Of a stretch of 53,461 nt of DNA, positions 1 to 53,461 are shown piece after piece (position 1 is the first letter of the stretch; every line of letters begins with the position of its first letter). Position numbers and translations under genes: made by a program. The notes under the pieces are model-generated. The model worked only from the letters and a program-made list of their open reading frames with translations, was not told where the DNA came from and did not search any database. Source of the stretch: Bacteroidaceae bacterium (lineage in GTDB: Bacteria > Bacteroidota > Bacteroidia > Bacteroidales > Bacteroidaceae); contig JAFUFW010000030.1 in assembly GCA_017469685.1 (NCBI GenBank), positions 1 to 53,461 on the forward strand. The letters are read 5' to 3'.

Positions 1-464
1 ATGAGCTGCTTGGTTTCATGAACCTCACTGAGCGTGCCGGCCACAAACCGGCCCAACTATCAGGTGGCGAGAAGCAGCGAATAGCTGTAGCACGCGCACT
101 CGTGAATAAGCCGGCAGCAGTGCTCGCTGACGAGCCCAGCGGAAGCCTCGATAGCGTCAACAAAGCTGAGCTCCACAGCCTCTTCTTCAACCTGCGCGAA
201 CAGCTGGGACAGACCTTCGTCATCGTAACACACGATGAGAGCCTCGCCGAGCAGACTGACCGCACTATCCATCTGCGTGACGGCTTAGTAGTAAGTCAAA
301 CCGAGCAAGCAGAAGCCACAGTCGAGCAAGCAGTAGCCCAGACGGAAGGACGTTCCGCTGGGGACGGTTTTCCTGCAGCTGACAGTGTCCTCCCAGACCT
401 CGCCCCAGAGTCAGACCCTTCCACATTCACCCCTTCTTCACATTCTAAAACCTTCCTCGCATGA
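1..464 (+). CDS. ABC transporter ATP-binding protein, LolD-like (3' part)
   Basis: C-terminal part of an ABC ATPase whose start lies before the window: the frame is already open from base 3 (E-L-L-G-F before the first Met at 18). Visible motifs are the signature LSGGEKQR, Walker [14 protein letters not shown] and the H-loop IVTHD. The SGGEKQR/SGSLD style matches the LolD/MacB/FtsE group, which powers lipoprotein release or similar export with an MacB/FtsX-type membrane partner (not in the window). After the ATPase core there is a tail of about 55 residues, rich in Ala, Glu, Ser, Pro and Thr, that the family normally lacks; it is probably disordered. The stop overlaps the start of the next gene by ATGA, implying translational coupling. 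Family assignment is firm, substrate is not. Confidence 0.85.
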
Positions 465-1294
465 AACTGCAACTTGGCCTAATAAACCGTCTTACCGTCA
501 GTCGTAGCGCCGACCACGGACTATACCTCAGCGGCGGCCCAGAGGATATTCTTCTGCCTAAGCGCTATGTCCCCGACGGCACGGCTGTTGGCGACGAACT
601 CGACGTGTTTGTCTATCTCGACAACGAAGAGCGCCTCGTGGCTACAACAGAAAAGCCCCTCGCACAGGTTGGTGATTTCGCTTGGCTTGAAGTGGCTTGG
701 GTAAACCAATTCGGTGCCTTCCTCGACTGGGGCCTTATGAAAGACCTCTTCGTGCCTTTCCGTGAGCAGAAGATGAAGATGCAGAAAGGACGCAGCTATC
801 TCGTACATGTGCATCTCGACCCTGAGACCTACCGCATTATGGCTTCAGCTAAGGTCGAACGTTACCTCTCGACCGCCTGGCCGCCTTACCATGGCGGCGA
901 CGAAGTGGAAGTCCTCGTATGGCAGAAGACCGACCTCGGTTTCAAAGTCATCGTAGACAACCGCTTTGCAGGCTTGCTCTTCGACGACGAGATTTTCCGC
1001 GAGCTTCACAGTGGCGACCGCCTGCGTGCTTACGTCAAGCAAGTGCGCCCCGACGGGAAGATAGACCTCTCACTCCAAAAGAAAGGACAAAAAGCCGTTG
1101 CCGACTTCAGCGAAACCTTGCTTGAGCACCTCCGCACCAACAACGGATTCTCAGCTCTTGGTGACAAGAGTCCGGCTGAGGAGATATATGCTATCTTCGG
1201 CGTGAGTAAGAAAGTATTTAAAAAAGCAGTCGGCGACCTATATCGTCGTCGACTGATAGCCATCGAGGACGATGGATTACATCTTAGCAAATAA
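461..1294 (+). CDS. cvfB: CvfB/YitL-family S1-like RNA-binding protein
   Basis: 277-aa protein matching the CvfB family: N-terminal S1-like OB folds (residues about 1-65 and 70-135, with the '[20 protein letters not shown]' type S1 strand), a third S1 domain (about 145-210, ending '[11 protein letters not shown]') and a C-terminal winged helix (about 225-277, '[20 protein letters not shown]'). CvfB proteins bind RNA and affect virulence or stress gene expression in Firmicutes; the role in Bacteroidetes is not settled. Length is normal for the family. It overlaps the ABC gene by 4 nt and is followed 6 nt later by a glycosidase gene, so it may be co-transcribed with both. The start ATG is fixed by the ATGA overlap. 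Confidence 0.9.
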
Positions 1295-1300
1295 TCAGCA

Positions 1301-4300
1301 ATGAGAAAACTTACCTTAGTAGCATCTATGCTTGTGGCAGCAAGCTCCTATGCTGCCGATTTTACATTTCGCCTAAAAAACACTCTCGGCTTCCCGCGAA
1401 CAGAAGAGACAGTAGAAGTGGCAGTGCCAGAAGGCACAGACTTGAGCTCATCTGTGCTTACATCCGAGGCGGGAGACGTCATACCTTTTGAAGCTGTAGG
1501 CAATTCAACTATCCGCTTTCGCGCTACTGTAGGCCGCGGCACCACAGCAGGCTACGTCCTTACATCCGGCACGCCTTCAGCTCCGCCTAAGTCCACATAC
1601 GCTGCAGTGAAAATGCCTTCGAACCGTGCTGACATAGCCTGGGAAAACGACCTTTGTGCCTATCGTATGTATTCCAGTGTGTTGCTTAAAAGCGAACCTA
1701 ATACCGCCCAAGGCGTTGATGTCTGGTTCAAGAAGCGCGCCACACCTGTCATTGATGAGATGTACAACCTCTCAAACTATCACAACGAAAGTCAGTTTGG
1801 CGTTGATGCCTACTCGGTCAATGGCAAGCGGCTCGGATGCGGAGGTACGGCTGTTGTTGAGGGCGGACATTTGGTGATGCACAATCCCTACGACGCTTGC
1901 GAGATTACCAGGCAGGACGCACTCCGTTCTGCGTTTAAACTCACCTATAATAACGTTAGTGCAACAGGGCAGAAATACACCAAAACACTGAATGTTGAGA
2001 CCACGGCAGGAGCATTGCTAAACAAGGCTACAGTACGCCTTGATGGGCCTTCTGCCACTATTCGACTGGCTGTTGCCGTTTACCAGCACACGGATATGAC
2101 TCACCTCGTCGAGGGTGTCGCTTACACCGAAGTGCCAGGCCTCATCGGTTGGACAGAAGCCAAGAGTGAAGGTTCCATAACTTCAGCCGGAGCCCGCTTC
2201 TTCCAAGGCGCTTACGTGCCGGCACAATTTAATCCTTCCACGGAGGTTATAGACAACCACCTCTGCCTTGTCGTAGACTATGAGGTCGGCACAGAAGTTA
2301 CTTTCTACTTCGGCGGCGGCTGGAACATCTATCCCGAAGGGCGTTACTCGCAGGACGACGAATGGTTTGAGGCCTTAAATCAATTCAAACAGACTCAGGA
2401 GTGTCCGCTCCAACTCACATCGATGCACGACGTTCTCAATCGCGATGACGTTCTGGCAGTACTTAACACCGTCAATGAGACCTGGCAGACGCGCAACTCT
2501 TCGCATGGCGATTATTTCTGGAATCGTGCAGTTTACCATATTGGAAACATGGCTGCTTATGATGCTACTGGCAACCAGCAATACATCGATTTCTCAACCG
2601 CTTGGGCGAAGAAGTCTAACTGGTGGGGAGCCAAGGGCACGGATAAGACGCAGTGGCAGTACAAGACATACGGCGAAGGAGACAATTGGGTACTCTTTGG
2701 CGACAATCAGGTTTGCTTCCAGGTATATATTGACCTTTATAACCTTGATCCAGCTCACGACCAGAACAAGATAGAGCGGGCATTGGAGGTCATGAATTAT
2801 GAGATATCCACCGATGCAACCGACTATCTTTGGTGGGTCGACGGGCTGTTTATGGTCATGCCAATAATGACAAAGCTTTATGCTATCAGTGGCAATCCCG
2901 ACTATCTTGAAAAGATGTACGCCTACTGGCAGTACGCTAATTCTATTATGTATGACGAGGAGACAGGTCTATACTTCCGCGACGCAAAATATGTGTATCC
3001 CGAGCATAAGACCAATGCCGGCAAGAAAGACTTCTGGGCACGTGGCGATGGTTGGATATTTGCGGCCTTTGCCAAAGTCCTTTCCGAGCTGCCCGAAACC
3101 GACAGCCATCGCGACGAGTACATAGCATACTACCGCCGTTTGGCAGCTGCGCTCAAGGCTTGTCAGCAGGACGAAGGTTATTGGACACGCTCACTTGTTG
3201 ACCCCGCTCAGGCTCCTGGATATGAGACCAGCGGCACAGCCTTGAACACCTTTGCCTACGCTTGGGGCATCCGCAACGGAATCATCGATGAGTTGGAATA
3301 CGGCGAGACACTTGAGCGCGCATGGCACTACCTCACGACTATCGCTCTTCAGGAGGACGGCACAGTGGGTTATATCCAACCAATAGGAGAAAATGCCAGT
3401 CCGAACACTACCGTCAAGGCTACCGACTACCACGACTTCGGCGTGGGAGCCTTCTTGCTTGCTGCTGCAGAGATGAGCCGCCTGGCCGTTGGCGACCTTG
3501 AATTGCCTCGACTGCGCATGACTGGGGTGTCACTTGACAGTGAAGATGCTCACCTGTTGACAGTGAACTTTAATCTTCCGCCTGATGCAGAGGACGCAAC
3601 ATCTGCAGCCAGATACCTTCTTGATGGCGAACCGCTTGCTATAGACAACGTTGAAATACTCGACAACACCGTCATCCTTCACCTTACCGACAGCATTGAC
3701 TATGGCCTCTATCGGTTCGGACTCGAGGGCCTTCATAGCGCCGATGGCGGCGAACTGGCGCAGAACCAGCAGCGCACGCTCCTGCGCACCGTACCTCTCG
3801 ACGCCCGGCAGACAGGAATCACGATAAGCGCCATCGGTTCACAGACGGGTAATCCCTACAGCAATGTCAACGATGGAAAACTCTCAACACGCTGGAGTCA
3901 GGAGGGCAAGAACCAATGGATACGTTTTGACCTCAAGAGCGTAAAGAGTGTATGGGCTGTCGACGTGGCCTTCTACAACGGCGACTCGCGTGTGTTCTAT
4001 TTTAAGGTGCAGACGTCAACAGACAACCGCACGTGGACTGATGCAACAGGAGATTTGGTAAGCAGCGGCATGACCAATGAGCTGGAGCGGTATCGCTTTG
4101 AGCCTGTTGAGGCTCGTTACGTTCGTTTGCTTTGCAGCGGCAACAGTACAAACGAATGGAACAGTCCAACGGAGATTCGCATACGCTTTGATGAGCTCGA
4201 CAATATCGGCGACCTTAGACTAACGGACGGTGAGAATGACGGACGGCCATCCACAATCTTCGACCTCAGTGGCCGTCGAGTGAACATCATCAGAAAGGGT

Positions 4301-4339
4301 ATTTATATTATCAACGGAAAGAAAGTGAACGTAAACTAA
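1301..4339 (+). CDS. Secreted DUF4861-GH105 unsaturated glucuronyl/galacturonyl hydrolase with F5/8C domain
   Basis: 1012-aa secreted protein. A signal peptide covers residues 1-19 (ends SYAAD). Residues about 20-345 resemble DUF4861, a domain often joined to glycan hydrolases. Residues about 370-730 are a GH88/GH105-type (alpha/alpha)6 barrel, shown by 'WWVDGLFMVMP' (Asp514, candidate catalytic acid) and the hallmark WARGDGW at 579-585. Residues about 845-975 look like an F5/8-type-C (discoidin) carbohydrate-binding domain. The last 27 residues carry 'DLSGRRVN...GIYIINGKKV', the type IX-like C-terminal tail common in Bacteroidetes. GH105 enzymes remove the unsaturated uronic acid left by polysaccharide lyases (rhamnogalacturonan, ulvan). 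It starts 6 nt after cvfB and is followed by a BNR_4 protein that could supply the lyase or debranching step. No SusC/D pair is present. Confidence 0.88.
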   Translation: MRKLTLVASMLVAASSYAADFTFRLKNTLGFPRTEETVEVAVPEGTDLSSSVLTSEAGDVIPFEAVGNSTIRFRATVGRGTTAGYVLTSGTPSAPPKSTYAAVKMPSNRADIAWENDLCAYRMYSSVLLKSEPNTAQGVDVWFKKRATPVIDEMYNLSNYHNESQFGVDAYSVNGKRLGCGGTAVVEGGHLVMHNPYDACEITRQDALRSAFKLTYNNVSATGQKYTKTLNVETTAGALLNKATVRLDGPSATIRLAVAVYQHTDMTHLVEGVAYTEVPGLIGWTEAKSEGSITSAGARFFQGAYVPAQFNPSTEVIDNHLCLVVDYEVGTEVTFYFGGGWNIYPEGRYSQDDEWFEALNQFKQTQECPLQLTSMHDVLNRDDVLAVLNTVNETWQTRNSSHGDYFWNRAVYHIGNMAAYDATGNQQYIDFSTAWAKKSNWWGAKGTDKTQWQYKTYGEGDNWVLFGDNQVCFQVYIDLYNLDPAHDQNKIERALEVMNYEISTDATDYLWWVDGLFMVMPIMTKLYAISGNPDYLEKMYAYWQYANSIMYDEETGLYFRDAKYVYPEHKTNAGKKDFWARGDGWIFAAFAKVLSELPETDSHRDEYIAYYRRLAAALKACQQDEGYWTRSLVDPAQAPGYETSGTALNTFAYAWGIRNGIIDELEYGETLERAWHYLTTIALQEDGTVGYIQPIGENASPNTTVKATDYHDFGVGAFLLAAAEMSRLAVGDLELPRLRMTGVSLDSEDAHLLTVNFNLPPDAEDATSAARYLLDGEPLAIDNVEILDNTVILHLTDSIDYGLYRFGLEGLHSADGGELAQNQQRTLLRTVPLDARQTGITISAIGSQTGNPYSNVNDGKLSTRWSQEGKNQWIRFDLKSVKSVWAVDVAFYNGDSRVFYFKVQTSTDNRTWTDATGDLVSSGMTNELERYRFEPVEARYVRLLCSGNSTNEWNSPTEIRIRFDELDNIGDLRLTDGENDGRPSTIFDLSGRRVNIIRKGIYIINGKKVNVN

Positions 4340-4360
4340 CCAATAAACAATTATAATATC

Positions 4361-7300
4361 ATGATTAAGAAAATAATTATTTGTACCACTATGGCTGTCA
4401 TTGCCATTGGTTCGGCTTTCGCTCAGGACACTTTTAGTGGCACCGTTGTTGCCGACGAGGGCGCCTGGTGCTGGTTCGCCGACCCGCGCGCCATGCACTA
4501 CGATAACGCCAACGGCACAATCAACGCCACCTACATCGGCTACATCGACGTACACGGCAACGTGAAGGCCACGCAATACGACTGGGTGAGCGGGCGCAAG
4601 ACGGACGTGCTGGTGCGCTCCTACTTCCAGCCCGACGACCACAACAACCCCACCTTCGTCGTCCTGCCCGACGAGCGCGTCATGATCTTCTATACCCGCC
4701 ACACCGACGAGGCAAAGATATGGTATCGCATATCGCGGAAGCCGGGAGACATCACCGCGCTCGGAGAGGAGAAGTACCTCGCCACGGCCAACAACACGAC
4801 CTATCCCTCGCCGTTCATCCTGAGCGACGACCCTGAGCACATCGACCTCTGCTGGCGCGGCATCAACTGGCACCCGACCATCGCCCGCCTCACCATGCCC
4901 GACACCGACGACAACTGCAAGTTCGACTTCGGTCCCAAGCAGATTGTGCAAAGCACGGGCGCACGCCCCTACGCCAAATACCAAAGCAACGGCAAGGATA
5001 AGATCTATGTGAGCTACACAACTGGTCACCCCGACAACGAGCAGCCCGACTGGCTCTACTTCAACGTCATCGATATCAACCACGGCAACGGTCCTATCCT
5101 GCGCGACATCAAGGGCAACCAACTCTCCGTCATCGCCAACGGCGTGCATAATGTCAACAAGCAGAGCAGCTATGCCTCGGCTCACCCCGCTGCCGTCGTA
5201 GACAATACGGCTAATATCCGCAACTGGGTGTGGCAGATCGCTTTGGACGAAAATGAGAATCCCGTCATCGCCTATCCACACATTGATGATGCCAAGACGA
5301 CGCACGTCTACTGGTATGCCCGCTGGACAGGTAGCGAGTGGCGCCGCACGTGGGTGCAGTACGCCGGCCACGCCTTCCACCAGAACTGGAACTCCACCGA
5401 GCGCTGCTACAGCGGCGGTATGGCTATCGATCCCGACCACATCAACGACCTCTACCTCTCCATCCCCACAAAGGACGGTGCTTACAACAAGGACGGCGTC
5501 TATGAGATATGGAAATACACGATCGACGACGGGGGTAAGGTGGCTGGCAGCGAGCAGATCACCCGCAACTCCGCTAAGAACAACGTCCGCCCCTTCATCA
5601 TCCCCGGCTCCGGGAACTCGCCCATGCGCCTCGCTTGGATGAACGGCGACTACTATTACTGGATGGTGCAGAAGAGCTACCCGAAGGGCTACCCCACAGA
5701 CATACGCGTGGATAATGCCTGGGAAGAGGAACTGACAGAAGAGGATGAACAGGCTCCCCGCACAGACTGCTGGTGCCTCGGCAAGGACAAGACGCTGAAC
5801 CTCGCCTTTGCCATGAACGCCTCGAAATATGCTGGCAGCAAGCTCTTCACACTGGGCAACATGACCTATTCGTTGGACAATGATAGCTATCCAGTAGTAA
5901 AAATCGGCGATAATAGCTACCGCAGCCAGAACCGCCTGCTGACCTCCGATGACTGGGCGACCAACTCCACAGGCACCAGCGGTGACAACCACCCGACGAA
6001 GGTCGCCACGTGGGTGCTCTCGCTGACTTATGATGGCGCGGTGCTCACCACCTATCGTAACGGTCTCGTAGACCAGGTCATTGAGACAACGGCCTTGGAA
6101 GGCGGCACAGCCGAAGCTTACGGCGATGATTACCCCCACACACTCCTAAGTCAAAATGATTATTACGCCTGTGCCTCACCCATCACCGTGCAAGCCTTCG
6201 TAAAAACGATGCAGGCTGACCTCGACCGCGAAGCCGTGCGCAACGCCCTGCTGATGCTCGACCTTCCCGCCGAGACGCACACCGACCTCGTATTGCCCGC
6301 CTCACGTCTGGGCCTCGACATCACATGGTCAAGCAGCGACGAGAAGGTTATTAATAACGATGGCGTGCTCATGCCTCTCACCGAGGACACCAACGTCACC
6401 CTCACTGCCACCATCGGCGACGAGAACCGCCCGTTCGAGGTTAAGGCCCTCGCACGCGATATTGAGAAGAACCTCCGCTACGAGCAGACCGAAACCCTCG
6501 ACCTCACGAAGAACACCGCAGCAGGCTTCTCCACAAACAAATACGGCCTCGCTCCCGAGGGGCTGCTCACAGGACTGCGCTCTTATACTACCCTCGTCAC
6601 CGTCACCCCCAAGACTATGCTTAAGCAGCCACGTATCTACGACTTCGGCAGTGGTTCAGGCAACAGCCTCTTCCTGCGTGCCGATGCTCTCTCGGCAGGT
6701 ATAAAGCTCAATGGCGGCACCACGACGATGGTCACCAGCCAGACCAAGCTACAGGCAGGCACTGAGTATAAGCTGGCTGTCTGCTACGACGCTGCCTCGC
6801 GCACGACGCGTATATATATTAATGGTGTGGAGAATGTCAGCGGCACGGCCAATCAGAATGAGGCATATATGCTGGCAGAAGTGGCTGCCGACACGCGCAA
6901 CTACATAGGCCGCACACAGTGGTGGGATGGTTCCTATGCTGCCGACAATCAGGACTTCTGCGGCACCATCTCTGGCCTGCGCCTCTACGATGTCTGCCTC
7001 ACGCAGAAAGAAATATGCGAGTTGCAAGATATCCCTTTTGAGCAGAAGGAACTGCCCACGGCACTCCAGAACGGTGATTTCGAGGCACCATACAGCGTGC
7101 TGGCCGGTAGCGGCGTAAGCGCAGACCGCGCCATCTACTCGCCTGAAGGCTGGACAGTAGACCGCGCCAACGGCGATGCCAATGACTTGACGGGCCTAAA
7201 GAGCGGCGACCTCTTTTTCGACCGTTTCTTCGGCAACCTCGACAAGCCTGCTGACCACGGCCAGCAAACATATTGGATTCGTCAGAACTGGGGCACGCCC

Positions 7301-7726
7301 ACGCTCACACTCTCGCAGGAGCTCCGCCTGCCCGAAGGCGAATACACGCTCACATGCGACCTTTGGAAGAGCGGCCTCGGCGGCAATGCATACGTAGCTG
7401 TCACCACGGAAGGCGGAGCCACTGTCCAGTCACCGACGGTCGACAACAAAACCGAGTGGCAGACCATATCTCTCAAATTCGAGAGCGATGGAGAGGCCTC
7501 GACGAAGGTTCAGCTCATTGCAGTTCATACAAGTGCAGGCTCAGAGAAGATCATAGGCTGGGACAACGTCGTCCTAACCAGAGAGCAAGGCAGCAGCATC
7601 AGCTTAACGAAGCCCGCCGCCGCAAGCGGCGCTCTTTATGATCTCGGCGGGCGCCGTGTTTCCAATCCCGAAACGACAGGCGTTTATATTTCCGACAACA
7701 AAAAACTATTCATACATAAGAGATAA
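4361..7726 (+). CDS. Secreted BNR_4 beta-propeller protein with two LamG-like modules
   Basis: 1121-aa secreted multidomain protein. Signal peptide 1-21 (ends AFAQD). Residues about 25-455 form a BNR_4-type beta-propeller ('GAWCWFADPRA', 'YIGYIDVHG', 'HNNPTFVVLPDERVMIFY'), the fold of PL24/PL25 ulvan lyases and GH145 rhamnosidases. Then come a LamG-like module (about 465-610), an atrophied bacterial Ig-like domain (about 615-700, 'ITWSSSDEKVINNDGVL'), a second LamG (about 705-890), a CBM-like jelly roll (about 905-1085, 'NGDFEAPYS') and a tail 'YDLGGRRVSNPETTGVYI'. It follows the GH105 gene by 21 nt, so a pathway in which this protein cleaves a uronic-acid polysaccharide and GH105 clears the unsaturated end is plausible. 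The exact activity (lyase, rhamnosidase or binding only) cannot be told from sequence by eye. Confidence 0.8.
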   Translation: MIKKIIICTTMAVIAIGSAFAQDTFSGTVVADEGAWCWFADPRAMHYDNANGTINATYIGYIDVHGNVKATQYDWVSGRKTDVLVRSYFQPDDHNNPTFVVLPDERVMIFYTRHTDEAKIWYRISRKPGDITALGEEKYLATANNTTYPSPFILSDDPEHIDLCWRGINWHPTIARLTMPDTDDNCKFDFGPKQIVQSTGARPYAKYQSNGKDKIYVSYTTGHPDNEQPDWLYFNVIDINHGNGPILRDIKGNQLSVIANGVHNVNKQSSYASAHPAAVVDNTANIRNWVWQIALDENENPVIAYPHIDDAKTTHVYWYARWTGSEWRRTWVQYAGHAFHQNWNSTERCYSGGMAIDPDHINDLYLSIPTKDGAYNKDGVYEIWKYTIDDGGKVAGSEQITRNSAKNNVRPFIIPGSGNSPMRLAWMNGDYYYWMVQKSYPKGYPTDIRVDNAWEEELTEEDEQAPRTDCWCLGKDKTLNLAFAMNASKYAGSKLFTLGNMTYSLDNDSYPVVKIGDNSYRSQNRLLTSDDWATNSTGTSGDNHPTKVATWVLSLTYDGAVLTTYRNGLVDQVIETTALEGGTAEAYGDDYPHTLLSQNDYYACASPITVQAFVKTMQADLDREAVRNALLMLDLPAETHTDLVLPASRLGLDITWSSSDEKVINNDGVLMPLTEDTNVTLTATIGDENRPFEVKALARDIEKNLRYEQTETLDLTKNTAAGFSTNKYGLAPEGLLTGLRSYTTLVTVTPKTMLKQPRIYDFGSGSGNSLFLRADALSAGIKLNGGTTTMVTSQTKLQAGTEYKLAVCYDAASRTTRIYINGVENVSGTANQNEAYMLAEVAADTRNYIGRTQWWDGSYAADNQDFCGTISGLRLYDVCLTQKEICELQDIPFEQKELPTALQNGDFEAPYSVLAGSGVSADRAIYSPEGWTVDRANGDANDLTGLKSGDLFFDRFFGNLDKPADHGQQTYWIRQNWGTPTLTLSQELRLPEGEYTLTCDLWKSGLGGNAYVAVTTEGGATVQSPTVDNKTEWQTISLKFESDGEASTKVQLIAVHTSAGSEKIIGWDNVVLTREQGSSISLTKPAAASGALYDLGGRRVSNPETTGVYISDNKKLFIHKR

Positions 7727-7732
7727 TATTAT

Positions 7733-10522
7733 ATGGATGATAAAGTTGTGATGCAGGAAGGCATAACTCATCACTTGAACCGCATGTATCAGGACTGGTT
7801 CCTGGACTATGCTTCCTATGTTATACTTGAGCGCGCCGTGCCCCATATCAGCGACGGCTTCAAACCTGTGCAGCGCCGAATACTGCACTCGATGAAGCGT
7901 ATGGACGACGGACGCTACAACAAGGTTGCAAACATCGTGGGCCATACCATGCAGTTCCACCCCCACGGCGACGCCAGCATCAAGGACGCCCTCGTACAGT
8001 TAGGCCAGAAAGAGTTGCTCATCGACTGCCAGGGCAACTGGGGCAACATCCTCACTGGCGACGATGCTGCTGCAGGTCGTTACATAGAGGCTCGTCTTTC
8101 AAAGTTTGCCCTTGACGTGGTCTTCAACCCGAAGACTACGGAGTGGAAACTTTCATACGACGGTCGCAACAAGGAGCCTATCACGCTGCCGGTGAAGTTT
8201 CCGTTGCTTCTTGCTCAAGGTGCTGAAGGCATTGCCGTAGGTCTGTCGTCTAAGATCCTGCCTCACAATCTCAATGAACTGTGCGATGCCGCAATAGCCT
8301 ATCTCCACGACGAGCCCTTCCAGCTGTTTCCCGATTTCCCTACAGGTGGAAGTATCGACGTCTCGAAATACAACGACGGACAGCGAGGCGGCACCGTCCG
8401 CGTGCGCGCTAAGATTGAGAAGCGCGACCAGAAGACCCTCGCCATCACCGAGATTCCTTTCGGCAAGACAACTGGTTCGCCGCAGAAGCCATCGCAGTTC
8501 ATCGACAGCATCCTGAAGGCTGCAGAGAAGGGTAAGATTAAGGTCCGCAAGGTCGAGGATATGACGGCCGCAGGTGTCGAGATCCTCATCCATCTGATGC
8601 CGGGCGCTTCGTCCGATAAGACCATCGACGCCCTCTATGCCTGCACTGACTGCGAAGTGTCAATCTCGCCCAACTGTTGCGTTATCGACGACAATAAGCC
8701 TTGTTTCCTCACTATCTCCGAGGTGCTTCGCCGCTCAGTCGACAACACCAAGGAGCTCCTGCGCAAGGAATTGCTCATTCGCCGTGGCGAACTGATGGAA
8801 GCCCTTCACTTTGCTTCCCTCGAGCGCATCTTCATCGAGGAGCGCATCTATAAAGGCAAGCCTTTCGAGAACGCTAACTCCACTGACGATTTGTGCAACT
8901 ATATCGACGAGCGCCTGACCCCATTCTATCCTCAGTTTGTGCGCGAGGTTACGAAGGACGACATACTTCGTCTTCTCGAGATAAAGATGCAACGGATTGC
9001 CAAGTTCAGCAAGGATAAGGCCGACGAAGCCATAGCACGCATGAAGGCAGAGATAGCCGAGATCGACCGCGATCTGGCAAACATGGTTGAAGTGACGGCC
9101 AACTGGTTCCGTTTCATTCAGGACAAGTACGGAAAGGACCATCCGAGGCTTACTGAGATTCGCAACTTCGACTCCATTGAAGCATCGAAGGTCGTAGAGG
9201 CCAATCAGAAACTTTACATCAACCGCGACGAGGGCTTCATTGGAACAAGCCTGAAGAAGGATGAGTTCGTGTGCAACTGTTCTGACCTCGACGATGTTAT
9301 CATCTTCTACAAGGACGGCACCTACAAGGTTATCCGCATAGGCGAGAAAGTGTTTGTGGGCGAGACAGAGCGCTCGAAAGCCGAGAAGCGCAAATGCCAG
9401 ATTATTCATGTGGCCATCTTCAAGAAAAGCGACACGCGCACCATCTACAACGCCGTCTATCGCGACGGTCGCGACGGGGCTTACTATATCAAGCGTTTCA
9501 ACGTAACCAGCATCACTCGCGACCGCGAGTACGACCTCACCCGAGGCCGGCCAGGCAGCCGGGTGGCTTATTTCACCGCCAATCCCAACGGTGAGGCAGA
9601 GGTCGTGAAGGTAAGCCTCAAGCCCAACCCGAAACTCAAACGCACCTCCTTCGACAAGGACTTCAGTGAGATTCTGATCAAAGGTCGAGCCTCTATGGGC
9701 AACCTTCTCACGAAGCTCGACGTAGAGCGCATCGGCCTCAAAAGCCACGGCAGCTCAACGCTCGGAGGCCGCAAGGTGTGGTTTGACTGGGACGTAAAGC
9801 GCCTCAACTACGACGAGCATGGGCAGTACCTGGGAGAATTCCTAAGCGAAGAGACAATACTTGTGATCCTTGCCAATGGTGAGTTCTACACAACAAACTT
9901 CGACCTCAACAACCACTACGAGCCCAATATCCTCCGTATTGAGAAGTACCAGCCAGAGAAAGTGTGGACGGCAGCCCTCTTCGATGCCGACCAGGGTTTC
10001 CCCTACCTCAAGCGTTTTGCATTAGAGGCCACAGCCCGCCATCAGAACTTCCTCGGCGAGAATGCTGATAGCCGCCTGCTTCTGCTCTCCGATACCGTCT
10101 TCCCGCGGCTGCTCGTGACTTACGCCGCTCCCGACGATTTCCGCGATCCGCTCGAGATAGATGCCGAGCAGTTTATCGGACAGAAGAGTTTCAAGGCCAA
10201 AGGCAAGCGCATAACAACCCTCGCACTCGCTACAATCGAAGAACTCGAGCCAACAAGGGTGCCGGAGGAACATGTAGAGCCTGAAGTTACGGCCGGGCCG
10301 GAGGAGCAGAGTAGTGCCGTTGCCTCAGAAGCGGATGAGGCCCCCTCAAGCATAGCTGTGGACGACGCGAAGACAGCGGAGCCACAGCCACATTATGAGG
10401 AGGGAGAATCGGAAGAACCGCAAGCAGAGAAGCCCTCAGAGCTTGCTCCAGAACCAGCAGGCGACGAAACCCCTCCCTCAAACTTTGACCCGGAAACAGG
10501 CCAGCTAAGCCTCTTCGACTGA
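7733..10522 (+). CDS. parC: DNA topoisomerase IV subunit A
   Basis: 929-aa type IIA topoisomerase A subunit: decatenates replicated chromosomes together with ParE. The N-terminal breakage-reunion domain is clear ('ISDGFKPVQRRILHSM', 'QFHPHGDASIKDAL', 'GRYIEARLSKFAL'), with catalytic Tyr117. Residues about 500-820 are the C-terminal propeller, which lacks a gyrase-type GQRGG box, favouring ParC over GyrA. Residues about 835-922 are a Glu/Pro/Ala-rich, probably disordered linker, and the protein ends GQLSLFD. QLSLF is an exact match to the bacterial sliding-clamp-binding consensus QL[S/D]LF (see findings). It starts 6 nt after the BNR_4 gene without its own visible promoter, and its stop shares one base with the next start (TGATG). 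Confidence 0.95.
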   Translation: MDDKVVMQEGITHHLNRMYQDWFLDYASYVILERAVPHISDGFKPVQRRILHSMKRMDDGRYNKVANIVGHTMQFHPHGDASIKDALVQLGQKELLIDCQGNWGNILTGDDAAAGRYIEARLSKFALDVVFNPKTTEWKLSYDGRNKEPITLPVKFPLLLAQGAEGIAVGLSSKILPHNLNELCDAAIAYLHDEPFQLFPDFPTGGSIDVSKYNDGQRGGTVRVRAKIEKRDQKTLAITEIPFGKTTGSPQKPSQFIDSILKAAEKGKIKVRKVEDMTAAGVEILIHLMPGASSDKTIDALYACTDCEVSISPNCCVIDDNKPCFLTISEVLRRSVDNTKELLRKELLIRRGELMEALHFASLERIFIEERIYKGKPFENANSTDDLCNYIDERLTPFYPQFVREVTKDDILRLLEIKMQRIAKFSKDKADEAIARMKAEIAEIDRDLANMVEVTANWFRFIQDKYGKDHPRLTEIRNFDSIEASKVVEANQKLYINRDEGFIGTSLKKDEFVCNCSDLDDVIIFYKDGTYKVIRIGEKVFVGETERSKAEKRKCQIIHVAIFKKSDTRTIYNAVYRDGRDGAYYIKRFNVTSITRDREYDLTRGRPGSRVAYFTANPNGEAEVVKVSLKPNPKLKRTSFDKDFSEILIKGRASMGNLLTKLDVERIGLKSHGSSTLGGRKVWFDWDVKRLNYDEHGQYLGEFLSEETILVILANGEFYTTNFDLNNHYEPNILRIEKYQPEKVWTAALFDADQGFPYLKRFALEATARHQNFLGENADSRLLLLSDTVFPRLLVTYAAPDDFRDPLEIDAEQFIGQKSFKAKGKRITTLALATIEELEPTRVPEEHVEPEVTAGPEEQSSAVASEADEAPSSIAVDDAKTAEPQPHYEEGESEEPQAEKPSELAPEPAGDETPPSNFDPETGQLSLFD

Positions 10523-11358
10523 TGAAGCACCTCGCATCCACACTCTTGTTAAGCCTCCTTTGCGGTGTTGCAGCAGCACAGGCTCCCACCGCCCATGCCA
10601 ATCTCTTTGGCATGGGGCGCGTCCGACAGCTTGACACCTATCTCTCGCCCTTCGAGTATCGTGGCCCTCAACTCTTCTATGTTAACGAGAGTGAGCGGCC
10701 TACGGCACTTATGCATCAGCGAGTGCAGTTCCAAAGCACCCTGCAACTCGATTTCTCGTCTGCAAAGCCCGCTTCAGAGAAAGCCACCTATCTGGGAGGC
10801 AATATCACCTATTCCGCCGCCTGGCACTACCGCTTCCTTGGCTTGCCCATGGATTCCTTGCCTTCGGACTGCCATTCGCGTTTCTCGCTCTTAGCCGGTC
10901 CGCAGCTTGAGGCTGCTACGGGTGGACTCTACAATACCCGCAACGGCAACAACCCGGCTCAGGCCTATCTTGCCGCGCACCTCGCAGCTTCGGTGCAGGC
11001 AGGCTACACTTTCCGCCTGCGCCGCACAGCTGTCCGTCTGCGCGACCAGCTTGATGTGCCCCTCATTGGAGCCATGTTCAGCCCCGCCTACGGGCAGAGC
11101 TACTACGAAATCTTCTCGCTTGAGCAGTCCGACCATAACGTCTGCGCCACACATCCCTTCAATGCCCCGTCACTGCGCAACCAGCTCTCCGTGGATATCG
11201 CCTTACGCTACGCCACGATGCGCTTAAGCTACCTCACCGACATCCGCCAGAGCCACGTCAATAGCCTGCGCCGCCATGCCTATTCACAGGCGTTCATGAT
11301 AGGTTGGGTGCGTAATGTCCGCATCCTGCCGCCGTTGCGTTATGAGAATAATAGATAA
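10522..11358 (+). CDS. DUF3316-family secreted/outer-membrane protein
   Basis: 278 aa with a signal peptide (1-19, ends GVAAAQ) and an all-beta pattern of alternating aromatic strands, consistent with a small outer-membrane barrel. It resembles DUF3316, a Bacteroidetes family without known function; 'YYEIFSL' and a final strand rich in Tyr/Arg are typical. The ATG overlaps the parC stop by one base, so it is translationally coupled to parC, an arrangement I cannot explain functionally. A strong bidirectional terminator follows 15 nt after the stop, so this ends the transcription unit. Confidence 0.7.
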   Translation: MKHLASTLLLSLLCGVAAAQAPTAHANLFGMGRVRQLDTYLSPFEYRGPQLFYVNESERPTALMHQRVQFQSTLQLDFSSAKPASEKATYLGGNITYSAAWHYRFLGLPMDSLPSDCHSRFSLLAGPQLEAATGGLYNTRNGNNPAQAYLAAHLAASVQAGYTFRLRRTAVRLRDQLDVPLIGAMFSPAYGQSYYEIFSLEQSDHNVCATHPFNAPSLRNQLSVDIALRYATMRLSYLTDIRQSHVNSLRRHAYSQAFMIGWVRNVRILPPLRYENNR

Positions 11359-11373
11359 AACGAGTGCTTTCAG

Positions 11374-11418
11374 AAAAAGCCGCCACTATTCAAATGCGAA
11401 TGGTGGCGGCTTTTTTTA
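11374..11418. terminator. Bidirectional rho-independent terminator
   Basis: 8-bp GC stem GCCGCCAC/GTGGCGGC (11379-11386 with 11403-11410) flanked by A5 on the left and T7 on the right. It lies between the convergent DUF3316 and S41 protease genes and overlaps the protease stop codon, so it can end both transcripts. Confidence 0.9.
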
Positions 11419-12438
11419 TTCTGCCAGCAGTTGTCGTGCCCGCTCGATGAGGGTGTCGTAGCCATGGGCTGCATCGGCCTCGTCAAGGCTGACGTAAATG
11501 TCAGGCTCTATTCCGAACTCTATCTGCCGCTTCTCTGCATCGAACATGGGGCAGGCCGAGAAGCGCACGGCCCAACCGCCTGGCAACTCGCTCGAGAATG
11601 GCAGACCGGAGCCCCCGCCAGTCTGGTCGCCGAGGATGGTGATGCGTGGCAGGCCTTTCACGTCGCGCACGAAGACATTTGTGGCGCTGTAGCAACTGCG
11701 GTTAGTGAGCACTATAGCCCGCTTCATCCAGCGCACACCTTTCGACGGTTCCAGGTACTGCTCCTTTGGCTTCGAGAAGGCATTGTGGCCCTTGCCAGTC
11801 TTATGGCACATATAACCCACCAGGCGACGCTCGTCAGTGAAGCGTGCTGCAAGAGTCTCGGCGTTGGTGAGGTTGCCGCCGCTGTTGTCGCGGAGGTCAA
11901 GTATCAGGCCGTTGGCCGAGCGCAGATAGTGCATCACCTCGTCAAGATTCCCCTCGCCGATACCGTTGGAGAAACTGCTGCAGACGACGTAGGCTATGTT
12001 GTCGTCGAGGAAACGGTATCGCAGGCCCGAAGCAATCTTGTAGTCAGTGCCGAGATATGCATCGCGCAGGTCGGCGCGGTAATTCGAAGGGAAGTCCTCG
12101 TGCCACGACCAATTGCGTCCGATGTCGGCAGACGAGTATAGGTTGACGTGCCCGTCGCGAAGTTCCGATAGCATGGCCGCCAGCACTTCGAAGAGCTGGT
12201 AGCGGTCCATCTTCTCGCTAATGCGAGAGCGGTAGCGGCTGTGCACCTCGTCCCAGTCCACGCCTAACGTCTGGCGCTTATAGTCGAGGAAGCAGTAGTG
12301 CTCGTCGATAATAGTCCACAGCGCTTCGAAATTGCCCTCGGGGGTGTCTTCAAACGACTCTTCGCTCACGCAACCTGCAAGCAGCGGCAGCGTGAGGGCA
12401 ACAATCAAGCCTCGTATAATTGAGCATAATCTCGGCAT
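11416..12438 (-). CDS. S41-family peptidase lipoprotein
   Basis: 340-aa lipoprotein protease of the S41 (C-terminal processing/tricorn-like) family. Start chosen at 12438 because the reading frame further upstream runs into tRNA-Val; from here there is a clean lipoprotein signal (IVALTLPLLAGC, Cys23). Family motifs: 'LRDGHVNLY' (His97), 'LILDLRDNSGGN' at about 178-189 and the nucleophile Ser251 in 'NRSCYSATN'. The Lys usually found about 25 residues after the Ser in CtpA-type members is not seen; 'GDQTGGGSG' stands there, fitting the tricorn-like subgroup. It probably acts on peptides in the periplasm or at the surface. It lies 39 nt downstream of tRNA-Val on the same strand and is probably read from the tRNA promoter. 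Confidence 0.85.
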   Translation of the reverse strand: MPRLCSIIRGLIVALTLPLLAGCVSEESFEDTPEGNFEALWTIIDEHYCFLDYKRQTLGVDWDEVHSRYRSRISEKMDRYQLFEVLAAMLSELRDGHVNLYSSADIGRNWSWHEDFPSNYRADLRDAYLGTDYKIASGLRYRFLDDNIAYVVCSSFSNGIGEGNLDEVMHYLRSANGLILDLRDNSGGNLTNAETLAARFTDERRLVGYMCHKTGKGHNAFSKPKEQYLEPSKGVRWMKRAIVLTNRSCYSATNVFVRDVKGLPRITILGDQTGGGSGLPFSSELPGGWAVRFSACPMFDAEKRQIEFGIEPDIYVSLDEADAAHGYDTLIERARQLLAE

Positions 12439-12477
12439 AGCTAATAAAAAAGGGCAGACTATGCTGCCCACATTCTG

Positions 12478-12551
12478 TGTCGACACTTGGACTCGAACCA
12501 AGGACCCCCACCATGTCAAGGTGATACTCTAACCAGCTGAGCTATGCCGAC
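12478..12551 (-). tRNA. tRNA-Val (GAC)
   Basis: Reverse-strand cloverleaf: acceptor GTCGGCA/TGTCGAC with discriminator A, D-arm 'AGCTCAGCTGGTTAGAG', anticodon stem CACC/GGTG around TTGACAT (anticodon GAC), T-loop TTCGAGT. CCA is not encoded. Confidence 0.96.
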
Positions 12552-12586
12552 AATCTTTTGTCAAGGGCTAATAACGTGCTGTTTTG

Positions 12587-12668
12587 TACGCCTGATAGGA
12601 CTCGAACCTACACGCCTCGCGGCACCAGATCCTAAGTCTGGCGTGTCTACCAATTCCACCACAAGCGC
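12587..12668 (-). tRNA. tRNA-Leu (TAG)
   Basis: Reverse-strand class II tRNA with 'GTGGTGGAATTGGTAGACA' D region, anticodon stem CCAGA/TCTGG around CTTAGGA (anticodon TAG), a variable arm, T-loop TTCGAGT and discriminator A. The first acceptor pair is G:U. It lies 35 nt upstream of tRNA-Val on the same strand; the two share a promoter. Confidence 0.95.
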
Positions 12669-12713
12669 GCAACCGAGCGGCTTCGTGACATACAATTAGC
12701 CTTTTTGACGGCG

Positions 12714-12744
12714 CAAAGGTACGCAAACTCTCTGAACTGACAAA
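12714..12744 (-). promoter_or_regulatory. Promoter for tRNA-Leu/tRNA-Val
   Basis: Bacteroidetes -7 box TACCTTTG (12721-12714) with TTTG at 12744-12741, 19 nt upstream. Transcription would begin about 40 nt before tRNA-Leu. Confidence 0.75.
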
Positions 12745-12910
12745 TAAAAAAACCGAAAAAATGCATACTCTTGCCACTTTTTACTGGAAAAAGAGAACTA
12801 ATCTCGCTTATTTGACCAGGTGGCGCTTCGGATTCTACAAAGTAGTGAACGTCTTTTCCCGAAGATATTGTGGCCGTCAAACCTGTAAAGGACTATCGAA
12901 GTCGGGGCCA

Positions 12911-14074
12911 TTATTCTGCGAGTGGACGGTAGTAGAGGGCTTGGTGGTCGGGGATGAGCTCGGGGTGGAGGATGGCCACGAGGTCGCGCAGGAGGCGGTC
13001 GGGGTGAAAAGGTGTCTCTTCGTAGAAATGGTTGTGGGCGAGGTCGCAGGCCCAGATGTTGCGGTCGGTGAATGGGCGGAAGTGGGTGTAGGGTTGGTAG
13101 TCAGAGGCCAGCTGCGCGTATGTGAGGGGCTGTGCGTTGTTGTAGCGCAGAAGCCAGATGTCGGCATCCTCAGCCTCGTCGAGCACACGCTCGAAGGTCA
13201 GAGCTGTGCTGCCCTGTCCTCGGAGCGAGCGGAAGATGTAGTCGGCACCGGCATCGGCATACATCATGCCCATGGTGCTCTCGCCGCAAGGCACGAACCA
13301 CTGGGCGCCATAGAGCATCTCCGTTAGCAGGCGGGGCCTCTTGGAGGCTGTGGCGGCAAGGGCTTTCAGTTCGAGATAATTCTGCTCTACGGCGTGGAAT
13401 ATGCTGTCGGCTTTCTCCTGTGCCCCGAACAGTTCGGCATAGAAGCGAATCCATTCGGCACGGGCGAGGGGCGATGTCTCCATATACTCTGCACACTCTA
13501 TGATGGGTATGCCCAGGCGCTCCACGCGACCGTAGCCGCCGCTGTGCTCGAAGGGCGTGAGCAGCAGCACGTCTGGTGTCACGTCCATGATGGCCTCAAT
13601 GTTGGGGTTCATGCCGTTGCCGAAGTCGGTGATGCGTCCGGCTGCCAGTCCCTCGGTTACGGCTGGCAGGTCGATATACTGTTTCTCGCAGACGCCGCTG
13701 ATGGCGGAGGCTACGCCGAGCTCGTCCAAGAGCCCGCAGTGGACAGCGGTAGCTACGCCGGCAGAGCGGACGGGAACCTTCACCAATGAATAATTAAAAG
13801 TGAAAAGTGAAAAATCTGTCTGTGCGGTGTCCGCCGCAAGGACGTAGCGATGCAGGACTTGGGTCGTGTCCCACGGGTTGCGGAGCGTCCATACGGAGTA
13901 GCCTTCGCCGCGTTCGCAGGTGATGTTGGTAGCGTAGCGAAGAGGTTCGGCCGAGAGGGCCGTCGCCGTCTTTCCGCTTCGATTGCAGGAGCCGGCGAGG
14001 AGTCCGAAGAAAATGGATAGTTGCAATAGAATTGCTACTGAAATGACGGGACGTCGTTTGTTCTTTATTGTCAT
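12911..14074 (-). CDS. btuF: Vitamin B12 periplasmic binding protein, BtuF-like
   Basis: 387-aa cobalamin/siderophore-type substrate-binding protein (two-lobed PBP fold with a long linker helix). An N-terminal export signal ends at 'LLAGSC', an imperfect lipobox. Lobe 1 includes 'PVRSAGVATAVHCGLLDELGVASAISGVCE' type sequence and 'PDVLLLTPFEHSGGYG'; lobe 2 carries 'RPRLLTEMLYGAQWFVPCGES' type sequence. It hands B12 to a BtuCD permease, which is not encoded here. It is the last gene of the B12 uptake operon, 61 nt after btuB. An AT-rich repeat at 13789-13815 is translated in frame as 'DFSLFTFNYSLVK', a stretch that looks foreign to the family (see findings). Confidence 0.85.
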   Translation of the reverse strand: MTIKNKRRPVISVAILLQLSIFFGLLAGSCNRSGKTATALSAEPLRYATNITCERGEGYSVWTLRNPWDTTQVLHRYVLAADTAQTDFSLFTFNYSLVKVPVRSAGVATAVHCGLLDELGVASAISGVCEKQYIDLPAVTEGLAAGRITDFGNGMNPNIEAIMDVTPDVLLLTPFEHSGGYGRVERLGIPIIECAEYMETSPLARAEWIRFYAELFGAQEKADSIFHAVEQNYLELKALAATASKRPRLLTEMLYGAQWFVPCGESTMGMMYADAGADYIFRSLRGQGSTALTFERVLDEAEDADIWLLRYNNAQPLTYAQLASDYQPYTHFRPFTDRNIWACDLAHNHFYEETPFHPDRLLRDLVAILHPELIPDHQALYYRPLAE

Positions 14075-14135
14075 ATCTCTTTTTCATTTTCTATGCTGTT
14101 TCCAGCATCGCTTTCGTGGATGATGGAGGAGGATG

Positions 14136-16295
14136 CTAATACTTCACCTCCAGGAATAATTCGAAGTGGCGACCGGCCATGGGGCGTGAGAGGACGGTGA
14201 CGTACTCCGAGCCGAGAAGGTTGTAGACGACGCCTTTGAGTGAGGTCTGGCAACGACGCCAGCGGAACTGTCTCTCAAGGGTCAGGTCGCTCATGTAGTA
14301 GGGTTTTAGTCGCCCTGTGATGCGGCTGACGTCGTTGCTGGTAGTGGTGAAGCGCTCGCTGTAGGCGTGCCATTGGTAGGTAAGCATCCACGTTCGCCAG
14401 CCGAGGCGTGCGGAGAGGTTGGCGGAGTGGCGCGGCACGTAGACGAGCTGTTTGCCGTAGGACGTGTCGGCAGCGTCGAGCTCGCGGCTGCGGTTGATGC
14501 TGGGCGTATATGCATAGTTGGTGTTGAGCGCGAGCGTCCATTGGCGCGGCAGCTGAAGGGTGGCGTCAAGGGTAAGCTCGGTGCCGTAGTTGTGTACGCG
14601 CTTGAGGTTGGACGGCTGCCAGTAGCCTTTGGCGTTGGGAGTCCACTGGATCCAGTCGGTGATATAGGAGTCGAAGACCGAGAGGTTGGCGTGGAGGGAG
14701 AAAGTGGGGTCAGGACCCTCCCAGCTGGTTTGGGCGCTATTGCTGGGGCGGGGGATGCTGTTGCGATAACTGAATTCGAGGCCGCCGTCGTAGGTGAAGC
14801 CGCGCTCGGGCTTGAGGTCGGGGTTACCTCCAGGGCGGAAGTAGAGGTCGTCCATAGTGGGGTAGCGGTAGTTGCGCGCAACAGAGGTCTTGAAGATGAG
14901 GGAAGAGAAGTTGCCACCCCTCATTCTTCCTCTTTTCTCTTCTCCCCTTGCTCTTCTCTCTATCAGCTTGTATTCGCCGAAGAAGGCGGGGATGAGCGGC
15001 ACGAGGTCGCGCCCGTAAAGCTCCTCACGCAGAATGGTGGAGAGTGCGAGGCGAGGCGTGGGGCGGTACTTGGCCGAGAGGCTGAGGGCTGTCTCGAGGC
15101 GTCCGCGGTTGTAGTTGTCGCCTATGTGGAAAGGACTGCGGTCGTGGCTTCGGACATGGTTATAGGCAAAGCCGAGGTCGGCCGTAAGCAGCCAGTCGGC
15201 GGCAGGCATATAGTCGGCCTTGGCCTGAAGGAAGCCTTGCTGGCTATAGCTCTGCGATGCGGTGATGACGTTCTTCTCGGCGGCGTTGGAGGACTCTGCG
15301 GATGAACCGCCGAGGGCGGGACTGGGGGAGGCCGTCGCTGAGGGGCGGGTGGTGAAGTAGTCGTAGGCTATGTCCTGATAGGTATAGCCGGCGCGGGTGT
15401 TGACCGACCATCGGGGACCGAAGGCTCGCTGATAGGAGAGGGCGCTGCGGATGGCGTTCTGGAGTTGTTCGTTGGTGAAGTCGGCATCGTCGCGGTAGTC
15501 GACGCTCAGGAAAGGCAGTCCTCGCAAGCTGTGAGTGTACCAAAATGAAGCTGCGAGCGTGCCTCCGGCGGCGGGGTGATAAAAGAAATCCTGCAGGGCG
15601 TGCAGGTCGTGGAAGTAACCGCTGCGGTTGCGTTCGGTGGGGTGGTAGGAGCGTATGATGCTGCCGTCGGCGTCGCGGACGTCGACTTTCTTGTCGTAGT
15701 TGGTATAGCGGAAGTCGTTGCGGCTGGTGGCGTAAGCAATGCGAGTGCTGCTCTGCCAGCGGCGGGCGCCGTAAGTCATGCGCATAAACTGGTCGAAGGT
15801 CTTGAACGACCCCACGCCTTGAATGTACTGCAGGCCGAGGCCCGCAACGTCTGTCGGCTGTGTGCTCAGGTCTACGGCTCCGCCCAGCCCGCCTCCCGTC
15901 AGCGTCAGCGAGGAAGCTCCGTGCAGGAGGTTGGCTTGGTCGATGAAGAAAGCTGGTATGGTGCTGAAATCTACCGTGCCGAGCATGGGCGAGTTTATCC
16001 TCAGTCCGTTCCAAAGCACCTGGGTGTGGCTGGGCGAAGTGCCTCGGAACTCAGCCGTAGACTCGGTGGCGCGTCCATAGCTCTTTATGAAGAGAGGTGA
16101 ATGTTGGGTGAGGATGTCAGACATCGAATGGGCGATGTTCTGGTGGAGGACGAGCGTGTCGAGTGTTGTCTGCTGGAGGCCTGTCTGACTGAGGCGGCGA
16201 TGTGCGGTGACTGAAATCTCATGCATCAAGCTGTCTCTCTGCGCATGGCATGCGCAGGAAAGGAAGAACACGATTATGTAAGCAAAAGATTTCAA
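14136..16295 (-). CDS. btuB: TonB-dependent vitamin B12 outer-membrane receptor, BtuB-like
   Basis: 719-aa TonB-dependent transporter. Signal peptide 1-18 (ends CHAQ), then a TonB-box region (about 25-32, 'MHEISVTA'), plug domain (about 45-160: 'LWNGLRINSPMLGTVDFSTI', 'LTLTGGGLGGAVDLST') and a 22-strand barrel ending in an aromatic residue (EVKY). BtuB imports cobalamin across the outer membrane using TonB energy. The start codon is TTG: an in-frame stop lies two codons upstream and the next Met would cut off the signal peptide. Two loop segments (near 15290-15350 and 14906-14965) have low-complexity sequence such as 'RRARGEEKRGRMRGGNF' and look like later insertions. It lies 10 nt after the PKD lipoprotein gene in the riboswitch-controlled operon. 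Confidence 0.88.
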   Translation of the reverse strand: MKSFAYIIVFFLSCACHAQRDSLMHEISVTAHRRLSQTGLQQTTLDTLVLHQNIAHSMSDILTQHSPLFIKSYGRATESTAEFRGTSPSHTQVLWNGLRINSPMLGTVDFSTIPAFFIDQANLLHGASSLTLTGGGLGGAVDLSTQPTDVAGLGLQYIQGVGSFKTFDQFMRMTYGARRWQSSTRIAYATSRNDFRYTNYDKKVDVRDADGSIIRSYHPTERNRSGYFHDLHALQDFFYHPAAGGTLAASFWYTHSLRGLPFLSVDYRDDADFTNEQLQNAIRSALSYQRAFGPRWSVNTRAGYTYQDIAYDYFTTRPSATASPSPALGGSSAESSNAAEKNVITASQSYSQQGFLQAKADYMPAADWLLTADLGFAYNHVRSHDRSPFHIGDNYNRGRLETALSLSAKYRPTPRLALSTILREELYGRDLVPLIPAFFGEYKLIERRARGEEKRGRMRGGNFSSLIFKTSVARNYRYPTMDDLYFRPGGNPDLKPERGFTYDGGLEFSYRNSIPRPSNSAQTSWEGPDPTFSLHANLSVFDSYITDWIQWTPNAKGYWQPSNLKRVHNYGTELTLDATLQLPRQWTLALNTNYAYTPSINRSRELDAADTSYGKQLVYVPRHSANLSARLGWRTWMLTYQWHAYSERFTTTSNDVSRITGRLKPYYMSDLTLERQFRWRRCQTSLKGVVYNLLGSEYVTVLSRPMAGRHFELFLEVKY

Positions 16296-16305
16296 TTTTC
16301 AGTCC

Positions 16306-17784
16306 TCAGTTCTCCATGTGCCAGTCGCTGATGTAATACACTTCGGTGCTTATGTCGCCGAGGTTTGGTGTGCTGCCAATCTGCGAAGTCTGTATCTTCA
16401 CGAAGTCTATGTACTCGAGAGTGACGGGGCGTCCGAAGGCGTCGCGGGCGTTGCTGATGCTGACGTGGTTCATCAGTCCTGCGGGTCCTTTGACGAAGTC
16501 GCTGCCGAGGTTGTCGGCGTAGCCCCATGCGTAGGGCGGAATGTCGGAGTAGCCATTGGTGTATGTGCTGCGGTCGGCCAGGCATGAGCCGAAATAAGTG
16601 CGCTCTGTGCCCTCGACCCACGGCTGCCAGTAGTAGTCGTGCGGGTTCCAGTAGCTCATGTAAGGGACGTAGCCAGTCTGCCCGTTGATGTCGCGCCAGG
16701 CCGTTGCAGAGCGGCGGGCGGCAGGGCGATAATAGGTGATGGCATAGTCGGTGGAGTGGTTTTCGGTGCCGAATTCTGAGCCAGCGAGCTCAAACCATTG
16801 GTCGTTGGGCAGGCCATCGCCGTTGTCGTCCTGGCTTACCCAGACGATGCCGGGCTCTGACTGGTAGCTGAAGGGATTGCCTTTGATGCAAAGGTCGTAG
16901 TCGGCACCGCCGGCCTGCACGCTGTGGTCGAAACCTGCGACGAGGTAACCGCCCTGCGATCCGAGGCTTACGGACCAGCGACGAGAGAAGTGGGCGAGGA
17001 CGCTGTCGCAGGCTTGTTCGTGGGTGCAGCCGTCGGGATAGGAGTCGCCGACGATGATGTAGCCGTTGACCTGATGGCCAGGAGCGGGGATGTACTCGTA
17101 GACCTTGTTGACCATCGCCTGCCCTGTCAAGCTGCGGCGATAGGTGCCGGCGGGCGGACATACGTTGACGACGAAGGTCTGGGATGCAGATCCGGCCGCA
17201 GACGTCATCAGAATGGTTACGGTGTGGCGGCCCTCGGTGGTCGATGTGAACGGGAATGCAGTCTTGTCTGCCAGTGGACTTTCGGCGGCATCCGCGTCGT
17301 CGACCGTCCAAGTGAAGCTGGCATCATCGGGGATGTCAAGTGGGAAGACCTTGATTTTTAGGCTGCGTCCTTGCGCGATGTTGATTTCTGTCCATGGGAA
17401 GCACCAGAGGCGTGTCTCCTCGGGAAGGTCGGGCAGTGCGGCGTTCTCGCTCTCGAGGACGGTGACTTTCACTTCATCCTCTGTTGTGCCGAAACGGTTT
17501 GTCACGACGAGGCGGATGAAGAACTCGCCCGTCTCGTGCGAAAGGAACGAGAAGTGCGAGTCGGTGCTTACGACGCGGCCGTCGATAGTCCACGTGTAAG
17601 TAGTCGTCTCGTCGGCGCCGATGATGTCGGGCACCAGCATGAGCGTCTCGTCGGCGTAGATGCGGAAGCGCGCCGAGGCCTCGGCCCACGTGATGACGGG
17701 GGCCTGTCCGCTGTCGTCCGTCCTGTCGGTGCAGGCTGCGGGCAGCAGAAGGAGCAAAAGGAAAAACCAGTGTAGCCTTTTCAT
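16306..17784 (-). CDS. PKD-domain surface lipoprotein of the B12 uptake operon
   Basis: 492-aa lipoprotein (signal ends LLPAACTDRTDD, Cys18 followed by acidic residues, as in surface-exported Bacteroidetes lipoproteins). Residues about 30-110 and 125-215 are two PKD-like Ig folds ('TTYTWTIDGRVV', 'ASFTWTVDDAD'). Residues about 220-492 form a larger aromatic-rich domain with 'PGHQVNGYIIVGDSYPDG' and a calcium-type loop 'DDNGDGLPNDQWFE'. Related proteins occur at BtuB loci of gut Bacteroidetes; the role is not known to me with certainty, but B12 binding or presenting the ligand to BtuB is a reasonable guess. It overlaps the BtuG-like gene by ATGA and precedes btuB by 10 nt, so co-expression is certain. 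Confidence 0.75.
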   Translation of the reverse strand: MKRLHWFFLLLLLLPAACTDRTDDSGQAPVITWAEASARFRIYADETLMLVPDIIGADETTTYTWTIDGRVVSTDSHFSFLSHETGEFFIRLVVTNRFGTTEDEVKVTVLESENAALPDLPEETRLWCFPWTEINIAQGRSLKIKVFPLDIPDDASFTWTVDDADAAESPLADKTAFPFTSTTEGRHTVTILMTSAAGSASQTFVVNVCPPAGTYRRSLTGQAMVNKVYEYIPAPGHQVNGYIIVGDSYPDGCTHEQACDSVLAHFSRRWSVSLGSQGGYLVAGFDHSVQAGGADYDLCIKGNPFSYQSEPGIVWVSQDDNGDGLPNDQWFELAGSEFGTENHSTDYAITYYRPAARRSATAWRDINGQTGYVPYMSYWNPHDYYWQPWVEGTERTYFGSCLADRSTYTNGYSDIPPYAWGYADNLGSDFVKGPAGLMNHVSISNARDAFGRPVTLEYIDFVKIQTSQIGSTPNLGDISTEVYYISDWHMEN

Positions 17785-18905
17785 TTGAAAGCGAAGCCGT
17801 TGGGGTTGATGCCTACGCGAAACTGATCGATGAGCGAGCCCTCGGCGCTGTAGCGGCGGACGACGCCTGCCTGGCTGTAGTCGACCGCGTCGGCGACGTA
17901 GATTTCCCCGTTGTGTGGGTTGACGCCTATGCCGTAGAGCTTGTGGCGGATGCCGCGTTCGTTGCGCTCGGCCTGGATGAACGGGCGCACGGGCAGGTGG
18001 GCATCGGTGATGTTCATCCGATAGACATCGTTGTTGATAAGGTAGAGTACGGTGGCGTCGGGGTTCGTAGCGAGCACAACGCTTCCCTCGTCGGTGTCGA
18101 GCGCCTGGTCGAGTTCTATCGCGTGGGTGGCTGCATCGATGCGGTAGAGATGGGGGATGTTGTCGCTGAAGCTGTCCTCAGAGGTCTCGTAGCCTCCGTC
18201 GGTGACCACCCATAGCTTGCCGCGCGCGTCAACGACCATACTCTTTGGCTGCCAGCTGGTCAGCGCTATGCTGTCGGTGAGCTGGTCGGTGCGTGTGTCT
18301 ACGACGAGCAGCTTGTTGCTGTAGCTCCAGCAGTTGGTGAAAAGCTCCGTGCCGTGCTGCACCATCTGCTCGGTCGAACAGTAGCCGAAGGCCTGCGGCT
18401 GCTCGGTTGAGATGCTGGCTGTGTAGGTCATCGTCTGCGGGTTGAAGATGGTGATGTAGGGGGCGTAGAGGTCGGTGACGTAGGCCTTCGTGTCGGAGAG
18501 GAAATGGATGTAGCGCGGGTTGATCATGTGCTCGGTCTGCCCCGAGGTCAGCTGTCCCTGTACGCGGAAAGTGTTGGCATCGATGGCCCAGATGATGCCG
18601 CTGTTCTCAACGGCTATGTAAGCTGTGCCCCGATGCAGGGTGATGCTCTGCCCTGTGTCGCCGAGGCGGCGGTCGTTGGCCCGCTGGAAGACGGCGTTCT
18701 CCACGGTGCGTGCCTCAGGGTCGTAGTAGGAGAGTGAGGCGTTGCCCGCATTGAAATTGCCTTCGCACAGTACGAAGATGCCGCGGCCCTGGGCGTCGAA
18801 GGGCTCTTCCTCTGTGCCAGGGTCAGAATTGGAGCAAGCTGCCAGCAGCACCGTGGCAGCCAGCAGCTTGCTTAATAATAATATATGTACGTGCGTGCGC
18901 GACAT
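17781..18905 (-). CDS. btuG: BtuG-like beta-propeller surface B12-binding lipoprotein
   Basis: 374-aa lipoprotein (signal ends VLLAACSNSD, with acidic residues after the Cys). The rest is a YncE/DUF5074-like seven-bladed propeller with the typical opening 'GRGIFVLCEGNFNAGNASLS' and repeated blade motifs ('AYIAVENSGIIWAIDANTF', 'AYVTDLYAPYITIFNPQT'). In Bacteroides thetaiotaomicron, BtuG caps BtuB at the cell surface and binds B12 with extremely high affinity; the same gene pair under one riboswitch here supports that assignment. It lies 2 nt after the DUF4465 gene and overlaps the PKD gene by ATGA. Confidence 0.85.
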   Translation of the reverse strand: MSRTHVHILLLSKLLAATVLLAACSNSDPGTEEEPFDAQGRGIFVLCEGNFNAGNASLSYYDPEARTVENAVFQRANDRRLGDTGQSITLHRGTAYIAVENSGIIWAIDANTFRVQGQLTSGQTEHMINPRYIHFLSDTKAYVTDLYAPYITIFNPQTMTYTASISTEQPQAFGYCSTEQMVQHGTELFTNCWSYSNKLLVVDTRTDQLTDSIALTSWQPKSMVVDARGKLWVVTDGGYETSEDSFSDNIPHLYRIDAATHAIELDQALDTDEGSVVLATNPDATVLYLINNDVYRMNITDAHLPVRPFIQAERNERGIRHKLYGIGVNPHNGEIYVADAVDYSQAGVVRRYSAEGSLIDQFRVGINPNGFAFK

Positions 18906-18907
18906 AT

Positions 18908-19627
18908 TTAGAGCTCAACAACGACGTTGTCGAAAGCGAAGTACTTGGGATGCTTCACGCCCCAGTCGCTCCTGTCGCTGCCGTCCATGGTGAATGTAAG
19001 GCTGTTGACGGCGCCGAGGCTACGGAGGTCGACCTTCGTCCATTTATCGAGGATCTGACCGTCGCGGGCCATGTCCACGTCGAGCTTTTTGCCGTTATCG
19101 GCGGTGATGGTGAGGGTGAGATTGCCATCATTGGCCAACGAAGCAGCATAACCATCGCCATTGGTGACCACTCCCAGCTCATAGGTCGTGGGGCCAATCT
19201 CCATGGAGCGGATGACGCGGCTCACACCTTCGGCAAACTTGATGGTGGCGTCGCAGTATACGACGGCGAAGTTCTGGCTGCCATTGCTTGCGGGCACTGC
19301 CAGCTGGTAGTTGTATTTGGCGTGATTGGTGATGTCGGCATCAATGTAGTTGGAGATGGCTGTGCCACCTTCTGAGAAACCATACTGGCCACCGAAGGCG
19401 TTCGTCATGCCGCCGGTGAGGCCTGTTGCAGCGTCTGCCCAGGCATAGCCCTTGGCGTTGGCGCCGTAGAGCAGGTCGCCGCCGTACTGCTCGCTGTCAA
19501 TGAGTGCGTTCCAGGCAGCGCCTTCGAATGTAAGTGTGGCTGTTCTCACTTCGTCGTCATCGTCGCAGGCGGTGAAGAACGTCATGGTCATTGCCAGAAC
19601 GGCAAATGTCAGAAGATACTTTTTCAT
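18908..19627 (-). CDS. DUF4465-family lipoprotein, first gene of the B12 operon
   Basis: 239-aa lipoprotein. The frame stays open far upstream, through the riboswitch, but the real start is the ATG at 19627, which gives a clean lipoprotein signal (MKKYLLTFAVLAMTMTFFTAC) followed by five acidic residues (DDDDE), a surface-export type signal. The mature part is a beta-sandwich resembling DUF4465 ('ANAKGYAWADAATGLTGG', 'FSEGGTAISNYIDADI', C-terminal 'FAFDNVVVEL'). DUF4465 proteins are recurrent members of riboswitch-controlled cobalamin loci in Bacteroidetes; a role as an extra surface B12-binding protein (BtuH-like) is likely but not proven from sequence. It is directly downstream of the cobalamin aptamer. 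Confidence 0.8.
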   Translation of the reverse strand: MKKYLLTFAVLAMTMTFFTACDDDDEVRTATLTFEGAAWNALIDSEQYGGDLLYGANAKGYAWADAATGLTGGMTNAFGGQYGFSEGGTAISNYIDADITNHAKYNYQLAVPASNGSQNFAVVYCDATIKFAEGVSRVIRSMEIGPTTYELGVVTNGDGYAASLANDGNLTLTITADNGKKLDVDMARDGQILDKWTKVDLRSLGAVNSLTFTMDGSDRSDWGVKHPKYFAFDNVVVEL

Positions 19628-19764
19628 TTTCTTGTTTTGTTTGAAGTTATACATTAAAAAGTAATTACTGTCCGCGCAGTTCTGCTCGTCAGCACACACG
19701 AAGGGGGCACAAAGGTCGTTGGCTTTGTCCTTTCGCCTTACCTCGAGGCTTCGGAGCTTGCTCT

Positions 19765-19931
19765 GTGTGCGGCAGGTCTTCTGACTCGTTCCCGGACTTG
19801 GCACCTTCCCGGCGCAGAAGCGCCAGTGGCTATGTGTCGCCAGTCCGACGACGGAACTCACAGCAGCGGGACTGTGCAGGACTCTCACCTGCTTCCCTCT
19901 TAGCGCCCCACGCAGGGGGCGAACCGCACGA
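19765..19931 (-). promoter_or_regulatory. Cobalamin riboswitch (aptamer)
   Basis: Reverse-strand RNA with the conserved core: closing stem P1 from CCGCAC (19772-19767) with GTGCGG (19929-19924), the 'AAGAGGGAAGCAGGTGAGAG' region, 'CACAGTCCCGCTGCTGTGA', the B12 box AGCCACTGG (19832-19824) and 'GGGAAGGTG...AGAAGACCTGCC' at the 3' side. It is followed by a leader of about 135 nt before the DUF4465 ATG, with no U-tract terminator, so control is probably at translation or by mRNA decay. Confidence 0.95.
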
Positions 19932-19951
19932 GCTATGTTTGTTTTCGGCTG

Positions 19952-19982
19952 CAAAGGTACTCGAACTTGGCGAAACCGCCAA
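19952..19982 (-). promoter_or_regulatory. Promoter of the B12 uptake operon
   Basis: -7 box TACCTTTG (19959-19952) with TTG at 19982-19980, exactly 20 nt apart. The transcript would start about 15 nt before the aptamer closing stem. Confidence 0.75.
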
Positions 19983-20028
19983 GCTTTTTCCAAAAAATGT
20001 ATGTAAACCTTCTTCAAATGCTCTCTTC

Positions 20029-20165
20029 GCCAACGTCGGAGAGTTTGCAAGCCAACGTCGGGAAAGCTGTATTAATTCTTTAATTCACGTCGCGCTTTCT
20101 ATAAATCACGTCGCGATTTTTACAAATCACGTTGCGCTTTTTATAAATCGCGTTGTGAAAAGTAG
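20029..20165. repeat. 21-nt iteron-like tandem repeats with two flanking half-copies
   Basis: Units of 21 nt beginning at 20086, 20107 and 20128, plus a partial fourth at 20149. Consensus about CACGTCGCGCTTTCTATAAAT. Two further copies of GCCAACGTCGG lie at 20029 and 20051, 22 nt apart. The ACGTCG/ACGTTG cores are on one helix face (two turns). The array is between the B12 operon promoter and the initiator tRNA. No gene seen in it. Confidence 0.85.
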
Positions 20166-20245
20166 ATAATGGACAGCCGTATGGGCTTATCCTTCTGGCG
20201 GAAAAACAAAAGAAGGAGACCCGAATGGATCTCCTTCCTGATGAG

Positions 20246-20318
20246 TTGCGGAGGTTGGACTCGAACCGACGACCTCCAGGTTATGAGCCTGGCGAGCTAC
20301 CAACTGCTCCACTCCGCG
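20246..20318 (-). tRNA. Initiator tRNA-fMet (CAT)
   Basis: Reverse-strand cloverleaf beginning CGCGGAG and ending CTCCGCA plus discriminator A. The C1:A72 mismatch marks an initiator tRNA. Anticodon stem CCAGG/CCTGG around CTCATAA (CAT), T-loop TTCGAGT. Confidence 0.95.
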
Positions 20319-20365
20319 ATGTTACTAAAGCGCTCGCGAGCAGGCTTTCCTGTCGTTTGCGGCTG

Positions 20366-20396
20366 CAAAGGTACAACATTTATAAATAACAGCCAA
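20366..20396 (-). promoter_or_regulatory. Promoter for tRNA-fMet
   Basis: -7 box TACCTTTG (20373-20366) and TTGG at 20396 downward, 20 nt apart; the same GCTTGG context as the B12 operon promoter. Confidence 0.75.
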
Positions 20397-20429
20397 GCTT
20401 TTTCGCTAAAAAATGCATAAGATGAGTCT

Positions 20430-20451
20430 TTTTTGCACACGTGCGCAAAAA
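20430..20451. promoter_or_regulatory. Candidate TetR operator
   Basis: 22-nt palindrome TTTTTGCACACGTGCGCAAAAA with a single mismatched pair, 15 nt upstream of the TTG element of the tetR promoter. Related pieces (GTGTGCGCC, TTGCGCAA) follow directly. Placement and symmetry fit autoregulation by the TetR protein; no binding evidence. Confidence 0.5.
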
Positions 20452-20466
20452 GTGTGCGCCATTTTC

Positions 20467-20497
20467 TTGCGCAATAATGGTAAATAAACTACTTTTG
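20467..20497 (+). promoter_or_regulatory. Promoter of the tetR-fabG-rluA unit
   Basis: TTG at 20467-20469, 20 nt spacer, TACTTTTG at 20490-20497. Leader of about 68 nt to the ATG. Confidence 0.75.
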
Positions 20498-20571
20498 CGC
20501 TGTAATAAGAATTTGCAGAGACGGCCTGCCTGACAGCCGCCTGCATTAATAAGAAAAAGCCCTACTGCACT

Positions 20572-21168
20572 ATGCCACAACTGAAGACACGGCAGCTACT
20601 CATTGACATAGCCCGTCTGCAATTTGCCAAGCGGGGGTTCGACGGCACCACGATGAACGACATAGCCGAAGCATCGGGCAAAGGTCGGCGCACGCTCTAC
20701 ACATACTTCAAGAGCAAGGATGAGGTCTACGAGGCAGTCATCAACGGCGAGCTGCAGCGCATCTCGTCGACGTTCCTCGCTGTGGCGCGCAAGCAGCTCT
20801 CGCCCATCGACAAACTCGTGGAGCTGATCTTCGCCCACCTGAGCCTCATGAAGGAGGCCGTGGAGCGCAACGGATACCTGCGCGCAGAGTTCTTCCGCAA
20901 TATCTGGCAGGTGGAGAGCGTGCGTAAGAAGTACGACAAGAAGGAGCACGACATCATTCAGAAGACGCTCGAAGAGGGCATGGAGGCTCGCATCTTCGAT
21001 ATCGACGACCTGCCGCTCTACACCGACATCATACAAGCCGCGGCCAAAGGGCTTGAGGTGCCTTACATCTATGGCCGCCTGGGCAAGGGCATGGACATCA
21101 AGGCTACGCGCCCCATCGTGGCAAAAATCCTCAGGCGCGTGCTGCTCAAGGATGTAATCTATCATTAA
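20572..21168 (+). CDS. TetR/AcrR-family transcriptional regulator
   Basis: 198 aa. N-terminal helix-turn-helix at about 8-55 ('FDGTTMNDIAEASGKGRRTLYTYFKSKDEVYEAV' region), then a helical ligand-binding domain. TetR proteins repress target promoters until a small ligand binds. It is 16 nt ahead of fabG and so probably senses fatty-acid status or another lipid signal; this is inferred from context only. The palindrome at 20430-20451 could be its own operator. Confidence 0.88.
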   Translation: MPQLKTRQLLIDIARLQFAKRGFDGTTMNDIAEASGKGRRTLYTYFKSKDEVYEAVINGELQRISSTFLAVARKQLSPIDKLVELIFAHLSLMKEAVERNGYLRAEFFRNIWQVESVRKKYDKKEHDIIQKTLEEGMEARIFDIDDLPLYTDIIQAAAKGLEVPYIYGRLGKGMDIKATRPIVAKILRRVLLKDVIYH

Positions 21169-21184
21169 AAACATACACTATCGC

Positions 21185-21922
21185 ATGAAACTTCTCGAAG
21201 GAAAGACAGCGCTCATCACAGGCGCTGCACGGGGCATTGGCAAGGCCATTGCACTGAAGTTCGCCGCTGAAGGCGCTAACATCGCATTCACTGACCTCGC
21301 CGTCAACGAAGAGACACAGGCGGAAATAGCTGCTCTGGGCGTAAAATGCAAGAGCTATGCCAGAAACGCAGCCGATTTCGCTGAGACGGAGGAGCTGGTG
21401 AAACAGGTGAAGGAGGACTTCGGAACCATCGACGTGCTCGTGAACAACGCTGGCATCACCAAGGACGGCCTTATGCTGCGAATGACCGAGCAGCAGTGGG
21501 ACGCCGTGATTGGCGTGAACCTCAAGTCGGCATTCAATTTCATCCACGCCTGCGTACCCGTGATGATGCGCCAGCGTGGCGGTTCGATCATCAATATGGC
21601 CAGCGTCGTGGGCGTCCACGGCAATGCAGGTCAGGCCAACTACGCTGCCTCAAAGGCCGGTATGATAGCCCTGGCCAAGAGCATCGCACAGGAGATGGGG
21701 CCCAAGGGCATACGTGCCAATGCCATCGCCCCCGGCTTCATCGAGACGGCTATGACGGCCCAGCTGCCTGAAGCCGTGCGCGAGGACTGGATGAAGAAGA
21801 TACCCCTCCGCCGCGGCGGCAAGCCCGAGGACGTGGCCGACGTGGCCCTCTTCCTCGCTTCAGACCTTAGCTCATACGTCAGCGGACAGGTTATCCAGAT
21901 CGATGGCGGCATGAATATGTGA
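21185..21922 (+). CDS. fabG: 3-oxoacyl-[acyl-carrier-protein] reductase
   Basis: 245-aa short-chain dehydrogenase. Cofactor loop 'TGAARGIGKA' at about 12-21, 'NNAG' at about 89-92, catalytic Ser in 'IINMASVVG', YAASK (Tyr/Lys of the active site) at about 153-157 and the FabG-type 'IAPGFIETAMT'. It reduces 3-ketoacyl-ACP with NADPH in fatty-acid elongation. Length is the same as E. coli FabG within one residue. It sits 16 nt after tetR and shares one base with the next gene start. Confidence 0.93.
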   Translation: MKLLEGKTALITGAARGIGKAIALKFAAEGANIAFTDLAVNEETQAEIAALGVKCKSYARNAADFAETEELVKQVKEDFGTIDVLVNNAGITKDGLMLRMTEQQWDAVIGVNLKSAFNFIHACVPVMMRQRGGSIINMASVVGVHGNAGQANYAASKAGMIALAKSIAQEMGPKGIRANAIAPGFIETAMTAQLPEAVREDWMKKIPLRRGGKPEDVADVALFLASDLSSYVSGQVIQIDGGMNM

Positions 21923-22602
21923 TGAGGGTCCTCTACGAAGACAACCACGTGATTATCGTCGCGAAGCAGGCTGGCGAGATCGTTCAGGGCGACAAGACCG
22001 GCGACCGCACGCTTGCCGACGACGTGAAAGCCTATATCAAGGAACGCTACGCCAAGCCGGGCGAAGTGTTCCTTGGCATTGTGCACCGCTTGGACCGCCC
22101 GGTCAGTGGCGTTGTGGTTTTTGCACGCACAAGCAAGGCGCTGACGAGGCTCAACGAGATGTTCCGCGACGCCAGGGTGCAGAAGACCTACTGGGCTCTC
22201 GTGCAGAACCCGCCGAAGGAGCAGGAGGCAACGCTCACCCACTATATCGTCCGCAACGAGAAGCAGAACAAGAGCTATGCCTACGCCACTGAGCGCCCAA
22301 GCTCAAAGAAGGCCGTGCTCGATTATAAGGTCATCGGGCACTCCGACCGCTACTGCCTCCTGGAAGTACACCTGCACACCGGCCGCCACCACCAGATACG
22401 CTGCCAGCTCGCAGCCATAGGTTGTCCCATCCGTGGCGACCTCAAATACGGCGCGCCACGCAGCAACCCCGACGGCAGTATAAGTCTTAACGCCCACAGC
22501 GTCCGGTTCGAGCATCCTGTGTCGCACAATGATATCTACGTCGAGGCTCCCGTGCCAGACGAAGGCCCTTGGCGAGCTTTCGCCGCTACAGAGGGCGCTT
22601 AG
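21922..22602 (+). CDS. RluA-family pseudouridine synthase
   Basis: 226-aa pseudouridine synthase with the catalytic motif HRLDRPVSG at about 56-64 (Asp nucleophile) and 'TGRHHQIRCQLAAIG' near the C-terminus. It isomerises uridine in rRNA or tRNA. The N-terminal S4 domain found in RluC/RluD is missing, so this is the short RluA/TruC-like type. Start: ATG at 21922 overlaps the fabG stop by one base (TGATG); a GTG one codon earlier is possible. The tetR-fabG-rluA order suggests one mRNA. Confidence 0.88.
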   Translation: MRVLYEDNHVIIVAKQAGEIVQGDKTGDRTLADDVKAYIKERYAKPGEVFLGIVHRLDRPVSGVVVFARTSKALTRLNEMFRDARVQKTYWALVQNPPKEQEATLTHYIVRNEKQNKSYAYATERPSSKKAVLDYKVIGHSDRYCLLEVHLHTGRHHQIRCQLAAIGCPIRGDLKYGAPRSNPDGSISLNAHSVRFEHPVSHNDIYVEAPVPDEGPWRAFAATEGA

Positions 22603-22712
22603 GGAGCACTCCTTGAGCCCGGAAAACGCACAAAAATAGCCTCAGAGCAGAAAAAAATGACGTTGAAGTGAAAAAAACTTTATTCTTTAATCGCTAATCG
22701 CTAATCTTTTAT

Positions 22713-22720
22713 TACCTTTG
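22713..22720 (+). promoter_or_regulatory. -7 box for tRNA-Ser
   Basis: TACCTTTG 15 nt before the tRNA-Ser 5' end. No good TTTG is seen 19-20 nt upstream; two direct TCGCTAA copies lie there instead. Confidence 0.65.
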
Positions 22721-22734
22721 CCCCGCTAAACTCA

Positions 22735-22819
22735 GGAGAGATGGCAGAGTGGTCGATTGCATCGGTCTTGAAAACCGACGTACTGAAAGGTACCGGGGGT
22801 TCGAATCCCTCTCTCTCCG
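22735..22819 (+). tRNA. tRNA-Ser (TGA)
   Basis: Class II tRNA: acceptor GGAGAGA/TCTCTCC with discriminator G, anticodon stem TCGGT/ACCGA around CTTGAAA (TGA), variable arm, T-loop TTCGAAT. Confidence 0.96.
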
Positions 22820-22826
22820 CGCGCTG

Positions 22827-22851
22827 GATGCAACCTCAAGTAGGTTGCATC
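22827..22851 (+). terminator. Possible terminator/processing hairpin after tRNA-Ser
   Basis: 10-bp stem GATGCAACCT/AGGTTGCATC with loop CAAGT, 7 nt after the tRNA. The U-tract is poor (TGTTGTT), so termination is probably partial, and the MFS gene 30 nt on may be read from the tRNA promoter. Confidence 0.5.
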
Positions 22852-22880
22852 TGTTGTTAACGGAATAAACGTCCGACGGT

Positions 22881-24077
22881 ATGGAACAGACACAAGAACG
22901 ACTATGGAACAGAAACTATTGTAAAGTGATGGCCGCGAACTTCGCGCTGTTCTTTGCCTTCTACCTCCTCACGCCGCTGCTTCCGATATATCTGAGCGAG
23001 CACTTCGGCGCAACAAAGGATATGATTGGGCTGGTGCTGTCGGGCTATTCGGTGACCGCTCTGCTCTTCAGGCCTTTCAGCGGTTATCTTGTAGACTCGT
23101 TTCCGCGCAAGGTGGTGCTGATGGTTACCTTCTGTGCCTTCGCTATATTTTTCGTGGGTTATCTGGCTGCGTCGACGCTTCTGCTGTTCACGATAGTGCG
23201 TACGCTCCACGGAGGCCCCTTCGGCGCACTTACCGTAGCCAACTCCACGGCAGCCATCGATGTCCTGCCTTCAAGCCGACGCACCGAGGGCATTGGATAT
23301 TATGGCTTGAGCAACAACCTGTCCATGGCCATTGCACCTACTATAGGCATCTTTATCTACAGGTACAGCAACAGCTTTGAACTGCTCTTCTGGCTTGCCC
23401 TGCTCATAGCTTTCGCCGGACTGGCGGTTGATTCTACCGTAGTGTTTCCACAGAGAGATATTGTGCGCAATAGGGCTAAGCTGTCGCTCGACCGTTTCTT
23501 CCTTCTGAAAGGATGGCTGCTGGGGCTTAACATGGTAGCTTTCGGCTTCAGTTTCGGAGTCCTCAGTAATTATCTCGCAATATATGGCAAGGATGTGATG
23601 GGCATTACAAGCGGCACAGGCACTTATTTCATGCTCTGCGCAGTGGGGCTTATGCTCTCGCGTCTGCAGGGCAGCAAGGCTCTGCGGCAAGGGCGACTCA
23701 CCAGCAACGCAGGGCAGGGAATGCTTCTCTCTCTCGTAGGCTACACGCTGTTTATATTGCTGCCAACGCCTGTCGGCTACTATGCATCGGCCCTGCTTAT
23801 AGGGCTCGGCAATGGCCACATGTGGCCTGCATTCCAGAACATGACTATCAACGTTGCCCGCAACAACCAGCGTGGGACGGCAAATTCTACCATACTTATC
23901 TCATGGGACATAGGCATGGGACTTGGCATACTGCTGGGAGGTGTCATCGCAGAGCACTTGGGCTACGTTGCAGCCTTCTGGACTGTAGTGCTGGTAAACG
24001 CGCTTGGCGTAGCCACTTACTTCCTCTTCACGAAGGCGTTCTTCCTCAGGCGCAATCTGAACCCGACTGTCAGATAG
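22881..24077 (+). CDS. MFS transporter
   Basis: 398-aa major facilitator with about 12 hydrophobic segments, the loop 2-3 motif 'SGYLVDSFPRKVV' (variant of GxxxDRxGRR) and 'SWDIGMGLGILLGG' in the second half. It is related to the multidrug/sugar-efflux style carriers common in Bacteroidetes; substrate unknown. Start ATG 61 nt after tRNA-Ser with no separate promoter seen. A bidirectional terminator follows 45 nt after the stop. Confidence 0.88.
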   Translation: MEQTQERLWNRNYCKVMAANFALFFAFYLLTPLLPIYLSEHFGATKDMIGLVLSGYSVTALLFRPFSGYLVDSFPRKVVLMVTFCAFAIFFVGYLAASTLLLFTIVRTLHGGPFGALTVANSTAAIDVLPSSRRTEGIGYYGLSNNLSMAIAPTIGIFIYRYSNSFELLFWLALLIAFAGLAVDSTVVFPQRDIVRNRAKLSLDRFFLLKGWLLGLNMVAFGFSFGVLSNYLAIYGKDVMGITSGTGTYFMLCAVGLMLSRLQGSKALRQGRLTSNAGQGMLLSLVGYTLFILLPTPVGYYASALLIGLGNGHMWPAFQNMTINVARNNQRGTANSTILISWDIGMGLGILLGGVIAEHLGYVAAFWTVVLVNALGVATYFLFTKAFFLRRNLNPTVR

Positions 24078-24122
24078 GCGCCAGGCCCGGGCTCCTTTAC
24101 GGAAAATATAGCTATGTGCAAT

Positions 24123-24162
24123 AAAAAAAGCCACTGATTAATAGCGTAATCAGTGGCTTTTT
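24123..24162. terminator. Bidirectional rho-independent terminator
   Basis: 15-bp perfect stem AAAAGCCACTGATTA/TAATCAGTGGCTTTT (24126-24140 with 24147-24161), loop ATAGCG, between the convergent MFS and CotH genes. Confidence 0.92.
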
Positions 24163-24170
24163 GTATTCTT

Positions 24171-27100
24171 CTATCTTAGTAGCACTTTGCGCGAGGTGCC
24201 GTCGGAGAGGCGTACGATGTAGAACCCGGCGGATAGCCTTGACAGCTCGTTGCCGAGATACATGCCTGAGAGACTGTAGTAGCCGACAGGCATCGCGGCT
24301 GTCTGCGCAAGGGCCGGGACGCTGATTCCCACCTGCTCGCCGTCAGTCAGATGCCACGACAGGGGCTTGGCGCGCGTGCCTCTGACGGTGGAGGAGAATT
24401 CTATGGTCTCCTTAATAGCGTGTTCCTCGCCCTGTTCGTCAATGGCTTTCAGGGTTATGGCCTCGCCATCGACGCCATATAGCGTCATGAACAATAGTCC
24501 GTCGACGCATTCTCCTATGCCTCGACATTCTCCTTCGTAGTATGCAAGGACGGTGAAAGCCTCATTGTCGAGCAGCTTGTCCTCGGCCTGCAGGCGAGCG
24601 ATGGCGCCCATGGCGTTGGGGTAAGCGTGCGGATTGAGCCCGTAGCTTTGAGCCTGCAATCCTTGTGCCGGCTTACGCAGGCGTACAGAGTGGCGTGTAG
24701 GGGCAAAAGTGGCTTTCTTCTTGCTCGTGGAATAATACATGTAACCCTGCCCGGGCATGAGCGAACTCAGGGTGCCTACCCACCCGTCGGCCGTGCTGAA
24801 AACGGAGAAGCCCGCCTGGCCGAGAATCATGTCGCCTTCTTCAGCCGTGCCGCTGTCAAGGGCTGTCGAGAGGGCCTGCATGTCTCTTGAGGGATAGCCT
24901 ATCCAGTTCCAACCCTTTTCCAAAGAGATGGAAGTTGGCACACTCAGGGTGAGACCGTCGATTTCATAACTGTGAGCCTGAGACATCTCAACTTTGTAGA
25001 GCTGGAAGGGCTGAAGCGCCTTGAGCGACCCTTCCATGGAGTGGCTCGATGAGCTGTAGTTAGCCTCCTCAGAACGCCCGCGAATGATCTCGGCATAGTC
25101 CTTGAAACGGTTGACGGAGACGAAGCTCGTCAGCGGGTGGGATATCCAGTTCCAGCCCTGAGCCAAGTCGAGGCGTAGCGTGGCGTTGCTGTCGTCCATG
25201 ATGCCGGCGTCGCTCATCAGGAATTTGTCTGCTGTAAGAAGAGTGTTGGCCTTGTCGATTGTCGGGCGGTTGAAGAGATGGAAGTCGAGGCTTCCGTCGG
25301 GGTATCGGCCTACCGACTGCTCGCCGGAGTGAGCCTTGTACTGAAGAGCATCGGCAAAGGTCTTGAGCGAAGGATGGGCGTTGAAGTAGGTCTCGTTGTT
25401 CTGGACAAATTCATCAGAAGATACAATGCAGACGAGTTCGTCGTCGGCATTGCTGAGCTTGAAGGAAGCGTGCAGTTGCGTCTGCGCTTCCAGCTTGTCG
25501 GCCCACACGATAAGATGGCCGTGAGCTGGCACGATGGTGCTGACAGTCGGCGACGAAGGTATCTGATACTTGAACGGGTTGTTGAGGTTGTCGCTGACGA
25601 AGAGCCCTGCGGCATCGAGGTCTGTGTCGGTGGGATTGTAGAGCTCTATCCAGTCGTTCTTCTTGAAGAGGTCGTTGATGAAGACGCTGTTGCCTGCGCT
25701 CACCTCATTGACCTTCAGCGGCAATGCGATGGCTGGGAGGCGCTCGGCGTCGGTTAAGGGCTTGTAGGTGGCCACAACGCTTGCTGAGCTGATGCCGTCG
25801 AGACTGCTCAGGTCGAGCTGTTCAGATGTCGTCAGGACGCCATTACCGCCCATGACATTATGTATCAGCTCTGCGGTCCAGTAAATGTCAGAAGAATGTT
25901 CGTGAGTGTTGTGCACCTCAACGGCTATCACATTGCGGCCTGTGTGGAGAAGACTGTTGTCGAGCGTGAACGTACATTGTCCGGCTGTAGAGCCTGCAAA
26001 GGTGGTGGAGAATTGATTGTAGCTAACCTCGCCATCGGCCATTAGATAACGACCAACCTCGCGACCATTGACATAGACAACACAACCGTCGTCTACAAAG
26101 CCGTTCAGGACGAATGAGTCGTCGGCAGTGGGCGTACTGTCGATTTGGAAAGTCTTGCGGAAATAGTAGGTAGGGCGCTTATCGTTGGCGTCGCTGCCAT
26201 AGTCGAGTGTAGTTTTATAGTCGCTGGAACCATTGAGCCCGACGTTGCCGTAGCCGAAAGGAGCCCGCCCTGTGTCCCATGATGCAGTGCTGTAGCTTTC
26301 CGCCTTCCAGTTCTGCCCGTCAAGTGAACCCTTGTCGTAATAATCCCACGAATCATTAGTAGAGAATAATTGGACAGTCTCAAACACTGAACCTTCACCC
26401 CGCAACTGCCAGCCAGTGAAGCGGTAGCCGGCAGGAGCCTTGGCGGTGAGTGTCATAGGAGCGTGGAGCGTGCCTTTGAATTTGCCTGTCGGTATCTCCT
26501 GTCCGTTGGCTAAGATGGTGGCTCCGGCGATATTGCTGCTCAGTTCCACTTCGCTTCCTTTGCTTAGCCCGAAGTAGCTTCGCAGAGTGTTCATGCGTGC
26601 TGTGCGGCCGCTGCTGATGGCATTAATGAGGCTGCTTGCTGACGAATTGAGCTGGCTGGTAGTTCCGTCGAACTCGCTGGCTTTAAGCTTCAGTGCCTGC
26701 AACTCGCCGACGACGTTCCTTACGCGCTGCTCCTCGAACACACTGCCATTGACAAGGCAATAAGCATCAATGAAGCGTTTCTTGAAAGGCTCGTACTTGA
26801 GCATGTTCAAGAAGATGTCGATAAGGAAGTTCTTGCCTGTGCTGTAGCGTGAGTCGCTGAGCTTCCCTGCCAGACTGCTCAGCATGTTAGTTGAGCTGAA
26901 GGCGGCGTCCAGGTCCATGAAGATGAGATGGAACTTACCGTCGTACTGCGAGCGGTAGCCTTTCACATTGTTGCTGTTGGTAAGCCAGTCACTGCTTCCC
27001 ACGTAACACTCGGCAGCCATGTAGTTGCAGTACTCGTCAATGTCTACCAACTGACAGATCTTCTCGTAAATAGTGTCATCTTTCGGACTCTTGGCAAGCT

Positions 27101-28565
27101 GGGTGGCAAGGTTCATCCACTGGGAGAAGACCCTGTTGGTGCCCACTTTCTGCTCGTAGCCCTTCACACTGTTTATTTCGAACTGATCCATCTCGTCGTT
27201 GTCATAGCCATAGTTGCTGTAGCCATGGTTCTTGTTGTTAGGCTCGCGCAGGTTGAAGGTGAAATAGTACTGGCCATTGATGAATACGTGCACTGGCTGA
27301 ACCTCCTGGCAGTCGACGTAGAAGCCGCTGCTGAGGATGATTTTGTGCGTTGCAGCATCTTTCATGCGGCCGTAGCCGTCGTTGCCGCCGTTGCGGACTA
27401 CTATGGCCTTATTCTTGATGTAGGGCTTATCCTTGAAGAAAGGATAAGGCATGAAGTTCTGGCCCAGATAGTACTTGCCGCCCTTGAGGCGGAAAGAGGC
27501 GTTCGGGGAATACAGGTTACGGCTCCAGCCGCCTGTTACCTCGAAGTCGCACTCTTGATTTATGGCCATGAGGAAAGCCCCGCTGTCGTCATCGTCGGGC
27601 ACCAGATAGTCGAAACTCACGGGGCGCTCCCAGCTTCGGTTCTTATTGGTGTTGTAGCTCACTCCGTTGCCCGAGATGCCATTAGAGCCAATGGTGTAGG
27701 CTCCTATCTTGTTGTCGAAGAGGTTCTTTTCGTCGGTCACGACTGAAACGATAGGTAGATAATAGTCGCGGTCTTTATAGATATACGAACGGGTGACAAC
27801 AGAACTGGGAAGGAAGCCGTTCTTGTAGGCGCGGAAGCGATATATGGCAGTGCTGTTGTTTAATGTGAAGCGGCCGTTGTAGCTTGTCTCGCCATTGTCG
27901 AGGGTTGGCGTGCTGCCGTCGGTGGTGTAGCGCAGAGTTGCTCCCGAAGGCACTTTGACGCGTATGGCGAAAGGTTGGGTGTAGACCTTTGAGTCAGTAT
28001 CTACCTCGGGCGCTTCCAATTGCGCATCAGCAAAGGTGCTGCCCTCGTTGGTGGCGGCGGGGGTAGGCGTGGAGCACCAGCGCCACTCGTCGCCTCCGTC
28101 GGTGGTGCGGGCATAGCTGCATCGTTGTATAGCCTGCGGATAGTCCTGTGACAGCACCAGATTACCGCTCCTGTCGCTAAGGTAGAACGTTCCACCTTCA
28201 TACGTGAGTTTGAAATTAACCTGGCGGTTAGCTGTCGAACTGTAGAGGTTGCCTGTGTCGTAATGGTCAAACCAAAGGACCTTGAACCCATGGGCAGGGA
28301 CTGAGCCTAAAGTAGATGTCAGGCGAAATAACTTGAGGTTTGTTGGGTCGTTGCTGACATAGAGAAGTCCGAGGGTTATGGCGGTGTCAGTAGGGTTGTA
28401 GAGCTCAATCCATCCGCCATAGTTGTTCGACAGATCAAGAAATCCGTCGATGTTAGCAACCTGAATCTCGTTGATAATCAATTTCGCCGGGTCGTTTGTG
28501 GCCGACAGGGCTTCTGAAATAGTCAGGTAGAGCGTGGCTATAATGAATAGGAACAGTTTCTTCAT
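24171..28565 (-). CDS. Giant secreted CotH-kinase/lamin-tail-domain protein
   Basis: 1464-aa secreted protein with signal peptide (about 1-22). Domains in order: lamin-tail domain (about 25-150, 'NYGGWIELYNPTDTAI'), chitobiase-type C-terminal beta domain (about 165-255, 'ATLRYTTDGSTPTLDNG'), CotH kinase-like domain (about 265-650, 'NRSWERPVSFDY', 'FHLIFMDLDAAFSS'), an InlB-type repeat (about 680-730), a galactose-binding-like jelly roll (about 735-900), a second lamin-tail domain (about 945-1090), low-similarity repeats with 'GWNWISHPL' and 'GWNWIGYPS', and a type IX-like tail ('YSLSGMYL...GFYIVRLSDGTSRKVLLR'). CotH proteins phosphorylate spore-coat proteins in Bacillus; here a surface role in adhesion or protein modification is a guess. 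It starts 16 nt after cobS. Confidence 0.85.
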   Translation of the reverse strand: MKKLFLFIIATLYLTISEALSATNDPAKLIINEIQVANIDGFLDLSNNYGGWIELYNPTDTAITLGLLYVSNDPTNLKLFRLTSTLGSVPAHGFKVLWFDHYDTGNLYSSTANRQVNFKLTYEGGTFYLSDRSGNLVLSQDYPQAIQRCSYARTTDGGDEWRWCSTPTPAATNEGSTFADAQLEAPEVDTDSKVYTQPFAIRVKVPSGATLRYTTDGSTPTLDNGETSYNGRFTLNNSTAIYRFRAYKNGFLPSSVVTRSYIYKDRDYYLPIVSVVTDEKNLFDNKIGAYTIGSNGISGNGVSYNTNKNRSWERPVSFDYLVPDDDDSGAFLMAINQECDFEVTGGWSRNLYSPNASFRLKGGKYYLGQNFMPYPFFKDKPYIKNKAIVVRNGGNDGYGRMKDAATHKIILSSGFYVDCQEVQPVHVFINGQYYFTFNLREPNNKNHGYSNYGYDNDEMDQFEINSVKGYEQKVGTNRVFSQWMNLATQLAKSPKDDTIYEKICQLVDIDEYCNYMAAECYVGSSDWLTNSNNVKGYRSQYDGKFHLIFMDLDAAFSSTNMLSSLAGKLSDSRYSTGKNFLIDIFLNMLKYEPFKKRFIDAYCLVNGSVFEEQRVRNVVGELQALKLKASEFDGTTSQLNSSASSLINAISSGRTARMNTLRSYFGLSKGSEVELSSNIAGATILANGQEIPTGKFKGTLHAPMTLTAKAPAGYRFTGWQLRGEGSVFETVQLFSTNDSWDYYDKGSLDGQNWKAESYSTASWDTGRAPFGYGNVGLNGSSDYKTTLDYGSDANDKRPTYYFRKTFQIDSTPTADDSFVLNGFVDDGCVVYVNGREVGRYLMADGEVSYNQFSTTFAGSTAGQCTFTLDNSLLHTGRNVIAVEVHNTHEHSSDIYWTAELIHNVMGGNGVLTTSEQLDLSSLDGISSASVVATYKPLTDAERLPAIALPLKVNEVSAGNSVFINDLFKKNDWIELYNPTDTDLDAAGLFVSDNLNNPFKYQIPSSPTVSTIVPAHGHLIVWADKLEAQTQLHASFKLSNADDELVCIVSSDEFVQNNETYFNAHPSLKTFADALQYKAHSGEQSVGRYPDGSLDFHLFNRPTIDKANTLLTADKFLMSDAGIMDDSNATLRLDLAQGWNWISHPLTSFVSVNRFKDYAEIIRGRSEEANYSSSSHSMEGSLKALQPFQLYKVEMSQAHSYEIDGLTLSVPTSISLEKGWNWIGYPSRDMQALSTALDSGTAEEGDMILGQAGFSVFSTADGWVGTLSSLMPGQGYMYYSTSKKKATFAPTRHSVRLRKPAQGLQAQSYGLNPHAYPNAMGAIARLQAEDKLLDNEAFTVLAYYEGECRGIGECVDGLLFMTLYGVDGEAITLKAIDEQGEEHAIKETIEFSSTVRGTRAKPLSWHLTDGEQVGISVPALAQTAAMPVGYYSLSGMYLGNELSRLSAGFYIVRLSDGTSRKVLLR

Positions 28566-28581
28566 ATAGTTTTGATGTTTT

Positions 28582-29385
28582 TTACAACATAAGGTTTACT
28601 GCCAGAAGTAGCCAAGCGATGTAGAGCGACAATTCGCACAGCAGGAAGAGTGCGCCACAGCAGTCGCCTGTATAGCCTCCCAGGCGCCGGCGCATCCACA
28701 GCATAAGCAACACCTCAACCAGGAATGGAGCTGGCAGGACGTACACCATGCTCCCAAGTCCAAGTGCAACGCAAAGGGCGAGTGGGGGGGCCATCGCTAT
28801 GGCACAACGTAGCGCATGCATAAGCCATCCTTGCCACGAACGGCCAACATAAACAACTCCGTTCTTGGCTTCCTCTTCTGTGCGGGCATAAGGAAGCTGA
28901 CCTGTGATAAGCGAAGCGGCGCTCTTGGCCACAGTGTCGAACAGCAAGATAGTTGCTCCGGCTTGCCAAATGGAATTTGAGCCAGACTGCGATAAACCGC
29001 CGAGATCGGCCATCGCTGCCCAAATGAGCCCTATGTAGATAAGCAGCCCGAGTACGCCATAGGTCCCAATGTGGGAGTCCTTCATAATATATAATGTACG
29101 CGCGCGAGAGGTTCCACCTCCGAAGCCGTCGCAGAAATCGGCCAAGCCATCCTCATGGAGAGCACCTGTCATCAATACTCGTGAAGACAGGGCCAGCATA
29201 GCACTAAAGCTCGGCGAGAGGCCAACGGCCATCGATGCCATGAACACGCAGGCTGTGACGCTTCCCGTAAACCAGCCTACCAGCGGCCAGAAGTCCACCA
29301 CGTGCTCAAAGGCTTCCTTGGGAACCGTCCGCAGTCGCCACCATGGAAGACGCGTGAAGAATATGAGGGAGGCAAGCAGGTGCAT
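28582..29385 (-). CDS. cobS: Adenosylcobinamide-GDP ribazoletransferase (cobalamin synthase)
   Basis: 267-aa integral membrane enzyme with about 6 hydrophobic segments. The family motif 'HEDGLADFCDGFGGG' (acidic Mg-binding cluster, about 77-91) is followed by 'MKDSHIGTYG'. It joins adenosylcobinamide-GDP and alpha-ribazole (phosphate) to make cobalamin (phosphate). It lies 66 nt after cobT, in an AT-rich gap with no terminator, within the cobUTS cluster. Confidence 0.95.
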   Translation of the reverse strand: MHLLASLIFFTRLPWWRLRTVPKEAFEHVVDFWPLVGWFTGSVTACVFMASMAVGLSPSFSAMLALSSRVLMTGALHEDGLADFCDGFGGGTSRARTLYIMKDSHIGTYGVLGLLIYIGLIWAAMADLGGLSQSGSNSIWQAGATILLFDTVAKSAASLITGQLPYARTEEEAKNGVVYVGRSWQGWLMHALRCAIAMAPPLALCVALGLGSMVYVLPAPFLVEVLLMLWMRRRLGGYTGDCCGALFLLCELSLYIAWLLLAVNLML

Positions 29386-29451
29386 TATATATAGGGATTC
29401 TGGATTATATAATATAGATATTGGGAAAAAAAGAATTGCGATTATTAATTA

Positions 29452-30474
29452 CTAAAAGTACTTGGTTATCTTGTTGTCCTGAAAATTTCCCATCTCGTTG
29501 AGCATGCGGACGGCAGAGGCAACAAGAGGAAATGCACAGAGGGCTCCCGTGCCTTCGCCGAGGCGAAGGCCGAGGTTTATCAAGGGGCGTGCTCCCATGC
29601 GGTCGAGCATGAGCCGGTGGCCGCTCTCGTCGCCGCAGTGGCAGAAGATGGCCACTTGCTTGAACTCAGGATTCATGTGGCTGGCCATGAGTGCGCAAGC
29701 GCTCATGATGAAGCCGTCGACGAGCACCGTCATCCTTAGTTCTGTGGCTCGTAGCATAGCTCCTACGGCAGCCACCATTTCGAATCCCCCGAAGTAATGG
29801 ATGAGTGAGGAAGGGCTATGCTCAGAGGAAAGGCTAAGATAGTTCTCCACGCTCTTCCGCAATACTTCGAGCTTATGAGCGATGCCCTCGCTGTTGAGGC
29901 CTGCACCGGCTCCCACGCATTGTTCCAAAGGCAGGTCAAGCATCAGGCTCATCCAGATGCTTGAGGGTGAGGTGTTGGCAATGCCCATTTCTCCGATACT
30001 GATTATATTGCAGCCCTTGGCATAGGCAGCGTCCACTTGCTCGCGGCCTATTTCGAGGGCTTTTTCGCATTGCTTCTCTGTCATGGCCGGCCCGTAGAGG
30101 AAGTTCTCTGTGCCGTGGGGAGCCACCTTGCGGTTAATGATGTCGGGGAAGTCGCTAAGGTCATGGTCCACGCCGACATCAATCAGCCTTAGCTCGAACC
30201 CGTGTTGACGGCAGAACATGTTTACTCCTCCGCCTCCGCGCGTGAAATTCGCCATCTGCTGCCAAGTCACTTCGCGCGGCGACACGCTGACTCCTTCACG
30301 CTCTATGCCGTGGTCGGCGCCGAAGAGCAGGTGCATGGGGTGACGTAGCTCGGGCGAGAGCGTCTGCTGCGTCATTCCTATCTGGAATGCTAGTTCCTCA
30401 AGCCGCCCCAGCGATCCTTTAGGCTTATTGAGGTTGTCTATCTTATCTTTTAAAATCTCGGCGAAGTGTTGCAT
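29452..30474 (-). CDS. cobT: Nicotinate-nucleotide--dimethylbenzimidazole phosphoribosyltransferase
   Basis: 340 aa, full length for CobT. It activates the lower-ligand base (DMB or another base) with ribose phosphate from NaMN, making alpha-ribazole phosphate. Motifs: 'FGADHGIEREGVS' near 50-62, 'GEMGIANTSPSS' near 165, 'GGFEMVAAVGAM' near 228 and 'LGEGTGALCAFPL' near 305 with the catalytic Glu. It lies 14 nt after cobU. Confidence 0.95.
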   Translation of the reverse strand: MQHFAEILKDKIDNLNKPKGSLGRLEELAFQIGMTQQTLSPELRHPMHLLFGADHGIEREGVSVSPREVTWQQMANFTRGGGGVNMFCRQHGFELRLIDVGVDHDLSDFPDIINRKVAPHGTENFLYGPAMTEKQCEKALEIGREQVDAAYAKGCNIISIGEMGIANTSPSSIWMSLMLDLPLEQCVGAGAGLNSEGIAHKLEVLRKSVENYLSLSSEHSPSSLIHYFGGFEMVAAVGAMLRATELRMTVLVDGFIMSACALMASHMNPEFKQVAIFCHCGDESGHRLMLDRMGARPLINLGLRLGEGTGALCAFPLVASAVRMLNEMGNFQDNKITKYF

Positions 30475-30488
30475 AAAATCCCAGACGT

Positions 30489-31025
30489 TTAATCCTTAAT
30501 CACTCTTCCCTTTACTTTTACCTTTACCGGAATTCCGCTCACCATCAGCACGACCTCGTCGGCCTTTGATGCTACGTACTGGTTAAGCCACCCGAGCAGG
30601 TCGGTGAAGCGGCGCTGAACGTCGTTGACGGGCGTGCCCCCTGACCCAATCTCGTTGGTGACGATGATGAAGGTGGCATCCTGTGCGGTGAAGCGGTCGA
30701 ACTCTGCCTTGAGGGCCTCAAGGGCTGTGTCAACATCTGTCTCCTCGCCATCGGCAAAGAAATAGTTTGTTGCCCATAGCGTGAGGCAATCCACGAGGAC
30801 AACACGCCCACTGATGTCGTGGCGGCTCAGCCATCGTTCCTCTTCGATGTTTGTCCATTCTGTTCCGCGTCGCTCTTGGTGGCGAACTACCCGCTCGCGA
30901 AACTCGTCATCCCAGACATGGGCCGTGGCCATGTACACAGGGGTCGGTGAGAGCGACAGTGCCAGCCGTTCGGCATACAAGCTCTTGCCTGAGCGCTGGC
31001 CGCCCGTGATGAGGGTTATAGACAT
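30489..31025 (-). CDS. cobU: Adenosylcobinamide kinase/adenosylcobinamide-phosphate guanylyltransferase
   Basis: 178-aa bifunctional enzyme that phosphorylates adenosylcobinamide and transfers GMP. P-loop 'GGQRSGKSLYAERL' at 7-20, 'NEIGSGGTPVNDVQRRF' near 126-142 and 'VVLMVSGIPVKVKG' at the end. It begins 1 nt after the HAD phosphatase stop, so the two are translated together. Confidence 0.95.
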   Translation of the reverse strand: MSITLITGGQRSGKSLYAERLALSLSPTPVYMATAHVWDDEFRERVVRHQERRGTEWTNIEEERWLSRHDISGRVVLVDCLTLWATNYFFADGEETDVDTALEALKAEFDRFTAQDATFIIVTNEIGSGGTPVNDVQRRFTDLLGWLNQYVASKADEVVLMVSGIPVKVKVKGRVIKD

Positions 31026-31026
31026 A

Positions 31027-31698
31027 TTAACGAATTAACATATTGACAACATCCTTGGGAGTTTCTGCCATATCGGTGGCTCCATGCTGGAGTAGGAACT
31101 CGCGGTCGCGGAAGCCCCAGAGGACGGAGATGCACGGCAGGCCGCTGTTGTGGGCGGTGAGCAGATCCACGTCGGAGTCGCCGACATAGACAGCTTCGGA
31201 GGCCTCGACGCCCAATTCCGACAGTGCTAACTGAACCATGTCGGGGGCTGGCTTGCGCCTAACGCTCAGTCGCTCACCAATGGCAACCTCCACGGTGTCA
31301 CTGAAATAGCGCTCATAGAGCTCGTCGACTCCAGCCTGCAGCTTGTTGCTAACGATGGCCATCTGCAATCCGGCAGCTTTCAGGGCCTGCAGCATCTCAG
31401 GGATGCCGTCGTAGAGGCATGTCTTGTCCTGGCAATGCTGAACGTAGTGGCGCTTGAAGTCGGCAAACGTCTGCTCTGTCAGTTCCTTCGTCGTGCCTTG
31501 TGGAACAGCTCGTTCAATGAGCAGGCGTATGCCATTGCCCACGAACGTCCTTACCTCTTCCGTTGTGCGTTCTGGCAAGCCATTGTTGCTCAGAGCCCAG
31601 TTCGTTGAGGTTGTGAGGTCGTCGAGGGTGTTGAGGAGTGTGCCGTCGAGGTCTAAGACTACGGCACGCACGTTATTGTTCATACCTGCGTCTGCCAT
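31027..31698 (-). CDS. HAD-family phosphatase (phosphoglycolate phosphatase-like) in the cob operon
   Basis: 223-aa HAD hydrolase: motif I 'VLDLDGTLLNT' (about 14-24), motif II 'IVSNK' (Ser/Thr region), motif III Lys in 'VRRKPAPDM' and motif IV 'YVGDSDVDLLTA'. The helical cap is of the Gph/PGP type. On sequence alone phosphoglycolate phosphatase is the default call. Its place between an M48 protease and cobU, with a 1-nt gap to cobU and no CobC-type phosphatase in the cluster, raises the possibility that it removes the 5'-phosphate from alpha-ribazole phosphate or cobalamin phosphate. That is an inference. Confidence 0.85.
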   Translation of the reverse strand: MADAGMNNNVRAVVLDLDGTLLNTLDDLTTSTNWALSNNGLPERTTEEVRTFVGNGIRLLIERAVPQGTTKELTEQTFADFKRHYVQHCQDKTCLYDGIPEMLQALKAAGLQMAIVSNKLQAGVDELYERYFSDTVEVAIGERLSVRRKPAPDMVQLALSELGVEASEAVYVGDSDVDLLTAHNSGLPCISVLWGFRDREFLLQHGATDMAETPKDVVNMLIR

Positions 31699-32600
31699 CA
31701 GCCAATTTTGAAGCCCGTACCTTTATTGGTGGTCGTGGTTTTAGTGGAATTCTTGGTTGTCGTAGTAGCTGCGGGTGCCGTTGCTTGTTGGTAAACAGCT
31801 CCGTACTCGGCCTTCACCTTGGGGATGCTTTTCTGCAGTTCGCTGATGCGTTTTGAACTGCTTGGGTGTGTGCTCATGAATGGTGCGGGGTTGCTGCCTC
31901 CGCTGGCTGCCTCCATTTTCTGCCAAAGTGTAACAGCTGCGTCGGCGTCGTAGCCGGCTATGGTGGCGAGGACGATTCCGATGTAGTCCGCCTCCAGCTC
32001 ATGTTTTCGTGAGAAGGGGAGCAGCGCTCCGTACTGTGTGCCCATGCCGTAGGCTGTGGCTATTGCCTGCTGCGTCTGTGTGCTGGCTCCTCCTACTACG
32101 GCTCCGAGCACCGAACCTCCCATCTGTTGAAGCAGTTGCTGGCTGGCGCGCTCCTGCCCATGCTTAGCGATAGCGTGGCCCACTTCGTGGCCAATCACAG
32201 CAGCGAGTTCGTCGTCGCGGTCGGCTCCGTTGCCAATGAGGCCGAGCATTCCAGAGTAGACAACGATTTTACCGCCGGGCATGCAGAAGGCATTTAAGTT
32301 GGCATCCTGCGTAAGATTGAACTCCCAGGCGTAGTTCTGCAGGTCTGCGGTCTGGCCTGTTGCAGTCAGGTAGGCTTCGGCCGCTGCAGCAATGCGCTGT
32401 GCTACGTTCTTAACGATAGCAGTTGCGTTTGCGTCGGTCGAGACTTTAGCTGTCTTCATGTAGCTTTGGTACTCGCTGAGGCTTGCGGATAGAATTTCCG
32501 ATTCTGATACGAGGTTCAGCTGTTTGCGCCCTGTCATGCTCACTGTGGAGCATGCTGTCAGTACTGCCGTGGCGACGGCGAGTGAAATGATTTTCTTCAT
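31698..32600 (-). CDS. M48-family metalloprotease lipoprotein
   Basis: 300-aa lipoprotein (signal ends AVLTACSTVS) with the zinc motif HEVGHAIAKHG and downstream 'ELEADYIGI' supplying the third ligand Glu. It resembles the BepA/LoiP periplasmic proteases that watch over outer-membrane protein assembly. A low-complexity Thr/Lys tail precedes the C-terminal 'GTGFKIG'. A Met one codon earlier (32603) is an alternative start. Its stop shares one base with the HAD gene start (TGATG), so it heads the transcription unit that contains cobUTS. Confidence 0.88.
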   Translation of the reverse strand: MKKIISLAVATAVLTACSTVSMTGRKQLNLVSESEILSASLSEYQSYMKTAKVSTDANATAIVKNVAQRIAAAAEAYLTATGQTADLQNYAWEFNLTQDANLNAFCMPGGKIVVYSGMLGLIGNGADRDDELAAVIGHEVGHAIAKHGQERASQQLLQQMGGSVLGAVVGGASTQTQQAIATAYGMGTQYGALLPFSRKHELEADYIGIVLATIAGYDADAAVTLWQKMEAASGGSNPAPFMSTHPSSSKRISELQKSIPKVKAEYGAVYQQATAPAATTTTKNSTKTTTTNKGTGFKIG

Positions 32601-32662
32601 CATTGTTGTGATATATTAAGTTTTGATAGTCTGCGAACGTTTTCTTCAGGCAAATTTCGATG

Positions 32663-32693
32663 CAAATTTAATGTAAGTTTGCCGACTGACAAA
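32663..32693 (-). promoter_or_regulatory. Promoter of the M48-HAD-cobUTS unit
   Basis: -7 box TAAATTTG (32670-32663) with TTTG at 32693-32690, 19 nt apart. No cobalamin riboswitch core (AGCCACTG) is seen between it and the gene. Confidence 0.65.
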
Positions 32694-32840
32694 ATAATGA
32701 GCGGAAAAGAATAGTTTTTACCTCAAATTCTTGGCGCTGAGGCTCGGCTTTCTGCCTTGTGGATCAGAACGTTCAGCCATAGTCTGGCAGCCTGCTTTGT
32801 TGTTAAAAGCTTACGGTGCGTCCTGCCATTGTGGTTTTCT

Positions 32841-32920
32841 TTTTGGAAAACTTTTTGTTCCATGTATTTTGCTAATTACTTGATTGTCAATGATGATTTA
32901 AAAAGTTTTGGAAAACTTTT
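32841..32920. promoter_or_regulatory. Paired palindromic sites upstream of nrdD
   Basis: TTTTGGAAAACTTTT occurs at 32841-32855 and again at 32906-32920; the second lies in a perfect 20-nt palindrome AAAAGTTTTGGAAAACTTTT (32901-32920), 20 nt above the TTG element of the nrdD promoter. Candidate operators. The rest of the 470-nt gap 32604-33073 shows promoters on both strands but no convincing gene. Confidence 0.5.
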
Positions 32921-32940
32921 AAAAATATCTGTCTATTTTC

Positions 32941-32971
32941 TTGCTCAGTTCAGGTAAACTACATACCTTTG
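32941..32971 (+). promoter_or_regulatory. Promoter of nrdD-nrdG
   Basis: TTG at 32941-32943, 20 nt spacer, TACCTTTG at 32964-32971. The leader to the nrdD ATG is about 95 nt. Confidence 0.75.
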
Positions 32972-33073
32972 CACCGCCTTTCGGTTGTGAGAATCGATAG
33001 TCGCATTCGAGGCATTTTAACTATAACATTAACCACATAGCGCTAAGCAGCGTATACAACACATTCACCCGTT

Positions 33074-35302
33074 ATGATTCAGACAGTAGTCAAGCGCGAC
33101 GGACGCATCGTAGGCTTCAACGAAGAGAAGATCGTTGCCGCCATCCGTAAGGCCATGCTTCGCACCGACGAGGGCGAAGACGAGCATCTCGTTCACCAGA
33201 TAGCCGACCGCATTGCCATGCGCGGTAAAGCCCAGATGACCGTGGAGGAGATTCAGGACCTCGTGGAGCTGGAACTCATGAAGAGTGCCCGCAAGGACGT
33301 GGCAAAGATCTACATCCAGTACCGCAACCAGCGCAGCATAGCCCGCAAGGCTAAGACGCGCGAGATGTTCCTTGAGATCATCAACATCAAGAGCAACGAC
33401 ATCACGCGCGAAAACGCCAATATGAACGCCGACACACCCGCGGGCATGATGATGAAGTTCGCCTCGGAGACCACCAAGCCCTTCGTGGACGACTACCTCC
33501 TGAGCGACGATATCCGTGAGGCCGTCAAGAATAACTACCTGCATATCCACGACAAGGACTTCTATCCGACTAAGTCGCTCACCTGCGTCCAGCATCCGCT
33601 CGACCACGTGCTCGAAGGCGGTTACATGGCAGGCCACGGCGAGAGCCGCCCCGCCAAGCGCATCGAGACGGCCAGCGTCATGGCCTGCATTAGCATGGAG
33701 ACTGCACAGAACGAGATGCACGGCGGCCAGGCCATCCCCGCCTTCGACTTCTATCTGGCTCCCTACGTCCGCCTGACCTTCATCGAGGAGATGAAGAAAC
33801 TCGAAGAGCTCTTTGCTGCCGACTACAGCCACCTCTATCAGGTCGCACTTGACGATTACCTCGTAAAGGATCTGAACGGACTCGAGGGCGAGGCACGCGT
33901 TGTCCAGCACGCCGTCAACAAGACCGTAGGCCGCGTCCACCAGGCCATGGAAGCCTTCATCCACAACATGAACACCATCCACAGCCGCGGAGGTAATCAG
34001 GTCGTGTTCTCGTCCATAAACTACGGAACGGACACCTCAGCCGAGGGCCGCTGCATCATCCGCGAGATCTTGAAGTCAACCTACGAGGGCGTCGGCTCAG
34101 GCGTCACAGCTATCTTCCCCATACAGATATGGAAGAAGAAACGTGGCGTCTCGTACCTGCCCACTGATCCTAACTACGACCTCTACTGCCTTGCATGCAA
34201 GGTGACAGCACGCCGTTTCTTCCCCAACTTCCTGAACCTCGATGCCACCTTCAATCAGGATGCCGACTGGCGCGAAGACGATCCCAGGCGCTATCTCCAC
34301 GAGGTGGCCACGATGGGTTGCCGCACACGTGTCTTTGAGAATCGCTTCGGCCCCCGTACCAGTGTAGGCCGCGGCAACATAAGCTTCTCCACCATCAACA
34401 TCGTCAAGCTCGCTATCGAGTGCATGGACATCAATGACGAGGAACAGCGCATAGCGGCCTTTTTCGCTAAGCTGGACAACCTGCTGGAGCTCACCGCCCG
34501 CCAGCTGCACGAGCGCTTCGAGTTCCAGAAGACGGCTTTTGCCAAGCAGTTCCCGCTGCTCATGCACAGCCTTTGGGTCGGTTGCGAGAAGCTCACGCCC
34601 ACTGACACCATCGAGAGCGTCATCAACCAGGGCACCCTCGGCATCGGCTTCATAGGTCTGGCTGAGTGCCTCGTGGCCCTCATCGGCAAGCACCACGGCG
34701 AGAGCGCCAAGGCTCAGGAACTCGGCTTGAAAATAGTCACCTACATGCGCGACCGCATCAACGACTTCTGCGAGCGTTATCAGCACAACTACAGCGTCCT
34801 GGCCACCCCTGCCGAGGGCCTCAGCGGGCGCTTCACGCGCGGCGACCAGAAGAAGTTCGGCAGGATACCGGGCATCACTGACCGCGAGTACTACACCAAC
34901 TCCAACCACGTCCCCGTCTACTATAAATGCTCGGCCCGCCACAAGGCTGAGATAGAGGCTCCCTATCACACCCTAACCCGCGGCGGACACATCTTCTACG
35001 TGGAGATTGACGGCGATGCAACCCATAATCCTGAGGCCGTCATGAATATCGTAGACATGATGGATGCCATGGACATCGGCTACGGAAGCGTCAACCACAC
35101 ACGCGTACGTTGCATGGACTGCGGCTACGAGACGGCCGAGCACATCGACGAGTGCCCCCACTGCCACAGCCATGACCTCGACCGCCTGCAGCGCATCACG
35201 GGTTACCTCGTAGGCACCACTGACCGTTGGAATAAGGCCAAGCTGGCCGAGCTCAACGACCGCGTAATCCACAACACCGATTACCTGCAGTTCAAGGAAT
35301 AG
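33074..35302 (+). CDS. nrdD: Anaerobic (class III) ribonucleoside-triphosphate reductase
   Basis: 742-aa glycyl-radical enzyme making dNTPs without oxygen, using formate or a thiol system as reductant. N-terminal ATP-cone (about 3-95, 'VVKRDGRIVGFNEEKIVAAIRKA'), a large barrel domain ('SSINYGTDTSAEGR', 'GCRTRVFENRFGPRTSVGRGN'), and a C-terminal zinc site 'CMDCGYE...CPHCHS' before the radical loop 'RITGYLVG', where Gly710 is the likely radical site. Length is normal. NrdG is encoded 167 nt downstream. The long antisense ORFs in this gene are shadows of its GC-rich codons. Confidence 0.96.
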   Translation: MIQTVVKRDGRIVGFNEEKIVAAIRKAMLRTDEGEDEHLVHQIADRIAMRGKAQMTVEEIQDLVELELMKSARKDVAKIYIQYRNQRSIARKAKTREMFLEIINIKSNDITRENANMNADTPAGMMMKFASETTKPFVDDYLLSDDIREAVKNNYLHIHDKDFYPTKSLTCVQHPLDHVLEGGYMAGHGESRPAKRIETASVMACISMETAQNEMHGGQAIPAFDFYLAPYVRLTFIEEMKKLEELFAADYSHLYQVALDDYLVKDLNGLEGEARVVQHAVNKTVGRVHQAMEAFIHNMNTIHSRGGNQVVFSSINYGTDTSAEGRCIIREILKSTYEGVGSGVTAIFPIQIWKKKRGVSYLPTDPNYDLYCLACKVTARRFFPNFLNLDATFNQDADWREDDPRRYLHEVATMGCRTRVFENRFGPRTSVGRGNISFSTINIVKLAIECMDINDEEQRIAAFFAKLDNLLELTARQLHERFEFQKTAFAKQFPLLMHSLWVGCEKLTPTDTIESVINQGTLGIGFIGLAECLVALIGKHHGESAKAQELGLKIVTYMRDRINDFCERYQHNYSVLATPAEGLSGRFTRGDQKKFGRIPGITDREYYTNSNHVPVYYKCSARHKAEIEAPYHTLTRGGHIFYVEIDGDATHNPEAVMNIVDMMDAMDIGYGSVNHTRVRCMDCGYETAEHIDECPHCHSHDLDRLQRITGYLVGTTDRWNKAKLAELNDRVIHNTDYLQFKE

Positions 35303-35315
35303 GATGTTTTGTAGT

Positions 35316-35439
35316 ACCACAGATTACACTGATTTCACAAATTCATCTTTAGCCACCTGCATAAATCTGTGAAATACAGGAATAAATCACACCGATTAAG
35401 TAGTAGGCATGAATCTGTTGAATCCGTGTAGTCTGTGGT
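35316..35439. repeat. Long imperfect inverted repeat between nrdD and nrdG
   Basis: 30-nt arms 35316-35345 and 35410-35439 match in about 24 positions as inverted copies ('ACCACAGATTACACTGATTT' on the left). The motif CACAGATTACAC belongs to a dispersed element seen in many Bacteroidetes genomes. It lies between two co-oriented genes of one pathway, so the folded RNA could affect relative expression or mRNA stability. Confidence 0.7.
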
Positions 35440-35469
35440 GAAAGTTAATCGTAGCTTGAGTTCTAAAGG

Positions 35470-35967
35470 ATGAGTATTAGGGTTCTGGATATAATGGAGG
35501 ACACTACTGTTGATGGTCCGGGCTTCCGTACGTCCATCTACTCGGCGGGTTGCACCCATCATTGTGCAGGATGCCACAACCCCCAGTCGTGGGATGCCGG
35601 CGGCGGCACGGAGATGACTGTGGAGGAGATTATGACAATCATCGAGGGTGATCCCTTCGCACACGTCACCTTCACAGGTGGCGACCCTATGCTGCAGGCT
35701 GAGGGCTTCGCAGAACTGGCTCAGGCCATACGCAGCCGCACCAACAAAACTATATGGTGCTACACAGGCTACTGCTTCGAGGCTCTGCTCCACATGCCCG
35801 CTCAACGGCGCCTGCTCGACCTTGTCGATGTGCTCGTCGACGGCCCTTTCGTCGAGGCTCAGCGGGATACCGACCTCCTCTTTCGCGGCTCAGCCAACCA
35901 GCGCCTTATCGACGTTCCCCGCTCGCTGGCCGAAGGCTCTGTAGTGCTGTGGCAGAGGCTGGGGTGA
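35470..35967 (+). CDS. nrdG: Anaerobic ribonucleotide reductase-activating protein
   Basis: 165-aa radical-SAM activase that puts the glycyl radical on NrdD. The [4Fe-4S] motif CTHHCAGC (CxxxCxxC) is at about 28-35, followed by 'FTGGDPMLQ' (SAM-binding GGE-like segment). N-terminal 'DTTVDGPGFRTSIYSAGC' is typical of the NrdG family. Full length. Confidence 0.95.
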   Translation: MSIRVLDIMEDTTVDGPGFRTSIYSAGCTHHCAGCHNPQSWDAGGGTEMTVEEIMTIIEGDPFAHVTFTGGDPMLQAEGFAELAQAIRSRTNKTIWCYTGYCFEALLHMPAQRRLLDLVDVLVDGPFVEAQRDTDLLFRGSANQRLIDVPRSLAEGSVVLWQRLG

Positions 35968-36050
35968 TATTCTCGGACCCGCCACGCAGGCTATCGAAGC
36001 CATGGCCTCTCAAAGGCGATGTGCCGGGAAGGCTTTAAATAAAGGTATAA

Positions 36051-36093
36051 AAAAATAAGCCCAAGGGTTTCGGCGAAAACCCTTGGGCTTTTT
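36051..36093. terminator. Terminator after nrdG
   Basis: 13-bp stem AGCCCAAGGGTTT/AAACCCTTGGGCT with A-rich left and T5 right flank, loop CGGCGA. It works in both directions, though the DUF6055 gene is a further 90 nt away. Confidence 0.88.
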
Positions 36094-36096
36094 GGT

Positions 36097-36138
36097 CAGA
36101 ACCCTTAAGGGTTATCGCCAAAACCCTTAAGGGTTCTG
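36097..36138. repeat. Nested palindromes AACCCTTAAGGGTT
   Basis: 17-nt perfect inverted arms CAGAACCCTTAAGGGTT (36097-36113) and AACCCTTAAGGGTTCTG (36122-36138). Each arm contains its own 14-nt palindrome. The adjoining terminator contains a third, related AACCCTT/AAGGGTT pair. This lies downstream of the DUF6055 stop and can act as its 3' end structure. Confidence 0.8.
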
Positions 36139-36182
36139 AGCGATATGCTTGAGGGTGCTGTTTGTTGGGGTCGGGGCATGTG

Positions 36183-37790
36183 CTATTTCCCGAGGAGGTT
36201 TGTGTTCTCGAATTGCACGCGGAATGGCCATTGTTCGCCGTTCTGCGTCCAGTGGTCGGCGCTGTAGTTGCGGTCCCAGGGGTGCTGCCAGTGCTGTGTG
36301 GGCGCACCCATAACAACGAAGAAGAGGCGTGAGCACTTCTCGGGCACAGTGAGTTCGGCGGTCCCTTCTCGGGCCGACTGCACCTCGCCGTAGACGCGCT
36401 CGCCGGTGCGGGTGTAGGCTACGAAGGCATAGCGCCATCCGGCGAATTCGGGGTGGACGTACTTGTAGCCGGCAGCGTCGGTGATACCTGTGAAATGCGC
36501 TTTCACGGTGTTGCCTGCTGTGCCGACGTTCATGTTGATGATGGCGTAGCCATAGTTCTGTATGCAGTGGGCGACGTCGCTCTGCCAGGTGTCCTTGGTG
36601 CCGCTGACCTGCGTGAGGAATGTCTTGTGCTGGCCTATGCGGTTCTTGGCGCGGTCGCGCACGCCGTCGATGTCCCATGTGGCCATGCGCATGTAGCCCT
36701 CCATCATTTCATCGTTGAACTGCTCCTGTGTGAGGCCGTTCATGCGCTTGTAGGTCTCCACCGGGTCTTCAGGCTTCTTGGCTTCGCGCCAGAGGCGGCC
36801 AATGAAGTCGCGGCCATGCTTCATCGACCACCAGTCCTGAATGTAGCAGCAGGCGTAGCGCCAGTCCTCGTGCAGGAGGTTGAGGTGGTGCGCGTCAAGG
36901 TGCTGCTCGAAGTACTCGCCGTCGGTGAACTGGCGGTCGGGGAAGATCTGGTAGGCCTGCCAGTCGGCACAGCTCTCCCACCAGCCGCAGTCGCCCCAGC
37001 CGTCGCCGTTGAAGCCCCACTTGTAACCGTGGCTCTCTCCGAGGTCGGCTGATACGAGGTATTGGAAAGTGTGGCCAACCTCGTGGGCAACCGTGTGTCC
37101 GCCACGTGCCACGGCAGCCCAGGGGGTGAAGTGCCCGATGCCCGTCTTGCCCCCCGAGACGCCGTTGGTGCCGGAGGCGTCGGCTCGCCATTCCGCCTGG
37201 TAGGGTATGTAGAGCTGTATCTTGTACTTATCGGTGGTTGATGCGCCGGGCACTACGAAACCGAGGTCTACGTATGTGTTCCAACACTTCTCGCAGATGC
37301 TGAGAATGGTGCTTGCGTTGGCCACATTGCCGTCGCCGGGGTACTGGATCTTCGAGGGCGTGTCGCCGTAGCGGACGTCCCAGAAGACGGCGAAGTGGTC
37401 GCTCTCCTTCATGTGGGCGAAGTTGTAGCCAGAGGAGGCGTTCTCGTTGGTGTAGTTGGTGCCTGAGTAGGTGTCAGGCTTCAGGAGGTAGCGGCCCGGG
37501 TCGGTGAACGAGAGCTCGGCGGCATCGGTGGGAACGAAGTCGTCGGTCTGGATGTTGCGGTAGCCAAGAGCCAGCTTCGTGTTGTAGGTTCGCATCTGTT
37601 TGGGCATCACGCTGAGGGAGTCGACGTCGACGAGCGAGATGATGCCGTTGGCGCGGAAACGGTCGTCATAGCGCACGAAGAGGGTGTCCTGTGCAGCTAC
37701 GATGCCAAGTTGAACCTTGAGAGTTGAGAGTTGAAAGTTGAAGGCGCAGCAGAGGAGCGCGAGGGTGAGTGAAAGTCTGATGTGTCTCAT
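36183..37790 (-). CDS. DUF6055-family putative metalloprotease, secreted
   Basis: Secreted protein of 535 aa with the zinc-protease motif HEVGHTF at about 233-239 ('RGGHTVAHEVGHTFQYL') and an aromatic-rich domain ('WGFNGDGWGDCGWWESCADWQAY'). It matches DUF6055, a family of predicted gluzincin-type peptidases. The start is the ATG at 37790, because AGGAGG lies 7 nt upstream and a GTG 18 nt earlier would include that site as codons. Unusually for this genome, this is a real Shine-Dalgarno. The signal peptide region contains 'FNFQLSTLKVQL', encoded by a dispersed repeat, lengthening the export signal. The upstream partner gene ends 14 nt before the start. Confidence 0.75.
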   Translation of the reverse strand: MRHIRLSLTLALLCCAFNFQLSTLKVQLGIVAAQDTLFVRYDDRFRANGIISLVDVDSLSVMPKQMRTYNTKLALGYRNIQTDDFVPTDAAELSFTDPGRYLLKPDTYSGTNYTNENASSGYNFAHMKESDHFAVFWDVRYGDTPSKIQYPGDGNVANASTILSICEKCWNTYVDLGFVVPGASTTDKYKIQLYIPYQAEWRADASGTNGVSGGKTGIGHFTPWAAVARGGHTVAHEVGHTFQYLVSADLGESHGYKWGFNGDGWGDCGWWESCADWQAYQIFPDRQFTDGEYFEQHLDAHHLNLLHEDWRYACCYIQDWWSMKHGRDFIGRLWREAKKPEDPVETYKRMNGLTQEQFNDEMMEGYMRMATWDIDGVRDRAKNRIGQHKTFLTQVSGTKDTWQSDVAHCIQNYGYAIINMNVGTAGNTVKAHFTGITDAAGYKYVHPEFAGWRYAFVAYTRTGERVYGEVQSAREGTAELTVPEKCSRLFFVVMGAPTQHWQHPWDRNYSADHWTQNGEQWPFRVQFENTNLLGK

Positions 37791-37804
37791 TGTCGTGGTC
37801 CTCC

Positions 37805-38932
37805 TCACTTTATGGCAACTTTATGGCCGTTGATAATGTAGATTCCTTTTCGAAGCGTTGCGCGCCGCTCGGGCGTTGCGTCGCCGAGCCGCTGCCCGCT
37901 GAGGGTGAAGATGCCGGCCGAGGTGGCATCGTCAGCATTCGTCAGGCCGAGGGCTTCGGGGATGGAGCGTATGGCATCGGGGGTTACAGTTATGTCCTCG
38001 CCTATCCCGTCGACGTAGAAGCGCAGGGGGGGACGGTCGGCGCTGACGTCGTCGATCCATGAGCGGAAGGCCTGCAGGGTGAGGGAGTCCTCCGAGAACT
38101 CCATGAGTCCTTCGCTGTTGAGGTAGTACATGCCAGGTGCTACGCGCTTGTTCTTGACGGTCCGGCCCGAGACGTCAGAGCCGTCGAGGAGGTTGTACGT
38201 GCCGTGGAAGCGCACTTTGACAGAGCCGTCAGTGTTTTGTACGGTCTGCAGGCGCGGTGTCTGATTGGCAGCCTTCGTCACGTCGGGGATGAAATAGATG
38301 GGGCCGAAGGGGCGGTCGTCGACGAAGTTGCGCATGCGAGCCGTGGCTTCGATGTCGGGCTCGCGCGTCGGGCGCAGCAGGTAGTGGTAGCCAGCACGCA
38401 GGACGATGTCGTCGGTGGCGAGGTCGAGGGTCGCAAACTCAAGGGTTACCTGCCCCTCGTCGGTGATGGCGCGTGGCTGAGCCAGTTCGGCATCGTCGCC
38501 GAAAGCGTAGCGCAGCTGCTTGCCTGTGAGGTCGAAGGGCAGCACGAGGCTGTTCCAGCGCCCGAGGTTGAAGGTCCGGCGCAGGGCGAGGGCTGCGTGG
38601 TCGAAGGTGGCTGTCTTGTCGTAGGCTACGTTGTCCTCGTCGAGGAACTCATGGGGCAGCGTCCGGAAACGTATGCTGGTGATGTCGGTGCGGGCGAAGT
38701 CAGTGCCGCCTATGTTGATGGTGCCAGGAGCGAGATGCAGAAGCTGCGGGGTGTCAGTGGAGACGAGGTAGTAGAAGGTGGCCTGGCGTGTGCGCACCTC
38801 CATGTTCTTGGCCCCCGTGATGACGCTCTGGCGCGTGGCCTTGCGTATCGGAGCCGCCTCCTGCGCGCCGACTCCGGAGGTTAGACCTGCGAGCAACAGG
38901 CCTACGCATAAGTAGCGAAAAAAAAGTCTCAT
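37805..38932 (-). CDS. Secreted protein of unknown function with type IX-like C-terminal tail
   Basis: 375 aa; I do not recognise the family. Signal peptide about 1-23 (ends GVGAQE). The body is beta-rich ('RTFNLGRWNSLVLPFDLTGK' is typical of Bacteroidetes surface proteins that carry leader-like 'WNSLVLPF' repeats), and the C-terminus is 'LSGQRLG...LRKGIYIINGHKVAIK', a tail shared with the GH105 and BNR_4 proteins. It is the first gene of a two-gene unit with the DUF6055 protease, so the two may work together at the cell surface. Confidence 0.7.
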   Translation of the reverse strand: MRLFFRYLCVGLLLAGLTSGVGAQEAAPIRKATRQSVITGAKNMEVRTRQATFYYLVSTDTPQLLHLAPGTINIGGTDFARTDITSIRFRTLPHEFLDEDNVAYDKTATFDHAALALRRTFNLGRWNSLVLPFDLTGKQLRYAFGDDAELAQPRAITDEGQVTLEFATLDLATDDIVLRAGYHYLLRPTREPDIEATARMRNFVDDRPFGPIYFIPDVTKAANQTPRLQTVQNTDGSVKVRFHGTYNLLDGSDVSGRTVKNKRVAPGMYYLNSEGLMEFSEDSLTLQAFRSWIDDVSADRPPLRFYVDGIGEDITVTPDAIRSIPEALGLTNADDATSAGIFTLSGQRLGDATPERRATLRKGIYIINGHKVAIK

Positions 38933-38969
38933 AAAAGCGATTAATTGTTTGTATGTCCGTTTGGTACCG

Positions 38970-38977
38970 CAAAAGTA
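38970..38977 (-). promoter_or_regulatory. -7 box for the DUF6055 unit
   Basis: TACTTTTG 37 nt before the start. No clear TTTG at the expected distance. Confidence 0.5.
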
Positions 38978-39043
38978 GCAAAAAAAATGGCACAGGAATC
39001 GCTTTTATGAGACTTTTTGAAGATTTCCCTAAGATAAAGACAA

Positions 39044-39817
39044 TTACTGAATATTCTGGCGGATGTGGGTGAGATAGGCGGTCATGGCCTCCTCATCGCG
39101 CTCGTCGATAATCTGCAGAAGTCGCTTCAGCTCGGTGCGAATGCCTTCAACCTTGGGTTTGGTGTGGGGGTTGAACAGGATTTCGCGCAGCAGGGTGTCG
39201 TCCTCCGAGAGGACGCCGCGGGCAATCTTCATGTGGCGCTTGAAGGTGGTGCCTGGGGTGTCCTGGTGCTTCATCAGGGCTGAAAAGACAAAGGTGCTGA
39301 CGAAGGGGATTGAGAGTGCGTAGGCCATCGTCTCGTCGTGCTCGGCAAAGGAGAGCTCCTTCACGTTGAGCCCGAGGCGAGTGTATAGGTCGCGGAAGAA
39401 AATGCGGCCCATGTAATCGCCCTCGCTGATGATGATGGCATTCTCGCGCGAGAGGTCGCCGAGGTTGGCGAAGGTGGGGCCGAACATGGGGTGCGACGAG
39501 GCATAGCGGCGCCCCGCCTGCTCGTAGTACTCGCGGAAACCGGTCTTCACGCTGCTGATGTCGGCGAGGATACAGTCCTTGCCTACGTGAGGCAGAAGCT
39601 CGTCGAAGACCTGAAGAGTGTACTTAAGCGATACGGCGTTGATGGTCAGTTCGGGGTCGAAGGCGTCGACTTCGGCAAGCGAGGTGAAACGCTGTGTGTT
39701 GTAGAGGAAGCGCAGGCGGCGGGGGTCATTGTCATAGACTGCCACTTCGTGGTCGAAGCTCAGCAGGTCTGTGAAGAACGAGCCCATCTTGCCGGCGCCG
39801 AGAATTAATATACGCAT
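39044..39817 (-). CDS. tyrA: Prephenate dehydrogenase
   Basis: 257-aa TyrA: oxidises prephenate to 4-hydroxyphenylpyruvate, towards tyrosine. Rossmann motif 'ILGAGKMGSFFTDLL' at 4-18, 'DISSVKTGFREYY' and 'SSHPMFGPTF' (substrate His) around 105-130. No ACT or chorismate mutase part; the mutase is on the neighbouring DAHP synthase. Last gene of the attenuated Phe/Tyr operon, 8 nt after it. Confidence 0.92.
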   Translation of the reverse strand: MRILILGAGKMGSFFTDLLSFDHEVAVYDNDPRRLRFLYNTQRFTSLAEVDAFDPELTINAVSLKYTLQVFDELLPHVGKDCILADISSVKTGFREYYEQAGRRYASSHPMFGPTFANLGDLSRENAIIISEGDYMGRIFFRDLYTRLGLNVKELSFAEHDETMAYALSIPFVSTFVFSALMKHQDTPGTTFKRHMKIARGVLSEDDTLLREILFNPHTKPKVEGIRTELKRLLQIIDERDEEAMTAYLTHIRQNIQ

Positions 39818-39825
39818 AGGCTGAC

Positions 39826-40899
39826 TTATTTATTCATTATCTCCAGCTGCTGGCGGACGCTTTCTTCGTGTATGTGTTCGTAGATATCGCGCACGAAATC
39901 GGAGCTCATGCCGCAGAGCGAGCCTTGTGTGGCGCGCTTGTCGAGGATTTCGCTGTAGCGTGTGGTCTGCACAACGGTCATATTGTGCAGCTTCTTGTAC
40001 TCGGCAATCTCGCGGCTGATGCGCATGCGCTTGGTCAGAAGGTCCATCAGGTTGTTGTCGAGCTCGTCAATCTGCTTGCGCAGCTGGCTGATGCTCTCTG
40101 TAACTTCAACTTCGTCGCGCACTACGAGGCGGTCGAGGATGAAGTCGAGCACCTCAGGCAGCACCTGCTGCTTAGCATCGCTCCAGGCACAGTCGGGGTT
40201 GCAGTGGCTCTCTATCATGAGGCCGTCCATACCGAGGTCCATGGCTTGTTGTGCAATGGGCGCGATGAGGTCGCGGCGCCCTCCCATGTGGCTCGGGTCG
40301 GTGATGATGGGGAGGGCCGGGAAGCGGCGCTTCAGCTCTATGGGCAGATGCCACATAGGCGGGTTGCGGTAGATCTTCTGGTCGACGCTTGAGAAGCCTC
40401 GGTGGATGGCGCCCAGACGGCGGATGCCGGCATTGTTGATGCGCAGGAGCGCACCTGTCCACAGCTCAATGTCGGGATTGACGGGGTTCTTGACAAACAC
40501 GGGCACATCAACGCCCTGCAGGGCATCGGCTATAGCTTGCACCGAGAAGGGGTTGGCACTGGTGCGGGCGCCCACCCATAGAATGTCAACGCCGGCAGCG
40601 AGGGCTGCCTCAACATGCTCGGGCGTTGCCACCTCGGTGGCCGTGAGCATGCCCGTCTCGGCTTTTACGCGCTGCAGCCATGGAAGGGCCTCTACGCCCT
40701 TGCCCTCAAAGCCGCCAGGCTTCGTGCGTGGCTTCCACACTCCTGCGCGGAAAATCTTAATACCATTCGTGGCCAGCTGCCGGGCAGTGTCCATCACTTG
40801 CTCCTCAGTCTCAGCCGAACAGGGGCCTGCAATGACCAGCGGGCGCTTACGTTCTATGCCGGGGAGATCTAATTGCTGTAGTTCTAAATCTAATTCCAT
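39826..40899 (-). CDS. Bifunctional DAHP synthase/chorismate mutase
   Basis: 357 aa. Residues about 1-255 are a type Ibeta DAHP synthase ('VIAGPCSAET', 'RAGVWKPRTKPGGFEG', 'TDPSHMGGRRDLI'), the first step of the shikimate pathway. Residues about 265-357 are an AroQ-type chorismate mutase ('LRKQIDELDNNLMDLLTKRM'), which makes prephenate. The mutase domain at the C-terminus is the usual Bacteroidetes layout and often serves feedback control by prephenate or chorismate. It follows the aminotransferase by 7 nt. Confidence 0.95.
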   Translation of the reverse strand: MELDLELQQLDLPGIERKRPLVIAGPCSAETEEQVMDTARQLATNGIKIFRAGVWKPRTKPGGFEGKGVEALPWLQRVKAETGMLTATEVATPEHVEAALAAGVDILWVGARTSANPFSVQAIADALQGVDVPVFVKNPVNPDIELWTGALLRINNAGIRRLGAIHRGFSSVDQKIYRNPPMWHLPIELKRRFPALPIITDPSHMGGRRDLIAPIAQQAMDLGMDGLMIESHCNPDCAWSDAKQQVLPEVLDFILDRLVVRDEVEVTESISQLRKQIDELDNNLMDLLTKRMRISREIAEYKKLHNMTVVQTTRYSEILDKRATQGSLCGMSSDFVRDIYEHIHEESVRQQLEIMNK

Positions 40900-40906
40900 A
40901 GTATGT

Positions 40907-42124
40907 CTATTTAAAAATTGCTTTTATCCGTTCCAGTGCCTCACGCATCTTCTCGTCGTTAGCGCAGAGGGAGATGCGGATATAGCGGTTGCCGTTGGAA
41001 CCGAAGATGAAGCCTGGCGTGATGAAGACCCGGGCCTCGTGGAGCACGCGCTCGGTGAGCTCCTCAACGTCGGCATAGCTGTCGGGGATGCGCCCCCAGA
41101 GGAACATGCCCGTCTGCGAGGGGTCGAAGGTGCAACCGAGTGTGGTCATAATCTCCTCTGCGATGGCGCGCCGGTTGGCGTAGGTTCGCACATTGGCCTC
41201 GAGGTGCCATTCCTCGGTGTTGTTCGTCAGCGCCTCGGCCGCTGCCAGTTGCAGGGCGCGGAAGGTGCCGCTGTCGATGTTGGTCTTCACCTTGAGTATC
41301 CAAGAGATGAATTCAGCGTTGGTGCAGAGCATGCCTACTCGCCAGCCTGGCATATTGAAGCTTTTCGACATCGAGTTGAACTCAATGCAACAGTCCTTGG
41401 CACCGGGAATCTGAAGTATGGAGAGGAGAGCAGGCTCCCCCTCTTTACAGGAGAGTGGGGTGGGGGATGACCCCGGCCTGATAAAGCTATACGGATTGTC
41501 GTTGACTACGACGATGCCGTGCTTTTTAGCGAAGGCTACGAGGCGCTCGTAGGTCTCGCGGCGAGCTGGCGCGCCGGTCGGCATGTGGGGGTAGTTGGTC
41601 CACATGAGCTTGACGCGCGAGAGGTCCATGCGTTCCAGCTGCTCGAAGTCGGGCTGCCAGCCGCCGCCCTCAGTGAGGTCGTAGCTCACAACTTCGGCAC
41701 CAAGCAGGCGGGAGAGCGCTGTATAGGTGGGGTAGCCAGGGTCGGGCACCAGCACTTGGTCGCCCGGGTTGACGAAAGCGAGTGTGACGTGGAGTATGCC
41801 TTCCTTGGAGCCTATGAGCGGCTGAATCTCGGTGGAGGGATTGAGGTCCACTCCATACCAGCGGCGATAGAAGGCAGCTATGGCCTCGCGTAGCTCAGGA
41901 GTGCCTATGGTAGGCTGATAGCCGTGTCCGTCAGCCTTGGCAGCTTCGCGGCAGAGCGTGTCGATAGTCTGCTGGCTGGGGGGCATGTCGGGGCTGCCGA
42001 TGGCGAGCGAGATGATTCCGTGTCCTTCGGCATTCAGCCGGGCCACCTCCTTGAGCTTGCGGCTGAAATAGTACTCTTGAACGGAGGCGAGGCGCTCTGC
42101 CGGCTTAAACAAATTCTTTTCCAT
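40907..42124 (-). CDS. PLP-dependent class I/II aminotransferase (aromatic/LL-DAP type)
   Basis: 405-aa fold-type I aminotransferase with 'NSMSKSFNMPGWRVGM' (PLP Lys in SKSFN, about residue 239). Sequence style is that of LL-DAP and aromatic aminotransferases; between pheA and tyrA the likely substrates are phenylpyruvate and 4-hydroxyphenylpyruvate. It overlaps pheA by 20 nt. Between 'NDNPYSFI' and 'LLSILQIPG' there is an extra loop of about 15 residues ('RPGSSPTPLSCKEGEPA') encoded by a C-rich/G-rich near-palindrome; this appears to be a translated repeat insertion next to the active-site Tyr loop. Confidence 0.88.
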   Translation of the reverse strand: MEKNLFKPAERLASVQEYYFSRKLKEVARLNAEGHGIISLAIGSPDMPPSQQTIDTLCREAAKADGHGYQPTIGTPELREAIAAFYRRWYGVDLNPSTEIQPLIGSKEGILHVTLAFVNPGDQVLVPDPGYPTYTALSRLLGAEVVSYDLTEGGGWQPDFEQLERMDLSRVKLMWTNYPHMPTGAPARRETYERLVAFAKKHGIVVVNDNPYSFIRPGSSPTPLSCKEGEPALLSILQIPGAKDCCIEFNSMSKSFNMPGWRVGMLCTNAEFISWILKVKTNIDSGTFRALQLAAAEALTNNTEEWHLEANVRTYANRRAIAEEIMTTLGCTFDPSQTGMFLWGRIPDSYADVEELTERVLHEARVFITPGFIFGSNGNRYIRISLCANDEKMREALERIKAIFK

Positions 42125-42947
42125 TCTTGTATTCTCCCAAAATCTTTAAGTCGGACGTGAGCGGACGTATGGCGTCAATGCCTTGAGTGTAGCGGGTGTA
42201 GTCGCGGTACATGATGTCGACATAAAACAGGTATTCCCATTCGCGCCCTATGATGGGCAACGACTGTATCTTGGTGAGGTTGAGCTTGTAGAACGAGAGC
42301 ACAGAAAGCACCTGTGAGAGGGAACCTTCCTCGTGGGGGAGGGCAAAGACGATGCTGGCTTTGTCGGTCTGCAAAATATTGCGGAGAAGGTTGGCACGTG
42401 AGGGCTGCGAGAGCACCAGAAAGCGCGTGAAGTTGTGCTTGTTGGTCTCGATGCCTTCCTCCAGCACCTTCATGCCGTAGATAGGTGCGGCATCCTTCGA
42501 GCAGATGGCAGCCAGGCCGCGGGCTTTGCTGCGGCTGATGTCGGCAGCAGCGCCAGCCGTGTCCTCGGCCTCCACTACTTTGATGTGTGGGTGCCGGCTG
42601 AGGAAGTCGCGGCACTGCATGAGGGCCACAGGATGGGAATGAACCTCGCGTATGTCGGCCAGACTGTCGTCGGGGTGGCAGACGAGAGAGTGCTTGATGC
42701 GCAGTTTGTGCTCGCCCACGATGGTGACGGGCGACTCACGCATCAGCTCGTAGTTGTGGAGCAGCGAGCCTGCTATGGTGTTCTCAATGGCGGCCAAGCC
42801 TATCATGGTCTGGTCGGTAGCCAACTCGCCGAAGAGCTGCTCGAAGGTCTGGCAGCATACGAGCTCGACGTCCTCTCCCTCGAAATACTGGTGGGCAGCG
42901 ATGTCGTGGAAGCTGCCTTCAATGCCTTGTATTGCGATGCGTTTCAT
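42105..42947 (-). CDS. pheA: Prephenate dehydratase
   Basis: 280 aa: makes phenylpyruvate from prephenate. PDT domain about 1-180 ('IAIQGIEGSFHDIAA', 'AAIENTIAGSLLHNYELM', the essential TRF in 'NKHNFTRFLVL') and an ACT domain about 195-270 ('FALPHEEGSLSQVLSVLSFYKLNLTKIQSLP') for feedback by Phe. No chorismate mutase domain. It is the first structural gene after the leader-peptide attenuator. Confidence 0.95.
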   Translation of the reverse strand: MKRIAIQGIEGSFHDIAAHQYFEGEDVELVCCQTFEQLFGELATDQTMIGLAAIENTIAGSLLHNYELMRESPVTIVGEHKLRIKHSLVCHPDDSLADIREVHSHPVALMQCRDFLSRHPHIKVVEAEDTAGAAADISRSKARGLAAICSKDAAPIYGMKVLEEGIETNKHNFTRFLVLSQPSRANLLRNILQTDKASIVFALPHEEGSLSQVLSVLSFYKLNLTKIQSLPIIGREWEYLFYVDIMYRDYTRYTQGIDAIRPLTSDLKILGEYKNGKEFV

Positions 42948-43002
42948 TTTGTCGGTTTGCTTTTACATGTTTATAGTATCATAGGCTTATCTGCTTTGAA
43001 AC

Positions 43003-43035
43003 AAAAAATCCCGCTTCCTCTCAGAAGCGGGATTT
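43003..43035 (-). terminator. Attenuator terminator in the pheA leader
   Basis: Perfect 12-bp stem AAATCCCGCTTC (43035-43024) with GAAGCGGGATTT (43017-43006), loop TGAGAG, followed by TTTGT. It lies 55 nt before the pheA ATG on the same strand, so it would stop transcription before the gene unless prevented by the antiterminator at 43096-43104. Confidence 0.9.
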
Positions 43036-43095
43036 GTATGTTAAGCTTTTATGTTTTCAATTCTCAATTATGCAATCTTAAACTGACACGCTCAC

Positions 43096-43104
43096 TCCCG
43101 CTTC
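43096..43104 (-). promoter_or_regulatory. Antiterminator strand overlapping the leader-peptide stop
   Basis: GAAGCGGGA, identical to the 3' arm and complementary to TCCCGCTTC in the 5' arm of the attenuator. It begins inside the leader stop codon, so a ribosome at the stop covers it while one stalled on the Phe/Tyr codons leaves it free. Confidence 0.8.
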
Positions 43105-43165
43105 ACCTTGACTTGGTAAAGTAAAAATAGACGTAGGAGTAGTAACGTGCGCTGACGCTATTCAT
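43103..43165 (-). CDS. Phe/Tyr-rich leader peptide of the pheA operon
   Basis: 20-codon ORF, MNSVSARYYSYVYFYFTKSR, with five Tyr and two Phe codons in nine consecutive residues. It starts about 18 nt after the predicted transcription start, is followed directly by the antiterminator and terminator, and precedes the Phe/Tyr biosynthesis operon. It is a classic leader whose translation measures charged tRNA-Phe/Tyr. A longer upstream open frame is read-through beyond the promoter and is not supported. Not in the usual lists of attenuators I know for Bacteroidetes. Confidence 0.85.
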   Translation of the reverse strand: MNSVSARYYSYVYFYFTKSR

Positions 43166-43189
43166 GACTGCTTTGTATTGTTCCGGCTG

Positions 43190-43220
43190 CAAAAGTATGT
43201 GTTTTTTTTCTGCCGGCCAA
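43190..43220 (-). promoter_or_regulatory. Promoter of the pheA operon
   Basis: -7 box TACTTTTG (43197-43190) with TTG at 43220-43218, 20 nt apart. The predicted start is about 18 nt upstream of the leader ATG. Confidence 0.8.
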
Positions 43221-43236
43221 CTTTTTTCTGTATTTT

Positions 43237-43269
43237 TTGCGTTTTTGTTAGCCTTTTGATGTAACTTTG
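43237..43269 (+). promoter_or_regulatory. Promoter of the L,D-transpeptidase gene
   Basis: TTG at 43237-43239, 22 nt spacer, TAACTTTG at 43262-43269. The transcript would start near 43276, which argues against the most upstream in-frame ATG (43274). Confidence 0.65.
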
Positions 43270-43318
43270 TCTCGTGGAAGATATACTTATGCCAAAAATG
43301 ACAATGCTCATGTCTTGC

Positions 43319-44866
43319 ATGAAACACCTCTTTCGCCTTGCACATGTCGGTGCGCTGGTGGGCGCTCTCTGCCTCTCGTCGTGCGGCGAGGGCTGGCGCG
43401 GCTCTTCCGAGGCCGATCTTTCTGAGTTCGGAACCTTCGTCTATGCGATAGACACACTCCAGATGGAGCGGGCACTGACTGACATCCTCTCAAAAGATAC
43501 TTCCCACTTTGCCGCCGACAAGGCTGTGCGTCAACGCTACACCGACGTGGAGAGCTTCGGGCTGGCGCCGCTGTGGTTCACGCGGAAGGGGTTAGCCCCT
43601 GAGGCCGACGAACTGCTCGCTTGCCTGCGCCGAGAGGCACCGCGTTGCGGGCTCGACACTGCTGCTTTCTTCGTGCCTCAGATTGCGAGAGACCTCTTCG
43701 TCGTGCATAAACTGGCATTCGACTCGCTCGGTATCAATATCAACGAGCTACTGCCGCGGCTCGACTACAACCTCTCGCGGGCCTACGTCCGCTATGCTAC
43801 TGGACAGCGATATGGATTCATGCGTCCGGCAAAGGTGTTCAACAACCTTGACCTCAAGACACAAGGCGACGGCTACGCCCGCCTGTTCGACGAGCAGGTG
43901 AAAGAGCCTGACTACGATGCCTCGATGCGCCAGCTGCTATCTGCTGATCGTATGAGCTTCATCCATAGTGCCGTGCCCGACACGCCCTTGTTCAAAACCC
44001 TGCAGAGCAGGCTGAATGCCGCTACTGACACGGATGAAAAGCGAAAGATAGCTGTGAACCTTGAGAGAGCACGCTGGCAGATGAAGCGCCCAGACGAGAA
44101 TAGCCTGGTGCTCGTCAATCTGCCGTCGCAGCAGTTGTGGGCCATTGCCAGGGACTCGTTTCTGAACATGCGCGTCTGTTATGGCTCAAGACTCACAAAG
44201 ACGCCATTGCTCCATAGCGCCATCAGCACCATCGATGTCAACCCCGACTGGATAATCCCTCAGTCGATAGTCAAGAATGAGATTGCCCGCCACGGAGGCG
44301 ACTCATCTTACTTTGCCCGCCACCGCTACTATATCGCTGAGCGCTCGTCGGGCGCACGACTTAACCCGCGTGGCGTAAGTGTTGAGATGCTTGAATCGGG
44401 ACGTTTGCGTGTAGGCCAAAGCGGCGGGATAGGCAACTCGCTCGGCCGCATCGTGTTCCGTTTTCCCAATGATTTTGCCGTATATCTCCACGACACTAAC
44501 AACCGCAGCGCGTTCACCAACGAGCGCCGTTCGCTCTCTCATGGCTGTGTGCGTGTAGAGAAGCCTTTCGACCTGGCCTGTTTCCTGATGCCAGATGCGG
44601 ACGAGTGGACCATCGACCGCTTGCGCATCTCAATTGACAAGACACCGACTACCGAGCGCGGACGGAACTATCTGGCGGAACATGCCGACAGCGAACGGCC
44701 GCTGCGACTCATGCGTCAGCAGGGCGTATCGCCTCGTATGCCCGTGTACATTATTTATTATACGGCTTATCCCAACCCAATCTCGGGCGAAGTGGAATTG
44801 TGGCCCGATGTGTATGGCTACGATAAGGTCATAGCCCGTGAGCTGGGGGCGTTCCTGATGAATTAA
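43319..44866 (+). CDS. L,D-transpeptidase (YcbB/ErfK type) lipoprotein
   Basis: 515 aa from the ATG at 43319, which gives a lipoprotein signal (ALCLSSC); upstream in-frame ATGs at 43274, 43289, 43298, 43304 and 43310 are possible but less likely given the promoter. An N-terminal scaffold with 'LPRLDYNLSRAYVRYATG' and a PG-binding region precede the YkuD catalytic domain (about 255-470). The active site is SHGCVR with Cys410, and 'YLHDTNN' comes before it. It makes 3-3 peptidoglycan crosslinks or attaches proteins to the wall. Size and layout match E. coli YcbB (LdtD). Confidence 0.9.
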   Translation: MKHLFRLAHVGALVGALCLSSCGEGWRGSSEADLSEFGTFVYAIDTLQMERALTDILSKDTSHFAADKAVRQRYTDVESFGLAPLWFTRKGLAPEADELLACLRREAPRCGLDTAAFFVPQIARDLFVVHKLAFDSLGININELLPRLDYNLSRAYVRYATGQRYGFMRPAKVFNNLDLKTQGDGYARLFDEQVKEPDYDASMRQLLSADRMSFIHSAVPDTPLFKTLQSRLNAATDTDEKRKIAVNLERARWQMKRPDENSLVLVNLPSQQLWAIARDSFLNMRVCYGSRLTKTPLLHSAISTIDVNPDWIIPQSIVKNEIARHGGDSSYFARHRYYIAERSSGARLNPRGVSVEMLESGRLRVGQSGGIGNSLGRIVFRFPNDFAVYLHDTNNRSAFTNERRSLSHGCVRVEKPFDLACFLMPDADEWTIDRLRISIDKTPTTERGRNYLAEHADSERPLRLMRQQGVSPRMPVYIIYYTAYPNPISGEVELWPDVYGYDKVIARELGAFLMN

Positions 44867-44912
44867 CTCCTTTAGCCTCCATGCAAGCGGAGCTTGCGAA
44901 AGTCGAATTAAT

Positions 44913-46520
44913 TTACTTCTTCTTTTTCTTCTTAGCCTTCTTCGCAGGAGATTTACGCTCGGCAGTGGTCTTGGGTCGGACGACAAGCCCTTGCACGTGG
45001 CCGTTGCTGTCGAGCTGCAGGCGCTGGCGTGAGGTCGTGGCTGCACGTTCGGTGGCTTGTGCGGCAGGGCTCTCGTTGCCATAGCGGTCCAAGGCTGTCA
45101 CTGCGAAGTTAAGTCCCAAGGCTGCGAAACGGTTGTACTGGAAATGCCTATCAGGCAAAGCCGCGGCCATGAGGTTCTGGGCGGCACTTACGTCAACGGG
45201 CCACTCGCGAGAAGCGTAGACATTGTAGCGCAGGTCATCGGAGCCATCCCAGATGAGCTCCTCGACAGCGTCGCCGGCTACTAAGGTCCGCAGGTGCTCT
45301 GGCGCACGAGGCGTCTGGTCGCTGAGCCAGGGACAGGCGGGCGGCAGTGCGGGGTAGGCGTAGAAATCGTTGCGCAGGAAATCGTAGAGACCTTTGACGT
45401 TGTCTGTAAGGAACTTCGAGCGGAAGTAGCATTGCCCTGCCGTGCCTATCTGTCGGAGGTAGCAGAGCTGACGTTGGATGGCTGTGAGCGGCCAGTTCTT
45501 CTCCTGCGGATGCATGAAATATATGCCGAGGCCGGGTGCCACCTGCCTGCCTGCCGTCTGCTCCTGCCAGTCGGCAGCAAAGGGATAGAAATGAGTCCCG
45601 TCGAAGTACATCATCGGGAATAGTATGTCGTGGATGCCTGTGCGCAACCAACCTTCAGCGTCCTGATGGACGGCATCGCGGGCGTTCCAGCCGCGCGAGC
45701 TGTAGCGCGGTAGGTCGGCATATTTGCCTACGGGCGAACTGCTGACTTTCACCCATGGTTTGGCGGCATGCGTCTCACGGTAGATGCGGCTTACAATACG
45801 GGTTATGTTGTCGCGCCGCCACTGCGCCTTCGACGAGCTGCCGTTGCCATAGCGCTTGAAAGTCTTGGCGTCGGCAAAGGAACCGGCGTTCTCGGGATAG
45901 CGTATATAGTCGAAATGAATGCCGTCGATGTCGTAGTTCTCCACAATCTCGCGGCAAACGGCAGAGAGATAGTCGGCAGTACCGGGCAAGCCAGGGTCGA
46001 GGTAATACTGGTCGCCGTGGCGCACGCAGAGTTCAGGATGTCTGCGCAACACTGTGCGCTGGCCCATCTGCTTGGCTACGGCTGTCTTGAAGCAGGGTAT
46101 AGTGACAACCCACGCATGAAGCTCCATGCCTCGCTGGTGGGCCTCGCTGATGGCAAATGCCAACGGGTCGTAGCCGGGGTCGCTGCCGTACTGCCCTGTG
46201 AGGCAGATGTCCCATGGCTCTATCTTTGATGGATAGATAACGGAACCGCGCACACGCGTCTGCAGCAGCACGGTGTTGATGTTTGCAGCCTTCAGCTGAT
46301 CAAGCAGCAGGCAGAATTCCTGCTGCTGGCGCTGACGGTTGAAAGCTGATGTGGCACGAGTGCGGGGCCAGTCGAGACCGTTCAACGTCGTCACCCACAC
46401 CGCCCGTAGCTCTCTCTTTGGTGCCGTCTGCCAAGCGGGCGGCACGTAGTCGGAGGCTGAGGCTAAGGAAGGCAACAGCGAAATAAGCAGTATATATATA
46501 TAATAATGTGTAGGTCGCAT
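44913..46520 (-). CDS. GHL10-family glycosyl-hydrolase-like protein
   Basis: 535 aa with signal peptide (1-22, ends LASAS). Residues about 35-350 match the GHL10/DUF187 (YngK-type) barrel: 'ELRAVWVTTLNGLDWPR', 'LDQLKAANINTVLLQTRVRG', 'YDIDGIHFDYIRYPE'. Residues about 420-510 are an FN3-like beta domain. The mature protein ends with a run of Lys ('KSPAKKAKKKKKK'), 10 of the last 13 residues. YngK-type proteins are thought to act on cell-wall glycan. It is convergent with the L,D-transpeptidase gene, 46 nt apart, which also points to envelope work. Confidence 0.85.
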   Translation of the reverse strand: MRPTHYYIYILLISLLPSLASASDYVPPAWQTAPKRELRAVWVTTLNGLDWPRTRATSAFNRQRQQQEFCLLLDQLKAANINTVLLQTRVRGSVIYPSKIEPWDICLTGQYGSDPGYDPLAFAISEAHQRGMELHAWVVTIPCFKTAVAKQMGQRTVLRRHPELCVRHGDQYYLDPGLPGTADYLSAVCREIVENYDIDGIHFDYIRYPENAGSFADAKTFKRYGNGSSSKAQWRRDNITRIVSRIYRETHAAKPWVKVSSSPVGKYADLPRYSSRGWNARDAVHQDAEGWLRTGIHDILFPMMYFDGTHFYPFAADWQEQTAGRQVAPGLGIYFMHPQEKNWPLTAIQRQLCYLRQIGTAGQCYFRSKFLTDNVKGLYDFLRNDFYAYPALPPACPWLSDQTPRAPEHLRTLVAGDAVEELIWDGSDDLRYNVYASREWPVDVSAAQNLMAAALPDRHFQYNRFAALGLNFAVTALDRYGNESPAAQATERAATTSRQRLQLDSNGHVQGLVVRPKTTAERKSPAKKAKKKKKK

Positions 46521-46547
46521 CAGTCAGACTATTGCGGTTTGCGGGTG

Positions 46548-46555
46548 CAAAGGTA
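46548..46555 (-). promoter_or_regulatory. -7 box for the GHL10 gene
   Basis: TACCTTTG 27 nt before the start codon, in the 254-nt divergent gap to gdhA. Confidence 0.6.
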
Positions 46556-46704
46556 GTAATAAATTGAAAAAAAGAGCGGATTAAAGCAAAATAATTGGCA
46601 GGGAAATAAGTATTAGTCGTACTTTATTATTGACAAAAAGCAATTAATTGGTCTGTAAACGTATCGGATTGAATAAAAAGATGGGTAAAAGGTGATAAAA
46701 TGCT

Positions 46705-46712
46705 TATCTTTG
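46705..46712 (+). promoter_or_regulatory. -7 box for gdhA
   Basis: TATCTTTG 62 nt before the gdhA ATG. No good TTTG 19-21 nt upstream. Confidence 0.65.
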
Positions 46713-46774
46713 CAGCGTAATCAAAGAAAACGGGCTCAAGGCCCATATTATTCCACTTAATCCGACATAAACAC

Positions 46775-48115
46775 ATGAACGCAAAACAAGTACTGGAAGA
46801 CCTGAAGCAGCGCTTCCCTGGCGAGCCTGAATACCATCAGGCAGTAGAAGAAGTCCTCAGCACGATCGAGGAAGAGTACAACAAACACCCTGAGTTCGAG
46901 AGTGCAAACCTCATCGAGCGCCTATGCATACCCGACCGCATCTATCAGTTCCGCGTCACTTGGGTTGATGACAAAGGAAAAGTGCAGACTAATATGGGCT
47001 ACCGCGTACAGCACAACAATGCCATCGGCCCGTACAAAGGCGGTATCCGTTTCCACAAGAGTGTGAACCTCGGCATCCTGAAATTCCTCGCTTTCGAGCA
47101 GACGTTCAAGAACTCGCTGACTACGCTGCCCATGGGTGGCGGTAAGGGCGGCTCTGATTTCTCGCCCCGTGGCAAGTCGAATGCCGAGGTCATGCGCTTC
47201 TGCCAGGCTTTCATGCTTGAACTGACGCGCCACATCGGTCCCGATGTTGATGTGCCCGCAGGCGACATTGGCGTAGGTGGTCGCGAGGTTGGCTACATGT
47301 TCGGCATGTACAAGAAACTAACCCGCGAGTTCAGCGGAGTGCTCACTGGCAAGGGTCTTGAGTTCGGCGGCTCGCTCATCCGTCCTGAGGCTACGGGCTA
47401 CGGCAACGTTTACTTCCTGCGTGCTATGCTGCGCACCCGCGGCGAGAGCATAGAAGGTAAGACTGTGCTCATATCCGGAGCTGGCAACGTGGCTCAGTAT
47501 TGCGCCGAGAAGGTGTTGCAGCTGGGCGGAAAGGTGCTTACGATGAGCGACTCTGATGGCTACATCTACGACCCCGATGGCATCGACCGCGCTAAGCTCG
47601 ACTACATCATGGAGCTGAAGAATGTATATCGCGGCCGTATTCGCGAATACGTTGAGGATTATCCTAAGGCCAGGTACGTCGGCGACGGTGCCAAGCCTTG
47701 GTTTGAAAAGGCCGACATTGCTTGCCCCTGCGCTACGCAGAACGAGCTCAACGAAGAGGCGGCCAAGGCTCTCGTGGCCAATGGCTGCATAGCCGTTGCC
47801 GAAGGTGCCAACATGCCTTCGACGCCTGAAGCCATCCGTGTGTTCCAGGAAGCTAAGATCCTCTACTCCCCAGGTAAGGCCAGCAACGCCGGCGGCGTGA
47901 GCGTGAGTGGCCTTGAGATGTCGCAGAACTCCGAGCGCCTGAGCTGGAGTTCCGAGGAGGTCGACAAGAAGCTCCTCTGGATCATGGAGAATATCCATGA
48001 GAATTGTGTCAAGTATGGCATCGAGCCCGACGGCTACGTCAACTACGTCAAGGGTGCCAACGTGGCTGGCTTCATGAAGGTTGCCAAGGCTATGATGGCT
48101 CAAGGATTAGTTTAG
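46775..48115 (+). CDS. gdhA: NADP-specific glutamate dehydrogenase
   Basis: 446-aa hexameric GDH that assimilates ammonia onto 2-oxoglutarate. Motifs: 'YRVQHNNAIGPYKGGIRFH', catalytic 'LPMGGGKGGSDF' (Lys about 125), 'DVPAGDIGVGGREVGYM' and the dinucleotide loop 'ISGAGNVAQYCAEK'. Length and N-terminus match the small-type NADP-dependent enzymes (E. coli GdhA 447 aa). The stop codon lies in the loop of a perfect hairpin (48089-48133). Confidence 0.96.
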   Translation: MNAKQVLEDLKQRFPGEPEYHQAVEEVLSTIEEEYNKHPEFESANLIERLCIPDRIYQFRVTWVDDKGKVQTNMGYRVQHNNAIGPYKGGIRFHKSVNLGILKFLAFEQTFKNSLTTLPMGGGKGGSDFSPRGKSNAEVMRFCQAFMLELTRHIGPDVDVPAGDIGVGGREVGYMFGMYKKLTREFSGVLTGKGLEFGGSLIRPEATGYGNVYFLRAMLRTRGESIEGKTVLISGAGNVAQYCAEKVLQLGGKVLTMSDSDGYIYDPDGIDRAKLDYIMELKNVYRGRIREYVEDYPKARYVGDGAKPWFEKADIACPCATQNELNEEAAKALVANGCIAVAEGANMPSTPEAIRVFQEAKILYSPGKASNAGGVSVSGLEMSQNSERLSWSSEEVDKKLLWIMENIHENCVKYGIEPDGYVNYVKGANVAGFMKVAKAMMAQGLV

Positions 48116-48192
48116 CTAATCCGCCATCATAGCATTGGGACGCTCGGCGAAGTGAAACGAAGCCACAGTTCTTTTCGCTATGATGGCTCAAG
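48089..48192 (+). repeat. Hairpin holding the gdhA stop codon, with a competing second copy
   Basis: GCTATGATGGC (48089-48099) pairs with GCCATCATAGC (48123-48133), and GGATTAG (48104-48110) with CTAATCC (48116-48122), leaving TTTAG as loop with the stop TAG in it. The 16-nt GCTATGATGGCTCAAG recurs exactly at 48177-48192, so the middle arm could pair with either copy. Confidence 0.85.
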
Positions 48193-48203
48193 CCTGGTGT
48201 AAA

Positions 48204-48258
48204 AGATAAGCCAAAAGAAAAGCCCCGCCTACGGCGGGGCTTTTCTTTTGACTTATCT
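48204..48258. terminator. Strong bidirectional terminator between gdhA and the OmpA gene
   Basis: 17-bp perfect stem AAAAGAAAAGCCCCGCC/GGCGGGGCTTTTCTTTT with loop TAC, extended by C:G and, after one mismatch, AGATAAG/CTTATCT (7 bp). It ends 2 nt before the OmpA stop. Confidence 0.95.
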
Positions 48259-48260
48259 TA

Positions 48261-49334
48261 TTACTTTGCGATAGCGATGGTGACGCGGTTCTTGTCGTTC
48301 TCAGCATAGGGCTGAACGGTGTCGCCCTTAGCGTCGACGGTGATGCGTGCAGCATCGATGCCACCTTCTACGAGAGCCTTAGCAACGTTCTCGGCACGGC
48401 CCTCAGAGTACTTCATGTTGATCTTCGGGTTGCCGGTGCCAGCGTCGGCATAACCGGTGACGTTGACGCGAGTCTCGGGGTTAGCCTTCAGGAAGGCAAC
48501 GAGCTCAGCGATCTTGTTCTTCTGGTTGTCGGGGATGACGGTCTCGCGGATTTCATAGAAAATCTCGCGCTGCATCTCAGCGACTTTCTTTACGACGGGC
48601 TTCTCAACAACCTTAGCGGGTGCTACGGGCTCGGGAGCGGGCTCTTCAACAACGATGGGCACTGCTACGGGGATAACCTTCTCGACCTTGCCAAGGTTGA
48701 TCTTCAGACCTGCGAGGGCAGTGAAGTACCAGTCGAGGTTAGCGTCGACGTTCTTGTGCTTGCTGTTGTACTCGTCGGAGAGGAAGTTGGCCATGCCTTC
48801 AAGGTTGAGGCTTACGCGCTTGCTGAGGCGGAAGTCGAGGTCCAGACCGAAACGGCCAACGGGGCGCACCTTAGTGCCGTCCCAGAGGTCACGCATGATC
48901 CAGTAGCGAGCCATCTCAGCGGCTTCGTCGTTGTTCCAGCCGATGTTGGCGCCTACGCCGGCGATGAGGTTAAGGCCGAAGACGCGCTTGGGATTCCAGC
49001 CTGCGATGGCGTTGACGAGGTTGAACTTAACGTCGAGAGCGGGAGTGACGTAGTTCCACTTGTAGGTATCGTTGGTCTTGAAACCACCCTTGCTCTCCCA
49101 ACCGTTGACGGCCAGGCGGAGAGCCCATACGGGAGTGAACTGGTAGCCAACAGCAACCTGGGCAGCAGGTGAGATGAGCTTGTTGAAATCAGCCTCGCCA
49201 AGGGTGTAGGAGGCACCGCCCTGGAGCTGCAGGAACCAATGGTGGTTGAACTCTACGCGCTCGGTCTCTTGAGCGTTGGCGGACAGGCCCATCATAGCGA
49301 GGGCTGCCACGAGAAGAAACTTTGTAAATTTCAT
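48261..49334 (-). CDS. OmpA-family outer-membrane porin (OprF type)
   Basis: 357 aa. Signal peptide 1-21 (ends SANAQE), 8-strand barrel about 25-200, a Pro/Val/Glu-rich hinge ('VPIVVEEPAPEPVAPAKVVE') and a C-terminal OmpA-like peptidoglycan-binding domain about 240-357 ('VTGYADAGTGNPKINMKYSEGRAENVAKAL', 'ENDKNRVTI'). It anchors the outer membrane to the wall and is normally one of the most abundant proteins in Bacteroidales. Codons are strongly biased, in keeping with high expression. Confidence 0.93.
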   Translation of the reverse strand: MKFTKFLLVAALAMMGLSANAQETERVEFNHHWFLQLQGGASYTLGEADFNKLISPAAQVAVGYQFTPVWALRLAVNGWESKGGFKTNDTYKWNYVTPALDVKFNLVNAIAGWNPKRVFGLNLIAGVGANIGWNNDEAAEMARYWIMRDLWDGTKVRPVGRFGLDLDFRLSKRVSLNLEGMANFLSDEYNSKHKNVDANLDWYFTALAGLKINLGKVEKVIPVAVPIVVEEPAPEPVAPAKVVEKPVVKKVAEMQREIFYEIRETVIPDNQKNKIAELVAFLKANPETRVNVTGYADAGTGNPKINMKYSEGRAENVAKALVEGGIDAARITVDAKGDTVQPYAENDKNRVTIAIAK

Positions 49335-49375
49335 AATTCTAAGTGTTTATTAGTTGAATAACTCAATTTTCTTTG

Positions 49376-49407
49376 CAAAGGTAGTCAAAAGATAGTATGT
49401 GAACAAA
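49376..49407 (-). promoter_or_regulatory. Promoter of the OmpA-family gene
   Basis: -7 box TACCTTTG (49383-49376) with TTTG at 49407-49404, 20 nt apart; leader about 35 nt. Confidence 0.8.
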
Positions 49408-49428
49408 ATTTTCATTAAAAAAAAGTGA

Positions 49429-52389
49429 TTATTCCGCCATTTTATGTAATGTTTCGGGCATTAAGACTACTCCCTCCTTACGTTTCCCGTCAATTTTTAT
49501 AGTCAGGGCCTCCTCGAGGTGTACGACTCTGACGTGCTCGGTCTCGTAGGCTGCGGGCAACTTGTTAAGGATGTCCTGCCTGTAGACGCCGTCGCCAAGG
49601 TAGTCATTGATAGTGAAGTAGCCTACGCCGAAGGAGGTGAGGTTCTGGAAGAAATGTGTGCCCTGGCTGGGGTCTACGCGATAGTTCTGCAGCCCGGCCT
49701 CTACGATGACCTTTGCGGCCGAGATGGCAGGCCACTTTACAGGGATGCCGAGCCATGGGTCGCTGCTTCCCCAGCGTCCAGGCCCTACGAGCACGTAGCC
49801 GCGCCCCTCGTTGAGGTAGTGGCGGTTGATGGCATCTATTTCCTCGGCCACCTGTGGGTTCGACGATGCACTCCATCCGTCGGTCTTCACGTAGACGATG
49901 TCCTCAACGTCGGTCATGATGCCATGGCCTATGGCGTTGCGTGAGCGTAGCAGGCAGTCGTCGTCTGGCACGGCGGCGAGGTTCTCGTCGAGCATCAGTT
50001 TGTTGTCGACCATTGGGCGTATCTGCAGCAGATAGAGCTCGCCCGTGCGGTCGGGGTGAATGTTTGCGGCAAACTCGATCTCTACGGGGCGCCGCATTTC
50101 GTCCTGCCCGTAGTAGAGCACCTTTTGCAGTAGCTCGGGCAGTGGGAAGATGCCGTGCTGCAGCACGCCGCAGAAGGTTATCACCTTGTGCCCTCCCTCG
50201 TAGATGCCGTCGCGGATGACCTGGTCGTAGGGGTCGTAGGTGGAGGCGATGTACTGCAATGTGCCGTCCTTTTCGGCCTGTGCCACGCGCAGGTTCAGAA
50301 TGTTAAATCCGTCGTCTTTGAGGAACGTCGTGGGCGGGTTCTCGAGGTCGAGGGCGTAGAAGCGAGTCTGCGTCTCTTTCAGCGCCAGTTCCATTTCCGA
50401 AGTCTGCAACACTTGGTTCGGGTGTGCGGGGCACACGCGCAAGCTTTGCCCGCCGTCGACGATATATTTGCCAAGTCCCAGGGCCAGGTTCACTGTGCCC
50501 TCCTCAGCGCGCTCGTCGCCTATGGGATAGTAGTTGACCGAGCGTGCGACACCGGAGAGGGTGGGGTAGAAGCGCGCATCGTGGCGCTCGCCTACTACTT
50601 CCTGCAGGATGACGGCCATCTTCTCCTGGTCGATGACGTTGGACGTCGCTGTCATGTACGACTTCGAGTCGCGGTAGTAAACGCTGGCGTAGACGGCCTT
50701 GATGGCATCGGAAAGCATGTGCAGCCGTTCGTACTTGTCCTCTACGTGCGGAATCATGTATGTGGCGTAGATGCCAGCGGAGGGCTGGTAGTGGCTGTCC
50801 TCGAGCAGCGAGCTCGAACGTATGGCCAGAGGCGTGTCCACGACATCGAGGAACGCCATCAGGTCGCCGATGAGGCGGGCCGGCAGACGGGCATGGAGGA
50901 AGTAGCGAAGGATCTCTTCGTCGGGGATGTCGGAGAGGGCCACCTGGTAGAGGCTGTTCGTGTCCATGAACTCGTCGAAGATATCGGTGCAGAGCACCAC
51001 GGTCTTCGGAATCATCACCTCAGCATTGTCGAAGTCGTTGAGGTCGGAGTGGCGTTTGATGATATGGTCGATGAAAGCCAGGCCGCGGCCCTTGCCGCCC
51101 AGCGAACCCTCGCCTATGCGGGCGAAGTTGCTGTAGCGGTCGAAACGTTCGCGATGGAACACGGCCACGACGCCCTGGTTCTTCATCCTGCGGTACGAGA
51201 CGATGGCATCGAAGATAATCTGGCGGTGCTGGTCGACGTCCTGCAGCGAGTTCCAGGTGATGCGCTTCAGGAAGTCGGCGATGGGAAACAGTGCGCGCGA
51301 ACTGAGCCAGCGCGACACGTTGTTGTGCTGCACGTGGTAGAGCAGCGACTCGCGCGGCAGCTTGAAGATGTTGTCCTGCAGATCCTTGAGGTTGCGCAGG
51401 CGTGCCACCTCCTCCAAGGTTTGTGGGTTGCGGAAGATGAAGTCGCCGAAGCCGAAGTAGCGCAGGATGAGCTCGCGCAGGTCCACTGCCATCTTCTTCG
51501 AGTTCTTGTCTACGAAACGTATCTTGTAGGGCACGCACTCTTCGCGGCGGCCTATGTCGGAGCTCTCCATGATGAGCGGCACGAACTCATCACGCGCGCG
51601 TATGTTTTTTAATAATGTGAGGCCTGCCTCTTCGTCGAGACGCCCCCCGTGGGGGAAGCGGCAGTCGGAGATGACGCCAAGAGTGTTGTCGGAGTAGCGG
51701 TCGTAGAGCTCCCACGCCTCCTCGTACGAGCGCGCCAGCACTATCTTGGGGCGGCCGCGCATACGCAGCGTCTCCAGTTGCGAGTTCAGCGCCTCGGTGG
51801 CGAACTCAAGGCTCTGCTGCAGCACGAATTTATACAGGTTGGGCAGTATGCTGGAGTAGAAGCGTATGTTGTCCTCTACGAGCATGATCATCTGTACGCC
51901 CGCCTTGAGGTCGTGCTCCAGGTTCATCTTGTCCTCTATAAGTTTGATGATCGACAGCAGCAGTTCCGTGTTGCCCAGCCAGCAAAACACGTATTCGAAG
52001 GCCGAGAGGTCCTCGTCGGCCATGCGCTTCGAGATGCCATGCGAGAAAGGCGTCAGCACGATGCATGGAATCTGTGGTTGCTGGCTCTTGATGCCGCGGG
52101 CGATGTCGAAGATGTCGTTGTTGTCAGTGCCTGGCATGACGATGACCAGGTCGAACTGGTAATGTTCCATCTGCCGCAGAGCCTCCTCCTCGCTCGCCAC
52201 CTGAATGAAGCGTGGCGGGTAGCGAAGGCCCAGCTTGGCATATTCGTCGAAGATTTTCTCGTCGATACGCCCGTCGTCCTCAAGCATGAAGGCATCGTAG
52301 GGGTTGGCTATGAGCAGCACGTTGAACACGCGGCGCGCCATCATGTCGACGAACGAAGTGTCGCGCAGCAGCAGTTGGTCTTTCTTCAT
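49429..52389 (-). CDS. Two-receiver/PEP-pyruvate-binding (PPDK_N) fusion protein
   Basis: 986 aa from the ATG at 52389; the frame further up runs through the promoter. Residues about 20-155 are a receiver-like domain in which the usual phospho-Asp is missing ('FDLVIVMPG'). Residues about 165-300 are a second receiver with 'LVEDN' (170-174) and Asp242 in 'ISDCRFP', so it may be phosphorylated. Residues about 440-830 are a PPDK_N/PEP-synthase ATP-grasp domain ('IGEGSLGGKGRGLAFID', 'AIRSSSLLEDS', 'YLLQIRPMV'). After it comes an unassigned domain ('GPGRWGSSDPWLG'), not the TSHAAI-type swivelling His domain of true PEP synthases. So it is probably a signalling or atypical phosphotransfer protein rather than a PEP synthase. 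This architecture is conserved in Bacteroidetes. Confidence 0.82.
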   Translation of the reverse strand: MKKDQLLLRDTSFVDMMARRVFNVLLIANPYDAFMLEDDGRIDEKIFDEYAKLGLRYPPRFIQVASEEEALRQMEHYQFDLVIVMPGTDNNDIFDIARGIKSQQPQIPCIVLTPFSHGISKRMADEDLSAFEYVFCWLGNTELLLSIIKLIEDKMNLEHDLKAGVQMIMLVEDNIRFYSSILPNLYKFVLQQSLEFATEALNSQLETLRMRGRPKIVLARSYEEAWELYDRYSDNTLGVISDCRFPHGGRLDEEAGLTLLKNIRARDEFVPLIMESSDIGRREECVPYKIRFVDKNSKKMAVDLRELILRYFGFGDFIFRNPQTLEEVARLRNLKDLQDNIFKLPRESLLYHVQHNNVSRWLSSRALFPIADFLKRITWNSLQDVDQHRQIIFDAIVSYRRMKNQGVVAVFHRERFDRYSNFARIGEGSLGGKGRGLAFIDHIIKRHSDLNDFDNAEVMIPKTVVLCTDIFDEFMDTNSLYQVALSDIPDEEILRYFLHARLPARLIGDLMAFLDVVDTPLAIRSSSLLEDSHYQPSAGIYATYMIPHVEDKYERLHMLSDAIKAVYASVYYRDSKSYMTATSNVIDQEKMAVILQEVVGERHDARFYPTLSGVARSVNYYPIGDERAEEGTVNLALGLGKYIVDGGQSLRVCPAHPNQVLQTSEMELALKETQTRFYALDLENPPTTFLKDDGFNILNLRVAQAEKDGTLQYIASTYDPYDQVIRDGIYEGGHKVITFCGVLQHGIFPLPELLQKVLYYGQDEMRRPVEIEFAANIHPDRTGELYLLQIRPMVDNKLMLDENLAAVPDDDCLLRSRNAIGHGIMTDVEDIVYVKTDGWSASSNPQVAEEIDAINRHYLNEGRGYVLVGPGRWGSSDPWLGIPVKWPAISAAKVIVEAGLQNYRVDPSQGTHFFQNLTSFGVGYFTINDYLGDGVYRQDILNKLPAAYETEHVRVVHLEEALTIKIDGKRKEGVVLMPETLHKMAE

Positions 52390-52419
52390 CTTTTCAGCTT
52401 TGTGTTCCTGTTTCGGCCA

Positions 52420-52427
52420 CAAAGATA
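52420..52427 (-). promoter_or_regulatory. -7 box for the receiver/PPDK_N gene
   Basis: TATCTTTG 30 nt before the ATG. Bases 52428-52617 upstream show no gene or strong structure. Confidence 0.6.
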
Positions 52428-52617
52428 CTAAGAAAATGGTAAATAGGAGTGAGAAAAGTGAAAAATGACAGAACGAGACTCTAAAAAGATCCCAACCGCC
52501 GCAAGGAGGAACTCTTGGCAATGGCGAAAACCGAAAGTGGTGTTTATGAATCATTCATGGCCAGTTAATGCTGATGCGCGTTGGATAACAGTCAGATTTG
52601 TGCTGCAGCTCAGAAAC

Positions 52618-52657
52618 GAAAAAGCCCGCAGGGGAGCTCGTCCCCTGCAGGCTTGTC
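52618..52657 (-). terminator. Terminator of the 29-codon gene
   Basis: On the reverse strand AGCCTGCAGGGGA/TCCCCTGCGGGCT (13 positions, one mismatch), loop CGAGC, followed by TTTTCG. No T-run on the other side, so it acts leftward, 45 nt after the small ORF. Confidence 0.88.
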
Positions 52658-52701
52658 ATATAGATAGTTAATAATGTTTTTTCGTCTCGAAAGCTCGACC
52701 T

Positions 52702-52791
52702 TTAGTCGAGGTCAGTAAAAACGGATGCGTTACTGACGAGAGCTGCAATAGCTAAAATTGCAAAAGCAATGCTTGATGTTACTGTTGTCAT
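52702..52791 (-). CDS. Small hydrophobic protein (29 aa)
   Basis: 29-codon ORF starting MTTVTSSIAFAILAIAALVS and ending ...SVFTDLD. Residues 8-20 form one transmembrane-length hydrophobic stretch, with Ser/Thr before it and an acidic tail. AAGGTAAAAGGATT directly precedes the ATG, giving an AGG-type ribosome site. It has its own -7 box (52946-52939), an untranslated leader of about 140 nt and its own terminator, so it is an independent transcription unit. I do not recognise the protein and no neighbour suggests a job. Confidence 0.7.
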   Translation of the reverse strand: MTTVTSSIAFAILAIAALVSNASVFTDLD

Positions 52792-52938
52792 AATCCTTTT
52801 ACCTTTCTTTTAATTAATAATGTTATCCTAAATAATTTTCAATTGTCCATTTTCATTTTTCAATTTCCAATTGTCTTGCTGGCCACGCTTGGCCTCTTTT
52901 CTTATCCTTGTTATCCTGTTTTCTTCCTTTTTGCGCTG
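52792..52938 (-). promoter_or_regulatory. Long leader of the 29-codon gene
   Basis: About 140 nt of AT-rich RNA with three AGGATAA repeats, a GGCCA/TGGCC hairpin and CAATTG-containing inverted pieces (GACAATTG, GGACAATTG). Its lower part overlaps a common dispersed 'caattgtccattttcatt' type element. No known riboswitch motif seen. Confidence 0.45.
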
Positions 52939-52946
52939 CAAAGGTA
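52939..52946 (-). promoter_or_regulatory. -7 box for the 29-codon gene
   Basis: TACCTTTG followed by GCAGCGCAAAAAGG. No TTTG at the usual distance upstream. The 52947-53097 stretch holds nothing else clear. Confidence 0.6.
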
Positions 52947-53097
52947 CGGCGACTTTCGCGAATAAGTTTTATTTTTATGCTCGAAAACATAAAATCGAGC
53001 ATTTTCTTTGACCTCAGTCAAGAAACAACCGCCTTTCCTCATTTCTTGATACAAGTTAACTCACCAACGTGCCCGCCTCCCCTTTCAAGCCCCACGC

Positions 53098-53127
53098 AAA
53101 AGCCCTGCACCGCGGTGCAGGGCTTTT
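53098..53127. terminator. Terminator of the 61-aa peptide gene
   Basis: Perfect 14-bp self-complementary stem AAAAGCCCTGCACC/GGTGCAGGGCTTTT around CG; works in both directions. Confidence 0.9.
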
Positions 53128-53179
53128 GCATTTATTATTTATCATTTATCATTTTGCAGCGCAGCGCTTGCGCTGCTGC

Positions 53180-53365
53180 TTACTCATCCCAGTTAACAGG
53201 CGTCGTGGAGACGTCACCCCAGATGTCATCCCAATTGTTCCTGTCTTCCTTGACCCAACCGCCGTTGTCACCTTCAACGGTTGTATCGGAGGTGCTCAAC
53301 AGCAGTGAATCCTGTACTTGTAAGTCAACGACAAATACCTCTGGCATTTGATATATCTTTTTCAT
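53180..53365 (-). CDS. Short 'MKKIYQxPE' peptide of unknown function
   Basis: 61 aa, MKKIYQMPEVFVVDLQVQDS, then 'LLLSTSDTTVEG' and a Trp/Asp/Asn/Gly-rich C-terminus ('DRNNWDDIWGDVSTTPVNW'). The N-terminus (MKK-Tyr-Pro-Val/Ile...LL-Ser) is shared by many short Prevotella/Bacteroides proteins of unknown role whose C-terminal halves are variable. It lacks a signal peptide or transmembrane segment. The split between a constant start and a variable acidic tail recalls a precursor peptide, but no maturation enzyme is in view. The upstream region leaves the window. Confidence 0.75.
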   Translation of the reverse strand: MKKIYQMPEVFVVDLQVQDSLLLSTSDTTVEGDNGGWVKEDRNNWDDIWGDVSTTPVNWDE

Positions 53366-53396
53366 AGTCGTAACTACTATTTTAATTATTCTTTAA

Positions 53397-53423
53397 CTAC
53401 GGATTCTACGGATTTTACGGATT
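53397..53423. repeat. Triple 9-nt tandem repeat (C/T)TACGGATT
   Basis: Three contiguous copies: CTACGGATT, CTACGGATT, TTACGGATT, 32 nt upstream of the 61-aa gene; the same dispersed element family as the 'CACAGATTACAC' repeat near nrdG. Confidence 0.7.
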
Positions 53424-53461
53424 ATCTTACCTGGATTCACGATTCCACTGTAATGCAGACC

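Follow-up and report, generated by a model that had tools for sequence, protein, structure and literature searches.

A well-described system of this type is the pheL-pheA attenuator of Escherichia coli, in which a leader open reading frame (ORF) with Phe codons and a terminator lie before pheA and the leader RNA can adopt an alternative pairing. In the thr (Thr/Ile) and ilv attenuators of Proteobacteria, one leader senses several amino acids. As for Bacteroidetes and Chlorobi, attenuators have reportedly been predicted in earlier work (by Vitreschak in 2004 and by Lopatovskaya in 2010), and the RNA motif called Bacteroid-trp is linked to trp attenuation. The relevant passages of a 2010 paper (PMC2864571) list this motif (RF01692) as one of Bacteroidetes. 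Moreover, sections of a 2021 study of the Flavobacterium transcriptome (PMC9723704) present strong clues to leader-peptide attenuation before amino-acid operons of Flavobacterium psychrophilum, naming a pheA and a hisG element that are conserved in Flavobacteriaceae and have no Rfam hit. Short ORFs in long leaders of Bacteroides thetaiotaomicron, reminiscent of leader peptides, are also described in part of another report (PMC7366714). The preliminary description of the DNA considered here, made from its sequence, knew of no established case of such regulation in Bacteroidetes; in view of the clues for pheA and hisG and of Bacteroid-trp in the sections of PMC9723704 and PMC2864571 cited above, this statement was too strong. 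No experiment that puts attenuation to the test in a member of the Bacteroidetes was found in the portions of the literature searched.

The DNA under study (hereafter the window, that is, the whole stretch of 53,461 nucleotides from a Bacteroidaceae bacterium that was analysed) carries on its minus strand an operon made of pheA, coding for prephenate dehydratase (42105..42947; Pfam PF00800, PDT), a class I/II aminotransferase gene (40907..42124; PF00155, Aminotran_1_2), a gene for a DAHP synthase fused to chorismate mutase (39826..40899; PF00793, DAHP_synth_1, and PF01817, CM_2) and a tyrA-like prephenate dehydrogenase gene (39044..39817; PF02153, PDH_N). All four names given to these genes in the preliminary description are thus backed by Pfam. 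Judging from the sequence, we consider it very likely, with a probability of about 0.92, that the pheA leader functions as a ribosome-mediated transcription attenuator of the trp/phe/his type, sensing charged tRNA-Phe and tRNA-Tyr. It has in common with E. coli pheL-pheA the plan of a leader ORF with Phe codons, a terminator and an alternative pairing, whereas the sequence is unrelated, Tyr and Phe codons are mixed in front of an operon that also makes tyrosine, the antiterminator starts in the leader stop codon, and relatives mostly lack Shine-Dalgarno-like motifs. The thr and ilv attenuators are alike in sensing more than one amino acid and differ in the amino acids sensed, here the Phe/Tyr pair, and in the phylum. 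Bacteroid-trp is likewise a candidate structured RNA of Bacteroidetes, although by its name it concerns a different amino acid. As far as the consulted sections of PMC9723704 describe it, the pheA element of F. psychrophilum comes from the same phylum, is also proposed to work by leader-peptide attenuation and lacks an Rfam hit, and it may well be the same element as that of the window; those sections concern Flavobacteriaceae and a single transcriptome, whereas the present analysis covers an order and its class and adds covariation, split operons and tandem units. The attenuator is ordinary in mechanism, and what is notable is its breadth, the matching of Phe/Tyr sensing to operon content and a repeated tandem design.

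All the elements of the leader lie on the minus strand. A promoter-like motif, TTG-N20-TACTTTTG, occupies 43190..43220 (TTG at 43220-43218, TACTTTTG at 43197-43190); we take TTTG and TAnnTTTG to represent the Bacteroides-type promoter motif, and transcription would start at about 43184. A divergent L,D-transpeptidase gene (YkuD, PF03734) spans 43274-44866, with its listed start about 50 nt from this motif. The predicted leader ORF (43103..43165; ATG at 43165, stop TGA at 43105-43103) has 20 codons and encodes MNSVSARYYSYVYFYFTKSR, with five Tyr and two Phe. Its frame is open further upstream, up to an ATG at 43345, giving an 80-codon ORF (43103-43345) that crosses the promoter-like motif; the 20-codon start therefore rests on the position of the promoter and on the relatives. 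The 80-codon version might be the one picked by a gene caller. Segment 2, the antiterminator GAAGCGGGA (43096..43104), has as its first base the G of the leader stop TGA. Further downstream, an intrinsic terminator (43003..43035) consists of a hairpin of 13 bp (43035-43006) with a GAGA loop, followed by a U run. Segment 3, TCCCGCTTC (43024..43032), is common to antiterminator and terminator: it lies in the 5' arm of the hairpin and is perfectly complementary to GAAGCGGGA, which recurs as segment 4 (43009..43017) in the 3' arm. Promoter, leader ORF, antiterminator, terminator and complementarity had all been pointed out in the preliminary description, and each agrees with the sequence letter for letter; the hairpin, there called a perfect 12-bp terminator, is present with 12 Watson-Crick pairs and one G-U pair. 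As a whole, the 184-nt leader folds at -52.9 kcal/mol, compared with a mean of -36.5 for dinucleotide shuffles (z -4.8), and is more stable than 200 out of 200 of them.

The fold of the window leader contains, in addition, a 1:2 stem that was absent from the preliminary description and in which 43150-43135 pairs with 43099-43086. Specifically, segment 1 (43135..43150) comprises the bases ahead of the Tyr codons and the first of these codons, and its 3' partner in the ribosome-free fold (43086..43099) overlaps the end of segment 2. With this stem, the scheme of 1:2, 2:3 and 3:4 pairings is therefore complete. Over all the loci of the comparison described below, the mean 1:2 energy is -12.9 for own partners versus -9.2 (sd 0.20) for swapped ones. 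Locus by locus the signal is weaker than that of 2:3: in only 71 of 167 loci do no more than 2 of 50 shuffles equal the native stem; the stem of the window, equalled by 4 of its 50 shuffles, hence falls outside these 71.

The position of the ribosome on the leader was simulated by constrained folding of the window leader RNA extended to just past segment 3, the ribosome being placed by its A site. All nine 2:3 pairs form when the A site is at codons 8, 9, 11, 13, 14, 15 or 16, eight of them form at codon 17, and none forms with the A site at the stop codon; when no ribosome is present, the 1:2 stem is formed and there are no 2:3 pairs. Across the loci compared, the distance from the final Phe/Tyr codon to the start of segment 2 is 7-14 nt in 150 of 167 (range 3-20), and the leader stop falls within -6 to +30 nt of that start in 153 of 167, which would place segment 2 under a terminating ribosome. 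Codons for the operon's own products, an intrinsic terminator and mutually exclusive 2:3 and 3:4 pairings are all found in this leader, a combination that points to the attenuator class. The proposed course of events would be as follows. RNA polymerase would start at about 43184 and a ribosome would enter the leader. With Phe or Tyr scarce, the ribosome would stall in the Tyr/Phe codons and cover segment 1, leaving segment 2 free to capture segment 3 once this is transcribed; 3:4 would then be blocked and the pheA operon read. With both amino acids plentiful, a ribosome reaching the stop codon would cover segment 2, the 3:4 hairpin would form and transcription would end at about 43003. If no ribosome were engaged, 1:2 would sequester segment 2 and the terminator would again form. 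We infer, in this scheme, translation of the leader, stalling, dependence on the amino acids and a timing that lets 2:3 beat the more stable 3:4. In fact, when segment 4 is included in the folding, 3:4 belongs to the minimum-energy state at every ribosome position tested, and antitermination must therefore be kinetic, i.e., decided during transcription. In classical attenuators, 3:4 is likewise favoured at equilibrium. If the scheme is true and holds across the class, ribosome and RNA polymerase would have to move in step there, tightly enough that 2:3 is in place before segment 4 has been made, and the element would offer a handle on the coordination of transcription and translation in Bacteroidetes, a subject that the preliminary description called less studied.

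Two sets of relatives were examined. The close set comprises PheA loci from 80 genomes plus the window, mostly rumen and gut Bacteroidaceae, Prevotellaceae and other Bacteroidales, with genera including Paraprevotella, Prevotella, Marseilla, Phocaeicola and Alloprevotella; the distant set comprises 120 regions upstream of pheA (119 usable) from genomes of the order and class, the sampling being restricted to genomes with a PheA match (63 of 148 and 72 of 247 in two scans). An ORF with at least six Phe/Tyr in 10 residues, located within 450-500 nt upstream, was counted as an F/Y leader. Of the 81 close loci (window counted), 76 have such a leader before pheA, as do 94 of 119 order and class loci; the control rates are 11 in 360 dinucleotide shuffles and 8 in 120 reverse strands. 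At this threshold, none was found in 25 of the 119 order and class loci, including all eight examined of one family group (f124), and in the other classes of the phylum F/Y leaders are rare (3 of 20 pheA loci: L206, L210 and L218). Of the 167 loci analysed below, 135 have a TAnnTTTG motif no more than 90 nt before the leader ATG, versus 6 of 167 after one shuffle each, and a Shine-Dalgarno-like motif is present ahead of the leader start in 6 of 167 only.

The pairing of the segments was analysed in 167 loci with a terminator out of 170 leader-bearing ones, three being dropped. Terminators were located by a folding-based search, as a search for bulge-free hairpins missed several Prevotella loci; a hairpin of -8 kcal/mol or lower with a U run was found in 167 of 170 loci, a raw count taken independently of any shuffle control. 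The mean energy of the 2:3 duplex over the 167 loci is -17.7 kcal/mol, compared with -9.3 (sd 3.0) with shuffled tails; 121 loci beat all 50 of their shuffles and 145 are equalled by at most two. Among the 167 loci there are 116 distinct 2:3 helices, for example GAAGCGGGA/TCCCGCTTC, AAGGTGAGGC/GCCTCACCTT and ATGAGAACTTC/GGAGTTCTCAT. In the strongest test, partners were exchanged among the 91 loci with neither CCCGCT nor CCCGTTT (the core sequences found in relatives of the window) in their terminator arm: own 2:3 pairing reaches -16.2 versus -10.5 (sd 0.30) for swapped partners, the lowest of 2000 permutations being -11.6. Moreover, in an alignment of 57 close loci (A2), 2:3 cells are paired in 87.5% of cases versus 38-54% when slid by 1-3 columns, and double-sided changes occur at six of nine 2:3 pairs, a value attained by none of 500 shuffles. 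In the same alignment, the count of additional 2:3 pair types does not exceed the shuffle level (231 of 500 shuffles reach it), and sliding the structure by -1 gives a 2:3 covariation score equal to that of the structure itself (0.115 and 0.113). The 3:4 pairing exceeds shuffles on all measures, with 91.5% of cells paired and double-sided changes at 8 of 12 pairs (0 of 500 shuffles as high). Comparison of related Bacteroidales for the leader ORF and for the antiterminator pairing had been proposed in the preliminary description, and both turn out to be conserved; its reading of the locus as a Phe/Tyr attenuator is strengthened by this conservation of the F/Y leader, by the covariation of 2:3 and 3:4 and by the states obtained in constrained folding.

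The same data bear on a simpler proposal, namely that the hairpin merely terminates transcription constitutively, or marks where a small RNA ends, the F/Y ORF next to it being incidental. This would agree with 3:4 being the most stable structure in equilibrium folding whatever the position of the ribosome, and with the 22 of 167 loci that have no clear 2:3 match (at least 3 of 50 shuffles as good), which show no clear 2:3 excess over shuffles; nevertheless, F/Y ORFs occur far above chance and segment 2 co-varies with segment 3, and together with the operon data reported below this makes the proposal very improbable.

Segment 2 is read in all three frames of the leader (65, 57 and 41 of 163 distinct leaders), coinciding with stop codon and antiterminator in the window, with Val-Lys-Arg-Glu in L012 and with Cys-Glu-Ala-Gly in L060. 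It follows that the RNA has been kept and the peptide end has not. This variability of the peptide ends among relatives, with segment 2 in any of the three frames, argues against an additional role in trans as far as the end of the peptide, and only the peptide, is concerned. An activity in trans of leader RNA or peptide, like that of rnTrpL/peTrpL of Sinorhizobium, for which the part of PMC7298713 considered offers a precedent, would be favoured by the short leader RNA expected when the amino acids abound; on balance we regard it as unlikely to a high degree. The spacer separating segments 2 and 3 shows little conservation, even in close relatives. In three loci (L073, L010 and L036), ATTGAA-like repeat units are found between segments 2 and 3 and beyond, with many downstream copies in L073.

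Rearrangements of the operon provide natural experiments. Five close loci have no leader near pheA. In one of them (L048), the leader is further upstream, ahead of an inserted gene; in the other four (L003, L004, L017 and L026), leader, antiterminator and terminator are found in the same genome before the aminotransferase gene (4 of 4). Where pheA is separated from the other operon genes, the attenuator stays with the latter. In L026, a promoter-like TTGGC...TTACTTTG (L026:2950-3001) stands directly 5' of pheA with no leader, the attenuator being before the aminotransferase gene (L240), and this pheA looks like a case of natural leader loss. Codon content was compared with operon content in 42 loci with downstream sequence. 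Four of them have pheA with no aminotransferase, DAHP synthase or tyrA gene nearby, and the Tyr codons before segment 2 number 0, 0, 0 and 1, their leaders carrying Phe codons; each of the remaining 38 has at least one Tyr codon (at least two in 36, exactly one in 2), so that the association between at most one Tyr codon and a lone pheA has a Fisher p of 1.3e-4. A second attenuator with Tyr codons was found in all three of these four genomes that the search covered (the fourth being G092): its leader is MNNTFGYYAFYYYFFYNN before tyrA-DAHP synthase in G015, MIKNISVFAYFYYYFYFSKK before aminotransferase-DAHP synthase-tyrA in G025 and MAPVHTYYAWSFFFFYFQNKRGHAV before tyrA in G035. The codon content of the leader, therefore, follows the content of the operon. 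Both this tracking and the persistence of the leader with the operon remainder when pheA is apart speak against the F/Y ORF being incidental to a constitutive terminator. A different proposal is that stalling controls translation of pheA rather than its transcription. Such translational attenuation could be imagined from the hairpin lying 6-60 nt from pheA in many of the loci listed, yet the chosen hairpins end in terminator-type U runs, the distance is 220 nt in L007 and 282 nt in L043, therefore too far to hide the pheA start, and in four genomes the hairpin also precedes the aminotransferase gene; we accordingly give it very little credence. Under transcription attenuation, split operons, relocated pheA genes and tandem units make the logic of codon sensing testable.

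A comparison with known RNA families was also carried out. In the pheA leader region no Rfam family, T-box included, reaches its gathering score: Phe_leader (RF01859) gives 15.0 bits and Thr_leader (RF00506) 25.7 bits, each versus a gathering score of 55, and Trp_leader gives 23.2 bits versus 41. Bacteroid-trp (RF01692; gathering score 49 bits) has no match in the window or in the genome it belongs to; among 60 genomes of the order, four have a match, three of these above the cut-off. The whole window is likewise free of T-box matches at gathering score. Elsewhere in the window, a cobalamin riboswitch is present on the minus strand (19754-19943; 113.6 bits). The possibility that a metabolite or a tRNA binds the leader RNA directly, as in a riboswitch or a T-box, is suggested by the class of genes, which is the one that T-boxes of Firmicutes typically regulate; given that no Rfam family scores at gathering level and that the spacer between segments 2 and 3 varies so much among close relatives, it appears scarcely credible. 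The Phe/Tyr attenuator would thus represent a testable regulatory element distributed across an order and its class and with no match in Rfam.

As a control with a different amino acid, the region upstream of hisG was searched for His leaders (at least four His in 10 residues), which were found at 40 of 57 class and order loci (L319-L376), 39 of them with a terminator. As for specificity, His leaders occur at 1 of 119 pheA loci and F/Y leaders at 3 of 57 hisG loci. The His leaders have an own 2:3 energy of -12.4 versus -9.65 (sd 0.41) for swapped partners, and taken individually 20 of 39 are supported at the level of 5 in 100 shuffles. The hisG gene of the window's own genome has no His leader at this threshold, and a scan of that genome for runs of His codons gave 59 matches and was uninformative. 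With a covariance model built on the close loci (R1), 48 of 61 family genomes and 23 of 40 order genomes have a match at E 0.01, figures that drop to 43 of 61 and 11 of 40 when E must be 1e-5 or lower. Eleven weaker matches, not initially connected with pheA, comprise four true F/Y attenuators (two in L274, one each in L275 and L276; E 1.3e-4 to 6.1e-4) and seven that are not (L269-L273, L277 and L278; E 9.7e-5 to 0.007), and matches weaker than about E 1e-5 therefore decide nothing. It is probable, on the whole, that leader-peptide attenuation is a common form of Phe/Tyr (and His) control throughout Bacteroidia, the class being deduced from the named relatives, mostly in the absence of a Shine-Dalgarno motif and repeatedly doubled in series.

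The doubling is found directly before pheA, where two Phe/Tyr attenuators in series occur in 13 of 202 upstream regions, belonging to 11 family groups, with the units 10-61 nt apart (L083, L089, L093, L119, L125, L127, L130, L136, L139, L150, L172, L189 and L274). Twelve of these come from the distant set, none from the close set (450 nt each), and L274 through a match of the covariance model. The scan had flagged 16 of the 202 regions; L084, L157 and L160 were rejected as tandem loci because their upstream tract has no terminator, and L275 runs into the end of its contig. If the attenuation model is true, such a two-gate design should sharpen the response. A TAnnTTTG motif precedes the first unit in 7 of 13 loci and the second in 0 of 13. 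Every unit comes with a terminator, and most units with an antiterminator that matches it: 2:3 pairing is not clearly above shuffles in the second unit of L127, L130, L150 and L189 (8, 31, 23 and 31 of 100 as good) and in the first unit of L274 and L136 (6 and 5 of 100). In L130 and L189, the terminator of the first unit is a better partner for the second tail than that of the second unit. When the energies of both units are added up, pairing of each tail with the terminator of its own unit is stronger than crossed pairing in 13 of 13 loci, with a mean per unit of -15.2 versus -9.6.
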